NCBI GenBank assembly: GCA_000230955.3
Contig: CP007060.1
Coordinates: 2,300,216-2,364,215 of the forward strand
Direction of reading: 5' to 3'
Length of the DNA stretch: 64,000 nt
Source of the DNA: Halobacterium sp. DL1
Lineage (GTDB): Archaea; Halobacteriota; Halobacteria; Halobacteriales; Halobacteriaceae
Shown here: positions 1 to 64,000 of the stretch, one piece after another
Position numbering within the stretch: position 1 is the stretch's first letter
Layout: every line of letters begins with the position of its first letter
Notes under the pieces: generated by a model
What the model was told of the DNA's origin: nothing
Databases searched by the model: none
Seen by the model: the letters and a program-made list of their open reading frames with translations, nothing else
Made by a program: the position numbers and the translations under genes

Positions 1-389
1 CGACAGTGCGCCGACCCGGTGGAGCGCCGGCGCGGAACGTGTTACCCTGACACCGCAATCCCCGGGCATCCGCGTTCGGGGGGGAACGCGTCGGGGGGGG
101 ACGCGAGTTCGGTGGTCGCCGGCCGGCGGAGGGGGGATAGCCGGCAGCGACCGACGGACGCCCGGAACTGTGCCCTGACCGGCGGCGTTCTGCTGCCGCC
201 ATCGAATGCATGGACCGCGAGGGTATTGAACGGTGGCGTCGTTCACAGTCGATTTTCGTCGGTTAAGCCGAATTACCCCTGAGTTACCGGGCCGTTTCCT
301 GCGGAATGGTGCAGGTACGCGACCGGCGCGGTGTGGCGTCGTGGCTGGCGGTGGAGTCGGACGGAGAACGAGTGGGAGGTAGACGGCGG
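1..389. other. No gene recognised
   Basis: The first 389 bases hold no frame I can defend. A short open frame on the plus strand (19-282) has Arg/Gly/Pro/Ser composition typical of a spurious GC-rich frame, not the acidic composition of the neighbours. The window edge may cut a regulatory region of a gene to the left. Confidence 0.5.
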
Positions 390-1040
390 TCAGTCCGCTC
401 GCGGTTCGAAGACCTCGTCGAAGGACTCGACGCGGTAGTCGCCGAGCACGCAGTGGCCGCGCTTCTCCGGCGCGTGGCGTTCGACGTGGACGGCGTCGAG
501 GCCCGCGTTCATCGCGGCGCCCACGTCGCTCGCCGCGTCGCCGACGTACACCCCGTGGTGGGTGGCGGGTTCGAGGCCGACGTCGCCGAGCGCGAGTTCG
601 AGGGGGCGAGGGTCGGGTTTCCAGCCCGTATCGTCGTCACAGCAGAGCACGACGTCGAACCAGTCGGCGATGCCGAGGTGGTCGATGACGGGGCCAGCGA
701 GGAACTCCGCGCAGTGGGTCACGACGCCGACCGGGCCGTCGAGGTCGGCGACGTGGGCGGCGTCTTCGTAGAGGTAGGTGGCCTCGGCGCGGCGCTGCGG
801 GTCCTCGATGTCGTGGAACGCCGCCCAGAACGCCGCAGGGTCGAACCCCCACGACTGAAGGCGCTCGTTCCGGGACCCGCCGAGGCCGTGCCACAGTATC
901 TCGGCCTCGCGGTCGGTGAACTCGCGGCCGACGCGGTCGCCCACGCGGTCGAACACCTCACGCGTGTACGACCACTCGGTGTCCACGAGGGTCCCGTCGA
1001 GGTCGAACAGCCAGACGTCGTAGTCGGACGGGGAGCCCAT
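390..1040 (-). CDS. HAD-superfamily hydrolase (phosphatase-like)
   Basis: A 216-aa soluble HAD-family phosphohydrolase; the substrate cannot be told from sequence. Motif I DLDGT lies at residues 13-17 (nucleophile D13, acid D15), a motif II Thr occurs in VVTHCA, the motif III Lys in GWKPDPRP, and the motif IV acidic pair in YVGDAASD. The helical cap between motifs I and II fits subfamily IA (phosphoglycolate phosphatase-like). It ends close to the HtrA-type gene stop region but is transcribed away from the window interior. Family assignment is firm; function is general only. Confidence 0.9.
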   Translation of the reverse strand: MGSPSDYDVWLFDLDGTLVDTEWSYTREVFDRVGDRVGREFTDREAEILWHGLGGSRNERLQSWGFDPAAFWAAFHDIEDPQRRAEATYLYEDAAHVADLDGPVGVVTHCAEFLAGPVIDHLGIADWFDVVLCCDDDTGWKPDPRPLELALGDVGLEPATHHGVYVGDAASDVGAAMNAGLDAVHVERHAPEKRGHCVLGDYRVESFDEVFEPRAD

Positions 1041-1148
1041 TGGATACGGAGCTACGGAATCCGAGAGTATGAGCGTTCCGGGCGACCGTGAGAGCGTCTC
1101 GTGCTACCGCCTGACGGGGAACTTAGTGAGTGCCGGCTTCGGCAGCAC

Positions 1149-2243
1149 TCAGGGGTTCTGCGGTTCGGGCCGCTCGCCCAGCGTCACCTCGACCTGCTCG
1201 CGCTGGCCGTCCCTGAGCACCGTGAGCGTCACCGTCTCCCCGGGCCGGCCCTCGGTGAACAGGTACGTCGCGAGGTCCTTCGCCGTGTCCACCGTGCGGT
1301 TGTCGATGGCGACGAGGACGTCACCGCCGACGGGAACCCGGTTCCCATCGACGACGGCGACCTCGGTCGTCCCCTGCAAGACGCCGGCGACCGGCGTCCC
1401 CTCGTTGGCGCGGTGGACGTAGACGCCCTCGGTCGTGTTCAGGTCGTTCGCCGACGCGAGCTGCGGGGTGATGGGAGCCAGCGAAACGCCGAGGTAGGCG
1501 TGCTCGTAGCTGCCGTTCTCGACGAGCGCCGGGACGACCCGCTGGACGAGCGTCGAGGGGACGGCGAGGCCGATGTTGTCGGCGCGCGACGCGGGGAGGC
1601 CGGCGGTGTTGACGCCGACGACGGTCCCCTCACAGGTCAGCAGTGGGCCGCCGCTGTTACCGGGGTTGATGGGGGCGTCCGTCTGGAGCACGGTCGGAAT
1701 TGCGGCGTTCTGCCCGGTCGGCAGCGAGCGGTTGACGCCGCTCACGATGCCGTGGGTGATGGACTCGTCGAGACCGAAGGGGCTCCCGATGGCGGCGACC
1801 TTGGTCCCGGGAGTGGGCGTCGACTCCGCGAGCGGGAGCGCCTCCACGTCGCTCGGGGTGTCGGCCACCCGGACGACGGCGAGGTCGGCGATCTCGTCGG
1901 TCCCGATGACCTCGGCGGTGCTCGAGGTTTCGTCGGCGAACTGGACGACGACCCTGCTGGCGTCGCCGACGACGTGGGCGTTCGTGACGACGTAGCTCGT
2001 GTCGTTGTCCTCGAACGTCTGGTAGACGAAGCCAGAGCCCTGTCCGGCCGCCGTCCCGACGCCGACCACCGAGTCGAGGGTCTGTTCGTACAGCGACGCG
2101 TAGTCGCAGTTGGCTTGCTGGACGGTGCTGTCGGTCTGTGCAGCGCTGGCTCCGCCAGTGTCCAGCGGGGTGGCGCCCGCAGCGCCGAACCCCGCGGTCA
2201 CGAGCAAGAGCGCAACGGCGACGACGAGGTAGTCACTGCGCAT
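1149..2243 (-). CDS. HtrA/DegP-type trypsin-like serine protease with PDZ domain
   Basis: A 364-aa exported serine protease of the HtrA family, expected to handle misfolded envelope proteins. Residues 1-35 form a hydrophobic signal or anchor segment. The chymotrypsin-fold domain carries the full triad: H90 in TNAHVV, D120 in ADLAVV, S197 in GNSGGP. A PDZ domain occupies roughly residues 265-360. The start at 2243 was chosen because it puts the signal peptide at the N-terminus; the frame stays open upstream, but that part is Arg/Gly-rich and overlaps the next gene. Substrate and exact location (secreted or anchored) are not visible. Confidence 0.9.
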   Translation of the reverse strand: MRSDYLVVAVALLLVTAGFGAAGATPLDTGGASAAQTDSTVQQANCDYASLYEQTLDSVVGVGTAAGQGSGFVYQTFEDNDTSYVVTNAHVVGDASRVVVQFADETSSTAEVIGTDEIADLAVVRVADTPSDVEALPLAESTPTPGTKVAAIGSPFGLDESITHGIVSGVNRSLPTGQNAAIPTVLQTDAPINPGNSGGPLLTCEGTVVGVNTAGLPASRADNIGLAVPSTLVQRVVPALVENGSYEHAYLGVSLAPITPQLASANDLNTTEGVYVHRANEGTPVAGVLQGTTEVAVVDGNRVPVGGDVLVAIDNRTVDTAKDLATYLFTEGRPGETVTLTVLRDGQREQVEVTLGERPEPQNP

Positions 2244-2338
2244 CGTCCGACGGTTCGTCAGAGCGGCGAAAACGAGTTCTGGCCAGTTGGCTCCGGGAAC
2301 TCCATAACTACCGTCCTGTTGGTGCGTTCGCCCAGAAG

Positions 2339-2707
2339 CTAGTCGCGGACCTCCACCGAACTGCCGAGGTACTTGTTCAGTACCTCGCTCGTGGTGTCGG
2401 CCTTGAACGGCGTGAGGTCCGCGGCTATCTCGGCCTGCAGCGCCTCGTAGTACGCCCGGTCGGTCTCCAGGGCGCGGTACTCCACGGACTCGACCGGCAC
2501 GTCGAGGGCGTCCTCGGCGACCGCCCGGAATCTGTCGGGGTCGCCGAGGTCGCCGCGCCACAGGTTGTCCCTAAAGAACAGCCAGCCCGGGTCACCGGGC
2601 GGGTCGGCGGGCCGGCGGAGTCGCGTCTCGAACACCTGCGGGTCGATGCGCACGCCGCCCTCGGGTTCGAGGCGGAATCGGACCGCGAAGACGTACGCCG
2701 CGTCCAT
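2339..2707 (-). CDS. LWR-salt protein family
   Basis: A 122-aa protein with the signature DNLWRGDLGD near residue 50, which marks the small haloarchaeal LWR-salt family (named for the motif; function unknown). It is acidic, with no membrane segment. Its start lies immediately against the stop of the pterin dehydratase gene upstream (2708), so the two are probably cotranscribed and translationally coupled. I assign the family from memory of the motif and infer no biochemical role. Confidence 0.82.
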   Translation of the reverse strand: MDAAYVFAVRFRLEPEGGVRIDPQVFETRLRRPADPPGDPGWLFFRDNLWRGDLGDPDRFRAVAEDALDVPVESVEYRALETDRAYYEALQAEIAADLTPFKADTTSEVLNKYLGSSVEVRD

Positions 2708-2983
2708 CTACCGGAGGTCGTCGCAGAGCTCCGCCATGTGGATGTCCTGTTCGGTGACGCCGCCCGCCTCGTGGCTGGTGAACCGGACCTCCACCTCCTC
2801 GTACCCGATGCGGATCTCCGGGTGATGGAACTCCTCCTCGGCGAGTTCGCCGACCTCGGTGGCGAACGCCACGCCCCTCAGGTAGTCGTCGAACTCGTAG
2901 GTGCGCGTAATCTCGTCGCCGTCGCGGGACCAGCGCTTCGGGATTCGCCGCTCGATCTCGTCGTCTGAGAGTACGTCTGCCAT
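2708..2983 (-). CDS. 4a-hydroxytetrahydrobiopterin dehydratase (pterin carbinolamine dehydratase)
   Basis: A 91-aa PCD/DCoH-family enzyme that dehydrates 4a-hydroxy-tetrahydropterin formed by aromatic amino-acid hydroxylases. The catalytic signature is intact: EFHHPEI, then YEEVEV, then TSHEAGGVT, matching the family pattern HHP-x5-Y-x2-V-x5-TH-x3-G-x-T (Ser in place of the usual residue before H). The length is normal for the family. The start at 2983 (MADVLSDDEI) excludes a 9-residue extension. It is the first gene of a two-gene unit with the LWR-salt gene. Confidence 0.92.
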   Translation of the reverse strand: MADVLSDDEIERRIPKRWSRDGDEITRTYEFDDYLRGVAFATEVGELAEEEFHHPEIRIGYEEVEVRFTSHEAGGVTEQDIHMAELCDDLR

Positions 2984-3069
2984 GGTCGACAGGTCACTCG
3001 CCAGCCACATAACGCTACGCCACGACTCGGCCGGGCTACCACTTCGCTGGCACCCGTAGAACAGTCCCG

Positions 3070-4377
3070 TCAGTCCTCCGACTCAGCCGGCGTCGCGTCG
3101 TTCGGCGCGGCGTCGAACGGCATCCCGTCCTCGAACTCGGGGTTGAACAGTTCGAGGGCGGTCGCGATGGTCGACCAGTCGTCCTCCGCGGCGGCGTCCC
3201 GCAGGCTCTTCGTCGGCGCCGCGAGCAGCTGGTTGACCAGGGCGTCGGCCATCGACTCCACGACCTCGCGTTCCGCCTCCGAGAGGTCGCCGTCCGCGGC
3301 CTCGAGCCGCGAGACGGCCGTCGACACCTCGCGGTTCTTCAGCCGGTCGGCGCTCTCGTACATCCGGGCGATGACCTCGTCGGCGCGCTTGCGCTTGTAC
3401 TGGGCGAGCAGCCGCTCGAACTCCGCGTCGATCATCGCCTCCACCTCGCGGGCGGCATCCTCGCGGCGCTCACGGGTCGCCTCCGTCACCGCTTCCAGGG
3501 CCTCGAGGTCGTGGACAGACACCGCCGCCTCGTCGTCGGCCCCGGGCGCGACGTCCCGGGGCTGTGCGAGGTCCACGACAACCGTTTCGCCCGCGTCCGC
3601 GAACGCCTCGCTGTCGAGGACGTAGCCCGGGCTGCTGGTCGCGGCGACGACCACGTCCGCGTCAGCCGTCCGCTCGCTTGCGTTCGCGAGCGTCGTCGTC
3701 TCCGTCGGCGCGTCGACGGTGTCGGCGACCCGGACCGCCCGCTCCGGCGTCCGGTTCGCGACGACGAGGGCCTCGACGCCGGCGCTCGCGAACGCCTTCG
3801 CCGCGAGCGCCCCCATCTCGCCCGCGCCGACCACCAGCGCGCGGGCGCCGTCGAGGTCGGTCTTTCGCTCGGCGAGGCGGACCGCCGCCGTCCCGAGGGA
3901 GGTGGCGCCCTCGTTGATGGTCGTCTCCGTCCGCGCCCGCTCGCCGACGTGAATCGCCTTCGTGACGGCCTGTCGGAGCACGGTGTCGATGCCGCCGGCC
4001 GCCTGGGCGGCGTCGAAGGCGTCCCGCAACTGACCGAGAATCTGGTCCTCGCCGACGACGAGGGACTCCAGGCCGGCGGCGACCCGAAGGAGGTGACGGA
4101 GGCTCTCCTCGTGGCCCATCGAGATTGCGCCGGCGCCCGCCGGGTCGAAGCCGGCGGCGCCGAGCGCGCGGCGACCCGTCGCGGGGTCGTCCGTGACCAC
4201 GTACGCCTCCACGCGGTGGCACGTCTGGAGGACGAACGCCTCCGCGACGGCTGGCTGGTCGAGCAGCGCGTCGAGTGCGACCGCATCGGACGCTGCGCTC
4301 GCGGCCTCCAGTTCGTCGAGTGAGGCCGTCTCGTGTGAGACGCGCACGCCGGAGACGACACCTGTGTTCCCGTTCAC
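3070..4377 (-). CDS. hemA: Glutamyl-tRNA reductase
   Basis: A 435-aa enzyme that reduces glutamyl-tRNA(Glu) to glutamate-1-semialdehyde with NADPH, the first step of C5 tetrapyrrole synthesis. The catalytic Cys is C53 in LQTCHRVEAY. The NADPH domain has GAGEMGALAAK, and a C-terminal dimerisation helix domain follows. I chose a GTG start at 4377 because GTGA overlaps the TGA stop of the upstream dehydrogenase gene (4374), a typical coupled arrangement; the protein then begins VNGNTGVVSG, as in related enzymes. A longer in-frame start at 4467 would add a basic Arg-rich stretch and is unlikely. Confidence 0.95.
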   Translation of the reverse strand: MNGNTGVVSGVRVSHETASLDELEAASAASDAVALDALLDQPAVAEAFVLQTCHRVEAYVVTDDPATGRRALGAAGFDPAGAGAISMGHEESLRHLLRVAAGLESLVVGEDQILGQLRDAFDAAQAAGGIDTVLRQAVTKAIHVGERARTETTINEGATSLGTAAVRLAERKTDLDGARALVVGAGEMGALAAKAFASAGVEALVVANRTPERAVRVADTVDAPTETTTLANASERTADADVVVAATSSPGYVLDSEAFADAGETVVVDLAQPRDVAPGADDEAAVSVHDLEALEAVTEATRERREDAAREVEAMIDAEFERLLAQYKRKRADEVIARMYESADRLKNREVSTAVSRLEAADGDLSEAEREVVESMADALVNQLLAAPTKSLRDAAAEDDWSTIATALELFNPEFEDGMPFDAAPNDATPAESED

Positions 4378-5030
4378 GTAGACCACGTCACTTCGCCGAC
4401 GGCGCTCGAAACCACGCCTTCGGCCGTTTCCCGAGGGTTGGAACTTCCGGTACGTAAAGCCTTCCAAACCGCGTCCGACCGCACGACAGCCCGTACGGCC
4501 TCGCGCCGACGTTTCGGGGCGACGCCTGCCGCCTTCAGGTCGGCGCGGAGGGCGGCGGTCAGCGTCGCCATCTCCCCCGCGCCCTCGAACTCCGACTCCA
4601 GTTCCTCCCGGAGGTGCTTCGAGAGCGCGGGACTCGCGCCGCCGGTGGCGACGGCGACGGTCACCGGGTCGTCCCGCACTGTCGCGGGCACCACGACGCT
4701 GTCGGCGTCCCGGCCCCCGGACTCGTCGGCGCGGTTCACGAGCGCGCCAGCCTCACGCGCCGCCGCCGCGAACGCGTCGTTGACGGCCGCGTCGTCAGTC
4801 GCCGCGACGACGAGCGCGGGGTCGGTGCGCTCGACCCAGTCGCTCGCCTCGGCGGGCGCCGGTTCGGTCTGCACGCGGTCCGCATCGCCGAAGTCGTCGT
4901 CCGCGAACTCTGGGCTCAACACGACCACTTCGGCCTCCTGGGCGAACCGGCGGGCCTTCCGCGCGCCGACCGGGCCGCCGCCGACGACCAGCACTGTCTC
5001 GCCCTCGAAGTCGTGGAGCAGCGGTATCAT
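4374..5030 (-). CDS. Precorrin-2 dehydrogenase / sirohydrochlorin ferrochelatase family (Met8/CysG N-terminal type)
   Basis: A 218-aa protein with an N-terminal Rossmann fold (VLVVGGGPVGARKARR at residues 13-28) and a C-terminal helical region, as in Met8p and the N-terminal half of CysG. It is expected to oxidise precorrin-2 to sirohydrochlorin with NAD+. Whether it also inserts iron is not clear from sequence. It sits between the siroheme decarboxylase gene (16-nt gap) and hemA (4-nt overlap), so the three form one heme/siroheme operon. Confidence 0.92.
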   Translation of the reverse strand: MIPLLHDFEGETVLVVGGGPVGARKARRFAQEAEVVVLSPEFADDDFGDADRVQTEPAPAEASDWVERTDPALVVAATDDAAVNDAFAAAAREAGALVNRADESGGRDADSVVVPATVRDDPVTVAVATGGASPALSKHLREELESEFEGAGEMATLTAALRADLKAAGVAPKRRREAVRAVVRSDAVWKALRTGSSNPRETAEGVVSSAVGEVTWST

Positions 5031-5046
5031 GTCGACAGCGCCGCGC

Positions 5047-6102
5047 TCATGCGGTGTTGGCGTCGGCGCGCTCCGCGAGCCTGATGCCCGTCTTCTTCAG
5101 GATGCGCGTCGAGAACAGCGTGTCCCAGTCGTCGTCGCCGACGTCCCAGTACTGCTCCATCACGTCCCGGACCTGCTCGATGCGCTCCTGGCTCTCTTCT
5201 TCGGTCCGGCCGTGAGTCATCGCGAAGAAGTTGTACGGCCAGACGCCGTCGTGGCGCGGGCGCTCGTAGCAGTGCGTGACGAAGTCGAGGCCCGCCACCG
5301 CCGGCCCGACCTCGCTCACGAGGTCGTCCGGCACGTCCCAGACGGTCATCCCGTTCTCCGTGTACCCCAGCGAGTAGTGGTTCGGGATGACGCCGACGCG
5401 GCGCACCTTCCCCTCCTCGTTGAACCGCCGGAGCGTCTCGACGACCCAGTCGGTCTCCTGACCGATCTCGGCGGCGACCGCAGCGTACGGCGTCTCCACG
5501 ATTGGGAGACCGTCCTGTACCGCGAGCACGAGGTCGCGCTCGGCGGGCGTGATGGTGTCGCGGTCGGTCGGTGTGGGCGTCGGTCCGAGGTGCGAGAGGT
5601 CGACGTCGCCGTCCGAGACGGGGCCGTCGACGAGGAACTTCGCCTCCACGCGGAACTCCCGTAGTTTCGGGAGGTTGTACGTCTGCTGGCCGGTCTCGGC
5701 CTCGATGTCGGCGAGCACGTCCTCGACGCACTCGTCGTCGGCGACCGACACGACGAACCACATGTTCAGGTGCGGGTGTTCGCGCTCGTAGTTGTGCGCG
5801 ACCTCGCGGCGTTCGTTGACGAGCTCGGCGATCTCCTCGTAGCGGTCCTCGGGGGCGTGCATCGCGACGAGCGACGCGTTGCCGCCGATCTCCTCGGCGT
5901 TGATGAGCGCGCCGAACCGCGTCAGCACGCCCTCCTCGTCGAGTCGTTGCACGCGTTCGAGGAGGTCCGCAGGCTCACTCTCGATGCCGCGCGAGCGCAG
6001 CGCGTGTGCTGCGGGCTCGAACGGCCGCTGGACGACCGGGAATCCGCCCTGGAAGGCGTTGAGTACGGCGCGGTCCCGGTCGTCGAGGTCCGCGATGTCC
6101 AT
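5047..6102 (-). CDS. Siroheme decarboxylase, two fused AsnC/Lrp-type halves (AhbA/AhbB-like)
   Basis: A 351-aa protein made of two similar halves (about 1-165 and 180-345). Each begins with an AsnC-type winged helix (DLDDRDRAVLNAFQGGFPVV; AERDLVLAVQDGLPIVETPY) followed by a ligand-binding ferredoxin-like fold. Such proteins decarboxylate siroheme to 12,18-didecarboxysiroheme in the archaeal alternative heme pathway. Context supports this over a transcription factor: precorrin-2 dehydrogenase and hemA follow in the same operon. A TATA box 24-31 nt upstream implies a leaderless transcript starting at this gene. Confidence 0.88.
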   Translation of the reverse strand: MDIADLDDRDRAVLNAFQGGFPVVQRPFEPAAHALRSRGIESEPADLLERVQRLDEEGVLTRFGALINAEEIGGNASLVAMHAPEDRYEEIAELVNERREVAHNYEREHPHLNMWFVVSVADDECVEDVLADIEAETGQQTYNLPKLREFRVEAKFLVDGPVSDGDVDLSHLGPTPTPTDRDTITPAERDLVLAVQDGLPIVETPYAAVAAEIGQETDWVVETLRRFNEEGKVRRVGVIPNHYSLGYTENGMTVWDVPDDLVSEVGPAVAGLDFVTHCYERPRHDGVWPYNFFAMTHGRTEEESQERIEQVRDVMEQYWDVGDDDWDTLFSTRILKKTGIRLAERADANTA

Positions 6103-6125
6103 GGCGGTGGTTGGGTCGCCACGCC

Positions 6126-6133
6126 AGATAAAC
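6126..6133 (-). promoter_or_regulatory. TATA box of the heme operon
   Basis: On the minus strand the sequence reads GTTTATCT, centred about 27 nt before the ATG at 6102. This spacing is usual for leaderless haloarchaeal transcripts. It is the only clear promoter upstream of the three-gene heme cluster. Confidence 0.6.
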
Positions 6134-6166
6134 GGCCCGGGTCGCGCCCGACGGCCGGAACCCGCC

Positions 6167-6583
6167 TCAGGCGTCGAAGCCGTCCTCGGTGATGCCGACG
6201 ACCTCCTCGACGCCCTCCACGGCGGCGACGTCCGAGAGCACGGCGTCGTGGTCGCCCGTCGCCTCCCAGTAGAGAACGAGGTCGAAGCGCCCGTCGCGGA
6301 GCAGTTGCTGGCATTCCCAGACGAACTCGTCGTCCTCGAGGGTGAGCCCCTGGTGCTGGTTCACGCCGAACTCGTCGCTGTCGTTGCCCGAGTAGACGTA
6401 CGTGTCGCCCGTCTCTGCGTGGGCCGCGATGGCGTCACCCGCGTCCAGCGTGAGCTGGTGGAGCAGGCTCTCCTCGTCGGAGCCGTAGCGCGTGTGCACG
6501 ACCGCTCCGGCGAGTTCGATGTCCCCGGGCTGCAGCAGTTCCACTGTCTCCCGGTAGAGGTTCTCGTCGACCGTCTCGCTCAT
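6167..6583 (-). CDS. Conserved haloarchaeal protein, probably DUF5778
   Basis: A 138-aa acidic protein without membrane segments or recognisable catalytic motif. Conserved-looking stretches are YVYSGNDSDEFGVNQHQGL and DDEFVWECQQLLRDG, which I associate with the haloarchaeal DUF5778 family from memory. The start at 6583 (MSETVDENLY) was preferred over one nine codons earlier. It is divergent from the cis-prenyltransferase gene and codirectional with the heme operon, but 64 nt separate it from the heme promoter side. Function unknown. Confidence 0.78.
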   Translation of the reverse strand: MSETVDENLYRETVELLQPGDIELAGAVVHTRYGSDEESLLHQLTLDAGDAIAAHAETGDTYVYSGNDSDEFGVNQHQGLTLEDDEFVWECQQLLRDGRFDLVLYWEATGDHDAVLSDVAAVEGVEEVVGITEDGFDA

Positions 6584-6696
6584 GGTCGAGGCGACGCACC
6601 TGCCGGGCATACGTGTGGCGATTCCCTCGTAAGCGGCCCCCTAACCCGCAGGCCGAGGGGGAAGGCTGATACGTGAGAGCGTTGTCGTTAGGGGCA

Positions 6697-7605
6697 ATGC
6701 GAGACCGGCTTCGAGCAGCGGTGCACGGCGCCTACGAGCGCGTGCTCCGCCGCGAACTCGACGGCGCCCCCGAGCACGTCGCCGTCATCATGGACGGCAA
6801 CCGTCGGTACGCCCGCGAACGCGGGCAGGAAGCCACCGACGGTCACCGCTCGGGCGCCCAGACGACCGAGCAGGTGCTGGAGTGGTGTGCGGACCTCGGC
6901 GTCGAGGAGCTGACACTGTACGCCTTCTCCACGGAGAACTTCGACCGCCCGGACGAGCAGAACGAACAGCTGTTCGACCTGCTCACGCGGAAACTCCGGG
7001 AGTTCGCTGACGCCGACCGCGTCCACGACCAGCGCGTCCGCATCCGGACCATCGGCGAGACCGAGCGCCTCCCCGAGCGCGTCCGCGAGGCCGCCACGTA
7101 CGCCGACCGCCGCACCGCGGGCTACGACGGGTTCACGCTCAACATCGCGCTCGCCTACGGCGGCCGCGCCGAACTCCTCGGCGCCGCCCGCGGCATCGCC
7201 GACGCCGTCGACGCCGAGGACATCGACCCCGCTGACGTCGACGTCGCCGAGATCGAGTCCCGCCTCCACGCCAGCCCCGTTCGCGACGTCGACCTCATCA
7301 TCCGGACCGGTGGTGCCGAACGCACGTCGAACTTCCTGCCGTGGCACGCCAACGGGAGCGAGGCCGCGGTCTTCTTCTGCACGCCGTACTGGCCGGAGTT
7401 CTCGAAGGTCGATTTCCTGCGCGCGGTCCGCACGTACGAGTCCCGCGAGGCGTCCTGGCGTCGTACCCGCGCTCGCCGCGCGCTCGCGCTAGTCCGTTCG
7501 CTCGGCACCGACGTGAAGGAGGCCCGCCAGGTCCTCGACCGCCTGAAGGGGACGCTCCCCGAGAGCCCGGACGTCGAGGAAGTCGACGGGCGGTCCGCTG
7601 ACTAG
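6697..7605 (+). CDS. uppS: cis-Prenyltransferase (undecaprenyl/polyprenyl diphosphate synthase)
   Basis: A 302-aa enzyme that adds isopentenyl units in cis to a prenyl diphosphate, making the long-chain polyprenyl carrier used for archaeal N-glycosylation. The catalytic motif VAVIMDGNRRYARE is intact (Asp near residue 33), followed by LTLYAFSTENF and, near the C-terminus, LIIRTGGAERTSNFLPW and the ExR-like tail region. The ATG at 6697 is preferred over a GTG 24 nt upstream because homologues begin close to it. The neighbour on the opposite strand is a divergent paralogue, and a DUF92 membrane protein follows. Confidence 0.93.
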   Translation: MRDRLRAAVHGAYERVLRRELDGAPEHVAVIMDGNRRYARERGQEATDGHRSGAQTTEQVLEWCADLGVEELTLYAFSTENFDRPDEQNEQLFDLLTRKLREFADADRVHDQRVRIRTIGETERLPERVREAATYADRRTAGYDGFTLNIALAYGGRAELLGAARGIADAVDAEDIDPADVDVAEIESRLHASPVRDVDLIIRTGGAERTSNFLPWHANGSEAAVFFCTPYWPEFSKVDFLRAVRTYESREASWRRTRARRALALVRSLGTDVKEARQVLDRLKGTLPESPDVEEVDGRSAD

Positions 7606-7632
7606 AAGCCGGATCCTCTGCCTGTTCGCGCC

Positions 7633-8241
7633 TTATCGCCCGAACCGGCGCTGCCTGTTCTCGTAGTCCAGCACCGCGCGCAGGTAGTCCCGTTTCCGGA
7701 AGTCCCGCCAGTTCACGTCCGTGAAGTAGAGCTCCGAGTAGACGGACTGCCAGATCATGAAATCGGAGAGACGCTCGGCGCCGGTCTTGATGACGAGGTC
7801 GGGCTCCTCCGGGAAGACGAGTTCCGCCTCGATGGCGTCCTCGTCGACGTCAGCGGGGGTCATCTCGCCGTCGTCGACGGCCTCGGCGACGTTCCGGACG
7901 GCGGTGGCGAACTCGTGTTTGCCGCCGTGGCCGAGACTCACCTGGATGGGGGCGTCGGCGCGTTCGTCGTCGTCGGGCCCGCGGACGGCGATTTCCTCCG
8001 GTGTCGAGACGCGCGCGAGTTCGCGTTCGAGCGTCGGCACCGCGGCCTCGTCGAGGACGCTGACGTACACCGTGACGCGGCCGGCGCCGTAGTCGAACGC
8101 CCAGTCGAAGAAGTCCGCGAGCGTGTCGTAGGCGCCCGCTTCGAGCAGGTCGCGTTCGGTGATGACGAGCGCGACGTGGTCGGGGACGTCGGCGTCGTTT
8201 CGGCGCACGCGAGCGGCGAGATACCAGTCGTACAGTCCCAC
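7633..8241 (-). CDS. Divergent cis-prenyltransferase-family protein lacking the catalytic Asp motif
   Basis: A 202-aa protein of the undecaprenyl diphosphate synthase family, recognisable by VIKTGAERLSDFMIWQSVYSELYF and VNWRDFRKRDYLRAV near the C-terminus. The N-terminal MDGNRR-type motif, which carries the essential Asp, is replaced by VALVITERDLLEAG. By analogy with NgBR/Nus1 subunits of heteromeric cis-prenyltransferases, it may be a non-catalytic partner of the intact synthase encoded convergently at 6697-7605. A GTG start at 8241 (VGLYDWYLAA) is used; no in-frame ATG gives a sensible N-terminus. Confidence 0.8.
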   Translation of the reverse strand: MGLYDWYLAARVRRNDADVPDHVALVITERDLLEAGAYDTLADFFDWAFDYGAGRVTVYVSVLDEAAVPTLERELARVSTPEEIAVRGPDDDERADAPIQVSLGHGGKHEFATAVRNVAEAVDDGEMTPADVDEDAIEAELVFPEEPDLVIKTGAERLSDFMIWQSVYSELYFTDVNWRDFRKRDYLRAVLDYENRQRRFGR

Positions 8242-8326
8242 GGCGGGACGACGGACGGGGCGTCCAAAACGTTGCGGGTCCCGTTCGGGGAAGTTAAGTG
8301 TGGTCCCACTCAACCGCCGGGGAGAC

Positions 8327-9649
8327 GTGAACTGGACTCTCCGGCGCGCCCTGGCCTTCGCGCTCGTGGCGACGCTGGCTCTCGCGGCACCACTGCTCGG
8401 GCGGGCAGCGGCGGTGCCGTTCGCCGTCGTCGCCGTGCTCGGCGCGACGGTCACCGACGGCTGGCTGTTCGAGGTGTTCTCGACGGCCCGCGACCGCCGC
8501 GAGGAACGCCTGCGGACGCTCGTCGGCTTCGCGGGCGCGGCGGCCAGCATCGGCCTGCTGGTCCCGCTGTTCGGCGTGCCCGTCGGCGTGTTCGTCGCGA
8601 GCGTGCTCGTCGTCGGCTACGGCGACCTGGGCCGCCGACTCGTGCTCGAACTCCGCGAGAATCGCGCGCTCTCGATGGTCGGGTTCGTCGTTGTGGGCGC
8701 GCTCGCGGCGTTCGGCGGCCAGGTCGCCGTCGCCACTGCCGGCAACGAAGCCGCGACCTACCCGGCCTGGCTGTTCCTCGCGACCAGCGGCGCGCTGCTC
8801 GCTGGCATCCTCCGGACGGTGTTCGTCTCCCGCGACGACCCGGTCGTGTTGCTGTCGGTGGCACTGCTGCTGTGGCTGTTCGCCGTGCTCGCGCCCTTCG
8901 AGAACGTCTCGACGGCGATGGCGTGGGAACGCGTGGTGGTCGCGCTCGCGGTCACCGCCCTCTTCGGCTACGCCTCCCACGCGCTCGGCGCGACGTCCGT
9001 CGCGGGGATGCTGACGGGGGTGTTCCTCGGCCTCCTGGCGGTCGTTCTCGGCGACTACGGCTGGTTCGTTGTGCTCATCGCGTTCTTCGCGGTCGGCAGC
9101 CTCACGACGAAGTTCCGGTACGACCAGAAACTCGACCGGGGTGTCGCCGAACCCAACGACGGCGCCCGGGGCACCGGGAACGTCCTCGGGAACTCGGCGG
9201 CGGCACTCATCGCGCTCCTGCTGTACGCGGCCCACGCCCACGTCCCGCTCTCCGACCTGGTCTACCAGTTCGCCTACGCGGGCAGCGTCGCCACCGCGCT
9301 CGCGGACACGCTCTCCTCGGAGGTCGGCGGCCTCTTCGACCAGCCGCGACTGGTGACGACGCTCGAGCGCGTCGAACCCGGCACCGACGGCGCGGTCACC
9401 TGGCAGGGCGAGATCGCCGGCCTCGCGGGCGCCGCGGTCATCGCCGGCCTCTGCGTCTTCGTCTTCGACTTCGGCGCGACGGGCGCAGCGGTCGTCGTCG
9501 GCGCGGGCGTCGCCGGGATGACCGCCGACAGTCTCGCGGGCGCGACGCTCGAAGGCGGCACGATAGGGAACCAGTCCGTGAACTTCCTCGCGACGCTGAC
9601 GGGCGGCGTCGTCGGCGGCCTGCTGGCGCTCGCGGTCGGTCTGGCGTAG
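8327..9649 (+). CDS. DUF92/TMEM19-family integral membrane protein (VTE6-like phytyl-phosphate kinase family)
   Basis: A 440-aa membrane protein with about a dozen hydrophobic helices. The C-terminal half is DUF92: it has GSLTTKFRYDQKLDRGVAE, NVLGNSAAALIALLLY and the motif TALADTLSSEVGGL. Plant VTE6 of this family phosphorylates phytyl phosphate, so a polyprenyl-phosphate kinase or salvage role fits the adjacent cis-prenyltransferase genes, but this is inference. The N-terminal half is an extra membrane domain. A GTG start at 8327 follows a TTAAG box about 35 nt upstream. Confidence 0.82.
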   Translation: MNWTLRRALAFALVATLALAAPLLGRAAAVPFAVVAVLGATVTDGWLFEVFSTARDRREERLRTLVGFAGAAASIGLLVPLFGVPVGVFVASVLVVGYGDLGRRLVLELRENRALSMVGFVVVGALAAFGGQVAVATAGNEAATYPAWLFLATSGALLAGILRTVFVSRDDPVVLLSVALLLWLFAVLAPFENVSTAMAWERVVVALAVTALFGYASHALGATSVAGMLTGVFLGLLAVVLGDYGWFVVLIAFFAVGSLTTKFRYDQKLDRGVAEPNDGARGTGNVLGNSAAALIALLLYAAHAHVPLSDLVYQFAYAGSVATALADTLSSEVGGLFDQPRLVTTLERVEPGTDGAVTWQGEIAGLAGAAVIAGLCVFVFDFGATGAAVVVGAGVAGMTADSLAGATLEGGTIGNQSVNFLATLTGGVVGGLLALAVGLA

Positions 9650-9702
9650 TACGGGCAGTCTCTCTTACTCCGGTCGGCCAATCGTAGAACAGCTGGCTCC
9701 GC

Positions 9703-10974
9703 CTAGTACTGGTCGGCGGTGTGGACCCGCACGCTCGCGGGCTGTTTGACGAACTCACCGCTGTCGGGGCCGACCAGCGTGCCGACGCCGCGCTGGGCCG
9801 CCAAGTCGAGGAGTCGCTGCGTGATTGTGTCGTCGACGACGAGGAACCGCGGCACTTCGTCGGCGTCCGCCAGCGCGTCGAAGGCGTCGGCCGCGTCCGT
9901 CTCTCGGAGCACGCGGAGTTCCTCGTCGAGCATACGGGCGCTATCCGCGCCCACCACTTCCGCGACGTGGTCGGCGAACGTCTTCGACGCCGGGTCCGGG
10001 CTCGCGCCGCCACTCGTCGCGGGGGCTGGCGTCGCGCTCCCGTCGGTGGCCGCCGTCGCCTCGTCGTCGCTGCGGGGCTGCTCCGGCTCGTTCGCGGGCT
10101 CTTCGGCCTCGGTCGCCCCGTCCGCCACGGTGTCGGCCGCAGCCTCGAGCGGGCCATCGCCGTCCCCGTCGTCGCCGGCGACTGACGCCGGCTTCTTCTC
10201 GCGGAGCGCGGCGTCGACGGCCGCCCGCGAGAGGTCCTCGACGGACTCGCCGCGGGGCGCTCGCGCGACGAAGTCCACGTCGCCGACCTGCTGGAGCTCC
10301 CGGCGGATGAGGTCGCCACCGCGGTCGCCGTCGAGGAACGTGGTGACTGTGCGCTTCCGGGTGAGGTCCGCGATCTCGTCCGGGACGTTCGTCCCCTCGA
10401 CGGCGACGGCGTTCTTGATGCCGTACTGGAGGAGGTTGACGACGTCCGCGCGCCCCTCCACGACGACCACCGCGTCGCTCGTCTCCACGTTCGGACCCGA
10501 CGGGTAGCCCTCGTACTCGGTGATGTCCTCGATGCGGACGCTCTCGCGGACCTCTTCGAGGATGTCCTCGGAGTCGATGGTCCCCTCGTCGAACGCCGTC
10601 GACAGCAGTTCCTTCGCGCGGTCGACGACCTCGCGGCGCTTGGCGGCGCGCACGTCCTCGATGCGCTGGACCTCGACCTGGGCGCGGCACGGGCCGATGC
10701 GCTCGATGGCCTCGAGTGCGGCCGCGAGCGTCGCCGTCTCGACGCGGTCCAGGCTCGACGCGATGGTGATGTGACCGAACGACTGGCCGCCCTCGCTGTC
10801 GACGGAGACGTCGATGCGGCCGAGTTTCGCGGAGTCCTGCAGGTCGCGGATGTCGAGGCCGTCGCCGAGCAACCCCTCGGTCTGGCCGAACGCCGCGCCG
10901 ACGACGTCGCTGCGCTCGACGACGCCGTCCGCAACGAGGTCCGCGTGGATCAGGTACTTCGCGGTGTCCTCCAT
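9703..10974 (-). CDS. dnaG: Archaeal DnaG primase-like protein
   Basis: A 423-aa archaeal DnaG-type protein, associated in archaea with the exosome and possibly with primer synthesis. Residues 1-165 form the archaeal N-terminal domain (MEDTAKYLIHADLVADGVVE). The Toprim domain follows with its acidic motifs in VVVVEGRADVVNLL and TTFLDGDRGGDLIRREL. A long Ala/Asp/Glu/Pro linker (about 270-345) precedes a C-terminal domain (KTFADHVAEVVG). The start is the Met at 10974; the frame is open further upstream, but that sequence is noncoding in composition. Confidence 0.93.
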   Translation of the reverse strand: MEDTAKYLIHADLVADGVVERSDVVGAAFGQTEGLLGDGLDIRDLQDSAKLGRIDVSVDSEGGQSFGHITIASSLDRVETATLAAALEAIERIGPCRAQVEVQRIEDVRAAKRREVVDRAKELLSTAFDEGTIDSEDILEEVRESVRIEDITEYEGYPSGPNVETSDAVVVVEGRADVVNLLQYGIKNAVAVEGTNVPDEIADLTRKRTVTTFLDGDRGGDLIRRELQQVGDVDFVARAPRGESVEDLSRAAVDAALREKKPASVAGDDGDGDGPLEAAADTVADGATEAEEPANEPEQPRSDDEATAATDGSATPAPATSGGASPDPASKTFADHVAEVVGADSARMLDEELRVLRETDAADAFDALADADEVPRFLVVDDTITQRLLDLAAQRGVGTLVGPDSGEFVKQPASVRVHTADQY

Positions 10975-11116
10975 CGCTGTAGTTCTAGTTACGACTACGT
11001 ATCGGCGTGGGAAATAGCTGTCGTGACCGGTACCACGTGCCCACCACCGGCTGCTCGCCCCCGCTGTTGGCCCGGAGAGGGTGTAGAGAGTTCGAGCGAA
11101 CGTCCCGGAGTTATGT

Positions 11117-11129
11117 AGAGAATTTCTCT
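11117..11129. promoter_or_regulatory. Palindrome AGAGAA-T-TTCTCT, candidate operator
   Basis: A perfect 6-1-6 inverted repeat lies 66 nt before the DUF3311/symporter operon, upstream of a TTTAA box near 11162. A partial copy (GTAGAGAGTT) occurs about 30 nt before it, giving a direct repeat of the half site. It may bind a repressor or activator of the transporter operon; no regulator is identified. Confidence 0.35.
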
Positions 11130-11194
11130 CCGGTTTGCCCGATACGTAGTTTTCAGTAACATTTAACCCAGGCGGGCGAAGATTGTCTACAATC

Positions 11195-11404
11195 ATGACG
11201 TCGCGTGCAGCGCTCGGCTGGGGTGTCGTCTTCGCCGTGCTCGTCGCGCTGAGTATCCCCTGGTTCCTCTGGCGGAACGCAACGACCGTCGCCGGCCTGC
11301 CGGTGTGGCTCTGGTGGCACGTCGCGTGGATGGGCGTCACAGCCGCCGCGTTCGCGCTGTTCGCCCGCCGCGACTGGGGGACCTTCGTCGAGGTGGGCCG
11401 ATGA
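11195..11404 (+). CDS. DUF3311-like small membrane protein, partner of the symporter
   Basis: A 69-aa protein with two membrane helices (GWGVVFAVLVALSIPWFLW and PVWLWWHVAWMGVTAAAFAL). Small DUF3311 proteins of this shape are typically encoded just upstream of a sodium:solute symporter and may be accessory subunits. Its TGA overlaps the ATG of the symporter (ATGA at 11401-11404), so translation is coupled. The start at 11195 is the second Met in frame and lies about 30 nt after a TTTAA box. Confidence 0.8.
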   Translation: MTSRAALGWGVVFAVLVALSIPWFLWRNATTVAGLPVWLWWHVAWMGVTAAAFALFARRDWGTFVEVGR

Positions 11405-12915
11405 GCGCGCTCCTCGAGATCGGCATCGTCGTCGCCTACATGCTCGCCGCGATGGCCGTCGGCGTCGTCGCCTACCGCGTCACCGACCGCTCCGCGGAAG
11501 ACTACTACCTCGCGGGCCGGGGCCTCGGTACCGGCGTCCTGCTGTTCACCACGTTCGCCACGCTGCTGTCGGCGTTCACGTTCTTCGGCGGCCCGAACAT
11601 CGCGTACAAATTCGGCCCCGAGTGGATTCTCGTGATGGGGCTGATGGACGGCGTGCTCTTCGGCCTGCTGTGGTACGTGCTGGGCTACCGGCAGTGGCTG
11701 CTCGGGCGCGCCCACGGCTACCTCACACTCGGCGAGATGCTCGGCGACCGGTTCGGCTCCCGGACGCTGCGCGGCCTCGTCGCCGGCGTCAGCATCCTCT
11801 GGCTGTTCCCGTACGTGATGCTCCAGCAGGTCGGCGCCGGCACCGCCCTCGAAGCGCTCACCGACGGCGTCGTTCCCTACTGGGCCGGCGCGGGCTTCAT
11901 CACTCTGTTCATGATCGCGTACGTGGTTCTCTCGGGGATGCGCGGCGTCGCGTGGACGGACACCCTCCAGGGCGTGTTCATGCTCACGATCACGTGGCTC
12001 GCGTTCGCCTGGGTCGCCATCGAAATCTCGTCCAGCGGACCGCTCGCGGCCGCACTCCCTACCGAGTACAAGGCGCTCGGCGGCGGCGTCTACTCCCCGC
12101 AGTGGCTGCTCTCGCAGGCCGTCGGCATCGCGTTCGGCGTGACGATGTTCCCGCAGGTGAACCAGCGGTTCTTCGTCGGGCGGTCCGAGAAAGTGCTGAA
12201 GCGGACGTTCGCGCTCTGGCCCGTGCTCGTCGTGTTGCTGTTCGTCCCGGCGTTCCTGCTCGGGTCCTGGGCGCAGGGCGTCGGCCTCGCGCTCCCCGAG
12301 GGCGGTAACATCCTCCCAGTGCTCCTGAACGAGTACACCCCCGGCTGGTTCGCGGCACTCGTCGTCGCTGGCGCGCTGGCGGCGATGATGAGTTCCTCGG
12401 ACTCGATGCTGCTGTCGGGGTCGTCGTACCTCACCCGCGACATCTACCGGCCGTTCGTGAACGCCGACGCCGGCGAGGCCCGCGAGAATCTGCTCGGGCG
12501 CGCCGGCGTCGTCGTCTTCGCGCTCTCCACGTTCGCGGTCAGCCTCTTCGAACCCGGCACGCTGGTGGAACTCGGTGAGACGGCGTTCGGCGGCTTCGCC
12601 CAGCTAGCCCTCCCCGTCACCGTGGCGCTCTACTGGCGCGGGACGACGAAGTCCGGGATGCTCGCTGGCGTCGCCGGCAGCCAGGCGTTCTACCTCTGGA
12701 CCGTCTTCGGCCCGAGCGTCTACGTCGACTCGCTGACCGTCCTCGGCACGACGTTCGTGAACGTCCCCATCCTCGCTGACGCCTACTGGGGCTGGTTCGC
12801 CTCCATCGTCGGCATGGTCCTGGGTCTCGTGCTCACTGTCGGCGTCTCCGCGGTCACCACGCCGTCGACGACGGAGAACGAGGCCGCCTACTTCGACCCG
12901 CTGCGAGCCGACTGA
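11401..12915 (+). CDS. Sodium:solute symporter (SSS family)
   Basis: A 504-aa transporter with about 13 membrane helices. Family hallmarks include EDYYLAGRGLG near residue 30, the sodium-site region LLSAFTFFGGPN, the conserved GMRGVAWTDTLQG, and SSSDSMLLSGSSYLTRDIYR near residue 330. It should couple sodium entry to uptake of a small solute; the solute is not clear (pantothenate, proline or a carboxylate are all possible in this family). It follows the DUF3311 gene with a 4-nt overlap, forming a two-gene operon. Confidence 0.92.
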   Translation: MSALLEIGIVVAYMLAAMAVGVVAYRVTDRSAEDYYLAGRGLGTGVLLFTTFATLLSAFTFFGGPNIAYKFGPEWILVMGLMDGVLFGLLWYVLGYRQWLLGRAHGYLTLGEMLGDRFGSRTLRGLVAGVSILWLFPYVMLQQVGAGTALEALTDGVVPYWAGAGFITLFMIAYVVLSGMRGVAWTDTLQGVFMLTITWLAFAWVAIEISSSGPLAAALPTEYKALGGGVYSPQWLLSQAVGIAFGVTMFPQVNQRFFVGRSEKVLKRTFALWPVLVVLLFVPAFLLGSWAQGVGLALPEGGNILPVLLNEYTPGWFAALVVAGALAAMMSSSDSMLLSGSSYLTRDIYRPFVNADAGEARENLLGRAGVVVFALSTFAVSLFEPGTLVELGETAFGGFAQLALPVTVALYWRGTTKSGMLAGVAGSQAFYLWTVFGPSVYVDSLTVLGTTFVNVPILADAYWGWFASIVGMVLGLVLTVGVSAVTTPSTTENEAAYFDPLRAD

Positions 12916-12925
12916 CCGCCGGGCG

Positions 12926-13204
12926 CTACTCGTCGAGGTACGTCGCGACCCACTCCTGGTGGTCACGTAGGCGCCGGTCGCCCGCCGCCGTCAGCGAGAG
13001 ACGGTCGTGGATGCCGTCTACCTCCCGCTCGATGATGCCCGCGGACTCCAGTTTCCGGACCGAGCCGTTGAACCGCTTCGGGCGGATGCGGTCGTCGTTC
13101 TTCCGCTCGACGGCGCGCTTCACCGACTGCTGGGTCGGAGAGCCCTCGCCAGCGACGACGACGCAGACGTCCCGCCGCAGACCGGACTCCAGCCACTTGC
13201 TCAT
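12926..13204 (-). CDS. Small winged-helix protein (PadR/ArsR-like)
   Basis: A 92-aa protein predicted to be one winged helix: a helical N-terminus (WLESGLRRDVCVVV), recognition-helix-like RIRPKRFNGSVRKLESAGIIEREVDG, and a wing ending in LSLTAAGDRRL. It resembles haloarchaeal PadR-like regulators or wHTH domain proteins. It converges on the symporter gene with a 10-nt gap. No ligand-binding domain is present, and its targets are unknown. Confidence 0.75.
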   Translation of the reverse strand: MSKWLESGLRRDVCVVVAGEGSPTQQSVKRAVERKNDDRIRPKRFNGSVRKLESAGIIEREVDGIHDRLSLTAAGDRRLRDHQEWVATYLDE

Positions 13205-13414
13205 GAGCGGGGGTTGGCGCGACCGGAAGAAACCGCTGGCGGTCCCGCGCCTCGGGGCTCGAACGTGGGAGCGCGAGCAGCGTCAGTCGCTCGGCGGTCG
13301 GCGTGGTCTAACGAACGACCAGAAATCGTGTGTTCGGCAGCGTCGTTTCGAGCGTTCGTCTACCACGCGACCGCCGAGGGAAACACGGAAAGCCACCGCC
13401 TGCGCAGTGGGGGC

Positions 13415-14200
13415 ATGAACGAGGCCGAACTCGGGGCGGTCCTCGACCACGACACCGCCGTCGAGCGCGTGGAGTCGGGCGACCTCCCGGAGTGGGCGCA
13501 GCGCCACTTCGAGAACTTCCGCGCGTCCGTGACCGGCGAGCGCGACGGGCAGCCGTTCCCGTGTTTCTTCGGGAAGGCGTCAGTCGAGGAGGGACGGCCG
13601 CTGTACGCGTTCGTCGACTCCACGACCCACCCGGACGCCCTATTCTCGCTCCGGGACGCCCTCCTGGAGTATCTCGGCGCGTTCCGCGACCACGGCGACC
13701 GGGTGAGCTTCGCGGTGTTCTTCAAACCCCCAGAGCGCCCGCTCGACGAGGCGGGCTGGCACGAGCAGTTCTGGCACGTCCTCCAGTTCCTCCACGTCGA
13801 GGACACGGAGCCGTGGCCCGAGGACATCCCGACGGACCCAGACGACCCGTACTGGGAGTTCTGCTTCGGCGGCGAACCCATCTTCCCGACCGCCCGCGCG
13901 CCGTTCTACGAGACGCGCCAGAGCCGCTACTGCCCGGTCGGTCTGGAGGTGACGTTCCAGCCCCGGGCCATCTTCGAGGGCATCACCGGCGACACGGACG
14001 CCGGCGAGCAGGCCCGCGAGCGCATCCGCAGCCGACTGGAGGAGTACGACGACGCGGCCTGCCCGCACGCGGACCTCGGCGACTGGGGGAACGAGGGCGA
14101 CCGGGAGTGGCCCCAGTACCTCCTCAGCGAGGACGAGTCGGCGGCCCCGGAGACGTGCCCGCTGCAGGTGACGCCGGACGTAACGACGGGGCGAACGTGA
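13415..14200 (+). CDS. YqcI/YcgG family protein
   Basis: A 261-aa acidic soluble protein that matches the YqcI/YcgG family, judged from [53 protein letters not shown] and [24 protein letters not shown]. The conserved Cys, Trp and His residues suggest a metal or heme ligand, but I know of no established activity. The next gene starts inside its stop (GTGA at 14197), so the two are coupled. Confidence 0.85.
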
Positions 14201-14733
14201 CCAGCGTCCTCCTCCTGGTGGACTTCCAGATCGGCTTCGACGACCCCGCGTACGGTGAGCGCAACAACCCCGATGCCGAGGCCAACGCCGCACGACTGCT
14301 GGCGGCGTGGCGCGAGCGCGGCGACCCCGTCGTCCACGTCCGCCACGATTCGACGGAGCGCGACAGCCCGCTCCGTGGGGACGGCCCGGGGTTCGCGTGG
14401 AAGCCCGAGACCGCGCCCGAGGGCGACGAACCCGTCTTCGTGAAGTCCGTCAACAGCGCGTTCGTCGGAACTGGACTGGAAGACTGGCTCCGCGAGCGCG
14501 GCCACGAGGAACTCGTCGTCTGCGGGCTGACGACCGACCACTGCGTCTCCACGACGACGCGGATGGCGGAGAACCTCGGCTTCGACCCGACCGTCGTCGC
14601 GGACGCCACCGCGACGTTCGGGCGTGAGACCCACGATGGAGAGCGGGTGGACGCCGAGACGAACCACCGCGTCGCGCTCGCACAGCTCCGTGGGGAGTTC
14701 GCGGACGTGGCGGCGACCGAGTCGTTACTGTAG
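14197..14733 (+). CDS. Isochorismatase-family cysteine hydrolase
   Basis: A 178-aa hydrolase with the Asp-Lys-Cys triad of the isochorismatase/nicotinamidase fold: D9 in [10 protein letters not shown]83 in FVKSVNSAF and C116 in TTDHCVSTT. The cis-peptide segment VCGLTTDHC is present. The substrate is unknown; nicotinamidases need extra metal ligands that I do not clearly see. The GTG start overlaps the previous stop as GTGA. Confidence 0.9.
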
Positions 14734-14773
14734 TCGCCGCGACGCCAACTCGTCGCGGCCCGCCACGGGTAGC

Positions 14774-14780
14774 CTTTTGA
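14774..14780 (+). promoter_or_regulatory. TATA-like box before the HFX_2341-type regulator
   Basis: CTTTTGA is centred about 27 nt before the ATG at 14804, consistent with a leaderless transcript. No other promoter-like element lies in the 70-nt gap after the isochorismatase gene. Confidence 0.4.
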
Positions 14781-14803
14781 GCGCCTTCCCCCAACACGGG
14801 GGC

Positions 14804-15700
14804 ATGCAGACGCACGTCGTGCCGGTCGGCTTCGACTACGACCGGCTCATCGCGCCGCTGGTCCGCGAGCAGTTGACCGTGGACCGCGTCATCCTCCTCG
14901 AGGGCGCGGTCGGCAGCGAGGCGAACGTGGAGTACAGCCAGCGCATCGCCCAGAAACTCGAGGCGGACTTCCGGAACCTGCTGGGCGCGGAGACCGAGCG
15001 CGTCGCCGTGACGGACGTCTACGACTACGACGCCGCCTTCGAGCAGGCGTTCGACCTCATCGCGGACGTGCTCGACGCCGACCCCGAGGGCGAGGTGTGG
15101 GTGAACATCGCGTCGATGCCCCGCACCGTCTCGTTCGCGTTCGCGACCGCCGCCCACTCCATCATGGTCGAGCGACAGGAGGACCGCGACCGCATCCACA
15201 CGTACTACACGGCCCCCGAGAAGTACCTGGAGACGGAACTCGCCGAGGAACTGCGGGCGAGCGCGGACCTGCTCGCGGAGGTCGAGGAGGGGGACGTCGA
15301 CGGGAGCGAGGTCGCCGAGCGGCTGGACGCCGCCCGGGACCTGCTGGCTGAGTTCGACGAGCGCGGGACCACCATAGGCGCGAAGGAGATCGACGGCAGC
15401 CACATCGTGGAGCTCCCGGTCGCGTCGTTCTCGAACGTCAAACCGTTCGAGGAACTCATCCTGTTCACGCTCGGCGAACACGGCGAGTTCGACTCCGTCA
15501 GCGAACTCGCCGAGACGGTCGCCGCTGACCTCAGCGAGGAGTACACGGACAGCTTCCGCTCGAAGGTGACGTACACGGTGGACAAACTCGGCCCGGGCGG
15601 GAAGGGGTACGTCGAGCGCGAGGAGCGCGGGAAGTCCTACCGGACGCGGCTCTCCCGCATCGGCGAACTGTGGGTGCGGGCTCACCAGGACGAGGACTGA
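14804..15700 (+). CDS. HFX_2341-family regulator: CARF-like sensor plus winged helix
   Basis: A 298-aa protein. The N-terminal 145 residues (MQTHVVPVGFDYDRLIAPLV, then VWVNIASMPRTVSFAFATAA) look like the Rossmann/CARF-type sensor of the haloarchaeal HFX_2341 (DUF6293) family, related to Csa3. A linker helix region follows, and residues 225-298 form a winged helix (FEELILFTLGEHGEFDSVSEL ... KVTYTVDKLGPGGKGYVERE). It is probably a DNA-binding regulator that senses a nucleotide ligand. No CRISPR genes are nearby, and no target is indicated. Confidence 0.82.
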   Translation: MQTHVVPVGFDYDRLIAPLVREQLTVDRVILLEGAVGSEANVEYSQRIAQKLEADFRNLLGAETERVAVTDVYDYDAAFEQAFDLIADVLDADPEGEVWVNIASMPRTVSFAFATAAHSIMVERQEDRDRIHTYYTAPEKYLETELAEELRASADLLAEVEEGDVDGSEVAERLDAARDLLAEFDERGTTIGAKEIDGSHIVELPVASFSNVKPFEELILFTLGEHGEFDSVSELAETVAADLSEEYTDSFRSKVTYTVDKLGPGGKGYVEREERGKSYRTRLSRIGELWVRAHQDED

Positions 15701-15869
15701 CGCAGAGCGGACCTCGGCGACGACGCGGGGCGGCGAAGCAGACGCGGGGCTACGAGGCGGACGCGGACCAGCGAAGGAGAAACGGGAAGCGGGGTGGCGG
15801 AAAGCGGTCAGGGGGGACCGACGGCGGAGTGCGCCGGTTGTCCCGGCGCGGTGTTCTGTGGAAGGACGG

Positions 15870-17318
15870 TTACATCCCGCCCGTGTCCTGTGCGACGATG
15901 AGGTCGAACGGCGTGTCCGTTGGCTCGTCGTCGGGCGTGAGGTAGCCCGCCGCGAACGCCGTGTAGCCCTGGCCGCCTTCTAGACCCACGTCGAACTCCG
16001 CGGCGACGTCGCCGTCGTTGCTCTCGGTGTCGCCGCGCACCTGGATCGTGTAGTCGCCCGCTGGCACCTCGATACTGCCCGATTCGGTGTAGGCGACACC
16101 GTCGAACAGCGCGTCGCCGCTGGACGCCGCGGTCACGTCCACTGCCGGAGCGTCCGGGGAGGCGTGGACGAGACGGAGGCGGGCCGTGTCCCCGTCCGGG
16201 GCGGACGTGTCGTCCATCAGCACGAGCGGTGCGAACGGTTCGTCGGCGTCGTCGCCGACCTCGCCGGCAGCCGCGACCGTGTAGGCCTGGCCGCTCTCGA
16301 AGGAGACGCTCCCCTCGAACACCGACGCGTCCGCGTCGCCGGCGGCCGTGATCTCGACGTGGCGTTCGCCGGCGGGGACCTCGAGGTAGTCGCTGACGGC
16401 CCCGAACGGGACGTCCTCCAGCACTGCGCTCTCGTCGACGTAGACGTCGACGTTCGGCGCGTTCGGCGAGAGGTGCGCGACCCGGACGTGTGCGGGGTCG
16501 TCCATCCCGTCGCCAGTCGAATCACCGCCCGCGTCCTGGGCGACGATCAGGTCGAACGGCGTGTCGGCTGGTTCGTCGTCGGGCGTGAGGTAGCCCGCCG
16601 CGAACGCGGTGTACACTGAGCCACCGCTCAGACTCACGTCGAACTCCGCGGCGACGTCGCCGTCGTTGCTCTCAGTGTCGCCGCGGACCTCCAGCGTGTA
16701 GTCGCCCGCCGGAACCTCGACGTACTCCGAGCCGCCGTACTCGACGCCGTCGAACAGCGCGTCGCCGCTGGACGCCGCGGTGACGTCCACTGCCGGAGCG
16801 TCCGGGGAGGCGTGAACCAGACGGACGCGAGCGGTCTCCTCACCCGGGTTACTGTTGTCGTCCGCCAGCACGAGCGGTTCGAACGGCTGGTCGGCGCCCT
16901 CGCCGACCTCTCCCGCCGCCGCGATGGTGTACTCGCCGTCGGCCTCGACGGGGACGGCCCCGGAGAAGACGACCGTGTCCGGGTCGCTGGCCGCCGTTAT
17001 CTCGACCTGTCGCTCGCCGGCGGGGACTTCGAGGTAGTCGCTGACGGTCCCGAACGGCACGTCCTCGAGGACCGCCGAGTCGTCGACGTAGACGTCGACG
17101 TTCGGCGCGTTCGGCGAGACGTGTGCGACGCGGACCGCCGCGGTGCCCGAGGGCTCCTCGGTCGTCTCCGACGCCGTGGTCGTCTCCGTCGTCTCGGTCG
17201 TCGTGTCGATACCACCCGCTGGGTCGTCCTCGTCGGCGCCGCTGCAGCCAGCGAGGCCGACGGTGACGCCAGCCCCGATGCCGAGCAGAATCCGACGCCG
17301 CGTAGTGTCTTTTGACAT
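15870..17318 (-). CDS. Tat-type lipoprotein with four DUF4397 domains
   Basis: A 482-aa surface lipoprotein. The N-terminus has a twin-arginine-like RRR and a lipobox (TVGLAGC, lipidated Cys near residue 25), then a Thr/Glu-rich linker of about 35 residues. Four DUF4397 beta domains follow, in two pairs: RVAHVSPNAPNVDVYVD and VRLVHASPDAPAVDVTAASS, then the same pair again. DUF4397 is a beta-rich extracellular domain of unknown activity. The two pairs are so similar in DNA that the gene looks recently duplicated internally. The start at 17318 places the signal peptide correctly. Confidence 0.9.
   Translation of the reverse strand: MSKDTTRRRILLGIGAGVTVGLAGCSGADEDDPAGGIDTTTETTETTTASETTEEPSGTAAVRVAHVSPNAPNVDVYVDDSAVLEDVPFGTVSDYLEVPAGERQVEITAASDPDTVVFSGAVPVEADGEYTIAAAGEVGEGADQPFEPLVLADDNSNPGEETARVRLVHASPDAPAVDVTAASSGDALFDGVEYGGSEYVEVPAGDYTLEVRGDTESNDGDVAAEFDVSLSGGSVYTAFAAGYLTPDDEPADTPFDLIVAQDAGGDSTGDGMDDPAHVRVAHLSPNAPNVDVYVDESAVLEDVPFGAVSDYLEVPAGERHVEITAAGDADASVFEGSVSFESGQAYTVAAAGEVGDDADEPFAPLVLMDDTSAPDGDTARLRLVHASPDAPAVDVTAASSGDALFDGVAYTESGSIEVPAGDYTIQVRGDTESNDGDVAAEFDVGLEGGQGYTAFAAGYLTPDDEPTDTPFDLIVAQDTGGM
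15891..17122 (-). repeat. Internal duplication, two units of about 585 bases offset by about 648
   Basis: Bases 15891-16476 and 16540-17122 encode near-copies of the same two-domain unit, separated by a short Asp/Gly/Ser-rich linker. Runs such as the one encoding GDALFDGV and AAGYLTPDDEP are nearly identical, so the duplication is recent or homogenised by gene conversion. Confidence 0.85.
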
Positions 17319-17469
17319 CCAACAGAACGTGAGACTGTCAGCGTGATAGTAGATTTCGTGACTCGGTCTCAACTCTCCCCCAAATCACGCCAGAATGTAT
17401 CTAGAGCCGTTCTCGGCCGCGTCCCGAGGTTCTGTCGAAAGGGTTTTGGCGGTGATTTGCGGACGTACC

Positions 17470-17486
17470 GACGTGGATTCCACGTC
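17470..17486. promoter_or_regulatory. 17-bp perfect palindrome GACGTGGA-T-TCCACGTC
   Basis: An 8-1-8 perfect inverted repeat lies in the 324-nt gap between the divergent lipoprotein (start 17318) and winged-helix (start 17643) genes. Its length and symmetry fit a dimeric regulator site. It is 157 nt from the regulator start and 152 nt from the lipoprotein start, so the target promoter is uncertain. The rest of the gap shows no gene. Confidence 0.45.
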
Positions 17487-17642
17487 CCCCCTCGCCCGCG
17501 TCACTGGGCACCGACTGACGGGCCGACGCTCGCCCGGCGGGCAGTGTCCCCGCAGCAGCGCCACGGCCGGGTCCGTGCGGGTGGCTCAGCGAGGCGGGGC
17601 GTCGGTGGATTCTTGCATTCAGCCGACGAATCGACGCAGAGG

Positions 17643-17921
17643 ATGGATACGGTGCTCTGGCAGACGCTCGCCGGTACGCGCGGAGGGCCGAACCGGGCCC
17701 GTATCCTCAGCGCCCTGGACGACAAACCCCGGAACGCCAACCAGCTCGCCGACGACCTCGAACTGGCGTACAACACGGTCCGGTACCACCTCGACGTACT
17801 CGAGGAGAACCAGGTCGTCACCAGCAGCGAGGCCAGCTACGGCTCCGTCTACCTCCCGAGCGACAGGGCGCGCCACAACTGGGAGACCGTCGAGACGATA
17901 CTCACACAGGTTGATGACTGA
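17643..17921 (+). CDS. Winged-helix transcriptional regulator (ArsR-like)
   Basis: A 92-aa winged-helix protein: RARILSALDDKPRNANQLADDLELAYNTVRYHLDVLEENQVV is a typical helix-turn-helix plus wing of the haloarchaeal ArsR/IclR-like type. The C-terminal tail (SDRARHNWETVETILTQ) probably mediates dimerisation. The small membrane protein gene that follows after 48 nt is a common companion in haloarchaea, suggesting a two-gene membrane-sensing or co-regulated unit; that link is inference. Confidence 0.85.
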   Translation: MDTVLWQTLAGTRGGPNRARILSALDDKPRNANQLADDLELAYNTVRYHLDVLEENQVVTSSEASYGSVYLPSDRARHNWETVETILTQVDD

Positions 17922-17969
17922 CATGACTGTCGAACGACCCCGGCGCCGGCGCGCGGCAACCAACAGAGC

Positions 17970-18266
17970 GTGGAGGGACCCGGCGTGAGCCTCGTGCTGA
18001 ACGCGGCCAGAGTCGCCGCCGCGACGAACATCCTGCTGCTGGGCGTGCTCGTCGCCATCTGGGTCCGGACGTACCGCGAGATCCGCGCCCCGCTCACGCT
18101 CGGGTCCATCGTGTTCGCGGTGTTCCTCCTGGCCGAGAACGTCGTCGCGCTCTACTTCTACCTCGACCCACCAGTGCTGCCGTCTATCGCCGTTGAGGTG
18201 ATGATGGTGCTGCAGGTGCTCGAGACCGTCGGCATCGCCGCGCTCACCTACGTCACCTGGAAGTGA
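17970..18266 (+). CDS. Small three-helix membrane protein
   Basis: A protein of about 98 aa (GTG at 17970) or 93 aa (GTG at 17985) with three hydrophobic segments: ATNILLLGVLVAIWV, LGSIVFAVFLLAENVVALYFYL and VEVMMVLQVLETVGIAALTYV. It has no catalytic motif. It lies 48 nt after the winged-helix gene in the same direction and may be its regulatory partner. Confidence 0.75.
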   Translation: MEGPGVSLVLNAARVAAATNILLLGVLVAIWVRTYREIRAPLTLGSIVFAVFLLAENVVALYFYLDPPVLPSIAVEVMMVLQVLETVGIAALTYVTWK

Positions 18267-18387
18267 CCCCGAAGCCGGCGTAGGTATCGAGCGTCCGAAT
18301 CGACTCCGCGGCAGGTTCTCGGGGTGGGCAGCGTCGTTCTGCGCACTCACCTGGTAACGAATAGTCGGAAGCCGCTTCCCCCGCCAG

Positions 18388-19116
18388 CTACAGCCTTCGC
18401 GCTGCAGACGGGGTAGCAGTCCGGTTGGCGACCTCCCAAACTCCGACGCCGACGGCGGCCGCGACGACGGCCAACGCGGCGCTGGCCGTCGCCGCCGTCG
18501 CGACGGCGAGCACCCCGAGCGTGCCCGCGCAGGCCAGCGCCCGCCTCGGGTACTCTCTCCCCAGTCGAGTCATCACCGCGAGGAACAGCACCCCGACGGC
18601 GACGCCGGCAACGACATCGACGACGTAGTGGACGCCGAGGAACACCCTTGACAGGGCGACCAGCGCGACGAGGAGCCCCGCGACCACGAACCGGCGACGC
18701 CCCCACGTCTCGAGTACCAGCGCGGCACCACCGAACACCGCCGTCGACTTCGCCGCGTGGCCGCTCGGGAAGCCGAACCCGTCGGCGGTCACCAGCGACT
18801 CGTACACGGGGTCGGCCACTGCGGGGAGCCACGCCGGGAGCGTAGCCGTCGCGGCCCCCGGTGGCCGTGGGAGACCGAACGTGTGTTTGAGGAGCAGCGT
18901 GAGCGCGTACCCGCCGATGGCGAGCGAAAGCAGGAACAGGCTGTCTCCCAGCGGGCGCTCTACCCGGAGCACGCCGCGCCTACCGAGCCAGTAGAACGCT
19001 GCGATACCGACGAGGACGAACCACATGTCGCCGAACTGGGTGACGAGTCCGGCGACGGCGACAACCCACTCCGGAAGCTCCGTCACGACAGACAGTTCCC
19101 CTACGCCACGCGGCAT
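18388..19116 (-). CDS. PAP2-family membrane phosphatase
   Basis: A 242-aa membrane protein with about six helices and all three phosphatase motifs: KHTFGLPRP (K-x6-RP), PSGHAAKS (PSGH) and SRVFLGVHYVVD (SR-x5-H-x3-D). It is expected to remove phosphate from lipid phosphates or diphosphates such as polyprenyl diphosphate. The active site would face the outside. The first Met at 19116 is a reasonable start but not confirmed. Confidence 0.9.
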   Translation of the reverse strand: MPRGVGELSVVTELPEWVVAVAGLVTQFGDMWFVLVGIAAFYWLGRRGVLRVERPLGDSLFLLSLAIGGYALTLLLKHTFGLPRPPGAATATLPAWLPAVADPVYESLVTADGFGFPSGHAAKSTAVFGGAALVLETWGRRRFVVAGLLVALVALSRVFLGVHYVVDVVAGVAVGVLFLAVMTRLGREYPRRALACAGTLGVLAVATAATASAALAVVAAAVGVGVWEVANRTATPSAARRL

Positions 19117-19230
19117 CCGCGTTCCCTCCAGTTCATCCTCTCGGGGTAGAGAGCCCCTCTATTTAGGCGTTGGCGAACTGTCTGCAGGCCGACCGTTCGG
19201 TAGCAGGCGGTTCGTCGGGCGAGACTCCGG

Positions 19231-20283
19231 CTAGAACCCGAAGCCGGAGTGGTCCTCGGGCACGCTAATCGGACTCTTCGGCAGTCGCTCGGGGAGGTCG
19301 GCATCGTTGTACGCGCCCGGCGCGACGTCGTTCGGACCGTCGGCGTAGAACACCGACGCGAGTTCCTGTATCTGGCCGCGCCCGACGGAGAGTTCGAACT
19401 GGCCGCCGCCGTACAGCGATACGTCCTCGTCCAGCGCCCACTCGATGGTCTCCAGCAGCGACTCGACGGTGCCGAACCGCGAGGGCTTGACGTTCAGCCA
19501 GTCGGGCTCGAACGGCAACCCCCGGACGTCGTCCATGCCGTGAATCGGCGCGTCCCAGGAGACGCGGTCGGTGTGTTCCTCGACAATGGGCGTCGTCGCC
19601 TCGTCGAGCGCCGGGTCCTCGACGACGGCGTCGGGGAACGTCTCGAAGACGCGCTCGTAGAGCCGGGGGTCAGGGGACTGGTCGACGTCGGTGCCCTCGT
19701 AGCGGCCCTTCAGGTCGAGGATGCGGACGGCCTCGGTGTCAGCGAGGTAGTCGAACGTCTCACCCGGCCAGTCGGCGGTCGGGTCGACTTTCAGTTCGGC
19801 GCCGGGGTAGCGCTCGAACAGCGTCTCCATCCGGGACGTGTCGCCCTCGGGGAGTCGGCTGCTGACGACGAAGCGCACGGGGTCCAGCGAGCGGTCCAGG
19901 CGGTCGGCGAGCGTCGCGTCAGTCTGACGGAGCGCCAGGTCGAGGGCGGCGGCCTCGAACCCCCAGCGGCGGTAGTCCCGGAAGTCGTCTCGCTCGGGGC
20001 CGCCCGTGGGCCAGAGGTCGGTATCGTCGAGCGCCTGCGAGAACTCCGCGAACGTGTACTCGCCCGCGAGGTCGAAGGCGTCGTCGCCTCGCTCGTCCCA
20101 CCACGCCTCCAGTGCGTCGTGGTGGTCCATCTCGTAGGTCACGTCCTCGCCGCGGCCCGTCTCGCCGTCTCCGCGGAAGGTGACGATGGTCGTTGCCCGC
20201 GCGAACGCCGGCGTCTCGCGCTCGACGCGTTCGAGTTCGACTGATTCGACGGTCAGTGGGAGGTCCGCGACGGCGTCGTACAT
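19231..20283 (-). CDS. Enolase-superfamily-like protein
   Basis: A 350-aa protein with the N-terminal capping domain and a C-terminal barrel resembling the mandelate racemase/muconate-lactonising branch. Metal-ligand candidates are in ELKVDPTADW, VRILDLKGRYEG, VVEDPAL and WDAPIHGMDD; a late Lys occurs in WLNVKPSRFG. The classical KxK motif is incomplete, so a standard catalytic role is uncertain. Haloarchaeal relatives are usually called enolase-like domain proteins. Its neighbours are unrelated and give no substrate. Confidence 0.78.
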   Translation of the reverse strand: MYDAVADLPLTVESVELERVERETPAFARATTIVTFRGDGETGRGEDVTYEMDHHDALEAWWDERGDDAFDLAGEYTFAEFSQALDDTDLWPTGGPERDDFRDYRRWGFEAAALDLALRQTDATLADRLDRSLDPVRFVVSSRLPEGDTSRMETLFERYPGAELKVDPTADWPGETFDYLADTEAVRILDLKGRYEGTDVDQSPDPRLYERVFETFPDAVVEDPALDEATTPIVEEHTDRVSWDAPIHGMDDVRGLPFEPDWLNVKPSRFGTVESLLETIEWALDEDVSLYGGGQFELSVGRGQIQELASVFYADGPNDVAPGAYNDADLPERLPKSPISVPEDHSGFGF

Positions 20284-20323
20284 GGCTGGTCTGTCGCGGG
20301 CAATCGTGAAAAACCCGTGCGCC

Positions 20324-21040
20324 TCAGTCGGTGCTACGACCGTCGACGCCGCGTGTTTCCAGCGTCTTCACGCGGGTCACGAGCGCGAGGAACGTGGCGA
20401 GGAGTGTGAGCGTGACGGCGGCCGCGGCGGCGAGGTCGTGGGCGTGCAGCGAGTGGTCGAAGACGCCGTCGACGAGTTCCGCGCGCAGCAGCGTGTGGTG
20501 GGGGCCGCCGGCGACCTGGAGGAAGTAGTCCACGAGGTCGTTGAAGCCGTACCAGCCGACGGCGACGGCGACGGCGCCGACGGAGAACGTCGCGTAGCGG
20601 TGGATGAGGAACGCCTGAACCGCCATCCCGACGTGACTCACGACGAGGAACCAGTACATCGCCCACCAGAGGCCTGCCTGGCCGTTGACGACCAGTTGGA
20701 CGAACGGCGTCCACAGCCCGAGTTTGAGACAGCCGAAGAACGCCAGCGCGTGGAGCCAGTCGGCGTCGTAGTCGAGTTTGTAGGCGGCCAACGACAGCGC
20801 GATGAACAGCGTCGCGACGGGGCTGTCGGGGACGAGCGCCCACGCGAGCAGCGGTGTCTCCACGAACTGGACCCGGTAGTACCAGAAGCCGAAGGCGGTC
20901 CCCGCGATGTTGATGGCGACGATGACCCACGCGAACCGGAGTGCCAGACCCTCAAGCCACTCGGGGAGCGGCGCGACGTACCACGGCAGCGACGCCCGTG
21001 ACGGCAGCGACATACCCCGACCGTTCTCCGCCTGGGCCAT
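20324..21040 (-). CDS. DUF1405-family membrane protein
   Basis: A 238-aa membrane protein with about seven helices, resembling the YpjA/DUF1405 family (FAWVIVAINIAGTAFGFWYY; FGCLKLGLWTPFVQLVV; GFNDLVDYFLQVAGGPHHTLL). Function is unknown. Possible starts are at 21091, 21040 and 21013; I use 21040 because the first adds a basic tail unlike the rest. The structured repeat at 21121-21234 lies directly upstream. Confidence 0.8.
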   Translation of the reverse strand: MAQAENGRGMSLPSRASLPWYVAPLPEWLEGLALRFAWVIVAINIAGTAFGFWYYRVQFVETPLLAWALVPDSPVATLFIALSLAAYKLDYDADWLHALAFFGCLKLGLWTPFVQLVVNGQAGLWWAMYWFLVVSHVGMAVQAFLIHRYATFSVGAVAVAVGWYGFNDLVDYFLQVAGGPHHTLLRAELVDGVFDHSLHAHDLAAAAAVTLTLLATFLALVTRVKTLETRGVDGRSTD

Positions 21041-21120
21041 AGCCTTGGTGGGTCTGCGGCGCGTCCGGTTGGTCGACTCGCCGGCAGTCATCGCTCCAGC
21101 CGGCTACCCTTCGCCCGGGT

Positions 21121-21234
21121 GGATTGAAAGGGCGAGGTGGTCTGGAGGAACCCCGGGGAAGCAAGGACCACAGCGAGTGGAACGAGCGAGGACCGCAGCG
21201 ACCCGCGGGAGTCCAGACCACCGAGGGCTTTCTA
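21121..21234 (+). repeat. Dispersed structured intergenic element, copy 1
   Basis: About 114 bases starting GGATTGAAAGGGCGAG and ending CCGAGGGCTTTC. An 11-bp perfect stem pairs 21136-21146 with 21212-21222, and GAAAG near the 5' end can pair with CTTTC at the 3' end. The second copy (43880-43992) keeps the same design with different stem sequence. It lies between divergent genes (DUF1405 protein and pdxS). It may be a noncoding RNA, a MITE-like element or both. Confidence 0.7.
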
Positions 21235-21305
21235 GCGTTGTCGAATCGACGAGAGGAGCGAGCAGCAGTTACCCCCAAACCAGCCCCCCGTTCCGCAACC
21301 GCCCC

Positions 21306-21312
21306 AGTTAAG
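21306..21312 (+). promoter_or_regulatory. TATA box of pdxS
   Basis: AGTTAAG is centred about 28 nt before the pdxS ATG at 21337, as expected for a leaderless haloarchaeal mRNA. Confidence 0.5.
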
Positions 21313-21336
21313 CGGCGGCCCCCGCTACGTACGCGT

Positions 21337-22245
21337 ATGGCTACCGAGACCGACCTCGAGGACCTGCGGCGCGGCAGCGACCTCGTGAAGCGCGGCTTCG
21401 CGAAGATGCAGAAGGGCGGCGTCATCATGGACGTCGTCGACGCAGAACAGGCGAAGATAGCGGAGGAGGCCGGCGCGGTCGCAGTGATGGCGCTGGAGGC
21501 CGTCCCGGCGGACATCCGGAAGCGTGGCGGCGTCGCGCGGATGGCCGACCCCGCGGACGTGAGCGAGATCGTCGACTCCGTCTCCATCCCGGTGATGGGG
21601 AAGTCCCGCATCGGCCACACGAAGGAGGCAGAGATTCTCCAGGCGGTTGGCGTGGACATGATCGACGAGTCCGAGGTGCTGACGCCCGCGGACGACAAGT
21701 ACCACATCGACAAGCGCGACTTCACCGCGCCGTTCGTCTGTGGCGCGCGGAACCTCGGCGAGGCGCTCCGGCGCATCGACGAGGGCGCGGCGATGATCCG
21801 CACGAAGGGCGAGGCCGGCACGGGCGACGTGAACCAGGCCGTCCACCACCAGCGCACCATCAAGAGCGCAATCCGTGAACTCGAGGGGATGACCCACGAG
21901 GAGCGCGAGCACTACGCACGCGACATCGAGGCGCCCGCGGAACTCGTCCACGAGACCGCCGAGATGGGGCGACTGCCGGTCGTGAACTTCGCGGCGGGCG
22001 GCATCGCGACGCCCGCGGACGCGGCGCTGATGATGCACCACGAGTGCGACGGCATCTTCGTCGGCTCCGGCATCTTCGGCGCGGAGGACCCCGAATCGAT
22101 GGGACGCGCCATCGTCGACGCCGTGAACAACTGGGACGACCCCGAGCGACTCGCAGACATCTCTTCGAACATCGGCTCCGGCATGAAGGGCGAGGCGAAC
22201 GCCGACCTGCCCGAGGAGGAGAAGATGCAGGGCCGCGGGAACTGA
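21337..22245 (+). CDS. pdxS: Pyridoxal 5'-phosphate synthase lyase subunit PdxS
   Basis: A 302-aa enzyme that builds pyridoxal 5'-phosphate from ribose 5-phosphate, glyceraldehyde 3-phosphate and ammonia delivered by PdxT. The barrel motifs are complete: [40 protein letters not shown], the Schiff-base Lys in [11 protein letters not shown], the second Lys in [12 protein letters not shown], and the phosphate-binding [13 protein letters not shown]. No pdxT gene is in the window. The ATG at 21337 is chosen from the TATA spacing and family N-terminus; upstream sequence in frame belongs to the repeat. Confidence 0.97.
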
Positions 22246-22594
22246 GCGCACAGACCCGCTTTTCAACGGGCGCTTCACCGCGCGCTGCCAGCGGCACCGC
22301 TGCGAGCCGTGTAACTCCGATACGTCGACCGCGCGGCTCGCGGGCCACTTCGTTCATCGTTCACTCAGGCCGCGGTCTCGCTGCGCTCGACCGCGCGCCC
22401 GCCCACCACCCCCCGAAAACACCCCCAATTCGAGACCGAACCGCGGGGATTTCTCGGTGAACCGACAACCAGACGTACCCAGGCATCCCAAGACCTATTA
22501 TCTCCTTTGAGGCGCCGCCATCTTGCGATTCGCGGAATCGTGCCCCGACGACCGTGAACGATCCCCGCGCGTCAGCCTCTGTCAGGGGGAAACA
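22246..22594. other. Intergenic region between pdxS and the leuA promoter
   Basis: No gene seen. It contains a GC-rich repeat at 22327-22400 that is the reverse complement of a similar element at 31975-32041 (shared core GCGCGGTCGAGCG-AGCGAG-CCGCGG). The rest is unremarkable. Confidence 0.55.
22327..22400 (-). repeat. GC-rich dispersed repeat, copy A
   Basis: Read on the minus strand it begins CGGGCGCGCGGTCGAGCGCA and ends in CCCGCGAGCCGCGCGGTC. The order of short blocks matches 31975-32041 on the plus strand. The arms CGCGG/CCGCG allow a hairpin. It is related in style (AGCGAAGCGAG cores) to the structured element at 21121 but is not the same family. Confidence 0.5.
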
Positions 22595-22602
22595 TGTATA
22601 AG
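22595..22602 (+). promoter_or_regulatory. TATA box of leuA
   Basis: TGTATAAG lies about 30 nt before an ATG at 22628 and about 52 nt before the GTG start used for leuA. A leaderless transcript from this box would begin at the ATG of the small out-of-frame ORF, not at the leuA start. Confidence 0.55.
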
Positions 22603-22627
22603 CGAGGGGCGCTCCGAGTCAATCACG

Positions 22628-22699
22628 ATGTCTCACAACGAGGCGCCCGGTGCAAGTCCGGGGGAACGGGTTCTTCGAGGGCACGTTAGCCCAGCGTAA
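22628..22699 (+). CDS. Possible upstream mini-ORF overlapping the leuA start
   Basis: A 23-codon frame (MSHNEAPGASPGERVLRGHV...) begins where a leaderless mRNA from the 22595 TATA box should start and ends inside leuA in another frame. It may be a short regulatory peptide, or the true leuA start may be misread because of a sequence difference. A small inverted repeat CCCGG/CCGGG (22646-22662) spans the leuA GTG. I cannot decide from sequence alone. Confidence 0.3.
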   Translation: MSHNEAPGASPGERVLRGHVSPA

Positions 22700-23852
22700 C
22701 GAGTTCGAGAAAGTACGAGTTTTCGATACGACGCTCCGCGACGGCGAGCAGACGCCACGGACCTCATTCGACTACGACGACAAGCGCACCATAGCCGCTG
22801 CGCTGGACGACGCGAACGTCCACGTCATCGAGGCCGGATTCCCAGCCAACAGTGAGGCCGAGGCCGAGGCAGCCGCGGACATCGCCGACTCGACCGACGC
22901 CGCGACCTGCGGGCTCGCCCGTGTCGTGGAGTCGGACGTCGAGGCGGCCGTAAACGCGGGCGTGGACATGGTCCACGTGTTCGCCTCCACGAGCGACGTC
23001 CAGATCGAGGACTCGATGCACACAACGAGAGAACAGGTAGTAGAGCGCTCCGTCGCAGCGGTCGAGCAGGCCGCTGCATCCGGCGCCGACGTCATGTTCT
23101 CGCCGATGGACGCCACCCGCACCGACCCCGCGTTCCTCGCGGAGATCGTCGAAGCGGTCGACGAGGTCGGCATCGAGTGGATCAACATCCCAGACACCTG
23201 CGGGGTCGCCACGCCGCGGCGGTTCGGCGACCTCGTCGAGTTCGTCGGCGAGCACACCGACGCCCGCATCGACGTGCACACGCACGACGACTTCGGCCTC
23301 GCCACCGCGAACGCGCTGGCGGGCGTCGAAGCCGGTGCGGACCAGGTGCAGGTGTCGGTCAACGGCATCGGCGAACGCGCCGGCAACGCGGCCTTCGAAG
23401 AGGTCGTGATGAGCGCCGAGAGCGTCTACGGCGCCGACACCGGCATCGACACGACCGCCATCGCGGACCTGTCGAAGCTGGTCGCCGAGCGCTCTTCGGT
23501 GCCGATTCCGGTGAACAAGTCCATCGTCGGGGCGAACGCGTTCGCCCACGAGTCGGGCATTCACGCCGCGGGCGTCATCGAGAACAGCGAGACGTTCGAG
23601 CCGGGCGTCATGACCCCCGAGATGGTCGGCGCCCAGCGCGAAGTCGTGCTCGGGAAACACTCCGGCACGCACGCCGTACGCAAGCACCTGCAGGAGGCGG
23701 GCTACGACCCCTCCGACACGGAGGTACGGGCGGTCACCAAGAAGGTGAAGGCCCACGCCAGCGACGAAGACGTCGTTACGGAGGCAGACCTGCGGGCGTT
23801 CGCAGGCGAGGTCGGCGTCGAGCGCGCCACCGAAGAGGTGCACGCGAAATGA
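22650..23852 (+). CDS. leuA: 2-Isopropylmalate synthase / (R)-citramalate synthase-type enzyme, without regulatory domain
   Basis: A 400-aa condensing enzyme that joins acetyl-CoA to a 2-oxo acid (2-oxoisovalerate for leucine or pyruvate for isoleucine). The HMGL-type barrel is complete: RVFDTTLRDGEQTPRTSF, HVIEAGFPANS, the metal-binding HTHDDFGLATANAL, and VNGIGERAGNAAFEEVVM. Subdomains up to DEDVVTEADLRAF follow, but the C-terminal leucine-binding regulatory domain of about 110-120 residues found in typical IPMS is absent. FFEGTLAQ just before the barrel is conserved in haloarchaeal LeuA, supporting this frame. The GTG start at 22650 is provisional. Confidence 0.88.
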   Translation: MQVRGNGFFEGTLAQRNEFEKVRVFDTTLRDGEQTPRTSFDYDDKRTIAAALDDANVHVIEAGFPANSEAEAEAAADIADSTDAATCGLARVVESDVEAAVNAGVDMVHVFASTSDVQIEDSMHTTREQVVERSVAAVEQAAASGADVMFSPMDATRTDPAFLAEIVEAVDEVGIEWINIPDTCGVATPRRFGDLVEFVGEHTDARIDVHTHDDFGLATANALAGVEAGADQVQVSVNGIGERAGNAAFEEVVMSAESVYGADTGIDTTAIADLSKLVAERSSVPIPVNKSIVGANAFAHESGIHAAGVIENSETFEPGVMTPEMVGAQREVVLGKHSGTHAVRKHLQEAGYDPSDTEVRAVTKKVKAHASDEDVVTEADLRAFAGEVGVERATEEVHAK

Positions 23853-23880
23853 GCGGCAACGCTTGCGCGACCAGCAACGG

Positions 23881-23887
23881 CTTTATG
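23881..23887 (+). promoter_or_regulatory. TATA box of the ilvB leader region
   Basis: CTTTATG, preceded by the BRE-like CAACGG, is centred about 29 nt before an ATG at 23913. The spacing predicts a leaderless transcript beginning at the leader-peptide ORF. It gives the ilv-leu genes their own promoter separate from leuA. Confidence 0.6.
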
Positions 23888-23912
23888 CGACGAGCTACTG
23901 CTGGCACGTACG

Positions 23913-23984
23913 ATGCAGTCGCACACCGCACTCCCCGGTTCGTCCGTGGTCAGCGGTGTGGCTGTCGGTATTGTAGGGGCGTAA
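23913..23984 (+). CDS. Putative 23-aa leader peptide upstream of ilvB, Val/Ile-containing
   Basis: A 23-codon ORF starts at the expected transcription start of the promoter above. Its second half reads VVSGVAVGIVGA: five Val and one Ile in residues 12-21, plus one Leu earlier. Its last codons (Val21, Gly22) form the 5' arm of a hairpin, and its TAA stop (23982-23984) lies in the loop. Codons 16-19 form one arm of an 11-bp long-range stem. The content and position match leader peptides of branched-chain amino-acid operons in bacteria. Archaeal examples are not familiar to me, so the role is inference. Confidence 0.5.
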   Translation: MQSHTALPGSSVVSGVAVGIVGA

Positions 23985-24042
23985 GCTACCCCTATCACCA
24001 TTCTCAATCGACCGAGTCGTTCCACGAACACCCGACAGCCAC
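23958..24042 (+). promoter_or_regulatory. Leader RNA structure: 11-bp stem enclosing a 6-bp hairpin
   Basis: GTGGCTGTCGG (23958-23968, leader codons Val-Ala-Val-Gly) is perfectly complementary to CCGACAGCCAC (24032-24042). Inside this loop TAGGGG (23974-23979) pairs with CCCCTA (23989-23994). No T-run follows the hairpin, so a simple intrinsic terminator is not evident; translational control is more likely than termination. Confidence 0.5.
23987..23993 (+). promoter_or_regulatory. Candidate anti-Shine-Dalgarno segment TACCCCT
   Basis: TACCCCT is exactly complementary to AGGGGTA (24096-24102), which overlaps the ilvB ribosome-binding site. The same CCCC block is the 3' arm of the hairpin with leader codons 21-22. 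The two pairings exclude each other, which is the logic of a switch. Confidence 0.45.
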
Positions 24043-24055
24043 TGCAGTATCCGCA

Positions 24056-24109
24056 ATGACACAGACACCAACGAACCGCGACACCACACCACGGGAGGGG
24101 TATCGATGA
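24056..24109 (+). CDS. Second mini-ORF, 17 aa, stop overlaps ilvB start
   Basis: A 17-codon frame, MTQTPTNRDTTPREGYR, ends in TGA within the ATGA that starts ilvB. Five of 17 residues are Thr, the precursor of 2-oxobutyrate in one isoleucine route, though the link may be chance. It has no Shine-Dalgarno of its own; the ilvB Shine-Dalgarno lies inside it. Translation of this frame would couple to ilvB initiation. Confidence 0.35.
   Translation: MTQTPTNRDTTPREGYR
24093..24100 (+). promoter_or_regulatory. Shine-Dalgarno sequence of ilvB
   Basis: GGGAGGGG contains GGAGG, 7 nt before the ilvB ATG, matching the 16S anti-SD core CCTCC. Strong SDs are not the rule in haloarchaea with leaderless mRNAs, which fits initiation here at an internal site. 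It overlaps the segment complementary to 23987-23993. Confidence 0.6.
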
Positions 24110-25914
24110 CAGATCAGGGCGCAGTGCCGGAGTTCGGCGACAGCGAGCGTCCACACGACGGCGAAGCGAACGAACAGGACGGAGCTGAGGACAGCCAGTC
24201 GGAGTCGACCGAGGACGCCGAACCCACGACCCGGACCGGCGCGGAGTCGGTCGTCGCGTCGCTGGAGACGGCCGGCGTCGACACCGTCTTCGGAGTTCAG
24301 GGCGGCGCCATCATGCCCGTCTACGACGCGCTGTACGACTCCGACCTCGGCCACGTGACGATGGCCCACGAGCAGGGTGCGGCCCACGCCGCCGACGCCT
24401 ACGGCTCGGTGACCGGGAAGCCGGGCATCTGCATGGCCACCTCCGGGCCGGGGGCGACGAACCTCGTCACCGGCATCGCCGACGCCGACATGGACTCCGA
24501 GCCGCTCGTCGCGCTGACGGGGCAGGTGCCGACCGACCTCGTCGGGAACGACGCGTTCCAGGAGACGGACACGATCGGCGTCACGACGCCCGTGACGAAG
24601 TCGAACTACTTCGCGTCCAGTTCCGACACCGTCGGCGAGGACGTGAGCACGGCGTTCGCGCTCGCCGAACACGGCCGGCAGGGGCCGACGCTCGTCGACC
24701 TGCCGAAAGACGTGACGCTGGGCGAGACGGAGGCCGAACCGACCGAGCCGTCGGTCCCGGACACCGTGAGCGTCCGCGAACACGCGAGTGACGAGGACGT
24801 GGCCGCCGCCGCCGAGACCATCGCCGACGCCGACCGACCCATCATTCTGGCGGGCGGCGGCGTCGTGAAGGGCGAGGCCACCGACGAGGTCCGGGCGTTC
24901 GCCACGGAACACGAGATTCCCGTCGTCACGACGATGCCGGGCATCGGCGCGTTCCCGGAGGACCACGACCTCGCTATGGAGATGGCGGGGATGCACGGCA
25001 CTGGCTACGCGAACATGGCGGTGACGATGACCGACTGCATGCTCGCGGTCGGCACGCGCTTCGACGACCGCCTGACCGGGGGCGTCGACTCGTTCGCGCC
25101 GGACGCGGAGCTCGTCCACGTCGACATCGACCCCGCGGAGATATCCAAGAACATCGAGGCCGACCACCCGCTGGTCGGGGACGCCAGTACTGTTATCGAG
25201 CAGTTGGCGGACGCGTTGCCGGCCTCCCCGGACACCGACGAGTGGGTCGCGCAGTGCGCCGAGTGGAAGACGGAGTACTCGATGGACTACGGAGTCCACG
25301 AGGACGGCCCGGTGAAACCCCAGTACGTCGTCGAGACCGTCGACGCGGCCACGGACGACGACACCGTCGTCACAACCGGTGTCGGCCAGCACCAGATGTG
25401 GGCGTGCCAGTACTGGACGTACACGCAGCCCCGGACGTGGATCTCCTCCCACGGCCTCGGCACGATGGGGTACGGGCTGCCCGCGGCCATCGGCGCGCGC
25501 GTCGCCGCCGACGACGACCAGTCGGTCGTCTGCTTCGACGGCGACGGCTCGTTCATGATGACCTGCCAGGAGCTGGTCGTCGCGGTGCGCGAACAGCTCG
25601 ACATCACGGTGTTCGTGCTGAACAACGAGGCCATCGGGATGGTCCGGCAGTGGCAGGACGCGTTCTTCGAGGGGCGCCGGATGGCCTCGGAGTACCCCTG
25701 GGTGCCGAAGTTCGACAAGCTCGCCGAGGCGTTCGGCGCCACCGGCTTCCGCATCGAGGAGTACGACGACGTGCCGGACACCGTCGAGGCGGCGCTCGCC
25801 GTCGACGGCCCGTCCGTCGTGGACGTCTACATCGACCCCGCGGAGAACGTCTACCCGATGGTTCCCTCGGGCGGCGACAACGGCCAGTTCGCGCTCTCGG
25901 AGGACCAGCTATGA
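24106..25914 (+). CDS. ilvB: Acetolactate synthase, large (catalytic) subunit
   Basis: A 602-aa thiamine-diphosphate enzyme that condenses two pyruvates, or pyruvate and 2-oxobutyrate, in valine/leucine/isoleucine synthesis. Residues 1-45 are an acidic low-complexity extension. The Pyr domain follows with the catalytic Glu in MAHEQGAAHAADAYG, a central domain, and the ThDP domain with CFDGDGSFMMTCQELVVAV and FVLNNEAIGMVRQWQ. The next gene, ilvN, overlaps by ATGA. Expression is probably governed by the leader region upstream. Confidence 0.97.
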   Translation: MTDQGAVPEFGDSERPHDGEANEQDGAEDSQSESTEDAEPTTRTGAESVVASLETAGVDTVFGVQGGAIMPVYDALYDSDLGHVTMAHEQGAAHAADAYGSVTGKPGICMATSGPGATNLVTGIADADMDSEPLVALTGQVPTDLVGNDAFQETDTIGVTTPVTKSNYFASSSDTVGEDVSTAFALAEHGRQGPTLVDLPKDVTLGETEAEPTEPSVPDTVSVREHASDEDVAAAAETIADADRPIILAGGGVVKGEATDEVRAFATEHEIPVVTTMPGIGAFPEDHDLAMEMAGMHGTGYANMAVTMTDCMLAVGTRFDDRLTGGVDSFAPDAELVHVDIDPAEISKNIEADHPLVGDASTVIEQLADALPASPDTDEWVAQCAEWKTEYSMDYGVHEDGPVKPQYVVETVDAATDDDTVVTTGVGQHQMWACQYWTYTQPRTWISSHGLGTMGYGLPAAIGARVAADDDQSVVCFDGDGSFMMTCQELVVAVREQLDITVFVLNNEAIGMVRQWQDAFFEGRRMASEYPWVPKFDKLAEAFGATGFRIEEYDDVPDTVEAALAVDGPSVVDVYIDPAENVYPMVPSGGDNGQFALSEDQL

Positions 25915-26537
25915 GCGAGCGACAGGACCAGCAGGGCCTGCGAGGGCCGGCCCCGGAGGACCGCCAGCGACCCGCGGGCCGCCGGAACGCCCAGGGCATC
26001 CGCATCGACCCGGAGGCGGAGGCCGAACACCCGCCACGACGCACCGTCATCTCCGCGCTCGTCGAGCACGAGCCGGGGGTGCTGGCGCGGGTCTCCGGGC
26101 TGTTCAGCCGGCGGCAGTTCAACATCGAGTCGCTGACCGTCGCGGACACCCAGAACGACGACTGGGCGCGCATCACCGTCGTCGTCGAGGAACCGGACCC
26201 CGGCATCGACCAGGTGGAGAAGCAACTCGAGAAGGTCGTCCCCGTCATCCACGTCCGCGAACTCGAGGCCGACGCGGTCACGCGGGAGCTCGTGGTGGTG
26301 AAGGTGGACGCGGACCGACCGAACGAGGTCCACGCCATCACGGAGATGTACAGCGGGAAGACCCTCGACGCCGGACCGCGAACGATCACGGTCGAGTTGA
26401 CCGGCGACGAGCAGAAGATAGACGACGCCATCGACGCCTTCCGTCAGTTCGGCATCCGCGAGATAGCGCGGACCGGACAGACGGCGCTGGCGCGTGGTGA
26501 GACCAAGACAGCAGTCGTTCCAGATTACCTTAAATGA
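25911..26537 (+). CDS. ilvN: Acetolactate synthase, small (regulatory) subunit
   Basis: A 208-aa regulatory partner of IlvB. After an acidic/basic N-terminal extension of about 40 residues, an ACT domain begins at [33 protein letters not shown], the usual valine-binding domain, and a C-terminal ALS small-subunit domain ends at about residue 190. It starts at 25911, overlapping the ilvB stop, and its own stop overlaps ilvC (26534). Confidence 0.96.
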
Positions 26538-27601
26538 CAGACTCAGATTTCACGCAGCCAGTGTACCACGAATCGGACGCAGACCGACGCTACATCGACG
26601 ACAAGACCGTCGCCGTACTCGGCTACGGTAGCCAGGGTCACGCCCACGCGCAGAACCTCGCGGACAGCGGCGTCGACGTCGTCGTCGGCCTGCGCGAAGA
26701 CTCCTCCTCGCGGTCGGCCGCCGAGGCCGACGGCCTGCGCGTCGAGACGCCGACGCAGGCGGCCAGCGAGGCCGACGTCGTCTCGGTGCTCGTGCCGGAC
26801 ACCGTCCAGCCGTCGGTGTTCGAGGCCATCGAACCGGAACTGGACGCCGGCGACACCCTCCAGTTCGCGCACGGCTTCAACATCCACTACGGCCAGATCG
26901 AACCGCCGGAGAACGTCGACGTGACGATGATCGCGCCGAAGGCGCCGGGCCACCTCGTGCGCCGGAACTACGAGAGCGGCCAGGGGACGCCCGCGCTGCT
27001 CGCGGTGTACCAGGACGCGACCGGCGACGCCCAGCAGGAGGCCCTCGCCTACGCCCACGCGCTCAGTTGCGCCCGCGCGGGCGTCGTGGAGACGACGTTC
27101 CGCGAGGAGACCGAGACCGACCTGTTCGGCGAGCAGGCCGTCCTCTGTGGCGGCATCTCGGAGCTCGCGAAGATGGGGTACGAGACGCTCGTCGACGCCG
27201 GCTACAGCCCCGAGATGGCGTACTTCGAGTGCCTGAACGAGATCAAGCTCATCGTCGACCTGATGTACGAGGGGGGACTGGGCGCGATGTGGGACTCCGT
27301 CTCGGACACCGCCGAGTACGGCGGGGTCACTCGCGGCGAGTCGGTCATCGACGACTCCGTCCGCGAGAACATGGAAGAGGTCCTCGAACAGGTCCAGAAC
27401 GGCGAGTTCGCCACCGAATGGGTGTCGGAGAATCAGGCCGGCCGTCCCTCCTACCGCCAGCGCCGCAAGGCCGAACAGAACCACGAGATCGAGGACGTCG
27501 GCGAACGCCTCCGCGCGCTGTTCGCGTGGGCCGACGAGGAGACCAACGAGGAGAATTCCGAGGAGCGGGAGCGGGAGTCGGGGGTGTCCGCCGATGACTG
27601 A
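26534..27601 (+). CDS. ilvC: Ketol-acid reductoisomerase
   Basis: A 355-aa NADP-dependent class I KARI that isomerises and reduces acetolactate or acetohydroxybutyrate. The N-terminal Rossmann motif is [17 protein letters not shown]; the knotted catalytic domain has [32 protein letters not shown] and [18 protein letters not shown] with the metal-binding Asp/Glu residues. The C-terminal 25 residues are an extra Glu-rich tail. It overlaps the ilvN stop and the next small gene by a few bases. Confidence 0.97.
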
Positions 27602-27866
27602 GCGAACGATGCGGAGCGTCAGTCAGCGGAACCCGGCCGACCGCGAGAACGTCTTCGGGCGCGTGTTCCGACGCGGGCCGACCGTCGCCACCGACGGTGG
27701 CCAGCGGGAGGGCGCAGAGAGCGCCGAGGACGATGACGAGGAGCGCTCGCCGGGCGAACAGACGATGAAGGACGTCGACCAGACCCCGCCGGACGAGGCC
27801 GAGGGCGCCAATCGTGTCTGGAAGCGCGGCGGCGAGCCACCCGTACCGGAGACGGCAGAGGAGTAA
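27594..27866 (+). CDS. Unknown 90-aa protein inserted in the ilv-leu operon
   Basis: A 90-aa hydrophilic protein with no motif I recognise; the middle is Asp/Glu-rich and the C-terminus reads [20 protein letters not shown]. It starts at 27594, overlapping the ilvC stop by 8 nt, and stops 3 nt before leuC, so it is translated within the operon. It may be a small regulatory or assembly factor for the pathway, but nothing in the sequence proves this. A later Met at 27609 is an alternative start. Confidence 0.65.
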
Positions 27867-27869
27867 TCG

Positions 27870-29291
27870 ATGAGCGAAGGTACGCTGTACGACAAGGTGT
27901 GGGACCGGCACGCGGTGACCGAACTGCCGACGGGGCAGACACAGCTGTTCGTGGGGCTCCACCTCGTCCACGAGGTGACGAGTCCGCAGGCGTTCGGGAT
28001 GCTCGAGGAGCGCGGCCTCAAGGTGGCGTTCCCCGAGCACACACACGCGACTGTCGACCACATTGTGCCGACCGCCGACCAGTCGCGGCCGTACGAGGGT
28101 GCCGCCGAGGAGATGATGACCGAACTCGAAGAGAACGTCCGCAGGACGGGCATCGAGTTCGACGACCCGACGACGGGCCGGCAGGGCATCGTCCACGTGG
28201 TCGGCCCGGAGCAGGGGCTCACCCAGCCCGGGAAGACCATCGTCTGTGGCGACTCCCACACCGCGACCCACGGCGCGTTCGGCGCGCTCGCCTTCGGCAT
28301 CGGCACCTCCCAAATCCGGGACGTGCTCGCCACCGGCTGCATCGCCATGGAGAAGCAGAAGGTCCGCCGCATCGAGGTGACCGGCGAACTCGGCGAGGGC
28401 GTCACGGCGAAGGACGTCATCCTGGCGGTCATCCGGAAACTCGGCACCGACGGCGGCGTCGGCTACGTCTACGAGTACGGCGGCCCCGCCATCGAGGAGA
28501 TGGAGATGGCCGGCCGGATGAGCATCTGCAACATGAGCATCGAGGGTGGCGCCCGCGCGGGGTACGTCAACCCCGACGAGACCACCTACGACTACCTCGA
28601 GGGCCGCGAGAAGGTCCCCGAGGGCGAGGCATTCGACGAACTGAAAGCGTACTGGGAGTCGATCCGCTCCGAGGAGGACGCGACCTACGACGACGTAGTG
28701 GAGATTGACGGGAGCGAACTCGAACCCACCGTGACGTGGGGGACGACGCCTGGGCAGAGCGTCGGTATCTCCGAGGCGATTCCAGCGCCCGAGGACATGC
28801 CGGCCGGGAAGCAGGACGTGGCGCGGAACTCCCAGGCGCACATGGGCGTCGAACCGGGCGACACGATGGACGGCTACCCGGTCGACGTGGCGTTCCTGGG
28901 CTCGTGTACGAACGCCCGACTGCCGGACCTCCGCGCTGCCGCGGAGGTCGTCCGCGGCCGCGAGGTCCACGACGACGTCCGCGCGATGGTCGTCCCCGGC
29001 AGCCAGCGCGTGAAGGCCGCCGCTGAGGCCGAGGGCCTCGACGAGGTGTTCACCGAGGCGGGCTTCGACTGGCGCGGCGCCGGCTGTTCGATGTGCCTCG
29101 GGATGAACGAGGACCAACTGGAGGGCGCGGAGGCGTGTGCGTCCTCCTCGAACCGGAACTTCGTCGGGCGGCAGGGCTCGAAGGAGGGGCGGACGGTGCT
29201 GATGAGTCCGCCGATGGTCGCCGCCGCCGCGGTGACCGGCGAGGTCACCGACGTGCGCGAACTGGCTCCCCGGGAGGAGGTCCAGCAATGA
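27870..29291 (+). CDS. leuC: 3-Isopropylmalate dehydratase, large subunit
   Basis: A 473-aa aconitase-family subunit that isomerises 2- and 3-isopropylmalate. The [4Fe-4S] cysteines are in FLGSCTNAR and [14 protein letters not shown]; the active-site segment [24 protein letters not shown] is intact. The length is full for the bacterial-type LeuC. It begins 3 nt after the 90-aa gene and overlaps leuD by ATGA (29288). Confidence 0.96.
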
Positions 29292-29896
29292 GCGGTCCCG
29301 CCGACACCGTCCGCGAGGTATCGGGGACGGGCGTCCCCGTTCGCGGGAACGACATCGACACGGACCAGATCATCCCGGCGCGCTTCCTGAAGGTCGTCAC
29401 GTTCGACGGCCTCGGGCAGTTCGCGTTCTTCGACCAGCGGTTCACGGACGACGACGAGCAGAAGGACCACCCGTTCAACGAGGAGCGCTACCAGGGCGCC
29501 TCGGTGCTCGCGGTGAATGCGAACTTCGGCTGTGGCTCCTCTCGTGAACACGCGCCACAGGCGCTGATGCGGTGGGGAATCGACGCCGTCGTCGGTGAGT
29601 CATTCGCCGAGATCTTCGCGGGGAACTGCCTCGCGCTCGGCATCCCCACGGTCACCGCCGACGCCGAGGACGTGCAAGCGCTCCAGGACTGGATCGCCGC
29701 GAACCCGGACGACGAGGTAGAGGTCGACGTCGCCGCAGAGGAGATCCGATACGGCGACACGACCGTCGACGCGACTGTGGACGACGCACAGCGGCGTGCG
29801 CTCGTCGACGGCGTCTGGGACACGACCGCGCTGATGGGGTCGAACGAGCAAGCAGTGCGCGAGACTCGCGCCTCCCTCCCCTACACCGATGACTGA
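29288..29896 (+). CDS. leuD: 3-Isopropylmalate dehydratase, small subunit
   Basis: A 202-aa swivel-domain partner of LeuC. Signature segments are [16 protein letters not shown] near the N-terminus and [22 protein letters not shown] with the substrate-specificity residues, followed by [10 protein letters not shown]. It overlaps leuC (ATGA) and leuB (8 nt). Confidence 0.96.
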
Positions 29897-30854
29897 GGAG
29901 ATCCTGGTCATCCCGGGCGACGGCATCGGCGCGGAGGTTCTGCCTGTCGCCGTCGACGTGCTGGACGCCGTCGGCGACTTCGAATTCGTCCGCGCGGACG
30001 CGGGCGACGCGGTCGCCGCCGAGACCGGCACGGCGCTACCCGAGGAGGCGCGGGCGGCAGCCGAATCGGCCGACGCGACGCTGTTCGGTGCGGCCGGCGA
30101 GACTGCCGCGGACGTCGTTCTGCCGCTCCGCGCGGCAGTGGACTCGTTCGTGAACGTCCGACCGGCGCGTGCCTACCCTGGAGTGGAGGCAGTCAAGCCG
30201 GAGACTGACCTCGTCTTCCTCCGGGAGAACTCGGAGGGCGTCTACGGCGGCCACGAGGCCACGCTCGCCGACGGCGTGGCGACGACGACCCGCGTCATCA
30301 CCAGAACGGCCACGGAGCGCCTCGCGGAATACGCCTGTGAGTTCGCACCGGAGGGGTTCACCATCGCCCACAAGGCCAACGTGATGCGGGAGACCGACGG
30401 CCTGTTCCTGGAGACGGTCGAGCGGGTCGCCGAGGAGCGAGGCGTTCCGACGCAGGCCGAACTGATGGACGCGATGGCGACGCACCTCGTGCAGTCCCCC
30501 GAGGACTACGACACGGTGGTCTGTCCGAATCTTGCGGGCGACGTGCTCTCGGACCTGGCGGCCGGCCTCGTCGGTGGTCTGGGTCTCCTCCCGTCGGCGA
30601 ACGTCGGCCCGGAGCGTGCACTGTTCGAACCGGTCCACGGCTCCGCGCCGGACATCGCAGGGAAGGGCGTGGCGAACCCGACGGCGGCGGTGCTGTCGGC
30701 CGCGATGCTGCTGGAGTTCTTCGACTACGACGAGGACGGACAGCGCGTCCGGACAGCGGTCGAGCACGTGCTCGCGGAGGGGCCGCGGACGCCCGACGTC
30801 GGCGGCGAGGCGACCACCGAGGAAATGGGCGCCGCGCTGCTCGACCGACTCTGA
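29889..30854 (+). CDS. leuB: 3-Isopropylmalate dehydrogenase
   Basis: A 321-aa enzyme that oxidatively decarboxylates 3-isopropylmalate to 2-oxoisocaproate. It has the family's N-terminal [10 protein letters not shown], the substrate Arg/Tyr segment [26 protein letters not shown], and the signature [27 protein letters not shown]. At 321 aa it is slightly shorter than bacterial LeuB, as in other archaeal forms. It is the last gene of the run. Confidence 0.95.
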
Positions 30855-31059
30855 ACGGTCCCACTAGTTCTTCGGTCTGGTCAGGGAACGCTACCGGTGG
30901 GGCTGACAGGCGACGCGCTGCGGGTCGAAGACTGTCCCGCGACGGTGCGCCGCACGACCGCGGGTCGCCGCGGTCCGATTTCTACATCACGGGCCGCAGT
31001 GCTCCCGGCTTCGTACTTCAACCCTCGCAGACGACAGCGTGTCGTGAGGAGTCCCTGGA

Positions 31060-31935
31060 CTACAGAATAGTCGTCCCGTTCCCGATTGCGGTGGGGTAGG
31101 ACGTGGCGTCGACGCCGGCGCTCTCGAACCCCTCGACGAGCGCGCTGGCGACGCGCCGGCGGTCGCCCGTCCGGCAGACCGCGAGGACGGCGGGACCGGC
31201 GCCGCTGATGGTGACGCCCGTCGCGCCAGCGTTGCGCGCGGCCTCGCAGGCGGCGTCGTAGCCGTCGACGAGTGCCGCCCGAGCGGGCGTCACGAGGTGC
31301 TCTTCGAGGCCACGACCGACCTGCGCCGGGTCGTCGTGACACATCCCGACTGTGAGCGTCGCCGCGGCTCCAACCGTCTCTACGAGGTCCTCGATGGATG
31401 CGGACTGCGGGACGACGTCGCGTGCGTCGCGCGTCGAGACCACGATCTCCGGGAGGCAGACGACCAGCGGGACGTCCGCGTCGACCTGCTCAATGCCGTC
31501 GTCACGGACCACCGTGAACCCGCCGAGGATGGCTGGCGCGACGTTGTCCGCGTGGGCGTCTCCCGAGGCGGCGGCCTCCCCCTCGGCGGCGATACGGACG
31601 AGCTCCTCGGGTGTGTGCTGGCGGTCGTACAGCGCGTCGAGGGCGACGGCTGCCCCGGCGGCGCTCGACGCCGACGAACCGAGCCCTGAGGACGGCCGGA
31701 CGCCCTTGTCGATGTGGATGTGGGCGGGCGCGTCGAGAGCCTCCGCGACGACGCCTGCGGTGTTCTTCTTCGGGTCCTCGGGGACGTACTGGGCGCCCAT
31801 CCCCGTCACTTCGATGGTCGTCTCGGCGGCGCGCTCGACGCGAACGACGTCCGCCGGCCGGTCGAGGGCCACCCCGAACACGTCGAACCCGCTGCCGAGG
31901 TTGGCGCTCGTCGCCGGCGCGCGGACGGTAATCAT
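31060..31935 (-). CDS. thrB: Homoserine kinase
   Basis: A 291-aa GHMP-family kinase that phosphorylates homoserine for threonine synthesis. The ATP-binding motif is RPSSGLGSSASSAAGAAVAL, with the N-terminal RAPATSANLGSGFDVFGVAL and C-terminal TGVTISGAGPAVLAV. It is convergent to the leu genes with a 205-nt gap that holds nothing I recognise. Threonine feeds isoleucine synthesis, so the neighbourhood is metabolically related. The Met at 31935 is preferred over one nine codons earlier. Confidence 0.94.
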   Translation of the reverse strand: MITVRAPATSANLGSGFDVFGVALDRPADVVRVERAAETTIEVTGMGAQYVPEDPKKNTAGVVAEALDAPAHIHIDKGVRPSSGLGSSASSAAGAAVALDALYDRQHTPEELVRIAAEGEAAASGDAHADNVAPAILGGFTVVRDDGIEQVDADVPLVVCLPEIVVSTRDARDVVPQSASIEDLVETVGAAATLTVGMCHDDPAQVGRGLEEHLVTPARAALVDGYDAACEAARNAGATGVTISGAGPAVLAVCRTGDRRRVASALVEGFESAGVDATSYPTAIGNGTTIL

Positions 31936-31974
31936 GTCACGACGTAGCGGAGGGGCCCGCAAAAGCGTAGCGGA

Positions 31975-32041
31975 GTGCGCGGTCGAGCGAAGCGAGGCCG
32001 CGGAACGAGCGAGCGGGGAGGAACGACCCGCGAGCCGTGCG
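31975..32041 (+). repeat. GC-rich dispersed repeat, copy B
   Basis: Begins GTGCGCGGTCGAGCGAAGCG and ends CCCGCGAGCCGTGCG, matching 22327-22400 in reverse orientation. It lies between homoserine kinase and the end of the histidine-kinase pseudogene. Confidence 0.5.
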
Positions 32042-32100
32042 AACGGCGGCAGGGAGGCACCAGGCTGGCGAGCGGTAAGCGCACCGAATCGCGCTGTCGA

Positions 32101-33852
32101 TCACTCGACCGTGACGTCGAACCGGGTACCCTCGCCCGCCGCGGTCGTCAACGAGAGGCCCCAGCCGTGGGCGTCGGCGACCTCCTGGACGATTGCGAGA
32201 CCGAAGCCGGTGCCGTCCTCGCTGGTGGTCTACCCCCGCTCGAAGACGTGCTCGCGTTCGTCCCGGGGGATGCCGGGGCCGTCGTCCGCGACGAAGAACC
32301 CGTCGTCGGTGGTGCCGACGGTGACGGTTACGCTGCCTGTCGGCGCCCCATCTGGGCTCGTGGTTCCGTGTTCGACGGCGTCCCGCCGAGTGTTCGAGGC
32401 GGGTCTCGGGGAGCCGTGCTCCACGGCGTCACCAGAACGCCCCGCGTTCTGGTTGCCTGTCGAACCGTGTTCGACAGCGTTCCGGAAGAGGTTCTCCAGC
32501 AGGCGGAGCAACGCGGTCTCGTCGGCGACCACCGGGCCGTCGTTCTGCACGTCGAGGGTCGCGTCTGCGTCCATCGTGTCGACAGCGTCCCACGCCGTCC
32601 TTGCAACCTCCGCCAGCGACACCGTCTCGCCGTCGACGTCGGTGTCGCCCTCCCGGGCGAGCGTGAGCAGGTCCTCGATGATGCGTTCCATACGGTCGAG
32701 GGCGGCGTCGACCGTCTCGAAGTGGGCGTCGTCGCCACTCTCGCGGCCGAGTTCGAGGTGGCCGCGCGCGACGTTCAGCGGGTTCCGGAGGTCGTGGCTG
32801 ACGACACTGGCGAACTCCTCCAGACGCTCCTCGCGGACCTGTCGGTCGGTGACGTCCTGGAGGAGGACGACCCTGCCGGTGCGCGCCCCCGACTGGTCGA
32901 CGGACGTGACGGACACCTCGTAGGTCCGGGGCTCGCCAGCGTGGACGTATTCGCACTCGTAGGCCCCCGGCGTCCGCCAGCAGTCGTCGCCGAGTACTGG
33001 CGTGAGCGCGTCGCTGGCGAGCGACCCGACGGGTGCACCGACGACGTCGCGGCCGGCGGGGTTCGCGGCCACGACGCGGTCGTCGTCGTCAATCACGAAC
33101 ACCGGCCGGTCGAGTTGCCTGACGACCGTCTCCCAGGCGATTGGGGTGAGGGTGAACAGTTCGTTGCGGGCGACGCTCCACGCGACGACGCCCGCGGTGA
33201 CGACGAAGGCGAGCACCGGGAGATTCAGCGACGGAATCGGGTTCATGCCCGAGATGTAGACGAGTCCCGCGACCGCCGGGGCGAGCGCGCCGACGAGGAG
33301 CGCCGTCGTCTGCCGGCTGTAGAGGTCGACGGCGTGCGAGCGGTGGCGGACGAGCAGCCACACGGTCGCGGCGACCAGCGAGTAGACGTACGCCATGAAC
33401 CCGTAGAAGACGGGGCCGTGGTCGGTCTCCAGCGCCACGAACGCGCCGAGGTCGACCGTCTCCACGCCCTCCCACACGAGGTGCGAGGCGGGGTAGGCGA
33501 GGACGAGTGCGAACACGACGACAGGCGGCGTGGCGAGCACCACCCATCGGCGCCGCGTGAGCAGGTCGTCGTAGCCGACGTACGCGAGGATGTACGCGAA
33601 CCAGAGCAACGGGACGGAGACGTTCCCGAGGTACTGGACGCGGGCGAACAGCACCTGGGCGCTCGTCGTCGTCACGGTGAGTTCGGCGGCGTAGCCCAGC
33701 ATCCACACCCCCGTCGCGACCATCAGCGGCACCGCCACCCGGTCGCCCCGGGCGCGGGTGCCGGACTGACGCACGAGGTAGGCGCTGAACGCCACGAACG
33801 CCAGCCCGCATACGGCGAGCGGCAGCGTGTACGGGGTCGCCTGGAACGCCAT
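32101..33852 (-). pseudogene. Sensor histidine kinase interrupted by one in-frame TAG
   Basis: The frame from 33852 encodes seven membrane helices (7TM sensor), a PAS domain, HisKA with the phosphoacceptor in VVSHDLRNPLNVARGH and the HATPase N-box LFRNAVEHGS. At 32230-32232 a TAG replaces the expected Tyr codon in [15 protein letters not shown]. The frame continues perfectly after it for 42 codons ([20 protein letters not shown] ... FDVTVE) to a TGA at 32101. The stop removes the G2 ATP-binding segment, so the 540-aa product is probably inactive unless read through or unless the base is an error. Confidence 0.8.
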
Positions 33853-33935
33853 ACCCTCCGCAAAGCACGGCCCCCTCAAAGCGGTGGCGGCCCCGGACCG
33901 TAACGCTAACACGGAATCCAGCCCGATGATGTGTC

Positions 33936-35252
33936 ATGATCGCAATCGTCGGTGGCGGCATCGCGGGACTCGCGGCCGCCCGCCGACTCCAGTCCCACGG
34001 CCACGAGGCGCGCGTCTTCGAGGCGGCCGACCAGGTGGGCGGTCTCGCGGCGACCCAGGAGACCGCCGGCGACCCCATCGAGAAGTTCTACCACCACCTC
34101 TCGGCATCCGAGGAGACCATCGTCGAAGTGCTCGAGGAGCTCGGCCTCGGCGACGACCTGCGGTGGCCCATCGGGAAGAACGCCTACTACGTCGACGGCA
34201 CGGTCCACCCGATGGACAAGCCGTGGGAGATCCTCGCCTTCCCGCATTGGAGCCTCTACGACAAGTTCCGCCTGGGGATGCTCACGCTCGACGTGGACGT
34301 CCGGGGCGGGGTCCCGAAGTTCGACACGTACGAGCGACTGGAGGACTTCGAGGACGTCTCCGTGAGGGAGTTCTGCATCGAGCACACCACCCGGAACGTC
34401 TACGACACGTTCTTCGAACCGCTGCTGGAGGCGAAGTTCGGCGAGCGGATGGGGGACGTGAGCGCGGCGTGGCTGCTCGGACGCATCAAGTTCCGCGGCG
34501 AACGAGACCTGCTGCGGGGCGAACCGTTGGGCTACCTCGACGGCGGGTTCGGTCGCCTGCTCGACGCGCTCGTCGAGGACGTCGGCCGCGAGCACATCGA
34601 GACCGGGGCCAGAGTCACCGAGATCTGGAACGACGAGGACGGCGTCGAGTCCGTGACCGTCCAGCGTGACGGCGACGCGCCCAAGAGAGTCGACGCGGAC
34701 GCCGTCGTCGTGGCCGCGATGCCGAACGTCCTGGAGTCGCTCACCGGCTACGAGTGCGACATCACGTTCCAGGGGACCGTCTGCTCGCTAGTGAGCATGG
34801 ACCGACAGCTCACCGACACGTACTGGCTGAACATCGCGGACGAGGCCCCGTTCGGCGCGCTCATCGAGCACACGAACTTCATCCCGCCAGAGCGCTACGG
34901 CGGCGAACACCTGCTGTACGTCCCGAAGTACGTCCAGAGCCAGGAGGACGAGGTCTGGCAGATGGACGACGACGAAGTCAGAGAGCACTGGCTGTCGGGC
35001 ATCGAGGACCTCTTCCCCGAGTTCGACCGCTCGCACGTGAACTGGGTGGAGACGTTCCGGAACCCCCGCACCGCACCCGTCTACGAACGCGGCTACCTCG
35101 ACATGGTCATCCCCTACGACCTCGCCGCCGACGGCCACGACGGCGTCTACTACGCCGGGATGGCGTCCCGCGCGCAGTACCCCGAGCGGTCGCTGAACGG
35201 CGGCATCGTGGCGGGGTACGAATGTGCCGACCGCATTACCAACGAGCGGTAG
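33936..35252 (+). CDS. FAD-dependent oxidoreductase (amine-oxidase/protoporphyrinogen-oxidase-like)
   Basis: A 438-aa flavoprotein with N-terminal dinucleotide fold IAIVGGGIAGLAAARRLQSHG, the follow-up VGGLAATQETAGDPIEKFYHH, and the C-terminal FAD motif GVYYAGMASRAQYPERSLNGG. It resembles UDP-galactopyranose mutase/amine oxidase relatives often placed near glycosylation genes; the substrate is unknown. It is divergent from the histidine kinase pseudogene (83-nt gap). Confidence 0.85.
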   Translation: MIAIVGGGIAGLAAARRLQSHGHEARVFEAADQVGGLAATQETAGDPIEKFYHHLSASEETIVEVLEELGLGDDLRWPIGKNAYYVDGTVHPMDKPWEILAFPHWSLYDKFRLGMLTLDVDVRGGVPKFDTYERLEDFEDVSVREFCIEHTTRNVYDTFFEPLLEAKFGERMGDVSAAWLLGRIKFRGERDLLRGEPLGYLDGGFGRLLDALVEDVGREHIETGARVTEIWNDEDGVESVTVQRDGDAPKRVDADAVVVAAMPNVLESLTGYECDITFQGTVCSLVSMDRQLTDTYWLNIADEAPFGALIEHTNFIPPERYGGEHLLYVPKYVQSQEDEVWQMDDDEVREHWLSGIEDLFPEFDRSHVNWVETFRNPRTAPVYERGYLDMVIPYDLAADGHDGVYYAGMASRAQYPERSLNGGIVAGYECADRITNER

Positions 35253-35294
35253 CGACCGAGTTAGCGGGTTTCCGCGATTCGACCGACCGTCGTG

Positions 35295-35954
35295 TCACCG
35301 GGACGGCGCGGCCTCGATGGCGGTGATGACACCGAGCAGCGCCGTCGATGCGTGGTGGACCACGAGGTCGGTTCCTTCGAAGAGCGCGAGCGGCTCCTGG
35401 TTCCACCGACAGCTGTGTTTCTCGTAGTGGGCGTCCGCCCGCCAGTCCTGGAACCGCGCGAGCGGGCCGACGGAGCTCCGCCCGTGTTCGAGCAGAAGGA
35501 CGCGGCCCTCGGGCTTGCAGACGCGGGCCATCTCGTTCAGGGCGGCGACCGGGTCGGGGAACGTGCACGTCGACAACGACGAGACGACGGTGTCGAAGCT
35601 GTCGTCGGGGAACTCCAGGGCCTGAGCGTCCATCTCGTAGAGGCCCTCGACGCGGTCCCAGGCGCCGACCCGGTGTCTGGCCTTCGTGAGCATATCGGGG
35701 CTGGCGTCGATGCCCACGTAGGTGGTGGCGTCCGGGAGATAGCGTGCGTTCAACCCCGTCCCGCAGGCGACGTCGAGGACGCGCCCCTGTGCGCGTCCGA
35801 ACAGCCGTTGCCGGTACCGTCCGGTGAAGAGGTGATTCAGCCAGCGGAATCTGTCCATCTGGTCTGCCTGGTCGGCGTACGTCTCCCGGACGTCGTCCAG
35901 CGAGTGCGAGCGGCGCCCGCTCGACGGACCGGTGTTCGCTCTCGATTCGGTCAT
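35295..35954 (-). CDS. SAM-dependent methyltransferase (class I)
   Basis: A 219-aa methyltransferase with motif I VLDVACGTGLNARYLP, motif post-I VGIDASPDML, and DSFDTVVSSLSTCTFPDP, as in UbiE/phospholipid-methyltransferase-type enzymes. The acceptor is unknown. The Met at 35954 (MTESRANTG) is preferred; upstream codons in frame look noncoding. Confidence 0.88.
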   Translation of the reverse strand: MTESRANTGPSSGRRSHSLDDVRETYADQADQMDRFRWLNHLFTGRYRQRLFGRAQGRVLDVACGTGLNARYLPDATTYVGIDASPDMLTKARHRVGAWDRVEGLYEMDAQALEFPDDSFDTVVSSLSTCTFPDPVAALNEMARVCKPEGRVLLLEHGRSSVGPLARFQDWRADAHYEKHSCRWNQEPLALFEGTDLVVHHASTALLGVITAIEAAPSR

Positions 35955-36054
35955 GTGGACCCCTACGGCCCGACGTGGCAAATAGACAACTGCCGGCTGT
36001 CGGGCCGGACAACGGCTGCCAAAGCATAAGCGGCTCACGTCCGAACGCTCACGC

Positions 36055-36732
36055 ATGACCGCGGAACTCCGGCCGGGCGTCTGGTGGCTCCCACAGCGCG
36101 GCGTCAATGCCTACCTCGTCGAGGACGGGGACGCGCTCACGCTCGTCGACGCGGGGATGCCGTGGCAGGCCGAAAACATCCGGCGGGGACTGGAGGTTGC
36201 GGGCTACCAGCCCCGGGACCTCGACCGCGTGCTGATCACGCATTACGACCTCGACCACGTCGGCGGCCTGCGCTCGCTTCTGGAGTCGGCCGGCGACGTG
36301 GACGTCTACTGCGGCGCCCGCGACGCGGACATCCTGACGGGACGCCGGAAACCGCCGCTACGCAACCGGAAGGGACTGTTCCACCGGCTCACCGGGTTCC
36401 TCGTGCCGTCGATAGAATCGCCGGTCCACAGCGTCGAGGACGGCGACCGCATCGGCGGCTTCGAGGCGATCCACACGCCCGGTCACACGGTCGGGCACAC
36501 GGCCTACGTCCACGAGGGGCGCGACGCGGCGCTACTGGGTGACCTGGTTCGCGCGGACGACGGCGCCCTCGAACCGTCGCCGGCGCTGCTGTCCGTGGAC
36601 ACCGACGACGTCGACGCGAGCATCCAGCGGGTGCTCGAGCGCGTGCCCGACTTCCGGGCGGCCTGCGTCGGTCACGGCGACCCGCTCCGGTCCGGTGGGC
36701 GAGCGGCGCTCGCGGCGGCCGTGGAACGTTAG
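36055..36732 (+). CDS. Metallo-beta-lactamase-fold hydrolase
   Basis: A 225-aa MBL-fold protein. The first metal motif is altered: THYDLDHVGG in place of HxHxDH, with Tyr at the second His position. Other ligands are present in HTPGHTVGHTAY, LLGDLVRAD and CVGHGDPL. The substrate is unknown. The 3' end overlaps the convergent next gene by 4 nt. Confidence 0.88.
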   Translation: MTAELRPGVWWLPQRGVNAYLVEDGDALTLVDAGMPWQAENIRRGLEVAGYQPRDLDRVLITHYDLDHVGGLRSLLESAGDVDVYCGARDADILTGRRKPPLRNRKGLFHRLTGFLVPSIESPVHSVEDGDRIGGFEAIHTPGHTVGHTAYVHEGRDAALLGDLVRADDGALEPSPALLSVDTDDVDASIQRVLERVPDFRAACVGHGDPLRSGGRAALAAAVER

Positions 36733-37301
36733 ACGAAGGGGCTGTCGTCGGGGTCGACGTCGTCCGGTTCCTCTGCGTCGCCGCGCCTGACATCGCCGTC
36801 CTCCGTCTCGACGTAGACGTCGTCGTCGTAGCCGGCGGCCGCGTTATCGAAGGTCGCGGCCTCCAGTTTCTCCGGGGTGGTCGGCGCGTCCGGGACGCCG
36901 CCAGCCGGACGGAACTCGCCCAACGGGTCGTCGATGCTGATTCCGTGGGCGTCGAAGAAGCCGGCGTAGCGGTCGTAGTGCGCCGAGAGTTCACCGGGCG
37001 GGAACTCCATCATCTCCGCCCAGCCGTGGTTGTAGAAGTCGAAGTTGCCGACGATGTGGGTTATCTCGCGGGCCGAAGCCTCCGTGTACCCTTCCTGGAG
37101 GGCGGCGAGGTACATGTCCATCGTCGCGTCGAAGAAGCCCGCGAGGTGGTCCTCGCGCTCCGCGCGCTGGGCCTCGGGCGCCTTGTCTGCGAAGATTCTG
37201 ACGTGGAGGTCGACGAGTTTCGGCCGCACGACGTCGCGGAGCCCCGGCAGTTCGAGCGCCTTCCGGGACGCGAAGTGACGGACGTTCTGACGAATCTTCA
37301 T
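36729..37301 (-). CDS. Conserved haloarchaeal protein, probably DUF6149
   Basis: A 190-aa acidic protein with conserved-looking KIRQNVRHFASRKALELPGL and NFDFYNHGWAEMMEFPPGEL, which I associate with haloarchaeal DUF6149 from memory. The C-terminal 40 residues are a disordered Asp/Glu tail. No catalytic motif is seen. It converges on the MBL gene. Confidence 0.78.
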   Translation of the reverse strand: MKIRQNVRHFASRKALELPGLRDVVRPKLVDLHVRIFADKAPEAQRAEREDHLAGFFDATMDMYLAALQEGYTEASAREITHIVGNFDFYNHGWAEMMEFPPGELSAHYDRYAGFFDAHGISIDDPLGEFRPAGGVPDAPTTPEKLEAATFDNAAAGYDDDVYVETEDGDVRRGDAEEPDDVDPDDSPFV

Positions 37302-37355
37302 GGGGCGGCCTACGGAACGGACGCTAAAGAACGTCCCGACCGGTGGAGGGCGCGC

Positions 37356-37541
37356 TCAGTTGACGTACGCCACTTCGGTGTCGTCCTCGAACGGCACCCG
37401 CGTCACGCGCTTGAAGTACGTGACCCGGACCCAGCCTGGCTGCTCGGCCGGCTGGACGACGACGTTTTCGTCGTCCGGGAAGTCGAGGTGGTCACCGGGG
37501 CGGACGAGTTCGGAGACGAGCCTGTAGTCCTTCTCTGACAT
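37356..37541 (-). CDS. Small conserved protein, unknown function
   Basis: A 61-aa acidic protein (MSEKDYRLVSELVRPGDHLD...) that looks like a small all-beta domain. It lies 54 nt upstream of the previous gene in the same direction. The 250 nt above it, up to the Hsp20 stop, show no gene, only a short CGGTAA/TTACCG inverted repeat near 37565. Confidence 0.65.
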   Translation of the reverse strand: MSEKDYRLVSELVRPGDHLDFPDDENVVVQPAEQPGWVRVTYFKRVTRVPFEDDTEVAYVN

Positions 37542-37793
37542 CTTGGGCGTCGTCGGCCGCGGTAATCCGCGGTTACCGACTACGACACGCGTTAACGCCC
37601 GGCTACTATGACTGTTTCGCCTCCGGAGCGCTGTTAGTTAGACTATTGTCAGGACGTCGGATAGCCGGGCCGAGTAACCGGGTCGATTGGCGGAGCGAGC
37701 AGCAAGAACATCCTACCAGCCGTGCAAGCCGTGCTTACCCGGACTCGGTGAGCGGCGGCTACCGCGACGAGCGCGAAAAAATGAATCGGGGCG

Positions 37794-38306
37794 TTACTGG
37801 AAGCCGATCTGGTGGCGGCGCTCCTGCTCGTCCTTCGGGACGGTTATCTCGCAGACACCGTCCTCCTGCGTGGCGCTTGCCTCCTCGGGGTCGATGTGCG
37901 CCGGGAGCGAGATGCGGCGTTCCAGGCGAACGGGTCGTTCGGTGAGCAGCGCGCTCTCGCCTTCGTCCGCGTCGAAGACCGGGTCCTCCGACCGGTCGGC
38001 GGTGATGAACAGGTTGTTCGCGTCCGCGTGGATGTCGATCTGGTCCTCGTCGAAGCCCGGGACGTCGATGTAGACGACGACGTCCTCGTCGGACTCGACG
38101 ATGTCGACCATCGGGATGGCGGCCGGCGGCTGCGAGCCGACGCCCCCACTACCGCCCTGTGCCGCTGGGGGCATCGACGACTGCGAACCCGTCGGCTGCC
38201 GCTGGCCCGCCATCGACGGCGCCTCCATCGGCGGCTGGCCCGACCTGGCGGCCGAACCGACGTTCGTGGAGACGTTCTCTCGCGGCCTCTCCTGGTCTCT
38301 GGTCAT
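37794..38306 (-). CDS. Hsp20/alpha-crystallin small heat-shock protein
   Basis: A 170-aa small chaperone. Residues 1-65 are a Pro/Gln/Gly/Ser-rich disordered arm. The alpha-crystallin domain (about 68-160) has VDIVESDEDVVVYIDVPGFDEDQIDI, RRISLPAHIDPEEASA and VCEITVPKDE. The classical C-terminal IxI tail is not obvious; the end reads QERRHQIGFQ. Its ATG overlaps the stop of the upstream Gln-rich gene (ATGA at 38303-38306), so the two are made from one mRNA. Confidence 0.92.
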   Translation of the reverse strand: MTRDQERPRENVSTNVGSAARSGQPPMEAPSMAGQRQPTGSQSSMPPAAQGGSGGVGSQPPAAIPMVDIVESDEDVVVYIDVPGFDEDQIDIHADANNLFITADRSEDPVFDADEGESALLTERPVRLERRISLPAHIDPEEASATQEDGVCEITVPKDEQERRHQIGFQ

Positions 38307-39283
38307 AGGTTTCGCTTGCTGGTCGTCCGCGATTCCTTGCCGCGGTACTGCCCGTAGCGGCCCTGCTGCTGGCCGCCCCGGTTCTGTTCAGTTCCCTGGT
38401 GGCGCTGACTCCCCTGGTGCTGCTGGCCTCCCTGATGCTGCTGGCCACCCTGGTGCTGTCCGACCTGGTGGGTTCCCTGCTGCTGGCCGTGCCGGCTCTG
38501 CTGGTGCTGCTGGCTTCCCTGCTGACCGTACTGCTGGCCGCCCTGGTGCTGTCCGGAGCGACCGTGCTGCTGGCTGCCCTGTTGCTGACTGGTTCCGTGC
38601 CGGTCACCCTGGTACTGCTGACCGCCCTGCTGGCGGCCGCCCTGGTGTTGCTGGCCCTGCTGGCCCTCGATCCAGTTCTGCTGGGAGTACTGTTCGCGCT
38701 CCTGCTGTCCGGAGTGCCCACCCTGCTGGCCCATCCGACCGTGCTGTTGATGGGTGCCCTGCTGACGCTGGCCGCCCTGGTGCTGCTGGCCGCCCTGGTG
38801 CTGCTGGCCGCCCTGCTGGTGCATCCCCTGCTGGCCGTGCTGTTGATGGGTGCCCTGCTGACGCTGGCCACCCTGATGCTGCTGACCGCCCTGCTGCTGG
38901 CCACCCTGGTGCTGGGGGCTCTGGTGACCCTGCCGCTGGCCCATCTGACCCTGATGTTGCTGGCCGCCTTGGTGCTGCTGATGGCCGCCCTGGTGCTGCT
39001 GATGGCCGCCCTGGTGCTGCTGATGGCCGCCCTGGCCCATCTGGCGCTGACCGCCCTGGTGCTGCTGGTGGCCACCCTGCTGCTGACTCGTCTGGTGCGG
39101 TCCGTGCTGCTGGTGCTGGCTGCCCTGGTGCTGACCGCCCTGGCCCATCTGGCGCTGGCCACCCTGGTGCTGGCGCTGACCGCCCTGCTGGTGTGTTCCC
39201 TGCTGTCGTTGCTGGCCTCGCTGCTGGCCCTGTCGATACTCCTCACCCTGTCGTGACTGTCGGTGTCGTGTGTCGTCGTTCAT
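38303..39283 (-). CDS. Gln/Gly/His-rich low-complexity protein, coupled to Hsp20
   Basis: A 326-aa protein, roughly three quarters Gln, Gly and His by eye, with Arg as the main charged residue and few Asp/Glu. It is built of short repeats such as HQGGQQHQGGQ, HQQHQGG and QRQQGTHQQHG, broken once by SQQNWIEGQQG near the middle. There is no signal peptide or membrane helix. Such composition resembles prion-like or phase-separating proteins and is contrary to the acidic proteome around it. It starts at 39283 (MNDDTRHRQS) and overlaps the Hsp20 start. Coupling to a chaperone gene favours this frame over the other open frames on this DNA. Confidence 0.72.
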   Translation of the reverse strand: MNDDTRHRQSRQGEEYRQGQQRGQQRQQGTHQQGGQRQHQGGQRQMGQGGQHQGSQHQQHGPHQTSQQQGGHQQHQGGQRQMGQGGHQQHQGGHQQHQGGHQQHQGGQQHQGQMGQRQGHQSPQHQGGQQQGGQQHQGGQRQQGTHQQHGQQGMHQQGGQQHQGGQQHQGGQRQQGTHQQHGRMGQQGGHSGQQEREQYSQQNWIEGQQGQQHQGGRQQGGQQYQGDRHGTSQQQGSQQHGRSGQHQGGQQYGQQGSQQHQQSRHGQQQGTHQVGQHQGGQQHQGGQQHQGSQRHQGTEQNRGGQQQGRYGQYRGKESRTTSKRNL

Positions 39284-39330
39284 AGTCGGAATCAGCCCCG
39301 CGTCGGGACGACTCAATCATCCACGGGAGA

Positions 39331-39340
39331 GCGAATAAAC
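39331..39340 (-). promoter_or_regulatory. TATA-like box of the Gln-rich/Hsp20 operon
   Basis: On the minus strand GTTTATTCGC lies about 50 nt before the start at 39283, predicting a 5' leader of about 25 nt. No heat-shock-specific element was recognised. Confidence 0.45.
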
Positions 39341-39603
39341 CGGCGCGATAGTTCACCCGAATTCAGGCGGTAGAAGTCCTGTAGCACACACTTACCGTAT
39401 TTCGTGACACAGACACCCACATCGGAAGGGAGTCGCCAACGGACGGGTGTGCGAGTCGTTACCCGGCGAAAGTCGGTCCTACTCTCGCTTTTTCCAGCGG
39501 TACTCCGGCGGTTCTGCGCCGGTTACCGCGAGCGGCCGAGCGTACGCCGAGGGTTACGGTCAGTAACTCCCAGGGGCGCCACTGCCAGGCAGATAGCAAT
39601 CCA
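39341..39603. other. Intergenic region, no gene seen
   Basis: Between the divergent Gln-rich and oxidoreductase genes no defensible frame is present. The base composition is less GC-rich near 39360-39410 (promoter-like). Confidence 0.5.
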
Positions 39604-39610
39604 CTTTAAC
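39604..39610 (+). promoter_or_regulatory. TATA box of the FAD/NAD oxidoreductase gene
   Basis: CTTTAAC is centred about 25 nt before the ATG at 39632, consistent with a leaderless mRNA. Confidence 0.5.
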
Positions 39611-39631
39611 CCTGAAGGCTTCACACCCAGT

Positions 39632-40885
39632 ATGACCGAGTCGTACGTGATAATCGGTGACGGCATCGCGGGGAGTTCCGCCGCCGAGGCCCTCCACGAG
39701 GAAGCCCCCGACGTCGATATCACCGTCGTCACCGACGAGGGTGAGACCCTGTACAACCGGATCCTCATCAAGGAGTTCGCCAAGGGGAAACTCCCCGAGG
39801 CACCCATCAGCATCCACGAGCCCGACTGGTACGACGAGCGGGACATCGACCTCCGCCTCAACACGCTTGTCACGGGCGTCGACCCGGAGGCACACACCAT
39901 CCAGACCCACGAGGGCGAGGAGATTTCCTACGACAAACTGCTGGTCGCTGCGGGCGGGACGCCGAACCAGCTCCCCATCGAGAACTCGGACGCCGAGGGC
40001 GTCCACCACTTCTGGACGTTCGAGGACGCGCGCCGCATCCGCGAGCACGCCGAGGCGGCCGACACCGGCGTCGTCGTGGGCGCGGGCCTGCTCGGCATCG
40101 ACCTGGCGGCCATCTGCGGCGGCCAGGACGTCGACGCGAAGTACCTGATGCGCGGCAACCGCTGGTGGCGGTACGCGCTCAGTGAGGACGGTGCGGAAAT
40201 CATCCACGAGGGGCTCCGCGAGAAGGGCGTCGAACCGGTGTTCGAGTCCGGCGCCGACAGCTTCGAGGTCGACGACGACGGCGAGGTCGTCGCCACCATC
40301 GACGGCAACGGCGACCGCCACGAGTCCGACTTCGTCGGCGTCGCCATCGGCCTCGACTTCAACGTCGAGATTCTCCAGGACACCGAGGCGACCATCGACG
40401 GCGGCGTCCACGTGGACGAGTTCATGCGGACCGAGCTCGAGGACGTCTACGCGGCGGGCGACATCACCCAGTTCTTCGACACCATCATGGGCCAGCGCGC
40501 CCAGAACGGGTCGTGGGGCTCCGCGAAACAGCAGGGCGCGCTCGCGGGGAAAGTGATGCTCGCGGACAACGGCCACGACGTCGACGTCGAGCCGTTCCGC
40601 TGGGTCTCCTCGTACTCCATCACGCACTTCGACTTCCCGTTCCTCTCCTTCGGCTTCCCGACGATGGGCGACGACGACTGCGAGCGAAAGTACAACGACG
40701 GCGAGTGGCGCCGCCTCACGTTCAAGGATGGCAAGCTCATCGGGGGCGTGCTCATCGGCAACCTCGCGCCGCAGTCGAAGTACAAACAGCTCATCAAGAA
40801 GGAGGCCCACGTCGCCGACCAGAAGGACATCCTCCTCCAGGACAACTTCGAACTGGACGACCTCGCAATCCCGCAGGAGCAGTAA
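39632..40885 (+). CDS. NAD(P)/FAD-dependent oxidoreductase (pyridine nucleotide-disulfide family)
   Basis: A 417-aa flavoprotein: FAD motif YVIIGDGIAGSSAAEALHEE at the N-terminus, NAD motif TGVVVGAGLLGIDLAA near residue 155, and FAD motif DVYAAGDITQF near residue 275. The overall plan matches rubredoxin/ferredoxin reductases and the N-terminal part of NirB-type enzymes. It has no redox-active CxxxxC. A C-terminal domain (about 300-417) includes DFPFLSFGFPTMGDDDCERKY. The partner is unknown. Confidence 0.88.
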   Translation: MTESYVIIGDGIAGSSAAEALHEEAPDVDITVVTDEGETLYNRILIKEFAKGKLPEAPISIHEPDWYDERDIDLRLNTLVTGVDPEAHTIQTHEGEEISYDKLLVAAGGTPNQLPIENSDAEGVHHFWTFEDARRIREHAEAADTGVVVGAGLLGIDLAAICGGQDVDAKYLMRGNRWWRYALSEDGAEIIHEGLREKGVEPVFESGADSFEVDDDGEVVATIDGNGDRHESDFVGVAIGLDFNVEILQDTEATIDGGVHVDEFMRTELEDVYAAGDITQFFDTIMGQRAQNGSWGSAKQQGALAGKVMLADNGHDVDVEPFRWVSSYSITHFDFPFLSFGFPTMGDDDCERKYNDGEWRRLTFKDGKLIGGVLIGNLAPQSKYKQLIKKEAHVADQKDILLQDNFELDDLAIPQEQ

Positions 40886-40933
40886 ACGCGCCGCTGTATC
40901 CACTTCTGTCGAAGTAATCCGAGACGGCGGTAG

Positions 40934-40940
40934 CTTTATC
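40934..40940 (+). promoter_or_regulatory. TATA box before the 70-aa gene
   Basis: CTTTATC lies about 50 nt before the ATG at 40988, giving a 5' leader of about 25 nt. The leader includes a short GTGCC/GGCAC inverted repeat. Confidence 0.45.
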
Positions 40941-40987
40941 ACCAATCGTGCCATACGGTAGCACGGCACACGAGTGCCGGTGAACCG

Positions 40988-41200
40988 ATGAACCCGATCC
41001 TCGAAGCGACGGAGACCGGAGTGGTGACCGACGAGCAGACAGTCCGAGACTACGACGAGCTAGCCGAGCAGGCGAAGGCGGCGCTCCCCGCAGCCGTCGA
41101 GCGGGACACCGTCTCGATCCCCGAGGCCGCGGCGGCCGACTTCACCGACGGCGAGGTCGTACGGTTCACCGGCTACTATCGCGTTAGCGTCGGCCAGTAG
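40988..41200 (+). CDS. Small acidic protein, unknown function
   Basis: A 70-aa acidic, Ala-rich soluble protein (MNPILEATETGVVTDEQTVR...). I recognise no family. It has its own promoter-like box, so it is not simply part of the upstream oxidoreductase gene. The frame is supported by composition and by a stop just before the next gene's promoter. Confidence 0.6.
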   Translation: MNPILEATETGVVTDEQTVRDYDELAEQAKAALPAAVERDTVSIPEAAAADFTDGEVVRFTGYYRVSVGQ

Positions 41201-41252
41201 ACCGGGTACCCCAACCGAAGCCGTTTTTCCCGTCCGCACCCCACGTTGCGCC

Positions 41253-41672
41253 ATGAGCCAGACTGGGGGGAGCACGGACATGACCCTCGCATTCGAGCTG
41301 TCCGCGCTCCAGGAACTCGCCAAGCCCGGCACCGCGTTCGCGGGCGCGCGCCAGTGGACGGAGTACGTCGGCGTCGTCTCCGACGAACCCACCTACGTCG
41401 TCACGAACTTCACGCGCAAGCGCCGCATCCGCCAGGACTTCTTCTCGGGACCGAAGGGCCGCGAGGAGAGCCTCGAGTCCGTGAAGCGCCAGTTCGACAC
41501 CGAACGCCACGTCTTCGTCGGCGTGAACGACGAGGACCGGGAACTCGCCGAGGCAGTCGGCTGGGAGTACCTCCCGCTGGAGGACGCCGCGGAGAAGGCC
41601 GGCTGGGAACTCGCGTCCGAGGCCGACGAAGCGGAGACGCCGGAGGAACCCGTGCGCGACGACTGGCCGTAG
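41253..41672 (+). CDS. Conserved haloarchaeal protein, possibly DUF7124
   Basis: A 139-aa protein with conserved-looking ARQWTEYVGVVSDEPTYVVTNFTRKRRIRQDFFSGPKGREES and an acidic C-terminal tail. I link it to haloarchaeal DUF7124 only from memory. A TTTTT tract about 27 nt before the ATG may serve as TATA box. No catalytic motif. Confidence 0.72.
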   Translation: MSQTGGSTDMTLAFELSALQELAKPGTAFAGARQWTEYVGVVSDEPTYVVTNFTRKRRIRQDFFSGPKGREESLESVKRQFDTERHVFVGVNDEDRELAEAVGWEYLPLEDAAEKAGWELASEADEAETPEEPVRDDWP

Positions 41673-41782
41673 CTCCGCAGCACCAGTCCAATCGGCCCTG
41701 TTTCAGTTACGTTTCCGACGAAGCCAATTTCTTTAGGCGACTGATGCAAGTCAGTGGCCGTCGTCTTCCCGCACGAATCCAG

Positions 41783-41983
41783 ATGGCCAGCCAGGCACCA
41801 GAAACCGACAAGATGGTCGAGCCGTGCGCGAACTGCGGGCGCGATACCCCACACACAGTCGCGGTCGAACTGTGGACGGAGAGCGCGGGCGGGGAGAACG
41901 CGTCGTTCTCCCGCGAACCGTACCGCGTCGCCGAGTGTCAGAACTGTGGCGAGGAGTTCGTGCAGCGGATGAGCAACGCCTGA
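41783..41983 (+). CDS. Small zinc-ribbon protein
   Basis: A 66-aa protein with two CxxC pairs, EPCANCGRDTPH and ECQNCGEEFVQR, predicted to hold one zinc ion in a beta-ribbon (DUF7835-type in haloarchaea, from memory). It may bind nucleic acid or protein; the target is unknown. Start at 41783 (MASQAPETDK); a later Met at 41813 is possible. Confidence 0.78.
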   Translation: MASQAPETDKMVEPCANCGRDTPHTVAVELWTESAGGENASFSREPYRVAECQNCGEEFVQRMSNA

Positions 41984-42101
41984 CCTCCGGGTGACGAGGC
42001 GGTCGCCGCTCTCTCCTACACGCGCGTTCTCTCTGTTCCCCGACTGTTCACCGAACCCGAGCAGGCAGGCCGCCGCCAGCGAGACGCTACCTCCCTCCTC
42101 C

Positions 42102-42890
42102 TCAGTTCACGTCCCGCCGGCGGAAGTACCACTGGCTCGCCGCCACTAGCGCGAGCGTCGCCACCGTCAGGATTGCAGCGCCCGCGAGGTCGTAGCTGCC
42201 GTCGACGAGGATGGCAGTCGGGTCGTAGTAGCGCATCGGCGCCACGGCGCCGGCCCACGCGTAGTCCGTCGATGCGACCACCGACTCCAGCAGGAACAGC
42301 CCGAACACCACCGCCATGGCGACGCGCTGGGCGACGCTCTCGCGGTCGGCCACGACGCTGATGGCGAGGCCGATGGCTGCGCAGGCGAACAGGTACGGCA
42401 GCGACAGCGCGTGGACGAGGACGAGGTCCGCGGTCCCGATGGGGTAGCCGATGGCGCGCGTCGCGACCCACGTCACGGCGGCGACGATGAGGTTGATGAG
42501 GAGGATGCCGGGGACCAGTGAGAGGTAGCGCTCGCCGACGATGCGCGCCCGCGACACCGGCAGCGCCAGCAGCAGGTCCATGCGGCCGTCCTCGACGTCG
42601 CCCGCAATCAGGGAGGCAGCGCTGTACGCGAGGTAGAGACCGAGCAGGATGACCCACGCGAACTGGTAGAGTTCTGTCGCGAGGAACCCCTCGATGGTGT
42701 CGAACGCGCGCAGGCCGAACGCCTCCACGAACACCGGCGGGAGCGCCTCGATGTACTCTTCGAGGTCGAGGTTACCGGTGAACGACGGGAAGAACGCGGC
42801 GTACAGCGCGCTGAACGCCGACAGACCGACGGACAGCGCCAGCGCGCCCTTCACCCGTCTGCGGGCGCCGTACGCGGCGAGTTCAAGCAC
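42102..42890 (-). CDS. ABC-2 type transporter permease
   Basis: A 262-aa integral membrane protein with six helices and the ABC-2 family segment LIAGDVEDGRMDLLLALPVSRARIVGERYLS. It pairs with the ATPase gene upstream, whose stop it overlaps: GTG at 42890 lies within the last codons of the ATPase (ends 42883). The exported substrate is unknown; an antibiotic, lipid or sodium ion are options in this family. Confidence 0.9.
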   Translation of the reverse strand: MLELAAYGARRRVKGALALSVGLSAFSALYAAFFPSFTGNLDLEEYIEALPPVFVEAFGLRAFDTIEGFLATELYQFAWVILLGLYLAYSAASLIAGDVEDGRMDLLLALPVSRARIVGERYLSLVPGILLINLIVAAVTWVATRAIGYPIGTADLVLVHALSLPYLFACAAIGLAISVVADRESVAQRVAMAVVFGLFLLESVVASTDYAWAGAVAPMRYYDPTAILVDGSYDLAGAAILTVATLALVAASQWYFRRRDVN

Positions 42891-43782
42891 TCGCCTCACC
42901 CCCGTAGAACTGGAGGAAGACGTCCTCGAGGGGCGCCTCCTCGACGTCGAGTTCCCGCAGCGAGTAGCGGTCGAGTTCGTCGACGAGCGCGTCCACGTCG
43001 CCCGAGAACGTGAACGACACCTGGGTCGCGCCGTCCACGTTCCGGCGGCTGAGGTCCGCGACGCCCGGCAGGTCGAAGGCGTCCGCGGGCAGGTCGCCAA
43101 TGACCGTGGCGCGGACGAGTTTCCCGCTGCGGTCGAGCAGCGCCTCGACGTCCTCGATGGCGACGAGTCGCCCCTCGCGGATGATGGCGACGCGGTCGCA
43201 GACGCGGCGCACCTCGCTGAGCACGTGACTGGAGAACAGCACCGTGACGCCGCGCTCGCGTTCGTCCCGGAGGAACTCGTTGAACCGCTCCTGGAGCAGC
43301 GGGTCGAGCCCCGAGGTGGGTTCGTCCATCACGACGACGTCCGGGTCGTGCATGAACGCCTGCACGATACCGAGTTTCTGGACGTTCCCGGTGGAGTACG
43401 CCCGGATGCGGCGGTCGAGCGGCGGGTCGAACAGGTCGAGCATGGTGTCCCGACGGCTGCCGCCCTTCAGCGACTTGTGGAGGTCGAGCACCTCCCGACC
43501 CGTAGCCTGCCCGTCGAAGCTCGGGTGGGCGGGCAGGTAGCCGGTCCGCGCGAGCGCGTCGAGGCGCTCGCTCTCGACGGTGGTGTCGGCGCCGAGCACG
43601 GAGACGCGGCCCGCCGTCGGCGACTGCATCCCCAGCAGCGTCCGGATGGTCGTCGTCTTCCCGGCGCCGTTGGGGCCGAGGAACCCGAACACCTCGCCCT
43701 CCGCCACGTCCAGGGAGAGGTCGTCGACGGCCACGAGGTCGCCGTAGCGCTTCGTGAGGCCCTCGATTTCGATGACGCTCAT
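42883..43782 (-). CDS. ABC transporter ATP-binding protein
   Basis: A 299-aa ATPase: Walker A GPNGAGKTTT, Q-loop region LLGMQSP, signature YSTGNVQKLGI, Walker B VVVMDEPTSGLD and switch His SSHVLSE. A C-terminal domain of about 80 residues follows, as in CcmA/DrrA-like ABC-2 ATPases. It forms an operon with the permease. The Met at 43782 begins the canonical MSVIEIEGLTKRYG. Confidence 0.94.
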   Translation of the reverse strand: MSVIEIEGLTKRYGDLVAVDDLSLDVAEGEVFGFLGPNGAGKTTTIRTLLGMQSPTAGRVSVLGADTTVESERLDALARTGYLPAHPSFDGQATGREVLDLHKSLKGGSRRDTMLDLFDPPLDRRIRAYSTGNVQKLGIVQAFMHDPDVVVMDEPTSGLDPLLQERFNEFLRDERERGVTVLFSSHVLSEVRRVCDRVAIIREGRLVAIEDVEALLDRSGKLVRATVIGDLPADAFDLPGVADLSRRNVDGATQVSFTFSGDVDALVDELDRYSLRELDVEEAPLEDVFLQFYGGEASA

Positions 43783-43879
43783 GGGCGAACAACTCGGCTC
43801 TCCCGCATGAAGATTCCCCAGGCCGAGAGAGCTGACGCGGTCGTCGGGTTCCAGCCGGTGAAGCAGCCGACAGCCTGGC

Positions 43880-43992
43880 GGATTGAAAGGGCGAGGTGCT
43901 GTCGACGAACCTCGGGGACGCAAGGACCGCAACGAGCGAAGCGAGTGAGGACAGGAGCGACCCGCGGGAGTCGACAGCGCCGAGGGCTCTCG
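43880..43992 (+). repeat. Dispersed structured intergenic element, copy 2
   Basis: Same block order as copy 1 at 21121: GGATTGAAAGGGCGAGGT, CTCGGGGACGCAAGGACC, GACCCGCGGGAGT, CGAGGGCT. The stem pairs GGTGCTGTCGA (43895-43905) with TCGACAGCGCC (43971-43981): ten Watson-Crick pairs and one G-T. Compared with copy 1, three pairs are changed on both sides so pairing is kept. It again lies between divergent genes. Confidence 0.7.
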
Positions 43993-44090
43993 AGAGGAGT
44001 GGACTACAGCGACACGGCCGACGGAGCGACTGGAGAGAACTCACGTCCGTTCCGCGGGGCTTAACCACCACGACGGCCAACACCCGTGCA

Positions 44091-44648
44091 ATGACCGAGC
44101 CGCGCGTACCGGGCACGGAGGCGGACGACGACCGCATCGACCTCCCGTGTGGCGAGCGCGCCGACCAGCAGGCCTTCGACATCGGAATGCGGGAGTACGC
44201 CTGCACCTGCGGCGACCAGCACGCCGTCGTGATGGACATGCACCCGCCGTCGCGGTTCTTCCCGGAGTCCATCGTGAGCGTGCTGCGGGAGGCAATCTCG
44301 CCCGCGCCCGAGGACGAGTTCGACGAGTTCGGCACGCCACACCTGATGGGGGCCGTGATGGAACAGCTCCCGGACGAGGTCGTTTCCGTCGACGGAACCG
44401 AGAACGGCGCCGTGGGGTGGGCGATGCTGTGGGTGACCGAGATGGACACCCGCGAACTCCACGAGATCGTCGTCGAACTGATGGTCGAGCTGATGGACCA
44501 CGCCGTCAGCCACGCCGACAGCGACGCGACGGCCGCGGAGTTCGAGGAACAGATGACCGACTTCGACGTGACGGCGTTCGTCGAGGACTACCGGGCGGCC
44601 CGCGAGTGGGAGGACGAGAGCGGGCCGCGGGGCGGCGAGGCGCGCTGA
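44091..44648 (+). CDS. Conserved haloarchaeal protein, probably DUF5815
   Basis: A 185-aa acidic protein whose N-terminus has two Cys segments, DLPCGERAD and REYACTCGDQHAVVMD, possibly a zinc site, followed by MHPPSRFFPESIVSVLRE. I associate it with DUF5815 from memory. It ends 1 nt before the convergent DUF4112 gene. Function unknown. Confidence 0.8.
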   Translation: MTEPRVPGTEADDDRIDLPCGERADQQAFDIGMREYACTCGDQHAVVMDMHPPSRFFPESIVSVLREAISPAPEDEFDEFGTPHLMGAVMEQLPDEVVSVDGTENGAVGWAMLWVTEMDTRELHEIVVELMVELMDHAVSHADSDATAAEFEEQMTDFDVTAFVEDYRAAREWEDESGPRGGEAR

Positions 44649-45086
44649 TTACTGGCTGGACTCTTCTGGTGGCGCAGCGTCGGCGAGGTCCTCGACTGCG
44701 AGTTCGAAGTTGCGCTTGTTCGCCTTCCAGCCGGCGTCGAAGAGGTCGCCGAGTGCGGGAATCGAACCGATACCGGCGTCGACGGCGACGTTGACGAGCA
44801 TCGCGGCCAGCGTCTCGCGTTTGACGCCCTGGCGGGCGGACTCGGCGACGATGTACATCGAGATGGCGGCGGTCGCGACGTCGCCGGCGATTGGCAGCGC
44901 GCCGACGATGGGGTCGATGCCTATCTTGCGGTCGGTCCCCGGGACGGGGACGGCGTCGTCGAGCGCCCAGGCGACGACCTGCATCCGCTTGACCGCCGAC
45001 GCGTTCACGTGGTCGGGCAGTTCCCCGACGTCGAACTCCTCGGCCAGTTCCGTCTCGTCTCCCGTCTCGCCGTCGATGTCTGACAT
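44649..45086 (-). CDS. DUF4112 family protein
   Basis: A 145-aa protein with DDAVPVPGTDRKIGIDPIVGALPIAGDVATAAISMYIV, the DUF4112 hallmark (Gly-rich loop between two amphipathic or membrane-associated helices), and GSIPALGDLFDAGWKANKRN near the end. It is probably membrane-associated. Function unknown. The Met at 45086 is the start consistent with family length. Confidence 0.85.
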   Translation of the reverse strand: MSDIDGETGDETELAEEFDVGELPDHVNASAVKRMQVVAWALDDAVPVPGTDRKIGIDPIVGALPIAGDVATAAISMYIVAESARQGVKRETLAAMLVNVAVDAGIGSIPALGDLFDAGWKANKRNFELAVEDLADAAPPEESSQ

Positions 45087-45150
45087 ACACGATTGGAGGA
45101 GACGAACACGGAAAAGCACGCGGGCAGGTGGCTGAAGGGCTGTCCGAGGG

Positions 45151-45486
45151 TTACGTCGGTTCCGGGACGCCGTCGAAGCCTTCGACGAACCCCTCGCGGA
45201 ACAGGTCGGCGGCGCCGTCGGGGCCGGTGACCGCGAGTCGCACCGTGTCGTACGGCGGCCGGTAGTCGATGCGGAAGTCGGCGAACGAACAGCAGACCGC
45301 CTCGTTCCGGACGAGTTCGGCCACTGCTTCGAGGGCCGCGTCCTCGAAGACGAGCGCGACACCGTCGTCCAGTTGTTCGGTGCGCTCGACGTGGGGGACG
45401 AGTGCATCCTGCGCCCACGCTCGGCGCTCCTGGGCGTCCTCGGGGTCTATCGTGCACGTCACGTCGGACTCTGTCTGCTGACTCAT
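45151..45486 (-). CDS. Small protein with CC motif, unknown function
   Basis: A 111-aa acidic protein with RNEAVCCSFADFRIDY near its middle. A vicinal Cys pair followed by an aromatic resembles the ECCPFL-type motif of small proteins sometimes found with metal-resistance genes; the similarity is weak. It lies 64 nt upstream of the DUF4112 gene and diverges from carB. Confidence 0.62.
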   Translation of the reverse strand: MSQQTESDVTCTIDPEDAQERRAWAQDALVPHVERTEQLDDGVALVFEDAALEAVAELVRNEAVCCSFADFRIDYRPPYDTVRLAVTGPDGAADLFREGFVEGFDGVPEPT

Positions 45487-45579
45487 GGTGCAGTCTGCAC
45501 TCCGGCCCCCGGCCACTTTACTTGTCAGCTCCACTACATCGAAGCCACTTCGACGCGTCGAACCGACGGCCGATTGTCG

Positions 45580-45594
45580 TTACGATTTTCGTAA
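45580..45594. promoter_or_regulatory. Palindromic operator TTACGA-TTT-TCGTAA upstream of carB
   Basis: A perfect 6-3-6 palindrome lies 32 nt upstream of the carB TATA box. The same arrangement with one mismatch (TTACGA-ATT-TCGAAA on the minus strand) lies between carA and the lrp gene at 50490-50504. A 15-bp palindrome of this kind suits an Lrp/AsnC dimer. Confidence 0.55.
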
Positions 45595-45626
45595 TTCGGT
45601 TTCGAACAGCACACCGTTTCGCTGAC

Positions 45627-45633
45627 CTTATTA
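45627..45633 (+). promoter_or_regulatory. TATA box of carB
   Basis: CTTATTA is centred about 30 nt before the carB ATG at 45660 and supports that start over the in-frame ATG at 45636, which is too near the box. Confidence 0.55.
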
Positions 45634-45659
45634 CGATGGACGAACTCCACGCAGGTAGT

Positions 45660-48600
45660 ATGAGCGAGCACGAGGACCGGACGGTACTGCTCATCGGCAG
45701 CGGACCAATCCAGATCGGCCAGGCCGCCGAGTTCGACTATTCGGGCGCGCAGGCCTGCCGTGCGCTCCGAGAGGAGGGCGTCCGGGTGGTGCTCGTCAAC
45801 TCGAACCCCGCGACCATCATGACGGACCCCGAGATGGCCGACGCGGTGTACATCGAGCCCATCAACACGGAGGCCATCACGGAGGTCATCGCGAGAGAGG
45901 ACCCCGACGGCGTCATCGCCGGCCTGGGCGGCCAGACCGGCCTGAACGTCACCGCCGAACTGGCCGAGGAGGGCGTCCTCGACGAGTACGACGTCGACGT
46001 GATGGGGACGCCACTGGACACCATCTACGCGACCGAGGACCGCGACCTGTTCCGCCAGCGCATGCAGGACCTCGGTCAGCCGGTGCCGCGCTCGACGACC
46101 ATCTCGCTGGACGACGACGAGTCGGTCTCGGAGTTCGACGAGGGCGCACTCGCCGACCGCGTGGAAGCGGCCGTCGACGACGTGGGCGGCCTCCCGGTCA
46201 TCGCGCGGACGACGTACACCCTCGGCGGGAGCGGGTCCGGCGTCGTCGACAACATGGAGGAGCTCCTCGCCCGCGTTCGCAAGGGGCTGCGGCTCTCCCG
46301 GAACGGCGAGGTGCTCATCACGGAGTCCATCGCCGGCTGGGTCGAACTGGAGTACGAGGTGATGCGCGACGCCGACGACTCCTGCATCATCATCTGCAAT
46401 ATGGAGAACCTCGACCCGATGGGTATCCACACGGGCGAGTCGACCGTCATCACCCCCTCACAGGTCATCCCCGACGACGGTCACCAGGAGATGCGCGACG
46501 CGGCCCTCGAGGTCATCCGCGACCTCGGCATCGAGGGCGGCTGCAACATCCAGTTCGCGTGGCGCGACGACGGCACCGCCGGCGGCGAGTACCGCGTCGT
46601 CGAAGTGAACCCGCGCGTCTCCCGCTCCTCGGCGCTCGCGTCGAAGGCGACCGGCTACCCCATCGCCCGCGTCACCGCGAAGGTCGCGCTCGGCAAGCGC
46701 CTCCACGAGATCACCAACGAGATCACCGGCGAGACGACGGCTGCCTTCGAGCCGGCCATCGACTACGTCGTGACGAAGGTGCCGCGGTGGCCCATCGACA
46801 AGTTCGAGGATGTCGACTTCACGCTCTCGACGGCGATGAAGTCGACCGGCGAGGCGATGGCGATCGGCCGCACGTTCGAGGAGAGCCTCCTGAAGGCGCT
46901 GCGTTCCTCCGAGTACGACCCCGCCGTCGACTTCGGCGTCGTTGAGGACGACGAGTTACGCGAGGAGTATCTCGAACGGCCGAGCCCGGACCGCCCGTAC
47001 GCGATGTTCGAGGCGTTCGAGCGCGGTTTCTCGGTCGACGAAGTCGTCGAGGCCACGGGCATCTACGAGTGGTACGTCGAGCGCTTCCACCGCATCGTCG
47101 AGGCGAGCAAGGAGGTCGTCGACGGGGCGTTCACCCCCGCGGCGACCGCGGGCTTCACCAACGCGGAGATCTCCGCGCTCGCGGGCAACGTCTTCGAGGA
47201 CTCCAGCCTCACATGGCTGCCCGAGACGCGCGGCGCGTGGCGGGAGGCCGCGGAGGCGGCCGCCGGCGACGCCGACGAGAGCCTCCCCGTCTCCGCGGAG
47301 CGCGCGGGCGTCGGGCAGGTCGAGGCCGCGGTACCCGGCCGAACGTACAAGCAGGTCGACACCTGTGCCGGCGAGTTCGAGGCGTCGACGCCGTACTACT
47401 ACTCCTCGCGGCAGCCCGAGTGGTTCTCCGGCCCCTACGAGGGCGACGCGGCCGCCGGCGAGCTGCGGGTCGACCGCAATCCGGATAGCGTGGTCGTCGT
47501 CGGCGGCGGCCCCATTCGCATCGGGCAGGGCGTCGAGTTCGACTACTGCTCGGTCCACGCGGTGCGCGCCCTCCGCGAGCAGGGAATCGAGGCCCACGTC
47601 GTGAACAACAACCCCGAGACCGTCTCGACGGACTACGACACCTCCGACGGGCTGTTCTTCGAGCCGATCACCGCCGAGGAGGTCGCCGACGTCGTCGAGG
47701 CGACGGGCGCCGACGGCGTGATGATCCAGTTCGGCGGACAGACCTCCGTCGACATCGGCGAGCCGCTCGCGGCCGAGCTCGACCGCCGCGGCGTCGACTG
47801 CGACATCATGGGCACGTCGGTCGATGCGATGGACCTCGCGGAGGACCGCGACCGCTTCAACCGCCTCATGGACGAGCGCGGAATCGCCCAGCCCGAGGGG
47901 GGCAGCGCCACGAGCGAGGCGGAGGCGCTCGAGCTCGCCCGCGACCTCGGCTACCCGGTGCTCGTCCGCCCGAGCTACGTGCTCGGCGGACGCGCGATGC
48001 AAGTCGTCGCAGACGACGCGGAGCTCGAACGCTACATCGAGGAGGCCGTCCGCGTCTCCCCCGACAAGCCGATTCTCGTCGACGAGTTCCTCGCGGACGC
48101 CGTGGAGCTCGACGTCGACGCCGTGAGCGACGGCGAGGACGTCGTCATCGGTGGAATCATGGAGCACATTGAGGCGGCGGGCGTCCACTCCGGGGACTCC
48201 GCCTGCGTGATTCCGCCGCGCTCGCTCGACGACGACACCCTCCGGCGCGTTCGCGAGGTCACCGAGGAGATCGCCTCGGCGCTGGACACCGTCGGACTGC
48301 TGAACGTCCAGCTGGCCGTACAAGACGGCGACGTGTACGTCCTCGAGGCGAACCCGCGCTCCTCGCGCACCGTCCCGTTCGTCTCGAAGGCGACCGGCGT
48401 CCCCATCGCGAAACTCGCGGCGAGAGTGATGGCCGGCGAGACGCTCGCCGACATCGACGTGAGCGAGGGCGTCCCCGAGCAGTTCAGCGTCAAAGAAGTC
48501 GTGCTGCCGTTCGACCGCCTGCCGAACTCGGACCCCCGCCTCGGCCCGGAGATGAAGTCCACGGGCGAGGTGATGGGCACCGCGTCATCGCCAGAGATGG

Positions 48601-48923
48601 CGTACTGGAAGGCCCAGCAGGCCGCGTCGAACGCTCCCGAGGCGGGCGGCACGGCGGTCATCGACCTGCCGGTCGAGGGGTACGAGGACCACTTCGAGGT
48701 CGCGGCGTTCGAAGACGTCCCCGAGGCCATCCGGAGCGGCGACGTCGACTTCATCGTCTCCGACGACCGCGAGGCGCTCACGACGGCCGTCGAGGAGGAG
48801 ATTCCGTACCTCTCGACGGTCGCGTCCGCGGAGGCGATGCTGGAGGGACTCGCCCACAGGAACGACGACCTGGACGTCCTGCCGGTCGGTGACCGGCCGA
48901 TTCGCGACGAGCGCTGGGGGTAG
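45660..48923 (+). CDS. carB: Carbamoyl-phosphate synthase, large subunit
   Basis: A 1087-aa synthetase that makes carbamoyl phosphate from bicarbonate, ammonia from CarA and two ATP, for pyrimidines and arginine. Two homologous ATP-grasp halves are present: VLLIGSGPIQIGQAAEFDYSG at the start and VVVVGGGPIRIGQGVEFDYCS near residue 605, each with ATP-binding and metal motifs (MKSTGEAMAIGRTFEES; MKSTGEVMGTASSPEMA). An acidic insertion of about 70 residues lies between the halves. The C-terminal MGS-like regulatory domain is short, about 105 residues, and its first part is not recognisable. Confidence 0.96.
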   Translation: MSEHEDRTVLLIGSGPIQIGQAAEFDYSGAQACRALREEGVRVVLVNSNPATIMTDPEMADAVYIEPINTEAITEVIAREDPDGVIAGLGGQTGLNVTAELAEEGVLDEYDVDVMGTPLDTIYATEDRDLFRQRMQDLGQPVPRSTTISLDDDESVSEFDEGALADRVEAAVDDVGGLPVIARTTYTLGGSGSGVVDNMEELLARVRKGLRLSRNGEVLITESIAGWVELEYEVMRDADDSCIIICNMENLDPMGIHTGESTVITPSQVIPDDGHQEMRDAALEVIRDLGIEGGCNIQFAWRDDGTAGGEYRVVEVNPRVSRSSALASKATGYPIARVTAKVALGKRLHEITNEITGETTAAFEPAIDYVVTKVPRWPIDKFEDVDFTLSTAMKSTGEAMAIGRTFEESLLKALRSSEYDPAVDFGVVEDDELREEYLERPSPDRPYAMFEAFERGFSVDEVVEATGIYEWYVERFHRIVEASKEVVDGAFTPAATAGFTNAEISALAGNVFEDSSLTWLPETRGAWREAAEAAAGDADESLPVSAERAGVGQVEAAVPGRTYKQVDTCAGEFEASTPYYYSSRQPEWFSGPYEGDAAAGELRVDRNPDSVVVVGGGPIRIGQGVEFDYCSVHAVRALREQGIEAHVVNNNPETVSTDYDTSDGLFFEPITAEEVADVVEATGADGVMIQFGGQTSVDIGEPLAAELDRRGVDCDIMGTSVDAMDLAEDRDRFNRLMDERGIAQPEGGSATSEAEALELARDLGYPVLVRPSYVLGGRAMQVVADDAELERYIEEAVRVSPDKPILVDEFLADAVELDVDAVSDGEDVVIGGIMEHIEAAGVHSGDSACVIPPRSLDDDTLRRVREVTEEIASALDTVGLLNVQLAVQDGDVYVLEANPRSSRTVPFVSKATGVPIAKLAARVMAGETLADIDVSEGVPEQFSVKEVVLPFDRLPNSDPRLGPEMKSTGEVMGTASSPEMAYWKAQQAASNAPEAGGTAVIDLPVEGYEDHFEVAAFEDVPEAIRSGDVDFIVSDDREALTTAVEEEIPYLSTVASAEAMLEGLAHRNDDLDVLPVGDRPIRDERWG

Positions 48924-48950
48924 GACGGCCGCCAGCAGGCCGCGTCCCGC

Positions 48951-49282
48951 CTACGCGACGGCGAGCACGACGGCACCCCCGGCGAGGAAGGCGGCGAGCG
49001 CGTACCACGGTTCTCTCCGCACCACGCGGATGTTGTCGCCGATTCGGATTTGTTCGCGGCGAGCGCGTACCACGGTTCTCTCCGCACCGTTCGACTGGCG
49101 GTACTGCCGTACCGAGCGACGCCGAGCGACGCGACGACGAAGACCACGGCGATTGTCACGCCGACAGCGGCGTACTCGGTGGCGTGGAGGTAGGCGGCGA
49201 ACGCGCCCACGACGGCGCCGAGGACGGCCGCGTGCCACTCGCGGAACGCCAGTTCGTTCGCCGAGAAGACGGACTCGGACAT
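48951..49282 (-). pseudogene. Small membrane protein gene frameshifted by a 65-bp insertion/duplication
   Basis: From 49282 the frame encodes a protein with two hydrophobic segments (AAVLGAVVGAFAAYL; AAVGVTIAVVFVVASLGVARY) then TVRREPWYALAA. At that point a 65-nt segment interrupts: a 33-bp sequence (48991-49023) repeats at 49056-49088 with 32 unrelated bases between. Reading across one copy restores RREPWYALAAFLAGGAVVLAVA and a stop at 48951. The insertion is not a multiple of three, so the present product runs on in the wrong frame antisense to carB. The original protein would be about 88 aa, function unknown. Confidence 0.7.
48991..49088. repeat. 33-bp direct repeat flanking a 32-bp insert
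   Basis: GCGGCGAGCGCGTACCACGG and the following 13 bases occur identically at 48991 and 49056. The 32 bases between (ACGCGGATGTTGTCGCCGAT...) are not repeated. The pattern could be a duplication with replacement or an insertion with a long target duplication. Confidence 0.75.
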
Positions 49283-49376
49283 TGGTTTCTCGTATTTCGA
49301 CGGTGAAGATAAGGCTTCGGGCCGGTGGGCTGTCCGACGGAGTGACGGGAGAACGAGAGTGAGACAGCCGGCGCGT

Positions 49377-50438
49377 TCAGTCCGCCTTCGGCGTCATTCG
49401 ACGCGTCTCGGCCATCGCGAGCACGTCGTCGAAGAAGTCCAGCGTGTCGTTCGGGCCGGGGTTGGCCTCGGGGTGGTACTGGCGCGTGAGCACGTCCAGT
49501 TCCGCCGAATCGAGGCCCTCGGGGGTGTCGTCGTTGACGTTGACCTGCGTGACGTCGAGGTCGCCCGGGTCCGCGACGGTGTAGCCGTGGTTCTGGGTGG
49601 TCATCACGACGCGGCCGCTGTCGTGGTCGAGGACGGGCTGGTTGACGCCGCGGTGGCCGAAGTCCATCTTCTCGGTGGTGCCGCCGAGCGAGCGGGCAAC
49701 GACCTGCTGGCCGAGGCAGATGCCCGCGATGGGGACCTCGCCGACGAACTCGTCGACGAGCGCCTCGGCTGCCTCGAAGTTCGCGGGGTCGCCCGGCCCG
49801 TTCGAGACGAACAGCACGTCCGGGCCGAGGTCGGCCACCTCGGTCGGCGTGGTGTCGTGCGGGAGGCGGTGGACGGTGGCGCCGCGCTCGACCAGCGAGT
49901 CGACGATGGACTGCTTGGCGCCGCAGTCGATGAGCGCGACGTCGGTGTCGCCGTCACCGTACGTCTCGGGTTCGGCGACGCTGACGCGCTCGCCGATGTC
50001 GGTGATGTCGTCCATGTGCGGACAGTCGGCGAGTTCCGCGCGGGCGTCGGCTGGCGTGGCCTCGGGGCCGGCAGCGATACCGACCTTCATCGCGCCGCCC
50101 TCGCGGATGTCGAGGACGAGGTCGCGGGTGTCCAGGCCGTCGACGGCGGGGACGCCCTCCGCGCGCAGCCAGTCGGCGACGTCGTCGGTGAGTTCGCGCG
50201 CGACGACGGCGCTGGGGTGGACGCGGTCGGACTCGAATCGGTCGTCTCGGACGCCGTAGTTCCCGATGAGGGGATAGGCAAAGGTGAGCACCTGTGCCTC
50301 GTACGATGGGTCGGTGAGGCTCTCCTCGTAGCCCGTGTACGCCGTGGTGAACACGAGCTCGCCGCGCGCCGTGCCGGGGGCGCGAGCGTTGGCCTCGACG
50401 ACGTCGCCAGTTTCGAGCGCGAGGTAGGCGTCCGGCAT
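49377..50438 (-). CDS. carA: Carbamoyl-phosphate synthase, small (glutaminase) subunit
   Basis: A 353-aa glutamine amidotransferase supplying ammonia to CarB. The N-terminal CPSase domain begins AYLALETGDVVEANARA; the class I GATase domain has the nucleophile in PIAGICLGQQVVARSLGG and the His-x-Glu pair in RQYHPEANPGP. It is separated from carB by the broken membrane gene and transcribed towards it. A TATA box about 30 nt upstream implies a leaderless mRNA. Confidence 0.95.
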   Translation of the reverse strand: MPDAYLALETGDVVEANARAPGTARGELVFTTAYTGYEESLTDPSYEAQVLTFAYPLIGNYGVRDDRFESDRVHPSAVVARELTDDVADWLRAEGVPAVDGLDTRDLVLDIREGGAMKVGIAAGPEATPADARAELADCPHMDDITDIGERVSVAEPETYGDGDTDVALIDCGAKQSIVDSLVERGATVHRLPHDTTPTEVADLGPDVLFVSNGPGDPANFEAAEALVDEFVGEVPIAGICLGQQVVARSLGGTTEKMDFGHRGVNQPVLDHDSGRVVMTTQNHGYTVADPGDLDVTQVNVNDDTPEGLDSAELDVLTRQYHPEANPGPNDTLDFFDDVLAMAETRRMTPKAD

Positions 50439-50464
50439 TACGAGTTACCCACGGTGGAACGGAG

Positions 50465-50472
50465 TATAAATC
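50465..50472 (-). promoter_or_regulatory. TATA box of carA
   Basis: On the minus strand GATTTATA is centred about 30 nt before the carA start codon at 50438. Confidence 0.6.
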
Positions 50473-50489
50473 TTGCTTTCGTAGCGAGG

Positions 50490-50504
50490 TTTCGAAATTC
50501 GTAA
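50490..50504. promoter_or_regulatory. Operator in the carA/lrp divergent promoter
   Basis: TTTCGAAATTCGTAA here is the near-palindrome also seen upstream of carB. It abuts the lrp TATA-like box (50505-50512) and is 17 nt upstream of the carA TATA box, so a bound protein could repress lrp and act on carA at once. Confidence 0.55.
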
Positions 50505-50512
50505 TCCTTTTT
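50505..50512 (+). promoter_or_regulatory. TATA-like box of the lrp gene
   Basis: TCCTTTTT is centred about 27 nt before the ATG at 50536. Confidence 0.45.
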
Positions 50513-50535
50513 GTCGGGGGCTGGCACGTGAGGGT

Positions 50536-50949
50536 ATGGACGACATCGACCGGCGCATCCTCGACACCCTGCGACGGGACGCGCGGACGCCCTACACGGA
50601 GATTGCCGACGACATCGGCGTCAGCGAGGGGACCGTGCGCAACCGCGTCGACAGCCTCGTCGACGCGGGCGTCATCGAACGGTTCACGGTCGCGACCTCC
50701 ACGGGGAACGTGAAGGCGATGATCGAGATCGGGGTCGCGATGGACGTCAACACCCACGAGATCGGCGACCGGATGGTCGAGTGGGGCGAGGTAGACTTCG
50801 TCTGGCAGGTCTCCGGCGAGGACGACATCGTACTCGTCGTCGACGCCACGGACACCGGCGGCGTCAACCAGCTCGTGACGAAGGCCCGCGAGCAGGAGGA
50901 GGTCGTCTCCACGAAGACTCGCCTCATCCTCGACGAGAAGATGGGGTAG
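50536..50949 (+). CDS. Lrp/AsnC-family transcriptional regulator
   Basis: A 137-aa regulator: an AsnC-type winged helix (DDIDRRILDTLRRDARTPYTEIADDIGVSEGTVRNRVDSL) followed by the RAM ligand-binding domain (IEIGVAMDVNTHEIGDRM; VSGEDDIVLVVDATD). Such proteins sense amino acids. It is divergent from carA and shares with it an operator-like palindrome that also precedes carB, suggesting autoregulation and control of carbamoyl-phosphate synthesis. The effector is unknown. Confidence 0.93.
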   Translation: MDDIDRRILDTLRRDARTPYTEIADDIGVSEGTVRNRVDSLVDAGVIERFTVATSTGNVKAMIEIGVAMDVNTHEIGDRMVEWGEVDFVWQVSGEDDIVLVVDATDTGGVNQLVTKAREQEEVVSTKTRLILDEKMG

Positions 50950-50989
50950 AGTCGAAGCGCTATTGGTTCGGGTCCACCTCGGTACGCGC

Positions 50990-51613
50990 ATGAGCGAGAC
51001 AGAGCCGAGCGTTCCCGTCGAGTCGTCCCGTGACGACGAGACCGCGGAGAACGCAGCACAGGACGTCGTCACCGTCGACGCCTACGACGAAGCAGAGGGC
51101 CTCGCCAACCGCCTCGACGCCCACACCGAGGGCGGCATCCGCCACCGCGCGTTCACCTGCCTGCTGTTCGACGAGGACGGCAACATCCTGCTCGCCCAGC
51201 GCGCGGCCCGCAAGCGCCTCTGGGACACCCACTGGGACGGCACCGTTGCCAGCCACCCCGTCGAGGGCCAGAGCCAGGAGGCGGCCACCCGCGAGCGCCT
51301 CGAGGAGGAACTCGGCATCACCCCCGACCAGTACGACGAACTCGAGGTCACCGACCGCTTCGAGTACAAGCGCCACTACCTCGACGAGGGCGTCGAGTGG
51401 GAGGTGTGTGCGGTCCTCAAAGCGACGCTCACGGACACGAGCGTCGACCCCGACCCCGAGGAGGTCGGCGGCGTCCTCTGGGCCGACTACGAGGACCTCC
51501 ACGAGAACCCGCGGTACTACCGCCAGCTGCGCCTCTGTCCGTGGTTCGAAATCGCGATGCGCCGGGACTTCGACGGCGACGCCGACCCCGTGCCGGACGG
51601 CGTCCGCGAGTAG
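50990..51613 (+). CDS. idi: Isopentenyl-diphosphate delta-isomerase, type I (Nudix)
   Basis: A 207-aa Nudix enzyme that interconverts isopentenyl and dimethylallyl diphosphate for archaeal lipid synthesis. It has FTCLLFDEDGNILLAQRAARKRLWDTHWDG, Nudix-type ATRERLEEELGI, and EWEVCAVLKATL with the catalytic Glu, and the C-terminal RLCPWFEIAMRRDF. The position of the bacterial catalytic Cys (TNSVCGHP in E. coli) reads GTVASHPVEG here: Ala in place of Cys. I believe haloarchaeal homologues share this, but cannot check. Confidence 0.9.
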   Translation: MSETEPSVPVESSRDDETAENAAQDVVTVDAYDEAEGLANRLDAHTEGGIRHRAFTCLLFDEDGNILLAQRAARKRLWDTHWDGTVASHPVEGQSQEAATRERLEEELGITPDQYDELEVTDRFEYKRHYLDEGVEWEVCAVLKATLTDTSVDPDPEEVGGVLWADYEDLHENPRYYRQLRLCPWFEIAMRRDFDGDADPVPDGVRE

Positions 51614-51629
51614 CGTCGGTAGAGTCGGG

Positions 51630-51635
51630 TTTTTT
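51630..51635 (+). promoter_or_regulatory. T6 tract: idi terminator or TATA-like box of the JAMM gene
   Basis: Six T residues lie 17 nt after the idi stop, as in archaeal oligo-T terminators, and about 28 nt before the GTG of the next gene, as in a TATA-like box. Both roles are possible. Confidence 0.4.
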
Positions 51636-51659
51636 CCGGTTCCCATCCCAAGCGAAGGC

Positions 51660-52076
51660 GTGCTCGCGCTCTCGCGGTCAGCCTACGACGAGATTCTCGA
51701 CCACGCGCGAGCGGACGCGCCCCGCGAAGCCTGCGGCGTTCTCGTCGGCGAACGCGACGACGACGAGCGCCGCGTCGAGGCGGTGCGCCAGGTCCCGAAC
51801 GTCGCCCCGGCACCCCGCGTGACCTACGAACTCGGCCCGGAGGCGACGATGGCCGTCTTCGACGAGGCCGAGGCGACGGACCGCGACGTGGTCGGCTTCT
51901 ACCACTCCCACCCCGCAGGCCCGAGCCACCCGAGCGAGACAGACACCGAGCAGGCGTCGTGGCCGGACTACGTCTACGTGGTCGCGTCGCTGGCCGCGCG
52001 CCCGCCGACGCTGGACGCGTGGCTGTGGACCGGCGATGCATTCGAGCGCGACGACGTCGTGGTCCGGGAGAACTGA
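51660..52076 (+). CDS. JAMM/MPN+ metalloprotease (desampylase-like)
   Basis: A 138-aa zinc isopeptidase of the JAB1/MPN+ family. The zinc ligands are complete: an upstream Glu in REACGVLVGE, then GFYHSHPAGPSHPSETD (His-x-His-x7-Ser-x2-Asp). In haloarchaea such enzymes remove SAMP (ubiquitin-like) proteins from targets. A GTG start at 51660 fits the family N-terminus (LALSRSAYDEILDHAR). It follows idi in the same direction. Confidence 0.9.
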   Translation: MLALSRSAYDEILDHARADAPREACGVLVGERDDDERRVEAVRQVPNVAPAPRVTYELGPEATMAVFDEAEATDRDVVGFYHSHPAGPSHPSETDTEQASWPDYVYVVASLAARPPTLDAWLWTGDAFERDDVVVREN

Positions 52077-52080
52077 GTCG

Positions 52081-52314
52081 CTACCCGCGGATGGCCGTCC
52101 AGACGCCGACGGCGCCGAGCAGGATGGCGGGGATCATCGGGATGGCGAGGTACGTGTCCCGGAAGCTGAGCCCGAAGCTCCCGGCGCCGACGAAGTAGAC
52201 GTACGCGGGCGCCAGGAGCCCCGTGGCGACGAGGACGGCGACGACGAGCCACTGGGCGCGCTTGCTCATCGCCCGCTCCGTCGTGGCCGTCTCGGGTTCG
52301 TGGGGGTTCGCCAT
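52081..52314 (-). CDS. Small two-helix membrane protein
   Basis: A 77-aa protein with an acidic N-terminus and two membrane helices (WLVVAVLVATGLLAPAYVYFV and YLAIPMIPAILLGAVGVWTAI). It begins at the last base of the dehydrogenase stop codon (TGATG at 52314), so the two are coupled. Function unknown. Confidence 0.75.
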   Translation of the reverse strand: MANPHEPETATTERAMSKRAQWLVVAVLVATGLLAPAYVYFVGAGSFGLSFRDTYLAIPMIPAILLGAVGVWTAIRG

Positions 52315-53354
52315 CAGTAGTCGCTGTCGGGTATTACCACTACCTTCCCAAAGCCCTCCCGGTTCTCCAGCAGTTCGTGGGCGCGAGCCGTCTCGCTCAT
52401 CGGGAGCACGTCGCGGATGCGGACGTCGAACGTGCCGTCCCACACCAGCGAGAGCACGTCGTCGACCTCCCCCGGCGTTGCCATCGTGGAACCGAGCACC
52501 GAGAGGTGGTTCCAGAACAGCCGCTGGACGTGGGTCTCGGGCTTCCCGCCGGTGGTCGCGCCGCAGGTGACGAGGCGGCCGCCCTTCGCCAGCGAGCGCA
52601 GCGACTGGTCCCACGTCGCCTCGCCGACATGGTCGACCACCACGTCCACGCCGCGCTTGCCCGTCCGGGCGCGAATCTCGTCGGCGAAGTCCGCGTCCTC
52701 GTAGTCGATGGCGCGCGTCGCGCCGAGTTCCTCGGCGTACCGGCGCTTCTCCTCGGTGCTCGCCGTGGCGTACACCTCGGCGCCCGCGTGGGCCGCGATC
52801 TGGACGGCGGCGTGGCCGACGCCGCCGCTGGCTCCCAGCACGAGCACGGACTCCCCGGGGTCGACGTCCGCCCGCGTGACGAGCATCCGCCACGCCGTCT
52901 GAAAGACGAGCGGCGCGGCGGCCGCCGTCGCCCAGTCGACGTCGTCCGGTACGGGCACGAGGTTGTCCTCGGGTATGGCCGCCCGCTCGCTGTGGACGCC
53001 CGGCACGTGCTCGCCGATGACGTGGAAGGACGTGCACAGCGGGTAGTCGCCGTCCCGGCAGAACTCGCAGTCCCCACACCAGACCCCGGCGGAGAGCGCG
53101 ACGCGGTCGCCCGCCTCGAAGCGCCGGACGTCCGGGCCGGTCTCGAGGACGACGCCCGCCGCATCGCTCCCGGGGACGTGGGGCATCTCCAGGTCGAGGC
53201 CGGGCAACCCGCGGCGGGTCCAGACGTCGAGGTGGTTGAGCGCGCCCGCCTTCACGTCCACCAGCACCTCGTCGCGGCCGACCTCGGGGTCGGGGACCTC
53301 CCCATAGTCGATGACCTCGGTGCCGCCGTGCCCGTCGAAGCGAACTGCCTGCAT
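52314..53354 (-). CDS. Zinc-binding alcohol dehydrogenase / quinone oxidoreductase-type MDR protein
   Basis: A 346-aa medium-chain dehydrogenase. The GroES-like domain has GALNHLDVWTRRGLPGLDLEMPHVPGSDAAGVV and a structural zinc lobe with Cys residues in GVWCGDCEFCRDGDYPLC; the NAD(P) domain has VLVLGASGGVGHAAVQIAAHAGAEVYAT. It is an oxidoreductase of unknown substrate. Start at 53354 (MQAVRFDGHG). Confidence 0.9.
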   Translation of the reverse strand: MQAVRFDGHGGTEVIDYGEVPDPEVGRDEVLVDVKAGALNHLDVWTRRGLPGLDLEMPHVPGSDAAGVVLETGPDVRRFEAGDRVALSAGVWCGDCEFCRDGDYPLCTSFHVIGEHVPGVHSERAAIPEDNLVPVPDDVDWATAAAAPLVFQTAWRMLVTRADVDPGESVLVLGASGGVGHAAVQIAAHAGAEVYATASTEEKRRYAEELGATRAIDYEDADFADEIRARTGKRGVDVVVDHVGEATWDQSLRSLAKGGRLVTCGATTGGKPETHVQRLFWNHLSVLGSTMATPGEVDDVLSLVWDGTFDVRIRDVLPMSETARAHELLENREGFGKVVVIPDSDY

Positions 53355-53427
53355 AGCGGGGTGGTGGCGGGGGGCGACCAAAACTGTGGGGTTCACGCTT
53401 TTGCCACGGGGGTCCGAAGGCCAGCAC

Positions 53428-54042
53428 ATGGTCGACTTCCAATCGCGGGACACGCGCGTCGACGACGAGGAGGCGGCGGACCCGCCGGACGAGGACGACG
53501 CGACGGACGACCTCGAGGAGCACGAGGACCACCACCACCACGACGTCGAGCAGGTCGGCGCGGCGGTGGTCACGGTCTCCTCGACGCGCTCGCTCGACGA
53601 CGACCCCGCGGGCGACGCCATCGTCGCCGCCTTCGAGGACGAGGGCCACGAGGTCGTGACGCGCGAACTCCTCCAGGACAACTACGACGGCGTGCAGTCG
53701 ACGCTCGACCACCTGGTCAGCCGCAAGGACGTCGACGTGGTGGTCTCCACCGGCGGCACCGGTGTCACACCCGACGACGTCACCGTCGAGGCGGTCCAGG
53801 CGCTGTTCGACAAGAAACTGCCCGGATTCGGCGAACTGTTCCGGCGGCTCTCCTACGACGAGGTCGGCACGAGAGTCGTCGGGACGCGGGCGGCCGGCGG
53901 CGTCTCCGACGGGACGCCGGTGTTCTGTCTCCCCGGCAGCGAGAACGCAGCGCGACTCGGCAGCGAGGAGGTCGTCGTCCCGGAGGTCGGCCACCTCGCG
54001 GGTCTCGCCCGTCCCGAAGGCGAGGACGACGAGACGGAGTGA
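53428..54042 (+). CDS. moaB: MoaB/MogA-type molybdopterin adenylyltransferase
   Basis: A 204-aa molybdenum-cofactor protein. The core (about 43-190) has VVTVSSTRSLDDDPAGDAIV, the molybdopterin-binding VVVSTGGTGVTPDDVTVEAV, and FCLPGSENAARLG. The first 40 residues are an acidic extension ending in EEHEDHHHHDVEQ, four His in a row, possibly a metal-binding tail. Divergent from the dehydrogenase gene. Confidence 0.9.
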   Translation: MVDFQSRDTRVDDEEAADPPDEDDATDDLEEHEDHHHHDVEQVGAAVVTVSSTRSLDDDPAGDAIVAAFEDEGHEVVTRELLQDNYDGVQSTLDHLVSRKDVDVVVSTGGTGVTPDDVTVEAVQALFDKKLPGFGELFRRLSYDEVGTRVVGTRAAGGVSDGTPVFCLPGSENAARLGSEEVVVPEVGHLAGLARPEGEDDETE

Positions 54043-54163
54043 GGGCTGTCGGTCGACCCGGTGAACACTGACGGTCGACGGAGTGGGGACTCACGGTCGT
54101 CGCGTGGCACGAAGAAACGAAGCGGAATCGCGGAGCGCGTCGGTCGTCTGGCGGCTCGTCGCG

Positions 54164-54595
54164 TCAGGCGTCAGCGGCGTCGGACTCGCCATCCTCGGAG
54201 AGCAGACCGCTCAGCTCCGACCCGAGGTCGTCGAGGTCACCGTCGAGGAACGCGTTGATCTTCTGGTGGATGTCGCTCACGCGGTCCGGGACGGGCGCCG
54301 GCAGCTCGCTCGGCGGACCGGCGTCGCCCGCGTTCTCGGACGCCGACGCGTTGTCGGCCTCCTCGGGCGTTCCAGTCTCGTCGGCGTTCCCGCGGTCCGC
54401 GGCGTCAGCGGCCGCCGAAGCGTTGGCCGCTGCCGAGGGGGTCGCGGCGTCGCTGCCGTCGGTCGCGGAGCTGTTGTCCGCTTCGTCGGGCGTCTCTGCT
54501 GCCTGTCCTGCTGGCGTCGCGGCGCCGGCCGCAGCCACACCGCCCACGAGGACGGTGACTGCGAGCACGACGGTGAGCACTGATTTCACGTTCAT
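54164..54595 (-). CDS. Exported low-complexity protein
   Basis: A 143-aa protein with a clear signal peptide (MNVKSVLTVVLAVTVLVGGVAAAGAATPAGQAA) and an Ala/Asp/Glu/Ser/Thr-rich body (about 30-100) typical of haloarchaeal surface linkers. The C-terminus PDRVSDIHQKINAFLDGDLDDLGSELSGLL is probably helical. Function unknown. A longer start at 54649 would add residues before the signal peptide. Confidence 0.75.
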   Translation of the reverse strand: MNVKSVLTVVLAVTVLVGGVAAAGAATPAGQAAETPDEADNSSATDGSDAATPSAAANASAAADAADRGNADETGTPEEADNASASENAGDAGPPSELPAPVPDRVSDIHQKINAFLDGDLDDLGSELSGLLSEDGESDAADA

Positions 54596-54789
54596 CGCGA
54601 TTCGTCCTGGGTCGGCCACCCACTTCAACCGGGGAAGCGCTGAATCCAAATTCCGCCACGTTGGGGCGTCTAAACCCCGATTAACTCGAATTGGCGCCGA
54701 TTAACGGAGCGGCAGTCCTCGGCCGACCCACCAGCCGGCGGTCTGTGGCCGAGAGTGGCCTATTTGGACGTCGGCCGTCAACCGGGCGT

Positions 54790-55503
54790 GTGACCAAACA
54801 GGAGCTCCGCGAGCGCGTGTGGGACGACCTGGCGGACAGCGGCGAGGCCAGGTTCCCGTTCCCGCCCCACGGCCGCATCCCCAACTTCGCCGGCGCGAGC
54901 GACGCCGCGGCGCTGCTCGCCGACCAGCCGGAGTGGGAGCGTGCAGCGACGGTGAAGGCGAACCCGGACGCCCCGCAGTTGCCCGCGCGGCGCCGCGCGC
55001 TCCGCGACGGGAAGACCGTCTACATGGCGGTGCCGCGCCTCCGCGACGCGGACTGCTTCCTCGAACTCGACCCCGCGAACGTGGACGACCACGAGCGGGC
55101 GCCGACGCTCTCGCACGTCGACGACTACGCCGAGCAGGTCGGCCCGGACGCGCTCCCCCACGTCGACCTCGTGCTCTCGGGCAGCGTCGCGGTGACGCCC
55201 TCGGGCGCCCGCGTCGGCAAGGGCGAGGGGTACAGTGACCTCGAGTTCGCCATCCTCTCGGACCTCGGCCTCGTCGACGCGGAGACGGTGGTCGCCACCA
55301 CGGTCCACGAGTCCCAGCTGGTCGACGACGACGAGGTCGAACCCGACGCCCACGACGTCCCGATGGACCTCGTGGTGACCCCGGAGCGCGTGATTCGTCC
55401 CGACGGCAACGACGCTCGCCCCGCGGGCGTCGACTGGGACGCCCTGAGCGAGGAGCGCGTTCAGGAGATGCCGGTACTCGTCCGCCTCCGGCCCGACATT
55501 TAA
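54790..55503 (+). CDS. 5-Formyltetrahydrofolate cyclo-ligase-like protein
   Basis: A 237-aa protein of the 5-FTHF cyclo-ligase (MTHFS) fold: N-terminal TKQELRERVWDDLADSG, FPFPPHGRIPNFAGA, and the family segment LVLSGSVAVTPSGARVGKGEGYSDLEFAIL. The phosphate-loop residues (VGKGEGYSDLE) are conserved. It would convert 5-formyl-THF to methenyl-THF, or act on a related pterin in this archaeon. GTG start at 54790. Confidence 0.85.
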   Translation: MTKQELRERVWDDLADSGEARFPFPPHGRIPNFAGASDAAALLADQPEWERAATVKANPDAPQLPARRRALRDGKTVYMAVPRLRDADCFLELDPANVDDHERAPTLSHVDDYAEQVGPDALPHVDLVLSGSVAVTPSGARVGKGEGYSDLEFAILSDLGLVDAETVVATTVHESQLVDDDEVEPDAHDVPMDLVVTPERVIRPDGNDARPAGVDWDALSEERVQEMPVLVRLRPDI

Positions 55504-55528
55504 GCACGAGAACGTCGAAGCCGACGGT

Positions 55529-55804
55529 ATGCCAGCGGGCGACGACGTGGTCGACGGGGACGCGCCCAGCAGCGCGGCGGACGCGGCGCCGTCCGCGGAT
55601 GCCGCGGAGGCCGCGCTGTCGGGAGTCCTCGACGGGACCGACGGCGACCCGCAGTGCGTGCTCTGCTCCAACGACGCGGACTACTTCCTCTACGACCCCG
55701 GTAGCGTCGAGAAGTTCGTCTGCTGGGAGCACGTCAGCCCGCACTCCGCCGCCGTCGACGGCGAGGAACCCCGCCCTGGACGTCCGGTCGCGCTATCGCT
55801 CTAA
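55529..55804 (+). CDS. Small CxxC protein, unknown function
   Basis: A 91-aa protein: the first 35 residues are Ala/Asp-rich and disordered; then DPQCVLCSNDADYFLYDPGS and KFVCWEHVSPHS provide CxxC, Cys and His residues for a likely zinc site. It starts 25 nt after the cyclo-ligase stop and may be cotranscribed. Function unknown. Confidence 0.7.
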   Translation: MPAGDDVVDGDAPSSAADAAPSADAAEAALSGVLDGTDGDPQCVLCSNDADYFLYDPGSVEKFVCWEHVSPHSAAVDGEEPRPGRPVALSL

Positions 55805-55824
55805 CAAATCGGTGCGATTGCCAT

Positions 55825-56139
55825 CTACCCCATCGGCGCCATCGTCGCCGTGAACACCGCCACCTCGTCGGTCTCGTTGCGCGCGCCGTGCGGGACGCCG
55901 CGCTCGTGGACGACCACGCCCGGCGCATCGACTGTCTCCTCGTCGTCGCCCTGCACGACCACGACTTCACCCGTGAGGACGTGGAACGCGTTCGTTTGGT
56001 CGGCGTGCTCGTGGGGGTCGACGCTCGCCCCCGGCCCGAGCGCGAACGCCTTCACGAGTGCGTCCTCGGAGAAGTACAGTTCCTCGGTGAGCACCTCGCC
56101 CACGTCGGGGTCGAGGTCGGGGTAGCGGTCGAGTGACAT
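55825..56139 (-). CDS. Cupin-domain protein
   Basis: A 104-aa single cupin. Motif 1 is DPHEHADQTNAFHVLTGEVVV (two His, Glu-like Gln region and distal His) and motif 2 is PGVVVHERGVPHGARN (His). It probably binds one divalent metal. Substrate or ligand unknown. Confidence 0.85.
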   Translation of the reverse strand: MSLDRYPDLDPDVGEVLTEELYFSEDALVKAFALGPGASVDPHEHADQTNAFHVLTGEVVVVQGDDEETVDAPGVVVHERGVPHGARNETDEVAVFTATMAPMG

Positions 56140-56182
56140 ACGCGACCGGACGCAGGCGAGTGGCTTCAGTGGTGGGGCCGGC

Positions 56183-56497
56183 TCAGACCAGTTCCTCGGC
56201 GACTGCGTCGGGACCGAGCAGGTCCGGGTCGATGGCGAAGTCGAGGCGAGACTTCACGAACTCCGGCATCGAGTCCTGCGTGTAGGCGACGGTCTTCAGG
56301 TCCTCGTTGCGCTCGAGGGCGACCGGAATCGCGGTGGCCTCACCGGCGTCCGTGATGACGAGCAGGTCGGCATCCTCGACGCCAGCCTCGACGAGTCGTT
56401 CGCCAGAGGCGATGCCCTCGATGCGGGTGACTTCGACGCCCTCTGCCTCGAGGGCGTCGACGATGCTGCTGTCGGGTCCGACGACGATGGCCTTCAT
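56183..56497 (-). CDS. Conserved small protein next to guaA, possibly DUF7126
   Basis: A 104-aa protein with an NAD-binding or receiver-like alpha/beta fold: [45 protein letters not shown] link it to DUF7126 from memory. It overlaps the guaA stop by 4 nt (56494-56497) and so belongs to the pyrG-guaA operon. Function unknown, perhaps a regulatory or fidelity factor for nucleotide synthesis. Confidence 0.75.
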
Positions 56498-57411
56498 TCG
56501 TACTCGATGGTCGCGGGTGGTTTGTGCGTCACGTCGTAGACGACGCGAGAGACGTTGTCGATGGTGCCCGCGATGCGCGACTGGAGGCGCTGAAGCGTCT
56601 CCCAGTCGAGTTCCTGGGCGCGGGCGGTCATCCCGTCCCGGGACTCCACGGAGCGCACGGCGACGACGTGGCCGTGGACGCGGTTGTCGCCCTTCACGCC
56701 CGTGGCCTTCCCGAGCACCGCGGCGAACGCCTGCCACGGGTCGTACTCGTCGAGTTCGTCCTCGACGACGTGGGTTGCCTCGCGAGCGATGCGGACCTTC
56801 TCGCGGGTGACCTCGCCGAGTACGCGGACGGCGAGTCCCGGTCCGGGGAACGGCATGCGCTCGCTGATGACCTCCTCGAGGCCGAGTTCGCGGGCGACCT
56901 CGCGGACCTCGTCCTTGTAGAGGTCGCGCATCGGTTCGACGATGCCGTCGAAGTCGACGACGTCGGGGAGGCCGCCGACGTTGTGGTGACTCTTGATGTT
57001 CCCCTCGCTCTCGATGCGGTCGGGGTAGATGGTCCCCTGGACGAGGTAGTCGGCGTCCACTTCGTTGGCGACCGTCTCGAACTCCCGGATGAACTGGTCG
57101 CCGATGACCTTCCGCTTCTCCTCGGGGTCGGTGACGCCCTCGAGGCGGTCGAAGTAGCGGTCCGCCGCGTCGACGATTCGGAGGCGCTCCATGTAGTCGA
57201 ACTCGCGGCGGATTTCCTCGGTCTCGCCCTTCCGCATCAGCCCCGTGTCGACGTAGACGGGGACGAGCTGGTCGCCGACCGCCTCGTAGGCGAGGGCCGC
57301 CGCCGTCGAGGAGTCGACGCCCCCGGAGAGCGCGATGACGGCGGTGCTGTCGCCGAGCTGGTCGCGGATCTCCGCCTTCGCGTCGTCGATGAATTCGTCC
57401 GTGTTCACCAT
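56494..57411 (-). CDS. guaA: GMP synthase, ATP-pyrophosphatase subunit
   Basis: A 305-aa archaeal two-subunit-type GMP synthase chain that aminates XMP with ammonia supplied by a separate glutaminase. The PP-loop is [22 protein letters not shown]; downstream are HHNVGGLPD and the C-terminal dimerisation domain with [20 protein letters not shown]. The separate GATase subunit is not in the window. It shares one base with the pyrG stop (57411). Confidence 0.95.
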
Positions 57412-59051
57412 CAGTTGGTCACCTCGGTTTTCGCGTCGGGTCGGTCGAGCACCGCGTCGAGCAGGCCGACGAACGGCGGACTCGCTCGGGTCGGCCGGGA
57501 GCGGAACTCGGGGTGGAACTGCGTCCCGAAGAAGAACGGGTGGTCGTCGTACTCCAGAATCTCCATGCGGTTGCCGGCCTTCCCGGAGAACGTCAGGCCG
57601 TCCGCGGTGAGGTCGTCGATGTACTCGGGGTTGACTTCGTAGCGGTGGCGGTGGCGCTCGGTGCAGGACGTGTCGCCGTAGAGGTCGTGGGCGAGGCTCC
57701 CCGGCTCGATGTCGGTCTCGTGGGCGCCCAGCCGCATCGTGCCGCCGAGGTCCTCGAGGTCGTACTGCTCGGGCAGCAGGTCGATGACCGGGAAGGGAGT
57801 GTCTTCGTACACTTCCGCGGAGTGTGCGTCCTCCATCCCGAGGACGTTACGTGCGTACTCCACGACCGCCATCTGGAAGCCCAGACAGAGCCCGAGGAAC
57901 GGCACGTCGTGCTCGCGGGCGTACCGGATGGCCTCGATCTTCCCCTCAGTGCCGCGGGAGCCGAAGCCGCCCGGCACGACGATGCCGTCGGCGTCCGCGA
58001 GGCGCTGCTCGTGGTGGTCGTGCATCTCCTCGGAGTCCACCCAGAGCACGTTGACGTCGACGTTCTTCTCGAGGCCGGCGTGCTTGAGCGCCTCGTGGAT
58101 GCTCATGTAGGCGTCCTCGAGTGCGTACTTGCCGACGAGCGCGATGTCCACCTCGCCGGTGCGGTCCTGCGTGACGAGGTCGCGCCACTCCGTCGAGCGC
58201 TCCTCGGGCGGGAGCGCGCGGTCGGTCAGGTCGAAGCGCTCCATCACGTACTCGTCGAGACCCTCCTCCTCGACGGTGAGCGGCACGTGGTAGACGTCCT
58301 CGACGTCCGGGTTCGAGAACACCGCGTCCGTCGGCACGTCGCAGAACAGCGCGATCTTCTCCTTGACGTCCGGGTCGAGGCGGTCCTCGCAGCGCCCCAC
58401 GAGGATGTCCGGCTGGAGACCGATGGACCGGAGCTCCTTCACGGAGTGCTGGGTGGGCTTGGTCTTCTGCTCGCCGTTCTGCGAGTACGGGACGAGCGTG
58501 ACGTGCGCGAAGAGGATGTCCTCGTCGTCCTGCTCGTGGCTGAACTGGCGCAGCGCCTCGAGGAACGGCATCCCCTCGATGTCGCCGACCGTCCCGCCGA
58601 CCTCGACGAGACAGACGTCCGACCCCTCGGCGGCCTCGCGCACGCGGCGCTTGATGTCGTCAGTGACGTGCGGGATGATCTGGACCGTCTTCCCGAGGTA
58701 GTCGCCGGCGCGTTCGCGCTCGATGACGTGCTGGTACACCTTCCCCGTGGTGACGTTGTGGTCGGAGGTCATGTCCACGTCGAGGAACCGCTCGTAGTTC
58801 CCCAGGTCGAGGTCGACCTCCCCGCCGTCCTTCAGCACGTACACCTCGCCGTGCTGGTACGGGTTCATGGTGCCCGCGTCCACGTTTAGGTACGGGTCAA
58901 TCTTCACCGCAGTAACGTCGAACCCCGCGTTCGAGAGCAGTCGTCCGAGACTCGCGGCCGTGATGCCTTTCCCCAGCCCGGACATCACGCCGCCGGTCAC
59001 GAACACGAACTTGCTCCCCAGAGAGGGGTCGTATCCGGTCTCCTTCGGCAT
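57411..59051 (-). CDS. pyrG: CTP synthase
   Basis: A 546-aa enzyme that aminates UTP to CTP. The synthetase domain begins [26 protein letters not shown] with [22 protein letters not shown]; the C-terminal GATase has [18 protein letters not shown] with the catalytic Cys and the late HPEFRSRP. The length is normal. Start at 59051 ([12 protein letters not shown]). It is the first gene of a three-gene operon with guaA and the 104-aa gene. Confidence 0.96.
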
Positions 59052-59156
59052 ACTGACCGTCCGACAGGCGTGGCAAAAACCGTTTCGGGACACCGCTGGC
59101 CGCGACAGTCACCGGCACGCTACCCGGAAGTCCCGTGGCACTCCCACAGCGTCCCG

Positions 59157-59762
59157 CTACCGACAGGCGTCGGCGAGAAACGGACCGGCGGCGTCGGCGA
59201 CCGCGTCGAAGCGCCCGATGAAGAAGTGGTCGGCGGCGAGTTCGACGACCTCGCAGTCCAGTTCGCGGGCGGCCGCGACGACCGGTTCCCAGTCGGCTGT
59301 CGAGTCCCGGGTCGCGTAGACGACCTGCAGTGGGGCGGTAACGTCCTTGAGCGCGTCCGCGGCGTTCAGGCCCGCGGGGAGTTCGGCGGCCGGCGCGAGC
59401 AGCGAGACGGCACAGAGGTCGAGGTCGGTCGTCGCGGCCGCGAGCGCGGCGATGCTCCCGCCGAAACTGAACCCGAAGATGCCCACGGTGTCGTAGCGCT
59501 CGCCCGCCCACCGGAGGGCGTTCCGGGCGTCTTCGCGTTCCCCCTCGCCCTCGTCCCAGTCGCCGTAGTCGAAGCGCAGCGCCGCGATTCCCTCGTCCAC
59601 GAGGTGGGCCGAGACGGCTTCGAGGCGGTCGTCCCCGCGGTGGCCTCTGTGCTGGGGGTGTGGCGGACACATGACGACGCAACTGCGCGACCCGTCGTCC
59701 GGTTCGTCGAGGGTCGCCTCCACGTCTCGCGCGCCGGGCACGAGCACGGTCTCCTGTCGCAT
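59157..59762 (-). CDS. Alpha/beta hydrolase
   Basis: A 201-aa hydrolase of the small alpha/beta type: CVVMCPPHPQHRGHRGDDRL, nucleophile elbow GIFGFSFGGSIAALAAA (Ser in GFSFGG), DSTADWEP with the acid candidate and LAADHFFIG with the catalytic His. Substrate unknown (esterase/dienelactone-hydrolase-like). Confidence 0.88.
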   Translation of the reverse strand: MRQETVLVPGARDVEATLDEPDDGSRSCVVMCPPHPQHRGHRGDDRLEAVSAHLVDEGIAALRFDYGDWDEGEGEREDARNALRWAGERYDTVGIFGFSFGGSIAALAAATTDLDLCAVSLLAPAAELPAGLNAADALKDVTAPLQVVYATRDSTADWEPVVAAARELDCEVVELAADHFFIGRFDAVADAAGPFLADACR

Positions 59763-59895
59763 GGCGGAACGTTCGGGGCGACGGTGCTTATCGGTCCCGA
59801 CATCCGGCGACCACGACGGACCACTCGACCCACTCGCGCCCGAGAAAAGGTCGGTTTCGAGTGGAGTTTTTACGTCCGCAGGCCGAACAGTGCGC

Positions 59896-60750
59896 ATGGG
59901 TATCGTATCACGACTATCGTACACGATCCGGTCGAAACTGAACGCCCTCGTGCGGTCCACCGAGGACCCGGCGGAGACGCTGGACTACTCCTACGAGCGG
60001 CTCCGGGACCGGCTCCAGGACGTCGAGACGGGGCTGGCTGACCTCACCGCCCAGAAGAAGCGCCTCGAGGTCCAGCGCGAGCGCCTCGCGCAGAACGTCG
60101 AGAAGCACGACGACCAGGCGTGGGAGGCGGTCAAGCAGGGCCGGGACGACCTGGCGCGGCGCGCCCTCGAGAAGAAGCGCACGAAGCGCGACCAGCTCGC
60201 GGAGATCGACGACCAGGTCGCCGACCTCGAGGCGACCCAGCGCGACCTCGAGGAACAGAGAGACGGACTCGAAACGAAGGTCCAGGAGTTCCGCACGAAG
60301 AAGGAGACGATGAAGGCGCGCCACGAGGCCGCGAAGACCAAGACACAGGTCTCCGAGGCCCTGACGGGGCTGAGCGACGACGACGTGCCGCGCGCCATCG
60401 AACGCGCGGAGGACCAGACCGAGGAGGTGGAGGCTCGCGCGGCAGCGATGGACGAACTCGGCGACCGCGGTGTCCTCGAGGACCCGCTGTCCGAGGACGA
60501 CCACATCGAGCAGGAACTCGCCGCCGAGCGCGGCGACGACGTGGAGTCCGAACTCTCGGCGCTGCGCGCGGAGGTCCGTGGCGAGACCGACGACGACGTC
60601 GTCGAGGTCGAGAGCACGGTCGAGGAGACGGATTCCGGAGCCGAGGTAGTCGACGAGAATCGCAGTGAGAGTGACAGCACCAGCGATGCCGAAGCGGACG
60701 AAGTCGAGGAGATCCGGGCAGAGGTCCTGGACGACGAGCAGCAGGCGTAG
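59896..60750 (+). CDS. PspA/IM30 (Vipp1)-family membrane-stress protein
   Basis: A 284-aa coiled-coil protein of the PspA/IM30 family, which coats and repairs stressed membranes. The N-terminal amphipathic segment MGIVSRLSYTIRSKLNALV precedes long heptad helices (DPAETLDYSYERLRDRLQDVETGL through about residue 165). The C-terminal 80 residues are a highly acidic disordered tail. The next gene encodes a membrane protein, 49 nt downstream. Confidence 0.88.
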   Translation: MGIVSRLSYTIRSKLNALVRSTEDPAETLDYSYERLRDRLQDVETGLADLTAQKKRLEVQRERLAQNVEKHDDQAWEAVKQGRDDLARRALEKKRTKRDQLAEIDDQVADLEATQRDLEEQRDGLETKVQEFRTKKETMKARHEAAKTKTQVSEALTGLSDDDVPRAIERAEDQTEEVEARAAAMDELGDRGVLEDPLSEDDHIEQELAAERGDDVESELSALRAEVRGETDDDVVEVESTVEETDSGAEVVDENRSESDSTSDAEADEVEEIRAEVLDDEQQA

Positions 60751-60799
60751 CCCCTCCGGCCGCGAGTAACGTTTTGGGGCGGGCCGCCGTACGTCCGCT

Positions 60800-61825
60800 A
60801 TGAGCGAAGGGTCGGGAGACGACGAGTTACGCGACCGGCTTCCGAACAGCCGTGTGCAGGTCTGGCTGACGGTGGACGCCGACCGGCGGCACGTCGCTGT
60901 GGCGTTTCTCACCGTCATCTTCACCACCATGGTCGTGGTGGGGACGCTGCTGCCGACGCCGGCGGACGTCCTGTTGACCCGCGGCGACCCCCACGAGACG
61001 CTGTTCAACGCGCTCGTCGGCTCCGTCATCACGGGCGTGACGCTCGTGCTCACGCTGAGCCAGATCGTGCTCTCCCAGGAACTGGGTGCGGTCGGCGACC
61101 AGCGCGAGCGGATGGAAGGCGCCATGGACTTCCGGGCGGACGCCGCGGACGCCGCCGACGAGGACGTCGCGCCCGCGGAGCCGTCGGTGTTCATGCGGGA
61201 CCTCGTCGCGGCCACCTGCGAGCAGGCCGACGCGCTCGCCGCGGCCGCCCCGGACGGAGACGCGGGGGACGCGGTGAACGAATACGTGGACGACCTCACC
61301 GGGAACGCCGACGCCGTCACCGACCAGCTGGAGGGCGCCGAGTTCGGCGACTTCGAGGTGGTCCGCGCGGCGCTGAACTTCAACTACTCGATGAAGATCT
61401 ACCAGGGCAAGCGCATCCAGGCCGCATACGGGGACGAGTTCGACGAGGCGGCGTCCGAGGCCCTGGCGGACCTGCTGACGACGCTGGAGCTGTTCGGGCC
61501 GGCCCGTGAGCACTTCAAGACGCTGTACTTCCAGTGGGAGCTCTCGGACCTCTCGCGCACGCTGCTGTACGCCGCGATACCGGCGCTCTCCGTCGCCGTC
61601 GCCGCGCTCCTGCTGTTCGACCCGGCGGAGTACCCCGGCTACACGCTCGGCGTGAACCACGCGCTGCTCGGGGTGAGCGCGGCCGCGACGGTGGCCGTGC
61701 TCCCGTTCGCGCTCCTGCTGGCGTACATCCTGCGCATCGTCACCGTCACGAAGCGCACGCTCTCCATCGGCCCGTTCGTCCTCCGGGAGACGAACGAGTC
61801 CGGGACGGGCGACTACGGGGAGTAG
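60800..61825 (+). CDS. Integral membrane protein with soluble helical middle
   Basis: A 341-aa protein with two helices near the N-terminus (VAVAFLTVIFTTMVVVGTLL and ALVGSVITGVTLVLTLSQIVL), a soluble acidic region of about 140 residues, and two more helices (ALSVAVAALLLF and AATVAVLPFALLLAYILRIV). I do not recognise the family. It may act with the PspA protein encoded just before it; that is inference from position. Confidence 0.75.
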   Translation: MSEGSGDDELRDRLPNSRVQVWLTVDADRRHVAVAFLTVIFTTMVVVGTLLPTPADVLLTRGDPHETLFNALVGSVITGVTLVLTLSQIVLSQELGAVGDQRERMEGAMDFRADAADAADEDVAPAEPSVFMRDLVAATCEQADALAAAAPDGDAGDAVNEYVDDLTGNADAVTDQLEGAEFGDFEVVRAALNFNYSMKIYQGKRIQAAYGDEFDEAASEALADLLTTLELFGPAREHFKTLYFQWELSDLSRTLLYAAIPALSVAVAALLLFDPAEYPGYTLGVNHALLGVSAAATVAVLPFALLLAYILRIVTVTKRTLSIGPFVLRETNESGTGDYGE

Positions 61826-62307
61826 GGCGGCTGCCACGGCCCGTGTCGCGCGACGGCGACGTGGGTGCCGACGAGGACGAACACGCCGACGGCGAACGCG
61901 ACCACGTCGCCGAACCCGTCCGCGATGCCCAGCGAGACGATGAGGACGGTGGCGTACGCTGGCGGGTGGAGGCTCTCCGTCGCGTACATCGCGACGGTGG
62001 CGGCGACTGTCGCGGCGAGCGCGGCGGCGACCCGCTGGAGACCCGCCAGCGACTGCGGGGTGGCGTCGAGCAAGGGAGCGGCGCCGCTGGCGAGCGCGAG
62101 GACGGCGAGGAACGCGGCGAGCACGCCGACCAGCTGGCCGACGACGACGCGCCGTGGCTGGTCGTCGATGGCCGCGAGCACGTACGCCGAGGGGCCGAGG
62201 CTCGGTAACAGAATCGCCGTTCCCGTCGTCCACGCGAGTGCGCCGAGCACCGCCAGCAGGAAGGCGACGTACGTTCCGACGCCCAGACCGGCGCGCCACG
62301 TCATCAC
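61813..62307 (-). CDS. HPP-family membrane protein
   Basis: A 164-aa membrane protein with about five helices and the HPP signature TESLHPPAYATVLIVSLG. HPP proteins include nitrite/anion transport-related proteins and CBS-linked forms; the role here is unclear. Its end overlaps the upstream membrane protein gene by 13 nt on the opposite strand. Start at 62307 or the adjacent Met at 62304. Confidence 0.85.
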   Translation of the reverse strand: MMTWRAGLGVGTYVAFLLAVLGALAWTTGTAILLPSLGPSAYVLAAIDDQPRRVVVGQLVGVLAAFLAVLALASGAAPLLDATPQSLAGLQRVAAALAATVAATVAMYATESLHPPAYATVLIVSLGIADGFGDVVAFAVGVFVLVGTHVAVARHGPWQPPYSP

Positions 62308-62367
62308 CCCGACCGACTCATTTGGCCGGGATGTGCGTGGCGGTTCTCGGTGTTCGGGGAGTGCCGA

Positions 62368-64000
62368 CTACTCCACGAAGTCGGGCTGCGTCCGCTTCTC
62401 GTCGACCTCCCCGACGAAGTGGTCGCGGAACGTCTCGAGTTCGACGTCGTTCCGCTCGCGCTCCTGGCGGTCGCGCACGGAGACGGTGCCCACCTCCTCC
62501 TCGTTGTCGCCGAGGACGAGCATGTACGGGACGTTGTCGTCGTGGGCCTGCTGGATCTTCCGGCCGACCGTCCAGTCGCGGTCCTCGACCTCGACGCGGT
62601 AGCCGTCGAGTTCGTTCTTGACGCGGTGGGCGTAACCGAGGTTGTCGTCCGTGACCGGGAGGATGCGCACCTGCTCGGGCGCGAGCCACGTCGGGAAGCG
62701 GCCGTCGTAGTGCTCGACGAGCACCATGAAGAACCGCTCGTAGGAGCCGTACAGCGCGCGGTGGATCATCACTGGCTGGTGGGCGTCGTTGTCCGAGCCC
62801 GTGTACTCCAGGTCGAAGCGCTCGGGCATGTTGAAGTCGAGCTGGACCGTCGGGCCGTCCCACGAGCGCCCGAGAGCGTCCTCGAACGCGAAGTCGATCT
62901 TCGGGCCGTAGAACGCGCCGTCGCCCGGTTCGACGTCGTAGTCCATCCCCTGCTCCTCGAGGACGTCGCGGAGCTGTGATTCGGACTGCTCCCAGATCTC
63001 GTCGCTGCCTACGGACTTCTCCGGGCGCGTCGCCAGCGCCACCTCGTAGTCGAGGTCGAACGTGTCCAGGACCTCGAGGATGATGTCGATGAGGCGTCGC
63101 ACTTCCTGCTCTATCTGGTCGGCGCGCGCGAACACGTGGCCGTCGTCGATGGTGAACGCCCACACCCGGGAGAGCCCGGAGAGTTCGCCGCGTTGCTCCT
63201 TGCGGTACACCTTCCCGTCCTCGAAGTACCGCACGGGGAGGTCGCGGTAGCTCCACGAGCCCTCGTTGAAGATGGTGGCGTGGCCCGGGCAGTTCATCGG
63301 TTTTAGTCCATATTCCTCGTCGTTGACGTCGAGGAGGAACATGTCGTCGACGTAGTTGTCGTAGTGCCCGGACTGCTTCCACAGCTCCGTGCGGAACAGG
63401 TGCGGGGTCTCGACCTCGTCGTAGCCCATCTCCCGGTTGAGCCCGTGGACGTACTCCGAGAGCTCACGGAGCACCGTCTTCCCGTTCGGGTGGTAGAGCG
63501 GGAGGCCGGGGCCGGTGACGTCCGGGATGGAAAAGAGGTCCATCTCGCTGCCGATCTTCCGGTGGTCGCGCTCGGCGGCCTCCGCGCGGCGCTCGAGATA
63601 GTCGTCGAGTTCGCTCTCCGTGGGGAACGCGGTGCCGTAGACCCGCGTCAGCGTCTCGCGCTCCTCGTCGCCGCGCCAGTACGCCGCCGACGTTTCGAGC
63701 ACCTCGAAGCCGCCGATCTCGCCCGTCGACTCGACGTGCGGGCCGCGACAGAGGTCCTCGAAGTCGTCCTGGCGGTAGAAGCTCACGGGGTCGTCGCCCG
63801 CGGCCTCGGTCTCCAGAATCTCGCGCTTGAACGGGTTGTCGTCGTACGTCTCGAGGGCCTCTTCGCGGTCGTACTCGACGTACTCGACGTCGTAGTCGGC
63901 CTCAATGATGGCGTCGGCCTCGTCCTGGATGGCGTCGAGGTCCTCCGCGTCGAGTTCGACGTTCGCCACGTCGTAGTAGAACCCCTCCTCGGTGTACGGG
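62368..64000 (-). CDS. thrS: Threonyl-tRNA synthetase (N-terminus cut by window end)
   Basis: The C-terminal 544 residues or so of ThrRS. Visible are part of the editing/SAD-type region ([24 protein letters not shown]), the class II catalytic domain ([31 protein letters not shown]) with zinc ligands in [21 protein letters not shown] and [14 protein letters not shown], and the anticodon-binding domain ([25 protein letters not shown]). The frame is open to the right edge (reading [14 protein letters not shown] before the first internal Met), so the gene continues beyond 64000. Confidence 0.96.

Follow-up and report, generated by a model that had tools for sequence, protein, structure and literature searches.

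The leuA–ilvB region of Halobacterium sp. DL1

The window analysed here is a stretch of 64,000 nucleotides from the Halobacterium sp. DL1 genome (contig CP007060.1), and the features of the leuA–ilvB region set out in this section lie on its forward (+) strand. leuA, whose coding frame (22650..23852) gives HMGL-like and 2-isopropylmalate synthase matches and is probably entered by translation from an out-of-frame ATG at 22628, is followed by ilvB (24106..25914), encoding the large subunit of acetolactate synthase (TIGR00118, E 3e-208). The space between the two genes is spanned by a bridging open reading frame (ORF) of 86 codons (23849..24109), whose ATG overlaps the leuA stop codon and whose TGA overlaps the ilvB ATG. 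Nested within it, and set so that the bridging ORF runs in the -1 frame relative to it, is ORF1 (23913..23984), a leaderless-type ORF of 23 codons that would encode the leader peptide MQSHTALPGSSVVSGVAVGIVGA. A TATA-like element of a candidate internal promoter, TTTAT (23882..23886), lies 31 nt 5′ of the ORF1 ATG at 23913. Close to the end of ORF1, the proposed sensor codons ATT (Ile20) and GTA (Val21) occupy positions 23970..23975 and run into a hairpin (23974..23994), in which TAGGGG (23974-23979) is opposite CCCCTA (23989-23994) and the ORF1 stop codon TAA (23982-23984) sits in the loop. Further 3′ are a pyrimidine box, TTCTC (24001..24005), a candidate terminator element that is weak in this genus, and a second small ORF, uORF2 (24056..24109), which reads MTQTPTNRDTTPREGYR without any Val, Ile or Leu, ends in a TGA overlapping the ilvB ATG and contains a possible ilvB Shine–Dalgarno sequence, GGGAGGGG (24093..24100). 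No Rfam family reached its gathering score within window positions 22000-31000, and ORF1 gave no Pfam or NCBIfam match.

A previous sequence-only reading of this DNA had described the TATA box ahead of a leaderless ORF, the 23-codon leader and the hairpin with its stop codon in the loop, as well as two longer-range pairings, one between TACCCCT (23987-23993) and AGGGGTA (24096-24102) and the other an 11-bp complementarity between GTGGCTGTCGG (23958-23968) and CCGACAGCCAC (24032-24042). All of these are present in the window as claimed. The T-rich boxes, uORF2 and the bridging frame are new with respect to that reading.

Distribution of the leader among haloarchaea

Searches with the IlvB protein yielded 13 genomes of the genus, the present one included, and 80 named loci, the nearest of which belong to Halobacterium. 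This gives 93 loci, among which the window's own is counted and some organisms are present in both collections. The earlier reading had suggested looking for a conserved short Val/Ile ORF in the leuA–ilvB gap of related haloarchaea. Of the 93 loci, which were fetched by IlvB protein alone, 92 have the end of the leader ORF and the hairpin in this gap, and the single exception (L078) is cut by its contig, with no leuA on it. The core sequence in the 92 loci is ATTGTAGGGG in 77, ATCGTAGGGG in 14 and ATAGTAGGGG in 1.

Expressed as the pattern ATHGTAGGGGN{4,11}CCCC, the motif was matched, anywhere in the genome, in 375 of 391 genomes of the haloarchaeal class, while a reversed-pattern control was found in about 60 of the same 391. 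A stricter pattern occurred in 51 of 81 class genomes versus 7 of 311 other genomes of the phylum; one of these seven, G698, was inspected and looks fortuitous, lying beside a long T run and having no ATG in the 60 nt translated. Eleven of 60 automatically fetched pattern loci fell outside the leuA–ilvB setting, comprising two second copies of the leader, one locus with leuA and no ilvB, and eight apparent chance matches. Sixteen class genomes lack the pattern. Ten of them retain a recognisable form of the leader, namely L014, with CCC in place of CCCC, and nine diverged leaders (L156-L164); in four others, from families f5 and f11 (L165-L168), ilvB lies close to leuA and the leader is missing, and the remaining two are a locus cut by its contig (L169) and a genome without an ilvB match.

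Not counting a second copy of the locus in the window, 181 loci were collected and reduced to 121 non-redundant ones (<80% identity over 190 nt), of which 51 came from the IlvB searches and 70 from the pattern, which presupposes ATH-GTA-GGGG. The ilvB start was not defined in 10 of the 121, leaving 111 for the uORF2 counts, 26 of them without an ATG-started uORF2. Structure tests were run on the 78 or 64 loci of ordinary spacing, the 73-locus counts concern common-phase loci only, and the shuffle controls ignore phylogeny. Within this sampling, comparison shows the start and end of the putative leader ORF, the proposed sensor codons, the hairpin, the T-rich boxes, uORF2 and the bridging frame to be conserved.

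A candidate leader peptide with a conserved Ile-Val end

In 117 of 121 loci, ORF1 has an in-frame ATG 39-110 nt upstream, compared with 1 and 13 in the other two frames, and it is present in 114 of 120 loci versus 71.7 +- 5.2 when the overlapping bridging-frame codons are shuffled. Ahead of this start, the 121 loci display a T-T-A-T peak at -32 to -29 and A-A at -37/-36, the TATA peak being partly built in because ORF1 starts were assigned using a TATA criterion. Taken with the geometry of archaeal promoters, the position of the T-T-A-T suggests that a transcript starts at or near the ORF1 ATG. The openness of ORF1 was discarded as evidence in its favour, since the absence of stops in its frame (0 seen, 1.9 +- 1.1 expected) is to be expected from the bridging codons alone; the case for ORF1 thus rests on its ATG, sensor codons, stop and promoter spacing.

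The body of the peptide varies between loci. Its end reads Ile-Val-Gly, and the next residue is Ala or Val in 120 of the 121 loci and Gly in 1. The stop codon comes immediately afterwards or one codon later in 117 of the 121 non-redundant loci, and five codons later in 4. In L022, L023, L024, L031, L033, L038, L074 and L093, the stop in the loop is lost and ORF1 extends five codons past IVGA, ending just 3′ of the hairpin.

The earlier reading had placed the sensor at Val codons 12-13. Those residues vary, and the conserved codons are ATT/C-GTA at 20-21. Val is encoded by GTA in 92 of 92 IlvB-fetched loci with both flanks, and Ile by ATT in 77, ATC in 14 and ATA in 1; in the non-redundant set, GTA is used in all 121 loci and ATT in 92 of them, including 42 of the 51 that were not chosen by the pattern. 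Both are rare in leuA and ilvB of the same loci, GTA accounting for 2.5% of the codons for Val and ATT for 8.7% of those for Ile. Rare codons serve as the sensor in bacterial attenuators. Base pairing does not explain the constancy of GTA: all 51 non-redundant IlvB-fetched loci have this codon, although its A is unpaired in 17 of them and its T in 28. The nine diverged leaders keep GTA as well, preceded by Val in three (L159, L161, L163), Leu in one (L164), Ile in two (L158, L160) and Arg in three (L156, L157, L162). In the last three, Ile stands one or a few codons before the Arg-GTA, and the hairpin is changed in L156 and L157; the Arg directly before GTA is a point against a strict two-codon rule.

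No excess of third-position substitutions was detected in ORF1, the interval or uORF2, indicating that only the frames and a few residues are constrained. Conservation of the peptide sequence was rejected on this lack of a codon-position signal, and an arrest peptide is accordingly unlikely. What holds of the earlier leader-peptide idea is the class-wide occurrence, before ilvB, of a leaderless-type peptide with branched-chain codons; the sensor position and the two longer-range pairings proposed with it are not supported. On these patterns, we consider it highly probable that the conserved haloarchaeal ilvB leader is a leader-peptide sensor of Ile/Val supply.

The hairpin and the T-rich boxes

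Folding predicts the GGGG:CCCC hairpin for 63 of the 64 non-redundant loci modelled. The pair adjoining the GGGG/CCCC stem is C-G in 85 of the 121 loci, T-A in 8, T-G in 9, G-C in 1 and non-standard in 18, and both arms have changed together in two diverged leaders (CGGG/CCCG in L158 and GGGC/GCCC in L160). A shared consensus fold extending beyond this hairpin was sought with RNAalifold on 64 loci, which returned only the hairpin itself, and no conserved alternative helix of the anti-terminator kind was found in 64-78 loci.

The RNA 3′ of the hairpin is G-poor and pyrimidine-rich. In 45 of 121 loci, TT(C/T)TC follows the C-run at a distance of 4-24 nt, mostly 10-13 nt, versus 6.4 +- 2.2 loci after shuffling. 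TTTTC follows it at 24-48 nt in 23 of 121 versus 1.5 +- 1.4, and T3+C occurs in 62 of 121 loci versus 6 in each of two control windows. The starts of TT(C/T)TC or TTTC cluster at 10-13 nt and again at about 34-37 nt after the C-run. Intergenic terminators of Haloferax volcanii are described as T stretches with a conserved TC, of which a T5C element terminated 95% of transcripts in a reporter (PMC7237163). The resemblance of the T-rich boxes 3′ of the hairpin to these published terminators favours termination as the output and, granted that the leader is a leader-peptide sensor, we incline slightly towards transcription termination rather than translation as the step it would control. In the window's own genome, such a terminator would be weak, given that TTTT is found in the interval in 0 of the 5 Halobacterium loci of the uORF2 set and that the window's own box is only TTCTC.

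uORF2 ends on the ilvB start

The ilvB start takes the form xTGA in 107 of 111 loci, and an upstream ATG in the frame of that TGA opens a uORF2 in 85 of the 111. Such ATGs lie 80-99 nt after the motif in 66 of 97 cases, and the uORF2 ATG lies 80-95 nt after it in 63 of 85 loci, while the length of uORF2 ranges from 5 to 45 codons. Its composition is unusual in branched-chain residues: in the 73 common-phase loci, Val, Ile and Leu together account for 26 of 1060 uORF2 codons (2.5%), versus 103 of 989 (10.4%) and 89 of 989 (9.0%) in the other frames, and 53 of 85 uORF2 peptides contain none of the three, versus 24.8 expected by nucleotide shuffling. Phe is not depleted (8, versus 1 and 7 in the other frames). 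The three residues are also scarce (5.4%) over the 29 codons that follow the Met of IlvB. In the same frame upstream of the uORF2 ATG, from the hairpin onwards, there is little avoidance (10.7% versus 14.0 and 12.4%), with one part of this stretch being lower (9.1% versus 17.4 and 17.8%). We read the scarcity of Val, Ile and Leu in uORF2 as selection for translation that is independent of branched-chain amino acids.

The bridging frame from leuA to ilvB

In 117 of 121 non-redundant loci, an ATG or GTG lying -6 to +10 nt from the leuA stop codon opens the bridging frame. Its end falls -1 to +8 nt from the start of ilvB in 94 of 111 loci, and 91 of 121 show both the start and the end in these ranges. 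It is free of stops within the ORF1 regions of all 121 loci, where a codon shuffle gives 55 +- 6, and free of stops between the hairpin and uORF2 in the 73 common-phase loci, where 18 +- 4 are expected and the other two frames have 15 and 16. From the hairpin to ilvB, it is open in 88 of 89 loci of common ilvB phase; ilvB is in another phase in 22 of 111 loci, and in the 12 of 85 uORF2 loci that differ in phase, the bridging frame meets a stop. The phase between ORF1 and the bridging frame is 2 mod 3 in 73 of the 85 loci with a uORF2, and 44 of the 58 changes in the hairpin–uORF2 distance on a leuA tree are multiples of 3 (P 4e-11 versus one third).

The bridging ORF might be an ordinary small gene, with ORF1 and the hairpin as by-products devoid of any regulatory role, as would suit the observation that its openness is unexplained by ORF1 whereas that of ORF1 is explained by the bridging codons. 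This explanation appears very improbable to us, however, because the predicted product is Arg-rich, with a median pI of 11.5 compared with 4.05 for IlvB (40 loci), no codon-position signal is seen in the bridging frame, rare codons are what the conserved nucleotides specify, and the base in which ATT, ATC and ATA differ follows ORF1 and not the bridging frame. The Arg-rich, basic nature of its product makes it more likely that the bridging ORF acts as a ribosome carrier than that it encodes a folded protein. Translational coupling has been observed in Haloferax, according to a review (PMC12548453).

A possible frameshift in leuA and second copies of the leader

The 5′ end of leuA in the window (22628-22699) has a leader ATG at 22628, followed by the site GTTCTTCGAGGGCAC from 22670, and apparently needs a +1 frameshift. 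In leuA 5′ ends, the promoter-proximal ATG opens an ORF ending in VLPGH, VLRGH or similar, in a frame other than that of LeuA. The exact site GTTCTTCnAGGGCAC is found in 75 of 84 distinct leuA 5′ ends, each time in one and the same phase and preceded by an open leader ATG; in 37 of the 75, the LeuA frame has no ATG, GTG or TTG. leuA hence seems to require a +1 frameshift at Val-Leu codons. The start-codon anomaly of HVO_1510 (leuA2) has been noted before, in a text that suggests slippage when leucine is absent (PMC8305020).

A comparable event could be imagined in ORF1 itself, whereby a starved ribosome at ATT/GTA would shift -1 (or +2) into the bridging frame, read to the TGA on ilvB and restart there. 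Such hungry-codon frameshifting would account for the fixed phase between ORF1 and the bridging frame (2 mod 3 in those 73 uORF2 loci, and open to ilvB in the 88 noted above) and would have a parallel in the shift that the neighbouring leuA appears to need. We nevertheless judge it improbable: the bridging frame is open upstream of the sensor too, and from the leuA stop, which a shift at the sensor would not need; no slippery heptamer was seen; and Val, Ile and Leu are hardly avoided overall between the hairpin and uORF2.

Away from leuA and ilvB, two genomes of one genus (G128 and G327; loci L096 and L097) carry a second copy of the Ile-Val-Gly-Val leader with its hairpin, which precedes a small ORF without a Pfam or NCBIfam match. 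A relative of that small protein is encoded in the window between ilvC and leuC (27594-27866), so that the second leader also precedes a relative of a gene of this operon. The ORF at 27594-27866 has 90 codons and two short repeats, one of the form NRVWKRG, and 103 of 194 class genomes have relatives of its second half, in many cases a few kb 3′ of the leader.

Longer-range pairings and possible control of translation

The three pairings of the sequence-only reading fared differently when followed across relatives: the GGGG/CCCC hairpin is kept, the Shine–Dalgarno pairing is not enriched and the 11-bp helix shows no compensation. In that reading, a ribosome reaching the leader stop would free the CCCC arm to sequester the ilvB Shine–Dalgarno sequence. 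Beyond the exact 7-nt complementarity in the window, a helix of 7 bp or more between the arm and the Shine–Dalgarno sequence arises in 2 of 111 loci, both Halobacterium (the window and L013). Over the 111 loci, the longest such helix averages 3.29 bp versus 3.45 bp in shuffled sequences and, without enrichment, sequestration was rejected as a general mechanism. In folds of 64 loci, the summed pairing exceeds 0.5 in 3 and is 0.0 in all four Halobacterium loci among them. The CCCC starts 5 nt after the ORF1 stop codon, and a ribosome sitting on this stop would itself cover the CCCC arm. Taken together, these points make sequestration by the CCCC arm extremely improbable.

CCGACAGCCAC (24032..24042) is conserved in Halobacterium and does not covary with its complement in ORF1. 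Of 13 Halobacterium loci, 5 keep nine pairs of the 11-bp helix all Watson–Crick, 1 keeps them with a single G-U and 7 have them broken; no double change was seen, and a covarying regulatory helix was rejected on the lack of any compensating change in these 13 loci. A neighbouring 5-bp block (GCGGT x ACYGC) is paired in 13 of 13, two with G-U. The Shine–Dalgarno pairing and the 11-bp helix are present in this genome and are not general features.

A different form of translational attenuation deserves more weight. A ribosome stalled on the leader could cover ORF1 codons that otherwise pair with the region of the uORF2 start, so that uORF2, and ilvB coupled to it, would be translated only in starvation, with no termination involved. 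Helices that join ORF1 to the sequence immediately 5′ of the uORF2 ATG over some 7 bp or more are indeed about 4-5 times as frequent as in shuffles of the 64 loci (12 versus 2.2 loci at -7), although at -7 they concern roughly a fifth of the loci. When the sensor is masked as if occupied by a ribosome in folds of the same 64 loci, the uORF2 start becomes more accessible in 29 and less accessible in 3, with a mean gain of 0.04. The position of the uORF2 ATG, kept at 80-95 nt in most loci while the length of uORF2 varies, would also fit. Against these, the energies of the duplex between ORF1 and the uORF2 start are near those of shuffled sequences (mean z of -0.5, with 9 of 78 loci ranking fifth or better out of 100), and the nine helix pairs in Halobacterium show no covariation. 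Translational control of uORF2 therefore ranks next after termination as the possible output, and we regard it as rather unlikely.

A model for the ilvB leader

The explanation that we prefer overall, and to which we would give about an even chance of being correct, is transcription attenuation that senses Ile- and Val-tRNA inside a translationally bridged operon. The internal promoter between leuA and ilvB would give rise to a leaderless transcript beginning with ORF1, and the ribosome trailing RNA polymerase would have to decode the rare ATT/ATC and GTA codons at the foot of the GGGG/CCCC hairpin. When charged tRNA-Ile or tRNA-Val is scarce, the ribosome would wait there and keep the hairpin open, and polymerase would pass the T-rich boxes; when charged tRNAs are plentiful, the ribosome would finish at the stop in the loop and leave, the hairpin would close, and the transcript would end in the T-rich interval before ilvB. 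Read-through transcripts would carry uORF2, which is nearly free of Val, Ile and Leu and whose stop overlapping the ilvB start could pass ribosomes on to ilvB under starvation as well. Where transcription starts at the leuA promoter, the bridging ORF would carry ribosomes along the long transcript from leuA to ilvB and thereby override the attenuator. The use of the promoter, the stalling, the termination, the coupling and all regulatory effects are inferences from sequence comparison.

More tentatively, and with less than even confidence, the locus may represent a class-wide form of archaeal operon control by ribosome decoding alone, in which about 260 nt are read as a leaderless sensor ORF that ends on rare Ile-Val codons in a hairpin, as a carrier ORF poor in Val, Ile and Leu that brings ribosomes to ilvB, and as a bridging ORF that links leuA to ilvB and overrides the attenuator, next to a leuA under a +1 shift at Val-Leu codons. 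If leader-peptide attenuation does operate here, archaea would sense amino acids by leaderless translation in nearly all sampled haloarchaea, and genetically tractable species would allow a test of whether the ribosome controls polymerase in archaeal leaders. The scarcity of Val, Ile and Leu in uORF2 would provide a simple evolutionary fingerprint of starvation-proof translation, which could be searched for elsewhere.

Comparison with known systems

Leader-peptide attenuation is a textbook form of bacterial control, with the ilv and leu operons of E. coli among the cases. The ilvBNC operon of Corynebacterium is also described as being under a bacterial leader-peptide transcription attenuator (PMC10272879, PMC11857589). 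In the open-access literature covered, no archaeal leader-peptide attenuator was recognised, and a word search in the text of a review on archaeal recoding returned neither 'leader peptide' nor 'attenuation' (PMC8211752). Small uORFs in long 5′-UTRs of Haloferax volcanii have been reported, including ones before two tRNA-ligase genes; ilvB is not among the 16 uORFs in leaders of 150-250 nt, and the section describing them proposes no attenuation (PMC4983044). The ones located before pheS and before a gene for tryptophan-tRNA ligase (PMC4983044) may represent further amino-acid leaders.

Like the bacterial ilv/leu attenuators, the haloarchaeal leader has a short ORF with branched-chain codons and a hairpin upstream of ilvB. 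It differs from them in its leaderless-type ORF, in having only two or three consecutive sensor codons, placed inside the foot of the hairpin, in showing no conserved anti-terminator, in being nested in a bridging ORF, and in its archaeal host and lack of an Rfam match. Its T box, 10-13 nt 3′ of the hairpin, is unlike a bacterial intrinsic terminator. With the T-stretch terminators described for Haloferax (PMC7237163), the candidate boxes share a T stretch with TC, here enriched behind a hairpin, the window's own box being only TTCTC. With translational attenuation of the erm type, as outlined in PMC5118997, the leader would have in common the possible release of a start region further 3′ by a ribosome stalled on it, whereas the signal would be tRNA charging rather than a drug and the target a second uORF coupled to the gene. 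The leuA2 (HVO_1510) anomaly concerns a neighbour in the same pathway and likewise involves a suspected leucine-dependent decoding event, but it bears on leuA, and a word search of that paper's main text did not return ilvB (PMC8305020). Finally, the xTGA overlaps that join the bridging ORF and uORF2 to ilvB resemble the translational coupling reviewed for Haloferax (PMC12548453), with the difference that the upstream ORFs here look like ribosome carriers and not like proteins.

Follow-up and report, generated by a model that had tools for sequence, protein, structure and literature searches.

The locus examined here, in Halobacterium sp. DL1, raises the question of whether a protein made mostly of Gln, Gly and His and encoded directly ahead of a small heat shock protein (sHsp) of the Hsp20 family is a genuine gene product, and what such a chain might do beside a chaperone. 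The window is the whole stretch of 64,000 nucleotides that was analysed. Each element of the locus is known in kind, namely the sHsp, the Q-rich low-complexity chain and, in yeast, an sHsp with a prion-like arm. What appears to be new is a trans-encoded, coupled partner in archaea together with a third conserved small gene, for which we found no description in the open-licence literature. A paper connecting Hsp20, haloarchaea and a glutamine-rich partner was likewise not found in that literature, an absence that is weak evidence.

The glutamine-rich gene and its reading frame

The Q/G/H-rich gene occupies positions 38303..39283 on the minus strand (981 nt, 326 aa), with its ATG at 39283 and its TGA ending at 38303, and it consists of tandem QQHQGG-type repeats with a DNA period of 18/21. 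The composition of the product is Q 39%, G 24%, H 12%, R 7% and D+E 3%, with a computed pI of 11.6 and a GRAVY of -2.4, which confirms the first-pass annotation of a 326-residue repeat protein of Gln, Gly and His with few acidic residues. A protein is commonly regarded as prion-like when some 80-residue stretch contains at least 30 Q/N. The maximum in the Q-rich protein is 38, and the runner-up among the 375 six-frame ORFs of at least 100 codons in the 64-kb window reaches 12, so the prion-like character that had been proposed is borne out by the Q/N composition. The protein is predicted to be disordered and has no folded domain. No family in Pfam or NCBIfam matched it, in agreement with the earlier remark that no described family resembles it, and as a protein query across Halobacterium it retrieved only itself, probably owing to composition correction.

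Several frames are open in this DNA owing to its repetitiveness. The gene was aligned as DNA, with no frame imposed, to its counterpart in the sister genome (G010). All of the 16 indels in this alignment are multiples of three, the changes at codon positions 1, 2 and 3 number 75, 76 and 132, and the amino-acid identity is 0.58 in the annotated frame vs 0.44–0.53 in the five others. By these three features of the comparison the Q-rich reading frame is real, and a chance open frame within a repeat is ruled out. In the protein alignment the two orthologues are 64% identical, with anchors at the N-terminus, in the centre (YSQQNWIEGQQGQQ) and at the C-terminus. Decaying junk is ruled out as well, the gene being intact wherever the sHsp of this clade is present (the G005 copy is cut short by the end of its contig).

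The Hsp20 gene and the upstream region

The Hsp20/alpha-crystallin gene lies at 37794..38306 on the minus strand (170 aa), and its ATG at 38306 overlaps the TGA of the Q-rich gene as ATGA, exactly as had been read at first. Its product matches Pfam PF00011 with E=8e-15 and a score of 55.2 bits vs the curated cut-off of 20.8. M. jannaschii Hsp16.5, Halobacterium Hsp5 and other archaeal sHsps have the HSP20 domain in common with this protein, whose PDB matches are archaeal sHsps. The sHsps of this cassette differ from other haloarchaeal ones, which lack a Q-rich partner, in their longer Q/G/P arm and in ending with IGFQ/IAFQ. The conserved C-terminus in the alignment is ...RRH(E/Q)IGFQ, and most of the ten closest Hsp20s end in I-G-F-Q or I-A-F-Q, the canonical anchoring motif being I-x-I/V. 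The N-terminal arm had been described as Gln/Gly/Pro-rich; these residues are present, but the arm is only moderately Q-rich (7% Q in the whole protein).

Five PF00011 proteins were found in H. salinarum; the cassette sHsp has 18.54 kDa, and none of the other four is of that size. The sHsp-2 of strain NRC-1 was measured at 18.53 kDa and is reported to be induced more than 2-fold at 49 °C, with a reported pI of 4.04–4.07 that differs slightly from the 4.23 computed for the cassette sHsp (PMC1475562). The cassette protein thus matches the heat-induced sHsp-2 by mass only, which makes it plausible that heat induces the product.

Upstream of the Q-rich gene, a probable TATA box TTTATT was located at 39334..39339 on the minus strand, about 56 nt before the start codon, and its TTTA is invariant in nine genomes. 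Cross-genome comparison revealed a further conserved block, GAATTCGGGTGAACTATC, at 39348..39365 (minus strand), of which the form (G/A)AATTCG..TGAACTATC is common to most of the nine. Between the box and the ATG, in the probable 5' leader, a short hairpin GTCCC/GGGGC is predicted at 39295..39309 (minus strand), and among eight Halobacteriaceae genomes its stem carries compensatory or wobble changes (G-C to C-G, C-G to U-A, U-A to U-G). In these eight related sequences 94% of the cells are paired, two pairs are changed on both sides, and the covariation score was reached in 3 of 500 shuffles. With such weak statistics the hairpin is a lead only; it could add control at the RNA level, as an RNA thermometer that hides the ribosome site would.

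Distribution of the pair and a third gene

A total of 391 haloarchaeal genomes were sampled, and the loci were then read individually. A separate Q-rich gene of about 220–460 aa stands directly upstream of this Hsp20 subfamily in 24 of them, from five families; matches that carry a species name place relatives in Halobacterium, with H. salinarum and H. bonnevillei included. The ten genomes whose Hsp20 is closest all have a Q-rich ORF ahead of it with an identical ATGA junction. The other 14 pair genomes show no ATGA overlap, the sHsp start being located no more than about 20 nt from the Q stop. The prion-like region and the alpha-crystallin domain are encoded by separate genes in the window and in 23 other genomes, and they share one chain only in four more (G233, G306, G320 and G244), in which a Q-rich arm is fused N-terminally to the alpha-crystallin domain. 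An unrooted tree was built from 53 alpha-crystallin domains and has modest deep support; in it the Q-partnered sHsps (25 rows) lie to one side of a branch with support 91/80, and the fused forms fall in the neighbouring group. An sHsp-type ORF at locus L077 (G017, ORF 721-1953) has a putative N-terminal extension that reads as R/E/P/A-rich repeats (EAEPRREPR...).

Around the sHsp loci that fall outside the clade (L012–L030), a comparison set picked by similarity rank and not a random sample, no Q-rich ORF was found over a distance of about 1.5 kb. Nor was a Q-rich neighbour found for the five other sHsps in the DL1 genome or the four others in H. salinarum. Conversely, every sHsp of this branch among the surveyed genomes and the loci read was accompanied by a Q-rich gene or carried a Q-rich arm. 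The pair proposed by the first-pass annotation is thus conserved, co-inherited and dedicated to one Hsp20 branch; relatives that have the Hsp20 gene with no open Q-rich frame, which would have spoken against it, were not seen, the frame being either intact or missing together with the other two genes. As judged from these comparisons, the pair is a genuine conserved unit.

The boundaries drawn at first included the pair, which stands, but the unit extends further in the 3' direction. Downstream of the sHsp gene, at 37356..37541 on the minus strand, there is an unannotated gene for a 61-aa protein with three predicted beta strands and no Pfam or NCBIfam family. It adjoins the pair even where the remaining synteny is gone. 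This gene was found in 18 of the 391 genomes: 16 with a separate pair, one with a fused form (G233, in which it is kept beside the Q-arm sHsp) and one, G098, in which the match is weak and the context unrelated. It is therefore present in 16 of the 24 separate-pair genomes and is missing from eight Halobaculum-type ones, and its association with the cassette has a Fisher p of about 2e-21, a value that ignores relatedness. The predicted model (pLDDT 82, pTM 0.57) comprises three strands, and fold comparison gave no significant structural match to it. Genome G005 has a second, orphan copy of the gene after a helix-turn-helix gene (L118).

The cassette is flanked by a gene for a DUF6149 protein (36729-37301, minus strand), which forms one edge of an empty site in five of the 13 Halobacterium genomes. 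In these five the DUF6149 and NAD(P)/FAD oxidoreductase genes, which flank the cassette in the window, are less than 200 bp apart and all three cassette genes are absent. Because of these genomes, and because no genome was found to keep the sHsp without the Q-rich gene or arm, the comparison indicates that gain or loss affects the whole cassette at once. Recent mobile insertion is unsupported, as the Halobacterium site is syntenic with clean empty sites, yet the Halobaculum versions sit on large plasmids. On these plasmids (L079, L080, L082, L083) the pair is near plasmid orc1/cdc6 replication genes and a peroxiredoxin/FAD-oxidoreductase neighbourhood.

Composition and domains of the Q-rich partners

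The maximum Q/N content per 80 residues ranges from 26 to 61 in 22 relatives, three of which are below 30. Only the partners of the window genome (G000) and its sister G010 are Gly/His-rich, and most others are Q/P/A-rich. Across the partners the conserved trait is low charge together with Q, and not His or net positive charge. Some relatives offer few Lys/Arg sites. Since most partners are interrupted by proline (QP), amyloid is disfavoured.

Some of the partners contain more than the Q-rich chain. The Halobacteriaceae partners other than those of G000 and G010 have in common a short helix-like C-terminal segment, VE.A.T..LA..LARR.GLTSQQLAQ..P.L. The Halobaculum-type partners have a domain, here called domain B, that is predicted with high confidence as a four-helix bundle (pLDDT 92). 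In fold comparison it matches the copper storage proteins Csp1/Csp3 with a TM of about 0.8 over about 100 residues at 1.7–2 A (best E 2.7e-3), and a sequence-profile search of the PDB returned chance-level helical matches only. Unlike in Csp1/Csp3, the copper-binding Cys are nearly all missing in domain B, and the domain is fused to a Q-rich chain; a Cys-lined four-helix bundle was thus not found, and the window protein has no such domain. The fusion of the copper-storage-like domain to a Q-rich chain was observed at loci L065–L067, L069, L070, L072, L073 and L076 (Halobaculum and relatives).

Proposed function and alternative explanations

We hypothesize that the cassette is a split archaeal sequestrase, in which the Q-rich protein would serve as a multivalent scaffold that clusters Hsp20 and misfolded clients. 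We consider this the leading explanation and put it somewhat below an even chance. What is seen in the sequence is a low-charge, Q-rich, predicted-disordered protein encoded directly before one Hsp20 branch. Translational coupling may hold the amounts of the Q-rich protein and the sHsp in a fixed ratio. The Q-rich chain may bind both itself and the sHsp oligomer, the latter via the Q/G/P-rich N-terminal arm of the sHsp. Small heat shock proteins hold unfolding proteins. Here the alpha-crystallin domain would do so when cells face heat or low salt, while the scaffold would collect the complexes of chaperone and client in reversible condensates or deposits that Hsp70/thermosome/Cdc48-type machinery could later clear. 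Some genomes would have the scaffold fused to the sHsp as an arm, and the 61-aa beta protein may be an accessory. Condensation, client binding, physical contact and a role in stress are all what we infer from this arrangement.

The nearest known likeness is yeast Hsp42, a sequestrase of CytoQ deposits, in which a prion-like domain within the N-terminal extension converts holding into sequestration and is reported to drive aggregase activity (review PMC13287201). Both systems combine an alpha-crystallin sHsp with a Q/N-type low-complexity element, which in the four haloarchaeal genomes with fused forms is likewise in cis and N-terminal. In contrast to Hsp42, the haloarchaeal element is mostly a separate gene and is very Q-rich with hardly any N, and it would work in an archaeal cytoplasm at molar KCl with an extra 61-aa gene beside it. 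The analogy suggests that the cassette works like the prion-like extension of Hsp42, and membership of the Hsp42 group is not claimed.

The reverse relation, in which the sHsp chaperones the Q-rich protein, agrees with the gene pairing just as well. The Q-rich protein would then be the client, a cytoplasmic scaffold, filament or granule matrix that the overlapping sHsp keeps soluble. The operon coupling, the co-loss, and the folded copper-storage-like bundle or conserved helix-like segment of some partners agree with a client of this kind, but the window protein has no folded domain, and a Q-rich arm fused to the sHsp better fits a working part of the chaperone. The fusion thus favours the scaffold over a private chaperone, with which it is still compatible, and we regard the client explanation as rather unlikely. 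A hydrophilin or LEA-like protectant, that is, a very hydrophilic Gly/Gln-rich polymer acting against desiccation or osmotic shock beside the chaperone, would agree with the GRAVY and the 24% Gly of the window protein. However, high Gly is not conserved, as it falls to 2–12% in the QP-type orthologues while Q is kept, which makes this function distinctly improbable. It is also very doubtful that the chain is a sensor whose change of state with temperature, pH or salt switches the sHsp on: for Arabidopsis and Drosophila, low-complexity domains rich in Q or in Q and H have been cited as sensing temperature and pH (PMC11132505), and the leader hairpin could add RNA-level control, but there is no regulatory target and the hairpin rests on eight sequences. 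Metal binding by the 38 His in HQQHQGGHQQHQ-type repeats, raised by the first-pass annotation, is rejected as a general function and has almost no probability, because the His richness is peculiar to the lineage of the window (10–12% in G000 and G010, 0–2% in 21 other partners) and because hardly any Cys is left in the copper-storage-like domain found in the Halobaculum branch.

A wider form of the sequestrase hypothesis is possible, and we hold it more tentatively. It would mean that haloarchaea have a two- or three-gene sequestration module, in which a dedicated prion-like scaffold, trans-encoded and coupled, fused or separate, builds stress condensates at molar salt and undergoes fast sequence turnover (QP to QGH), with the 61-aa beta protein of a new family as regulator.

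Significance

Q-rich low-complexity regions make up a uniquely large share of eukaryotic proteomes in comparison with archaea and bacteria (PMC11132505). Here such a chain is stably tied to one chaperone branch across several haloarchaeal families. The presence of the cassette in the tractable Halobacterium salinarum offers a genetically simple test of prion-like scaffolds in non-eukaryotic protein quality control, and the cassette also bears on how condensates work where molar salt screens charge interactions. It suggests an archaeal route by which damaged proteins may be gathered into deposits, like that provided by the prion-like arm of yeast Hsp42.
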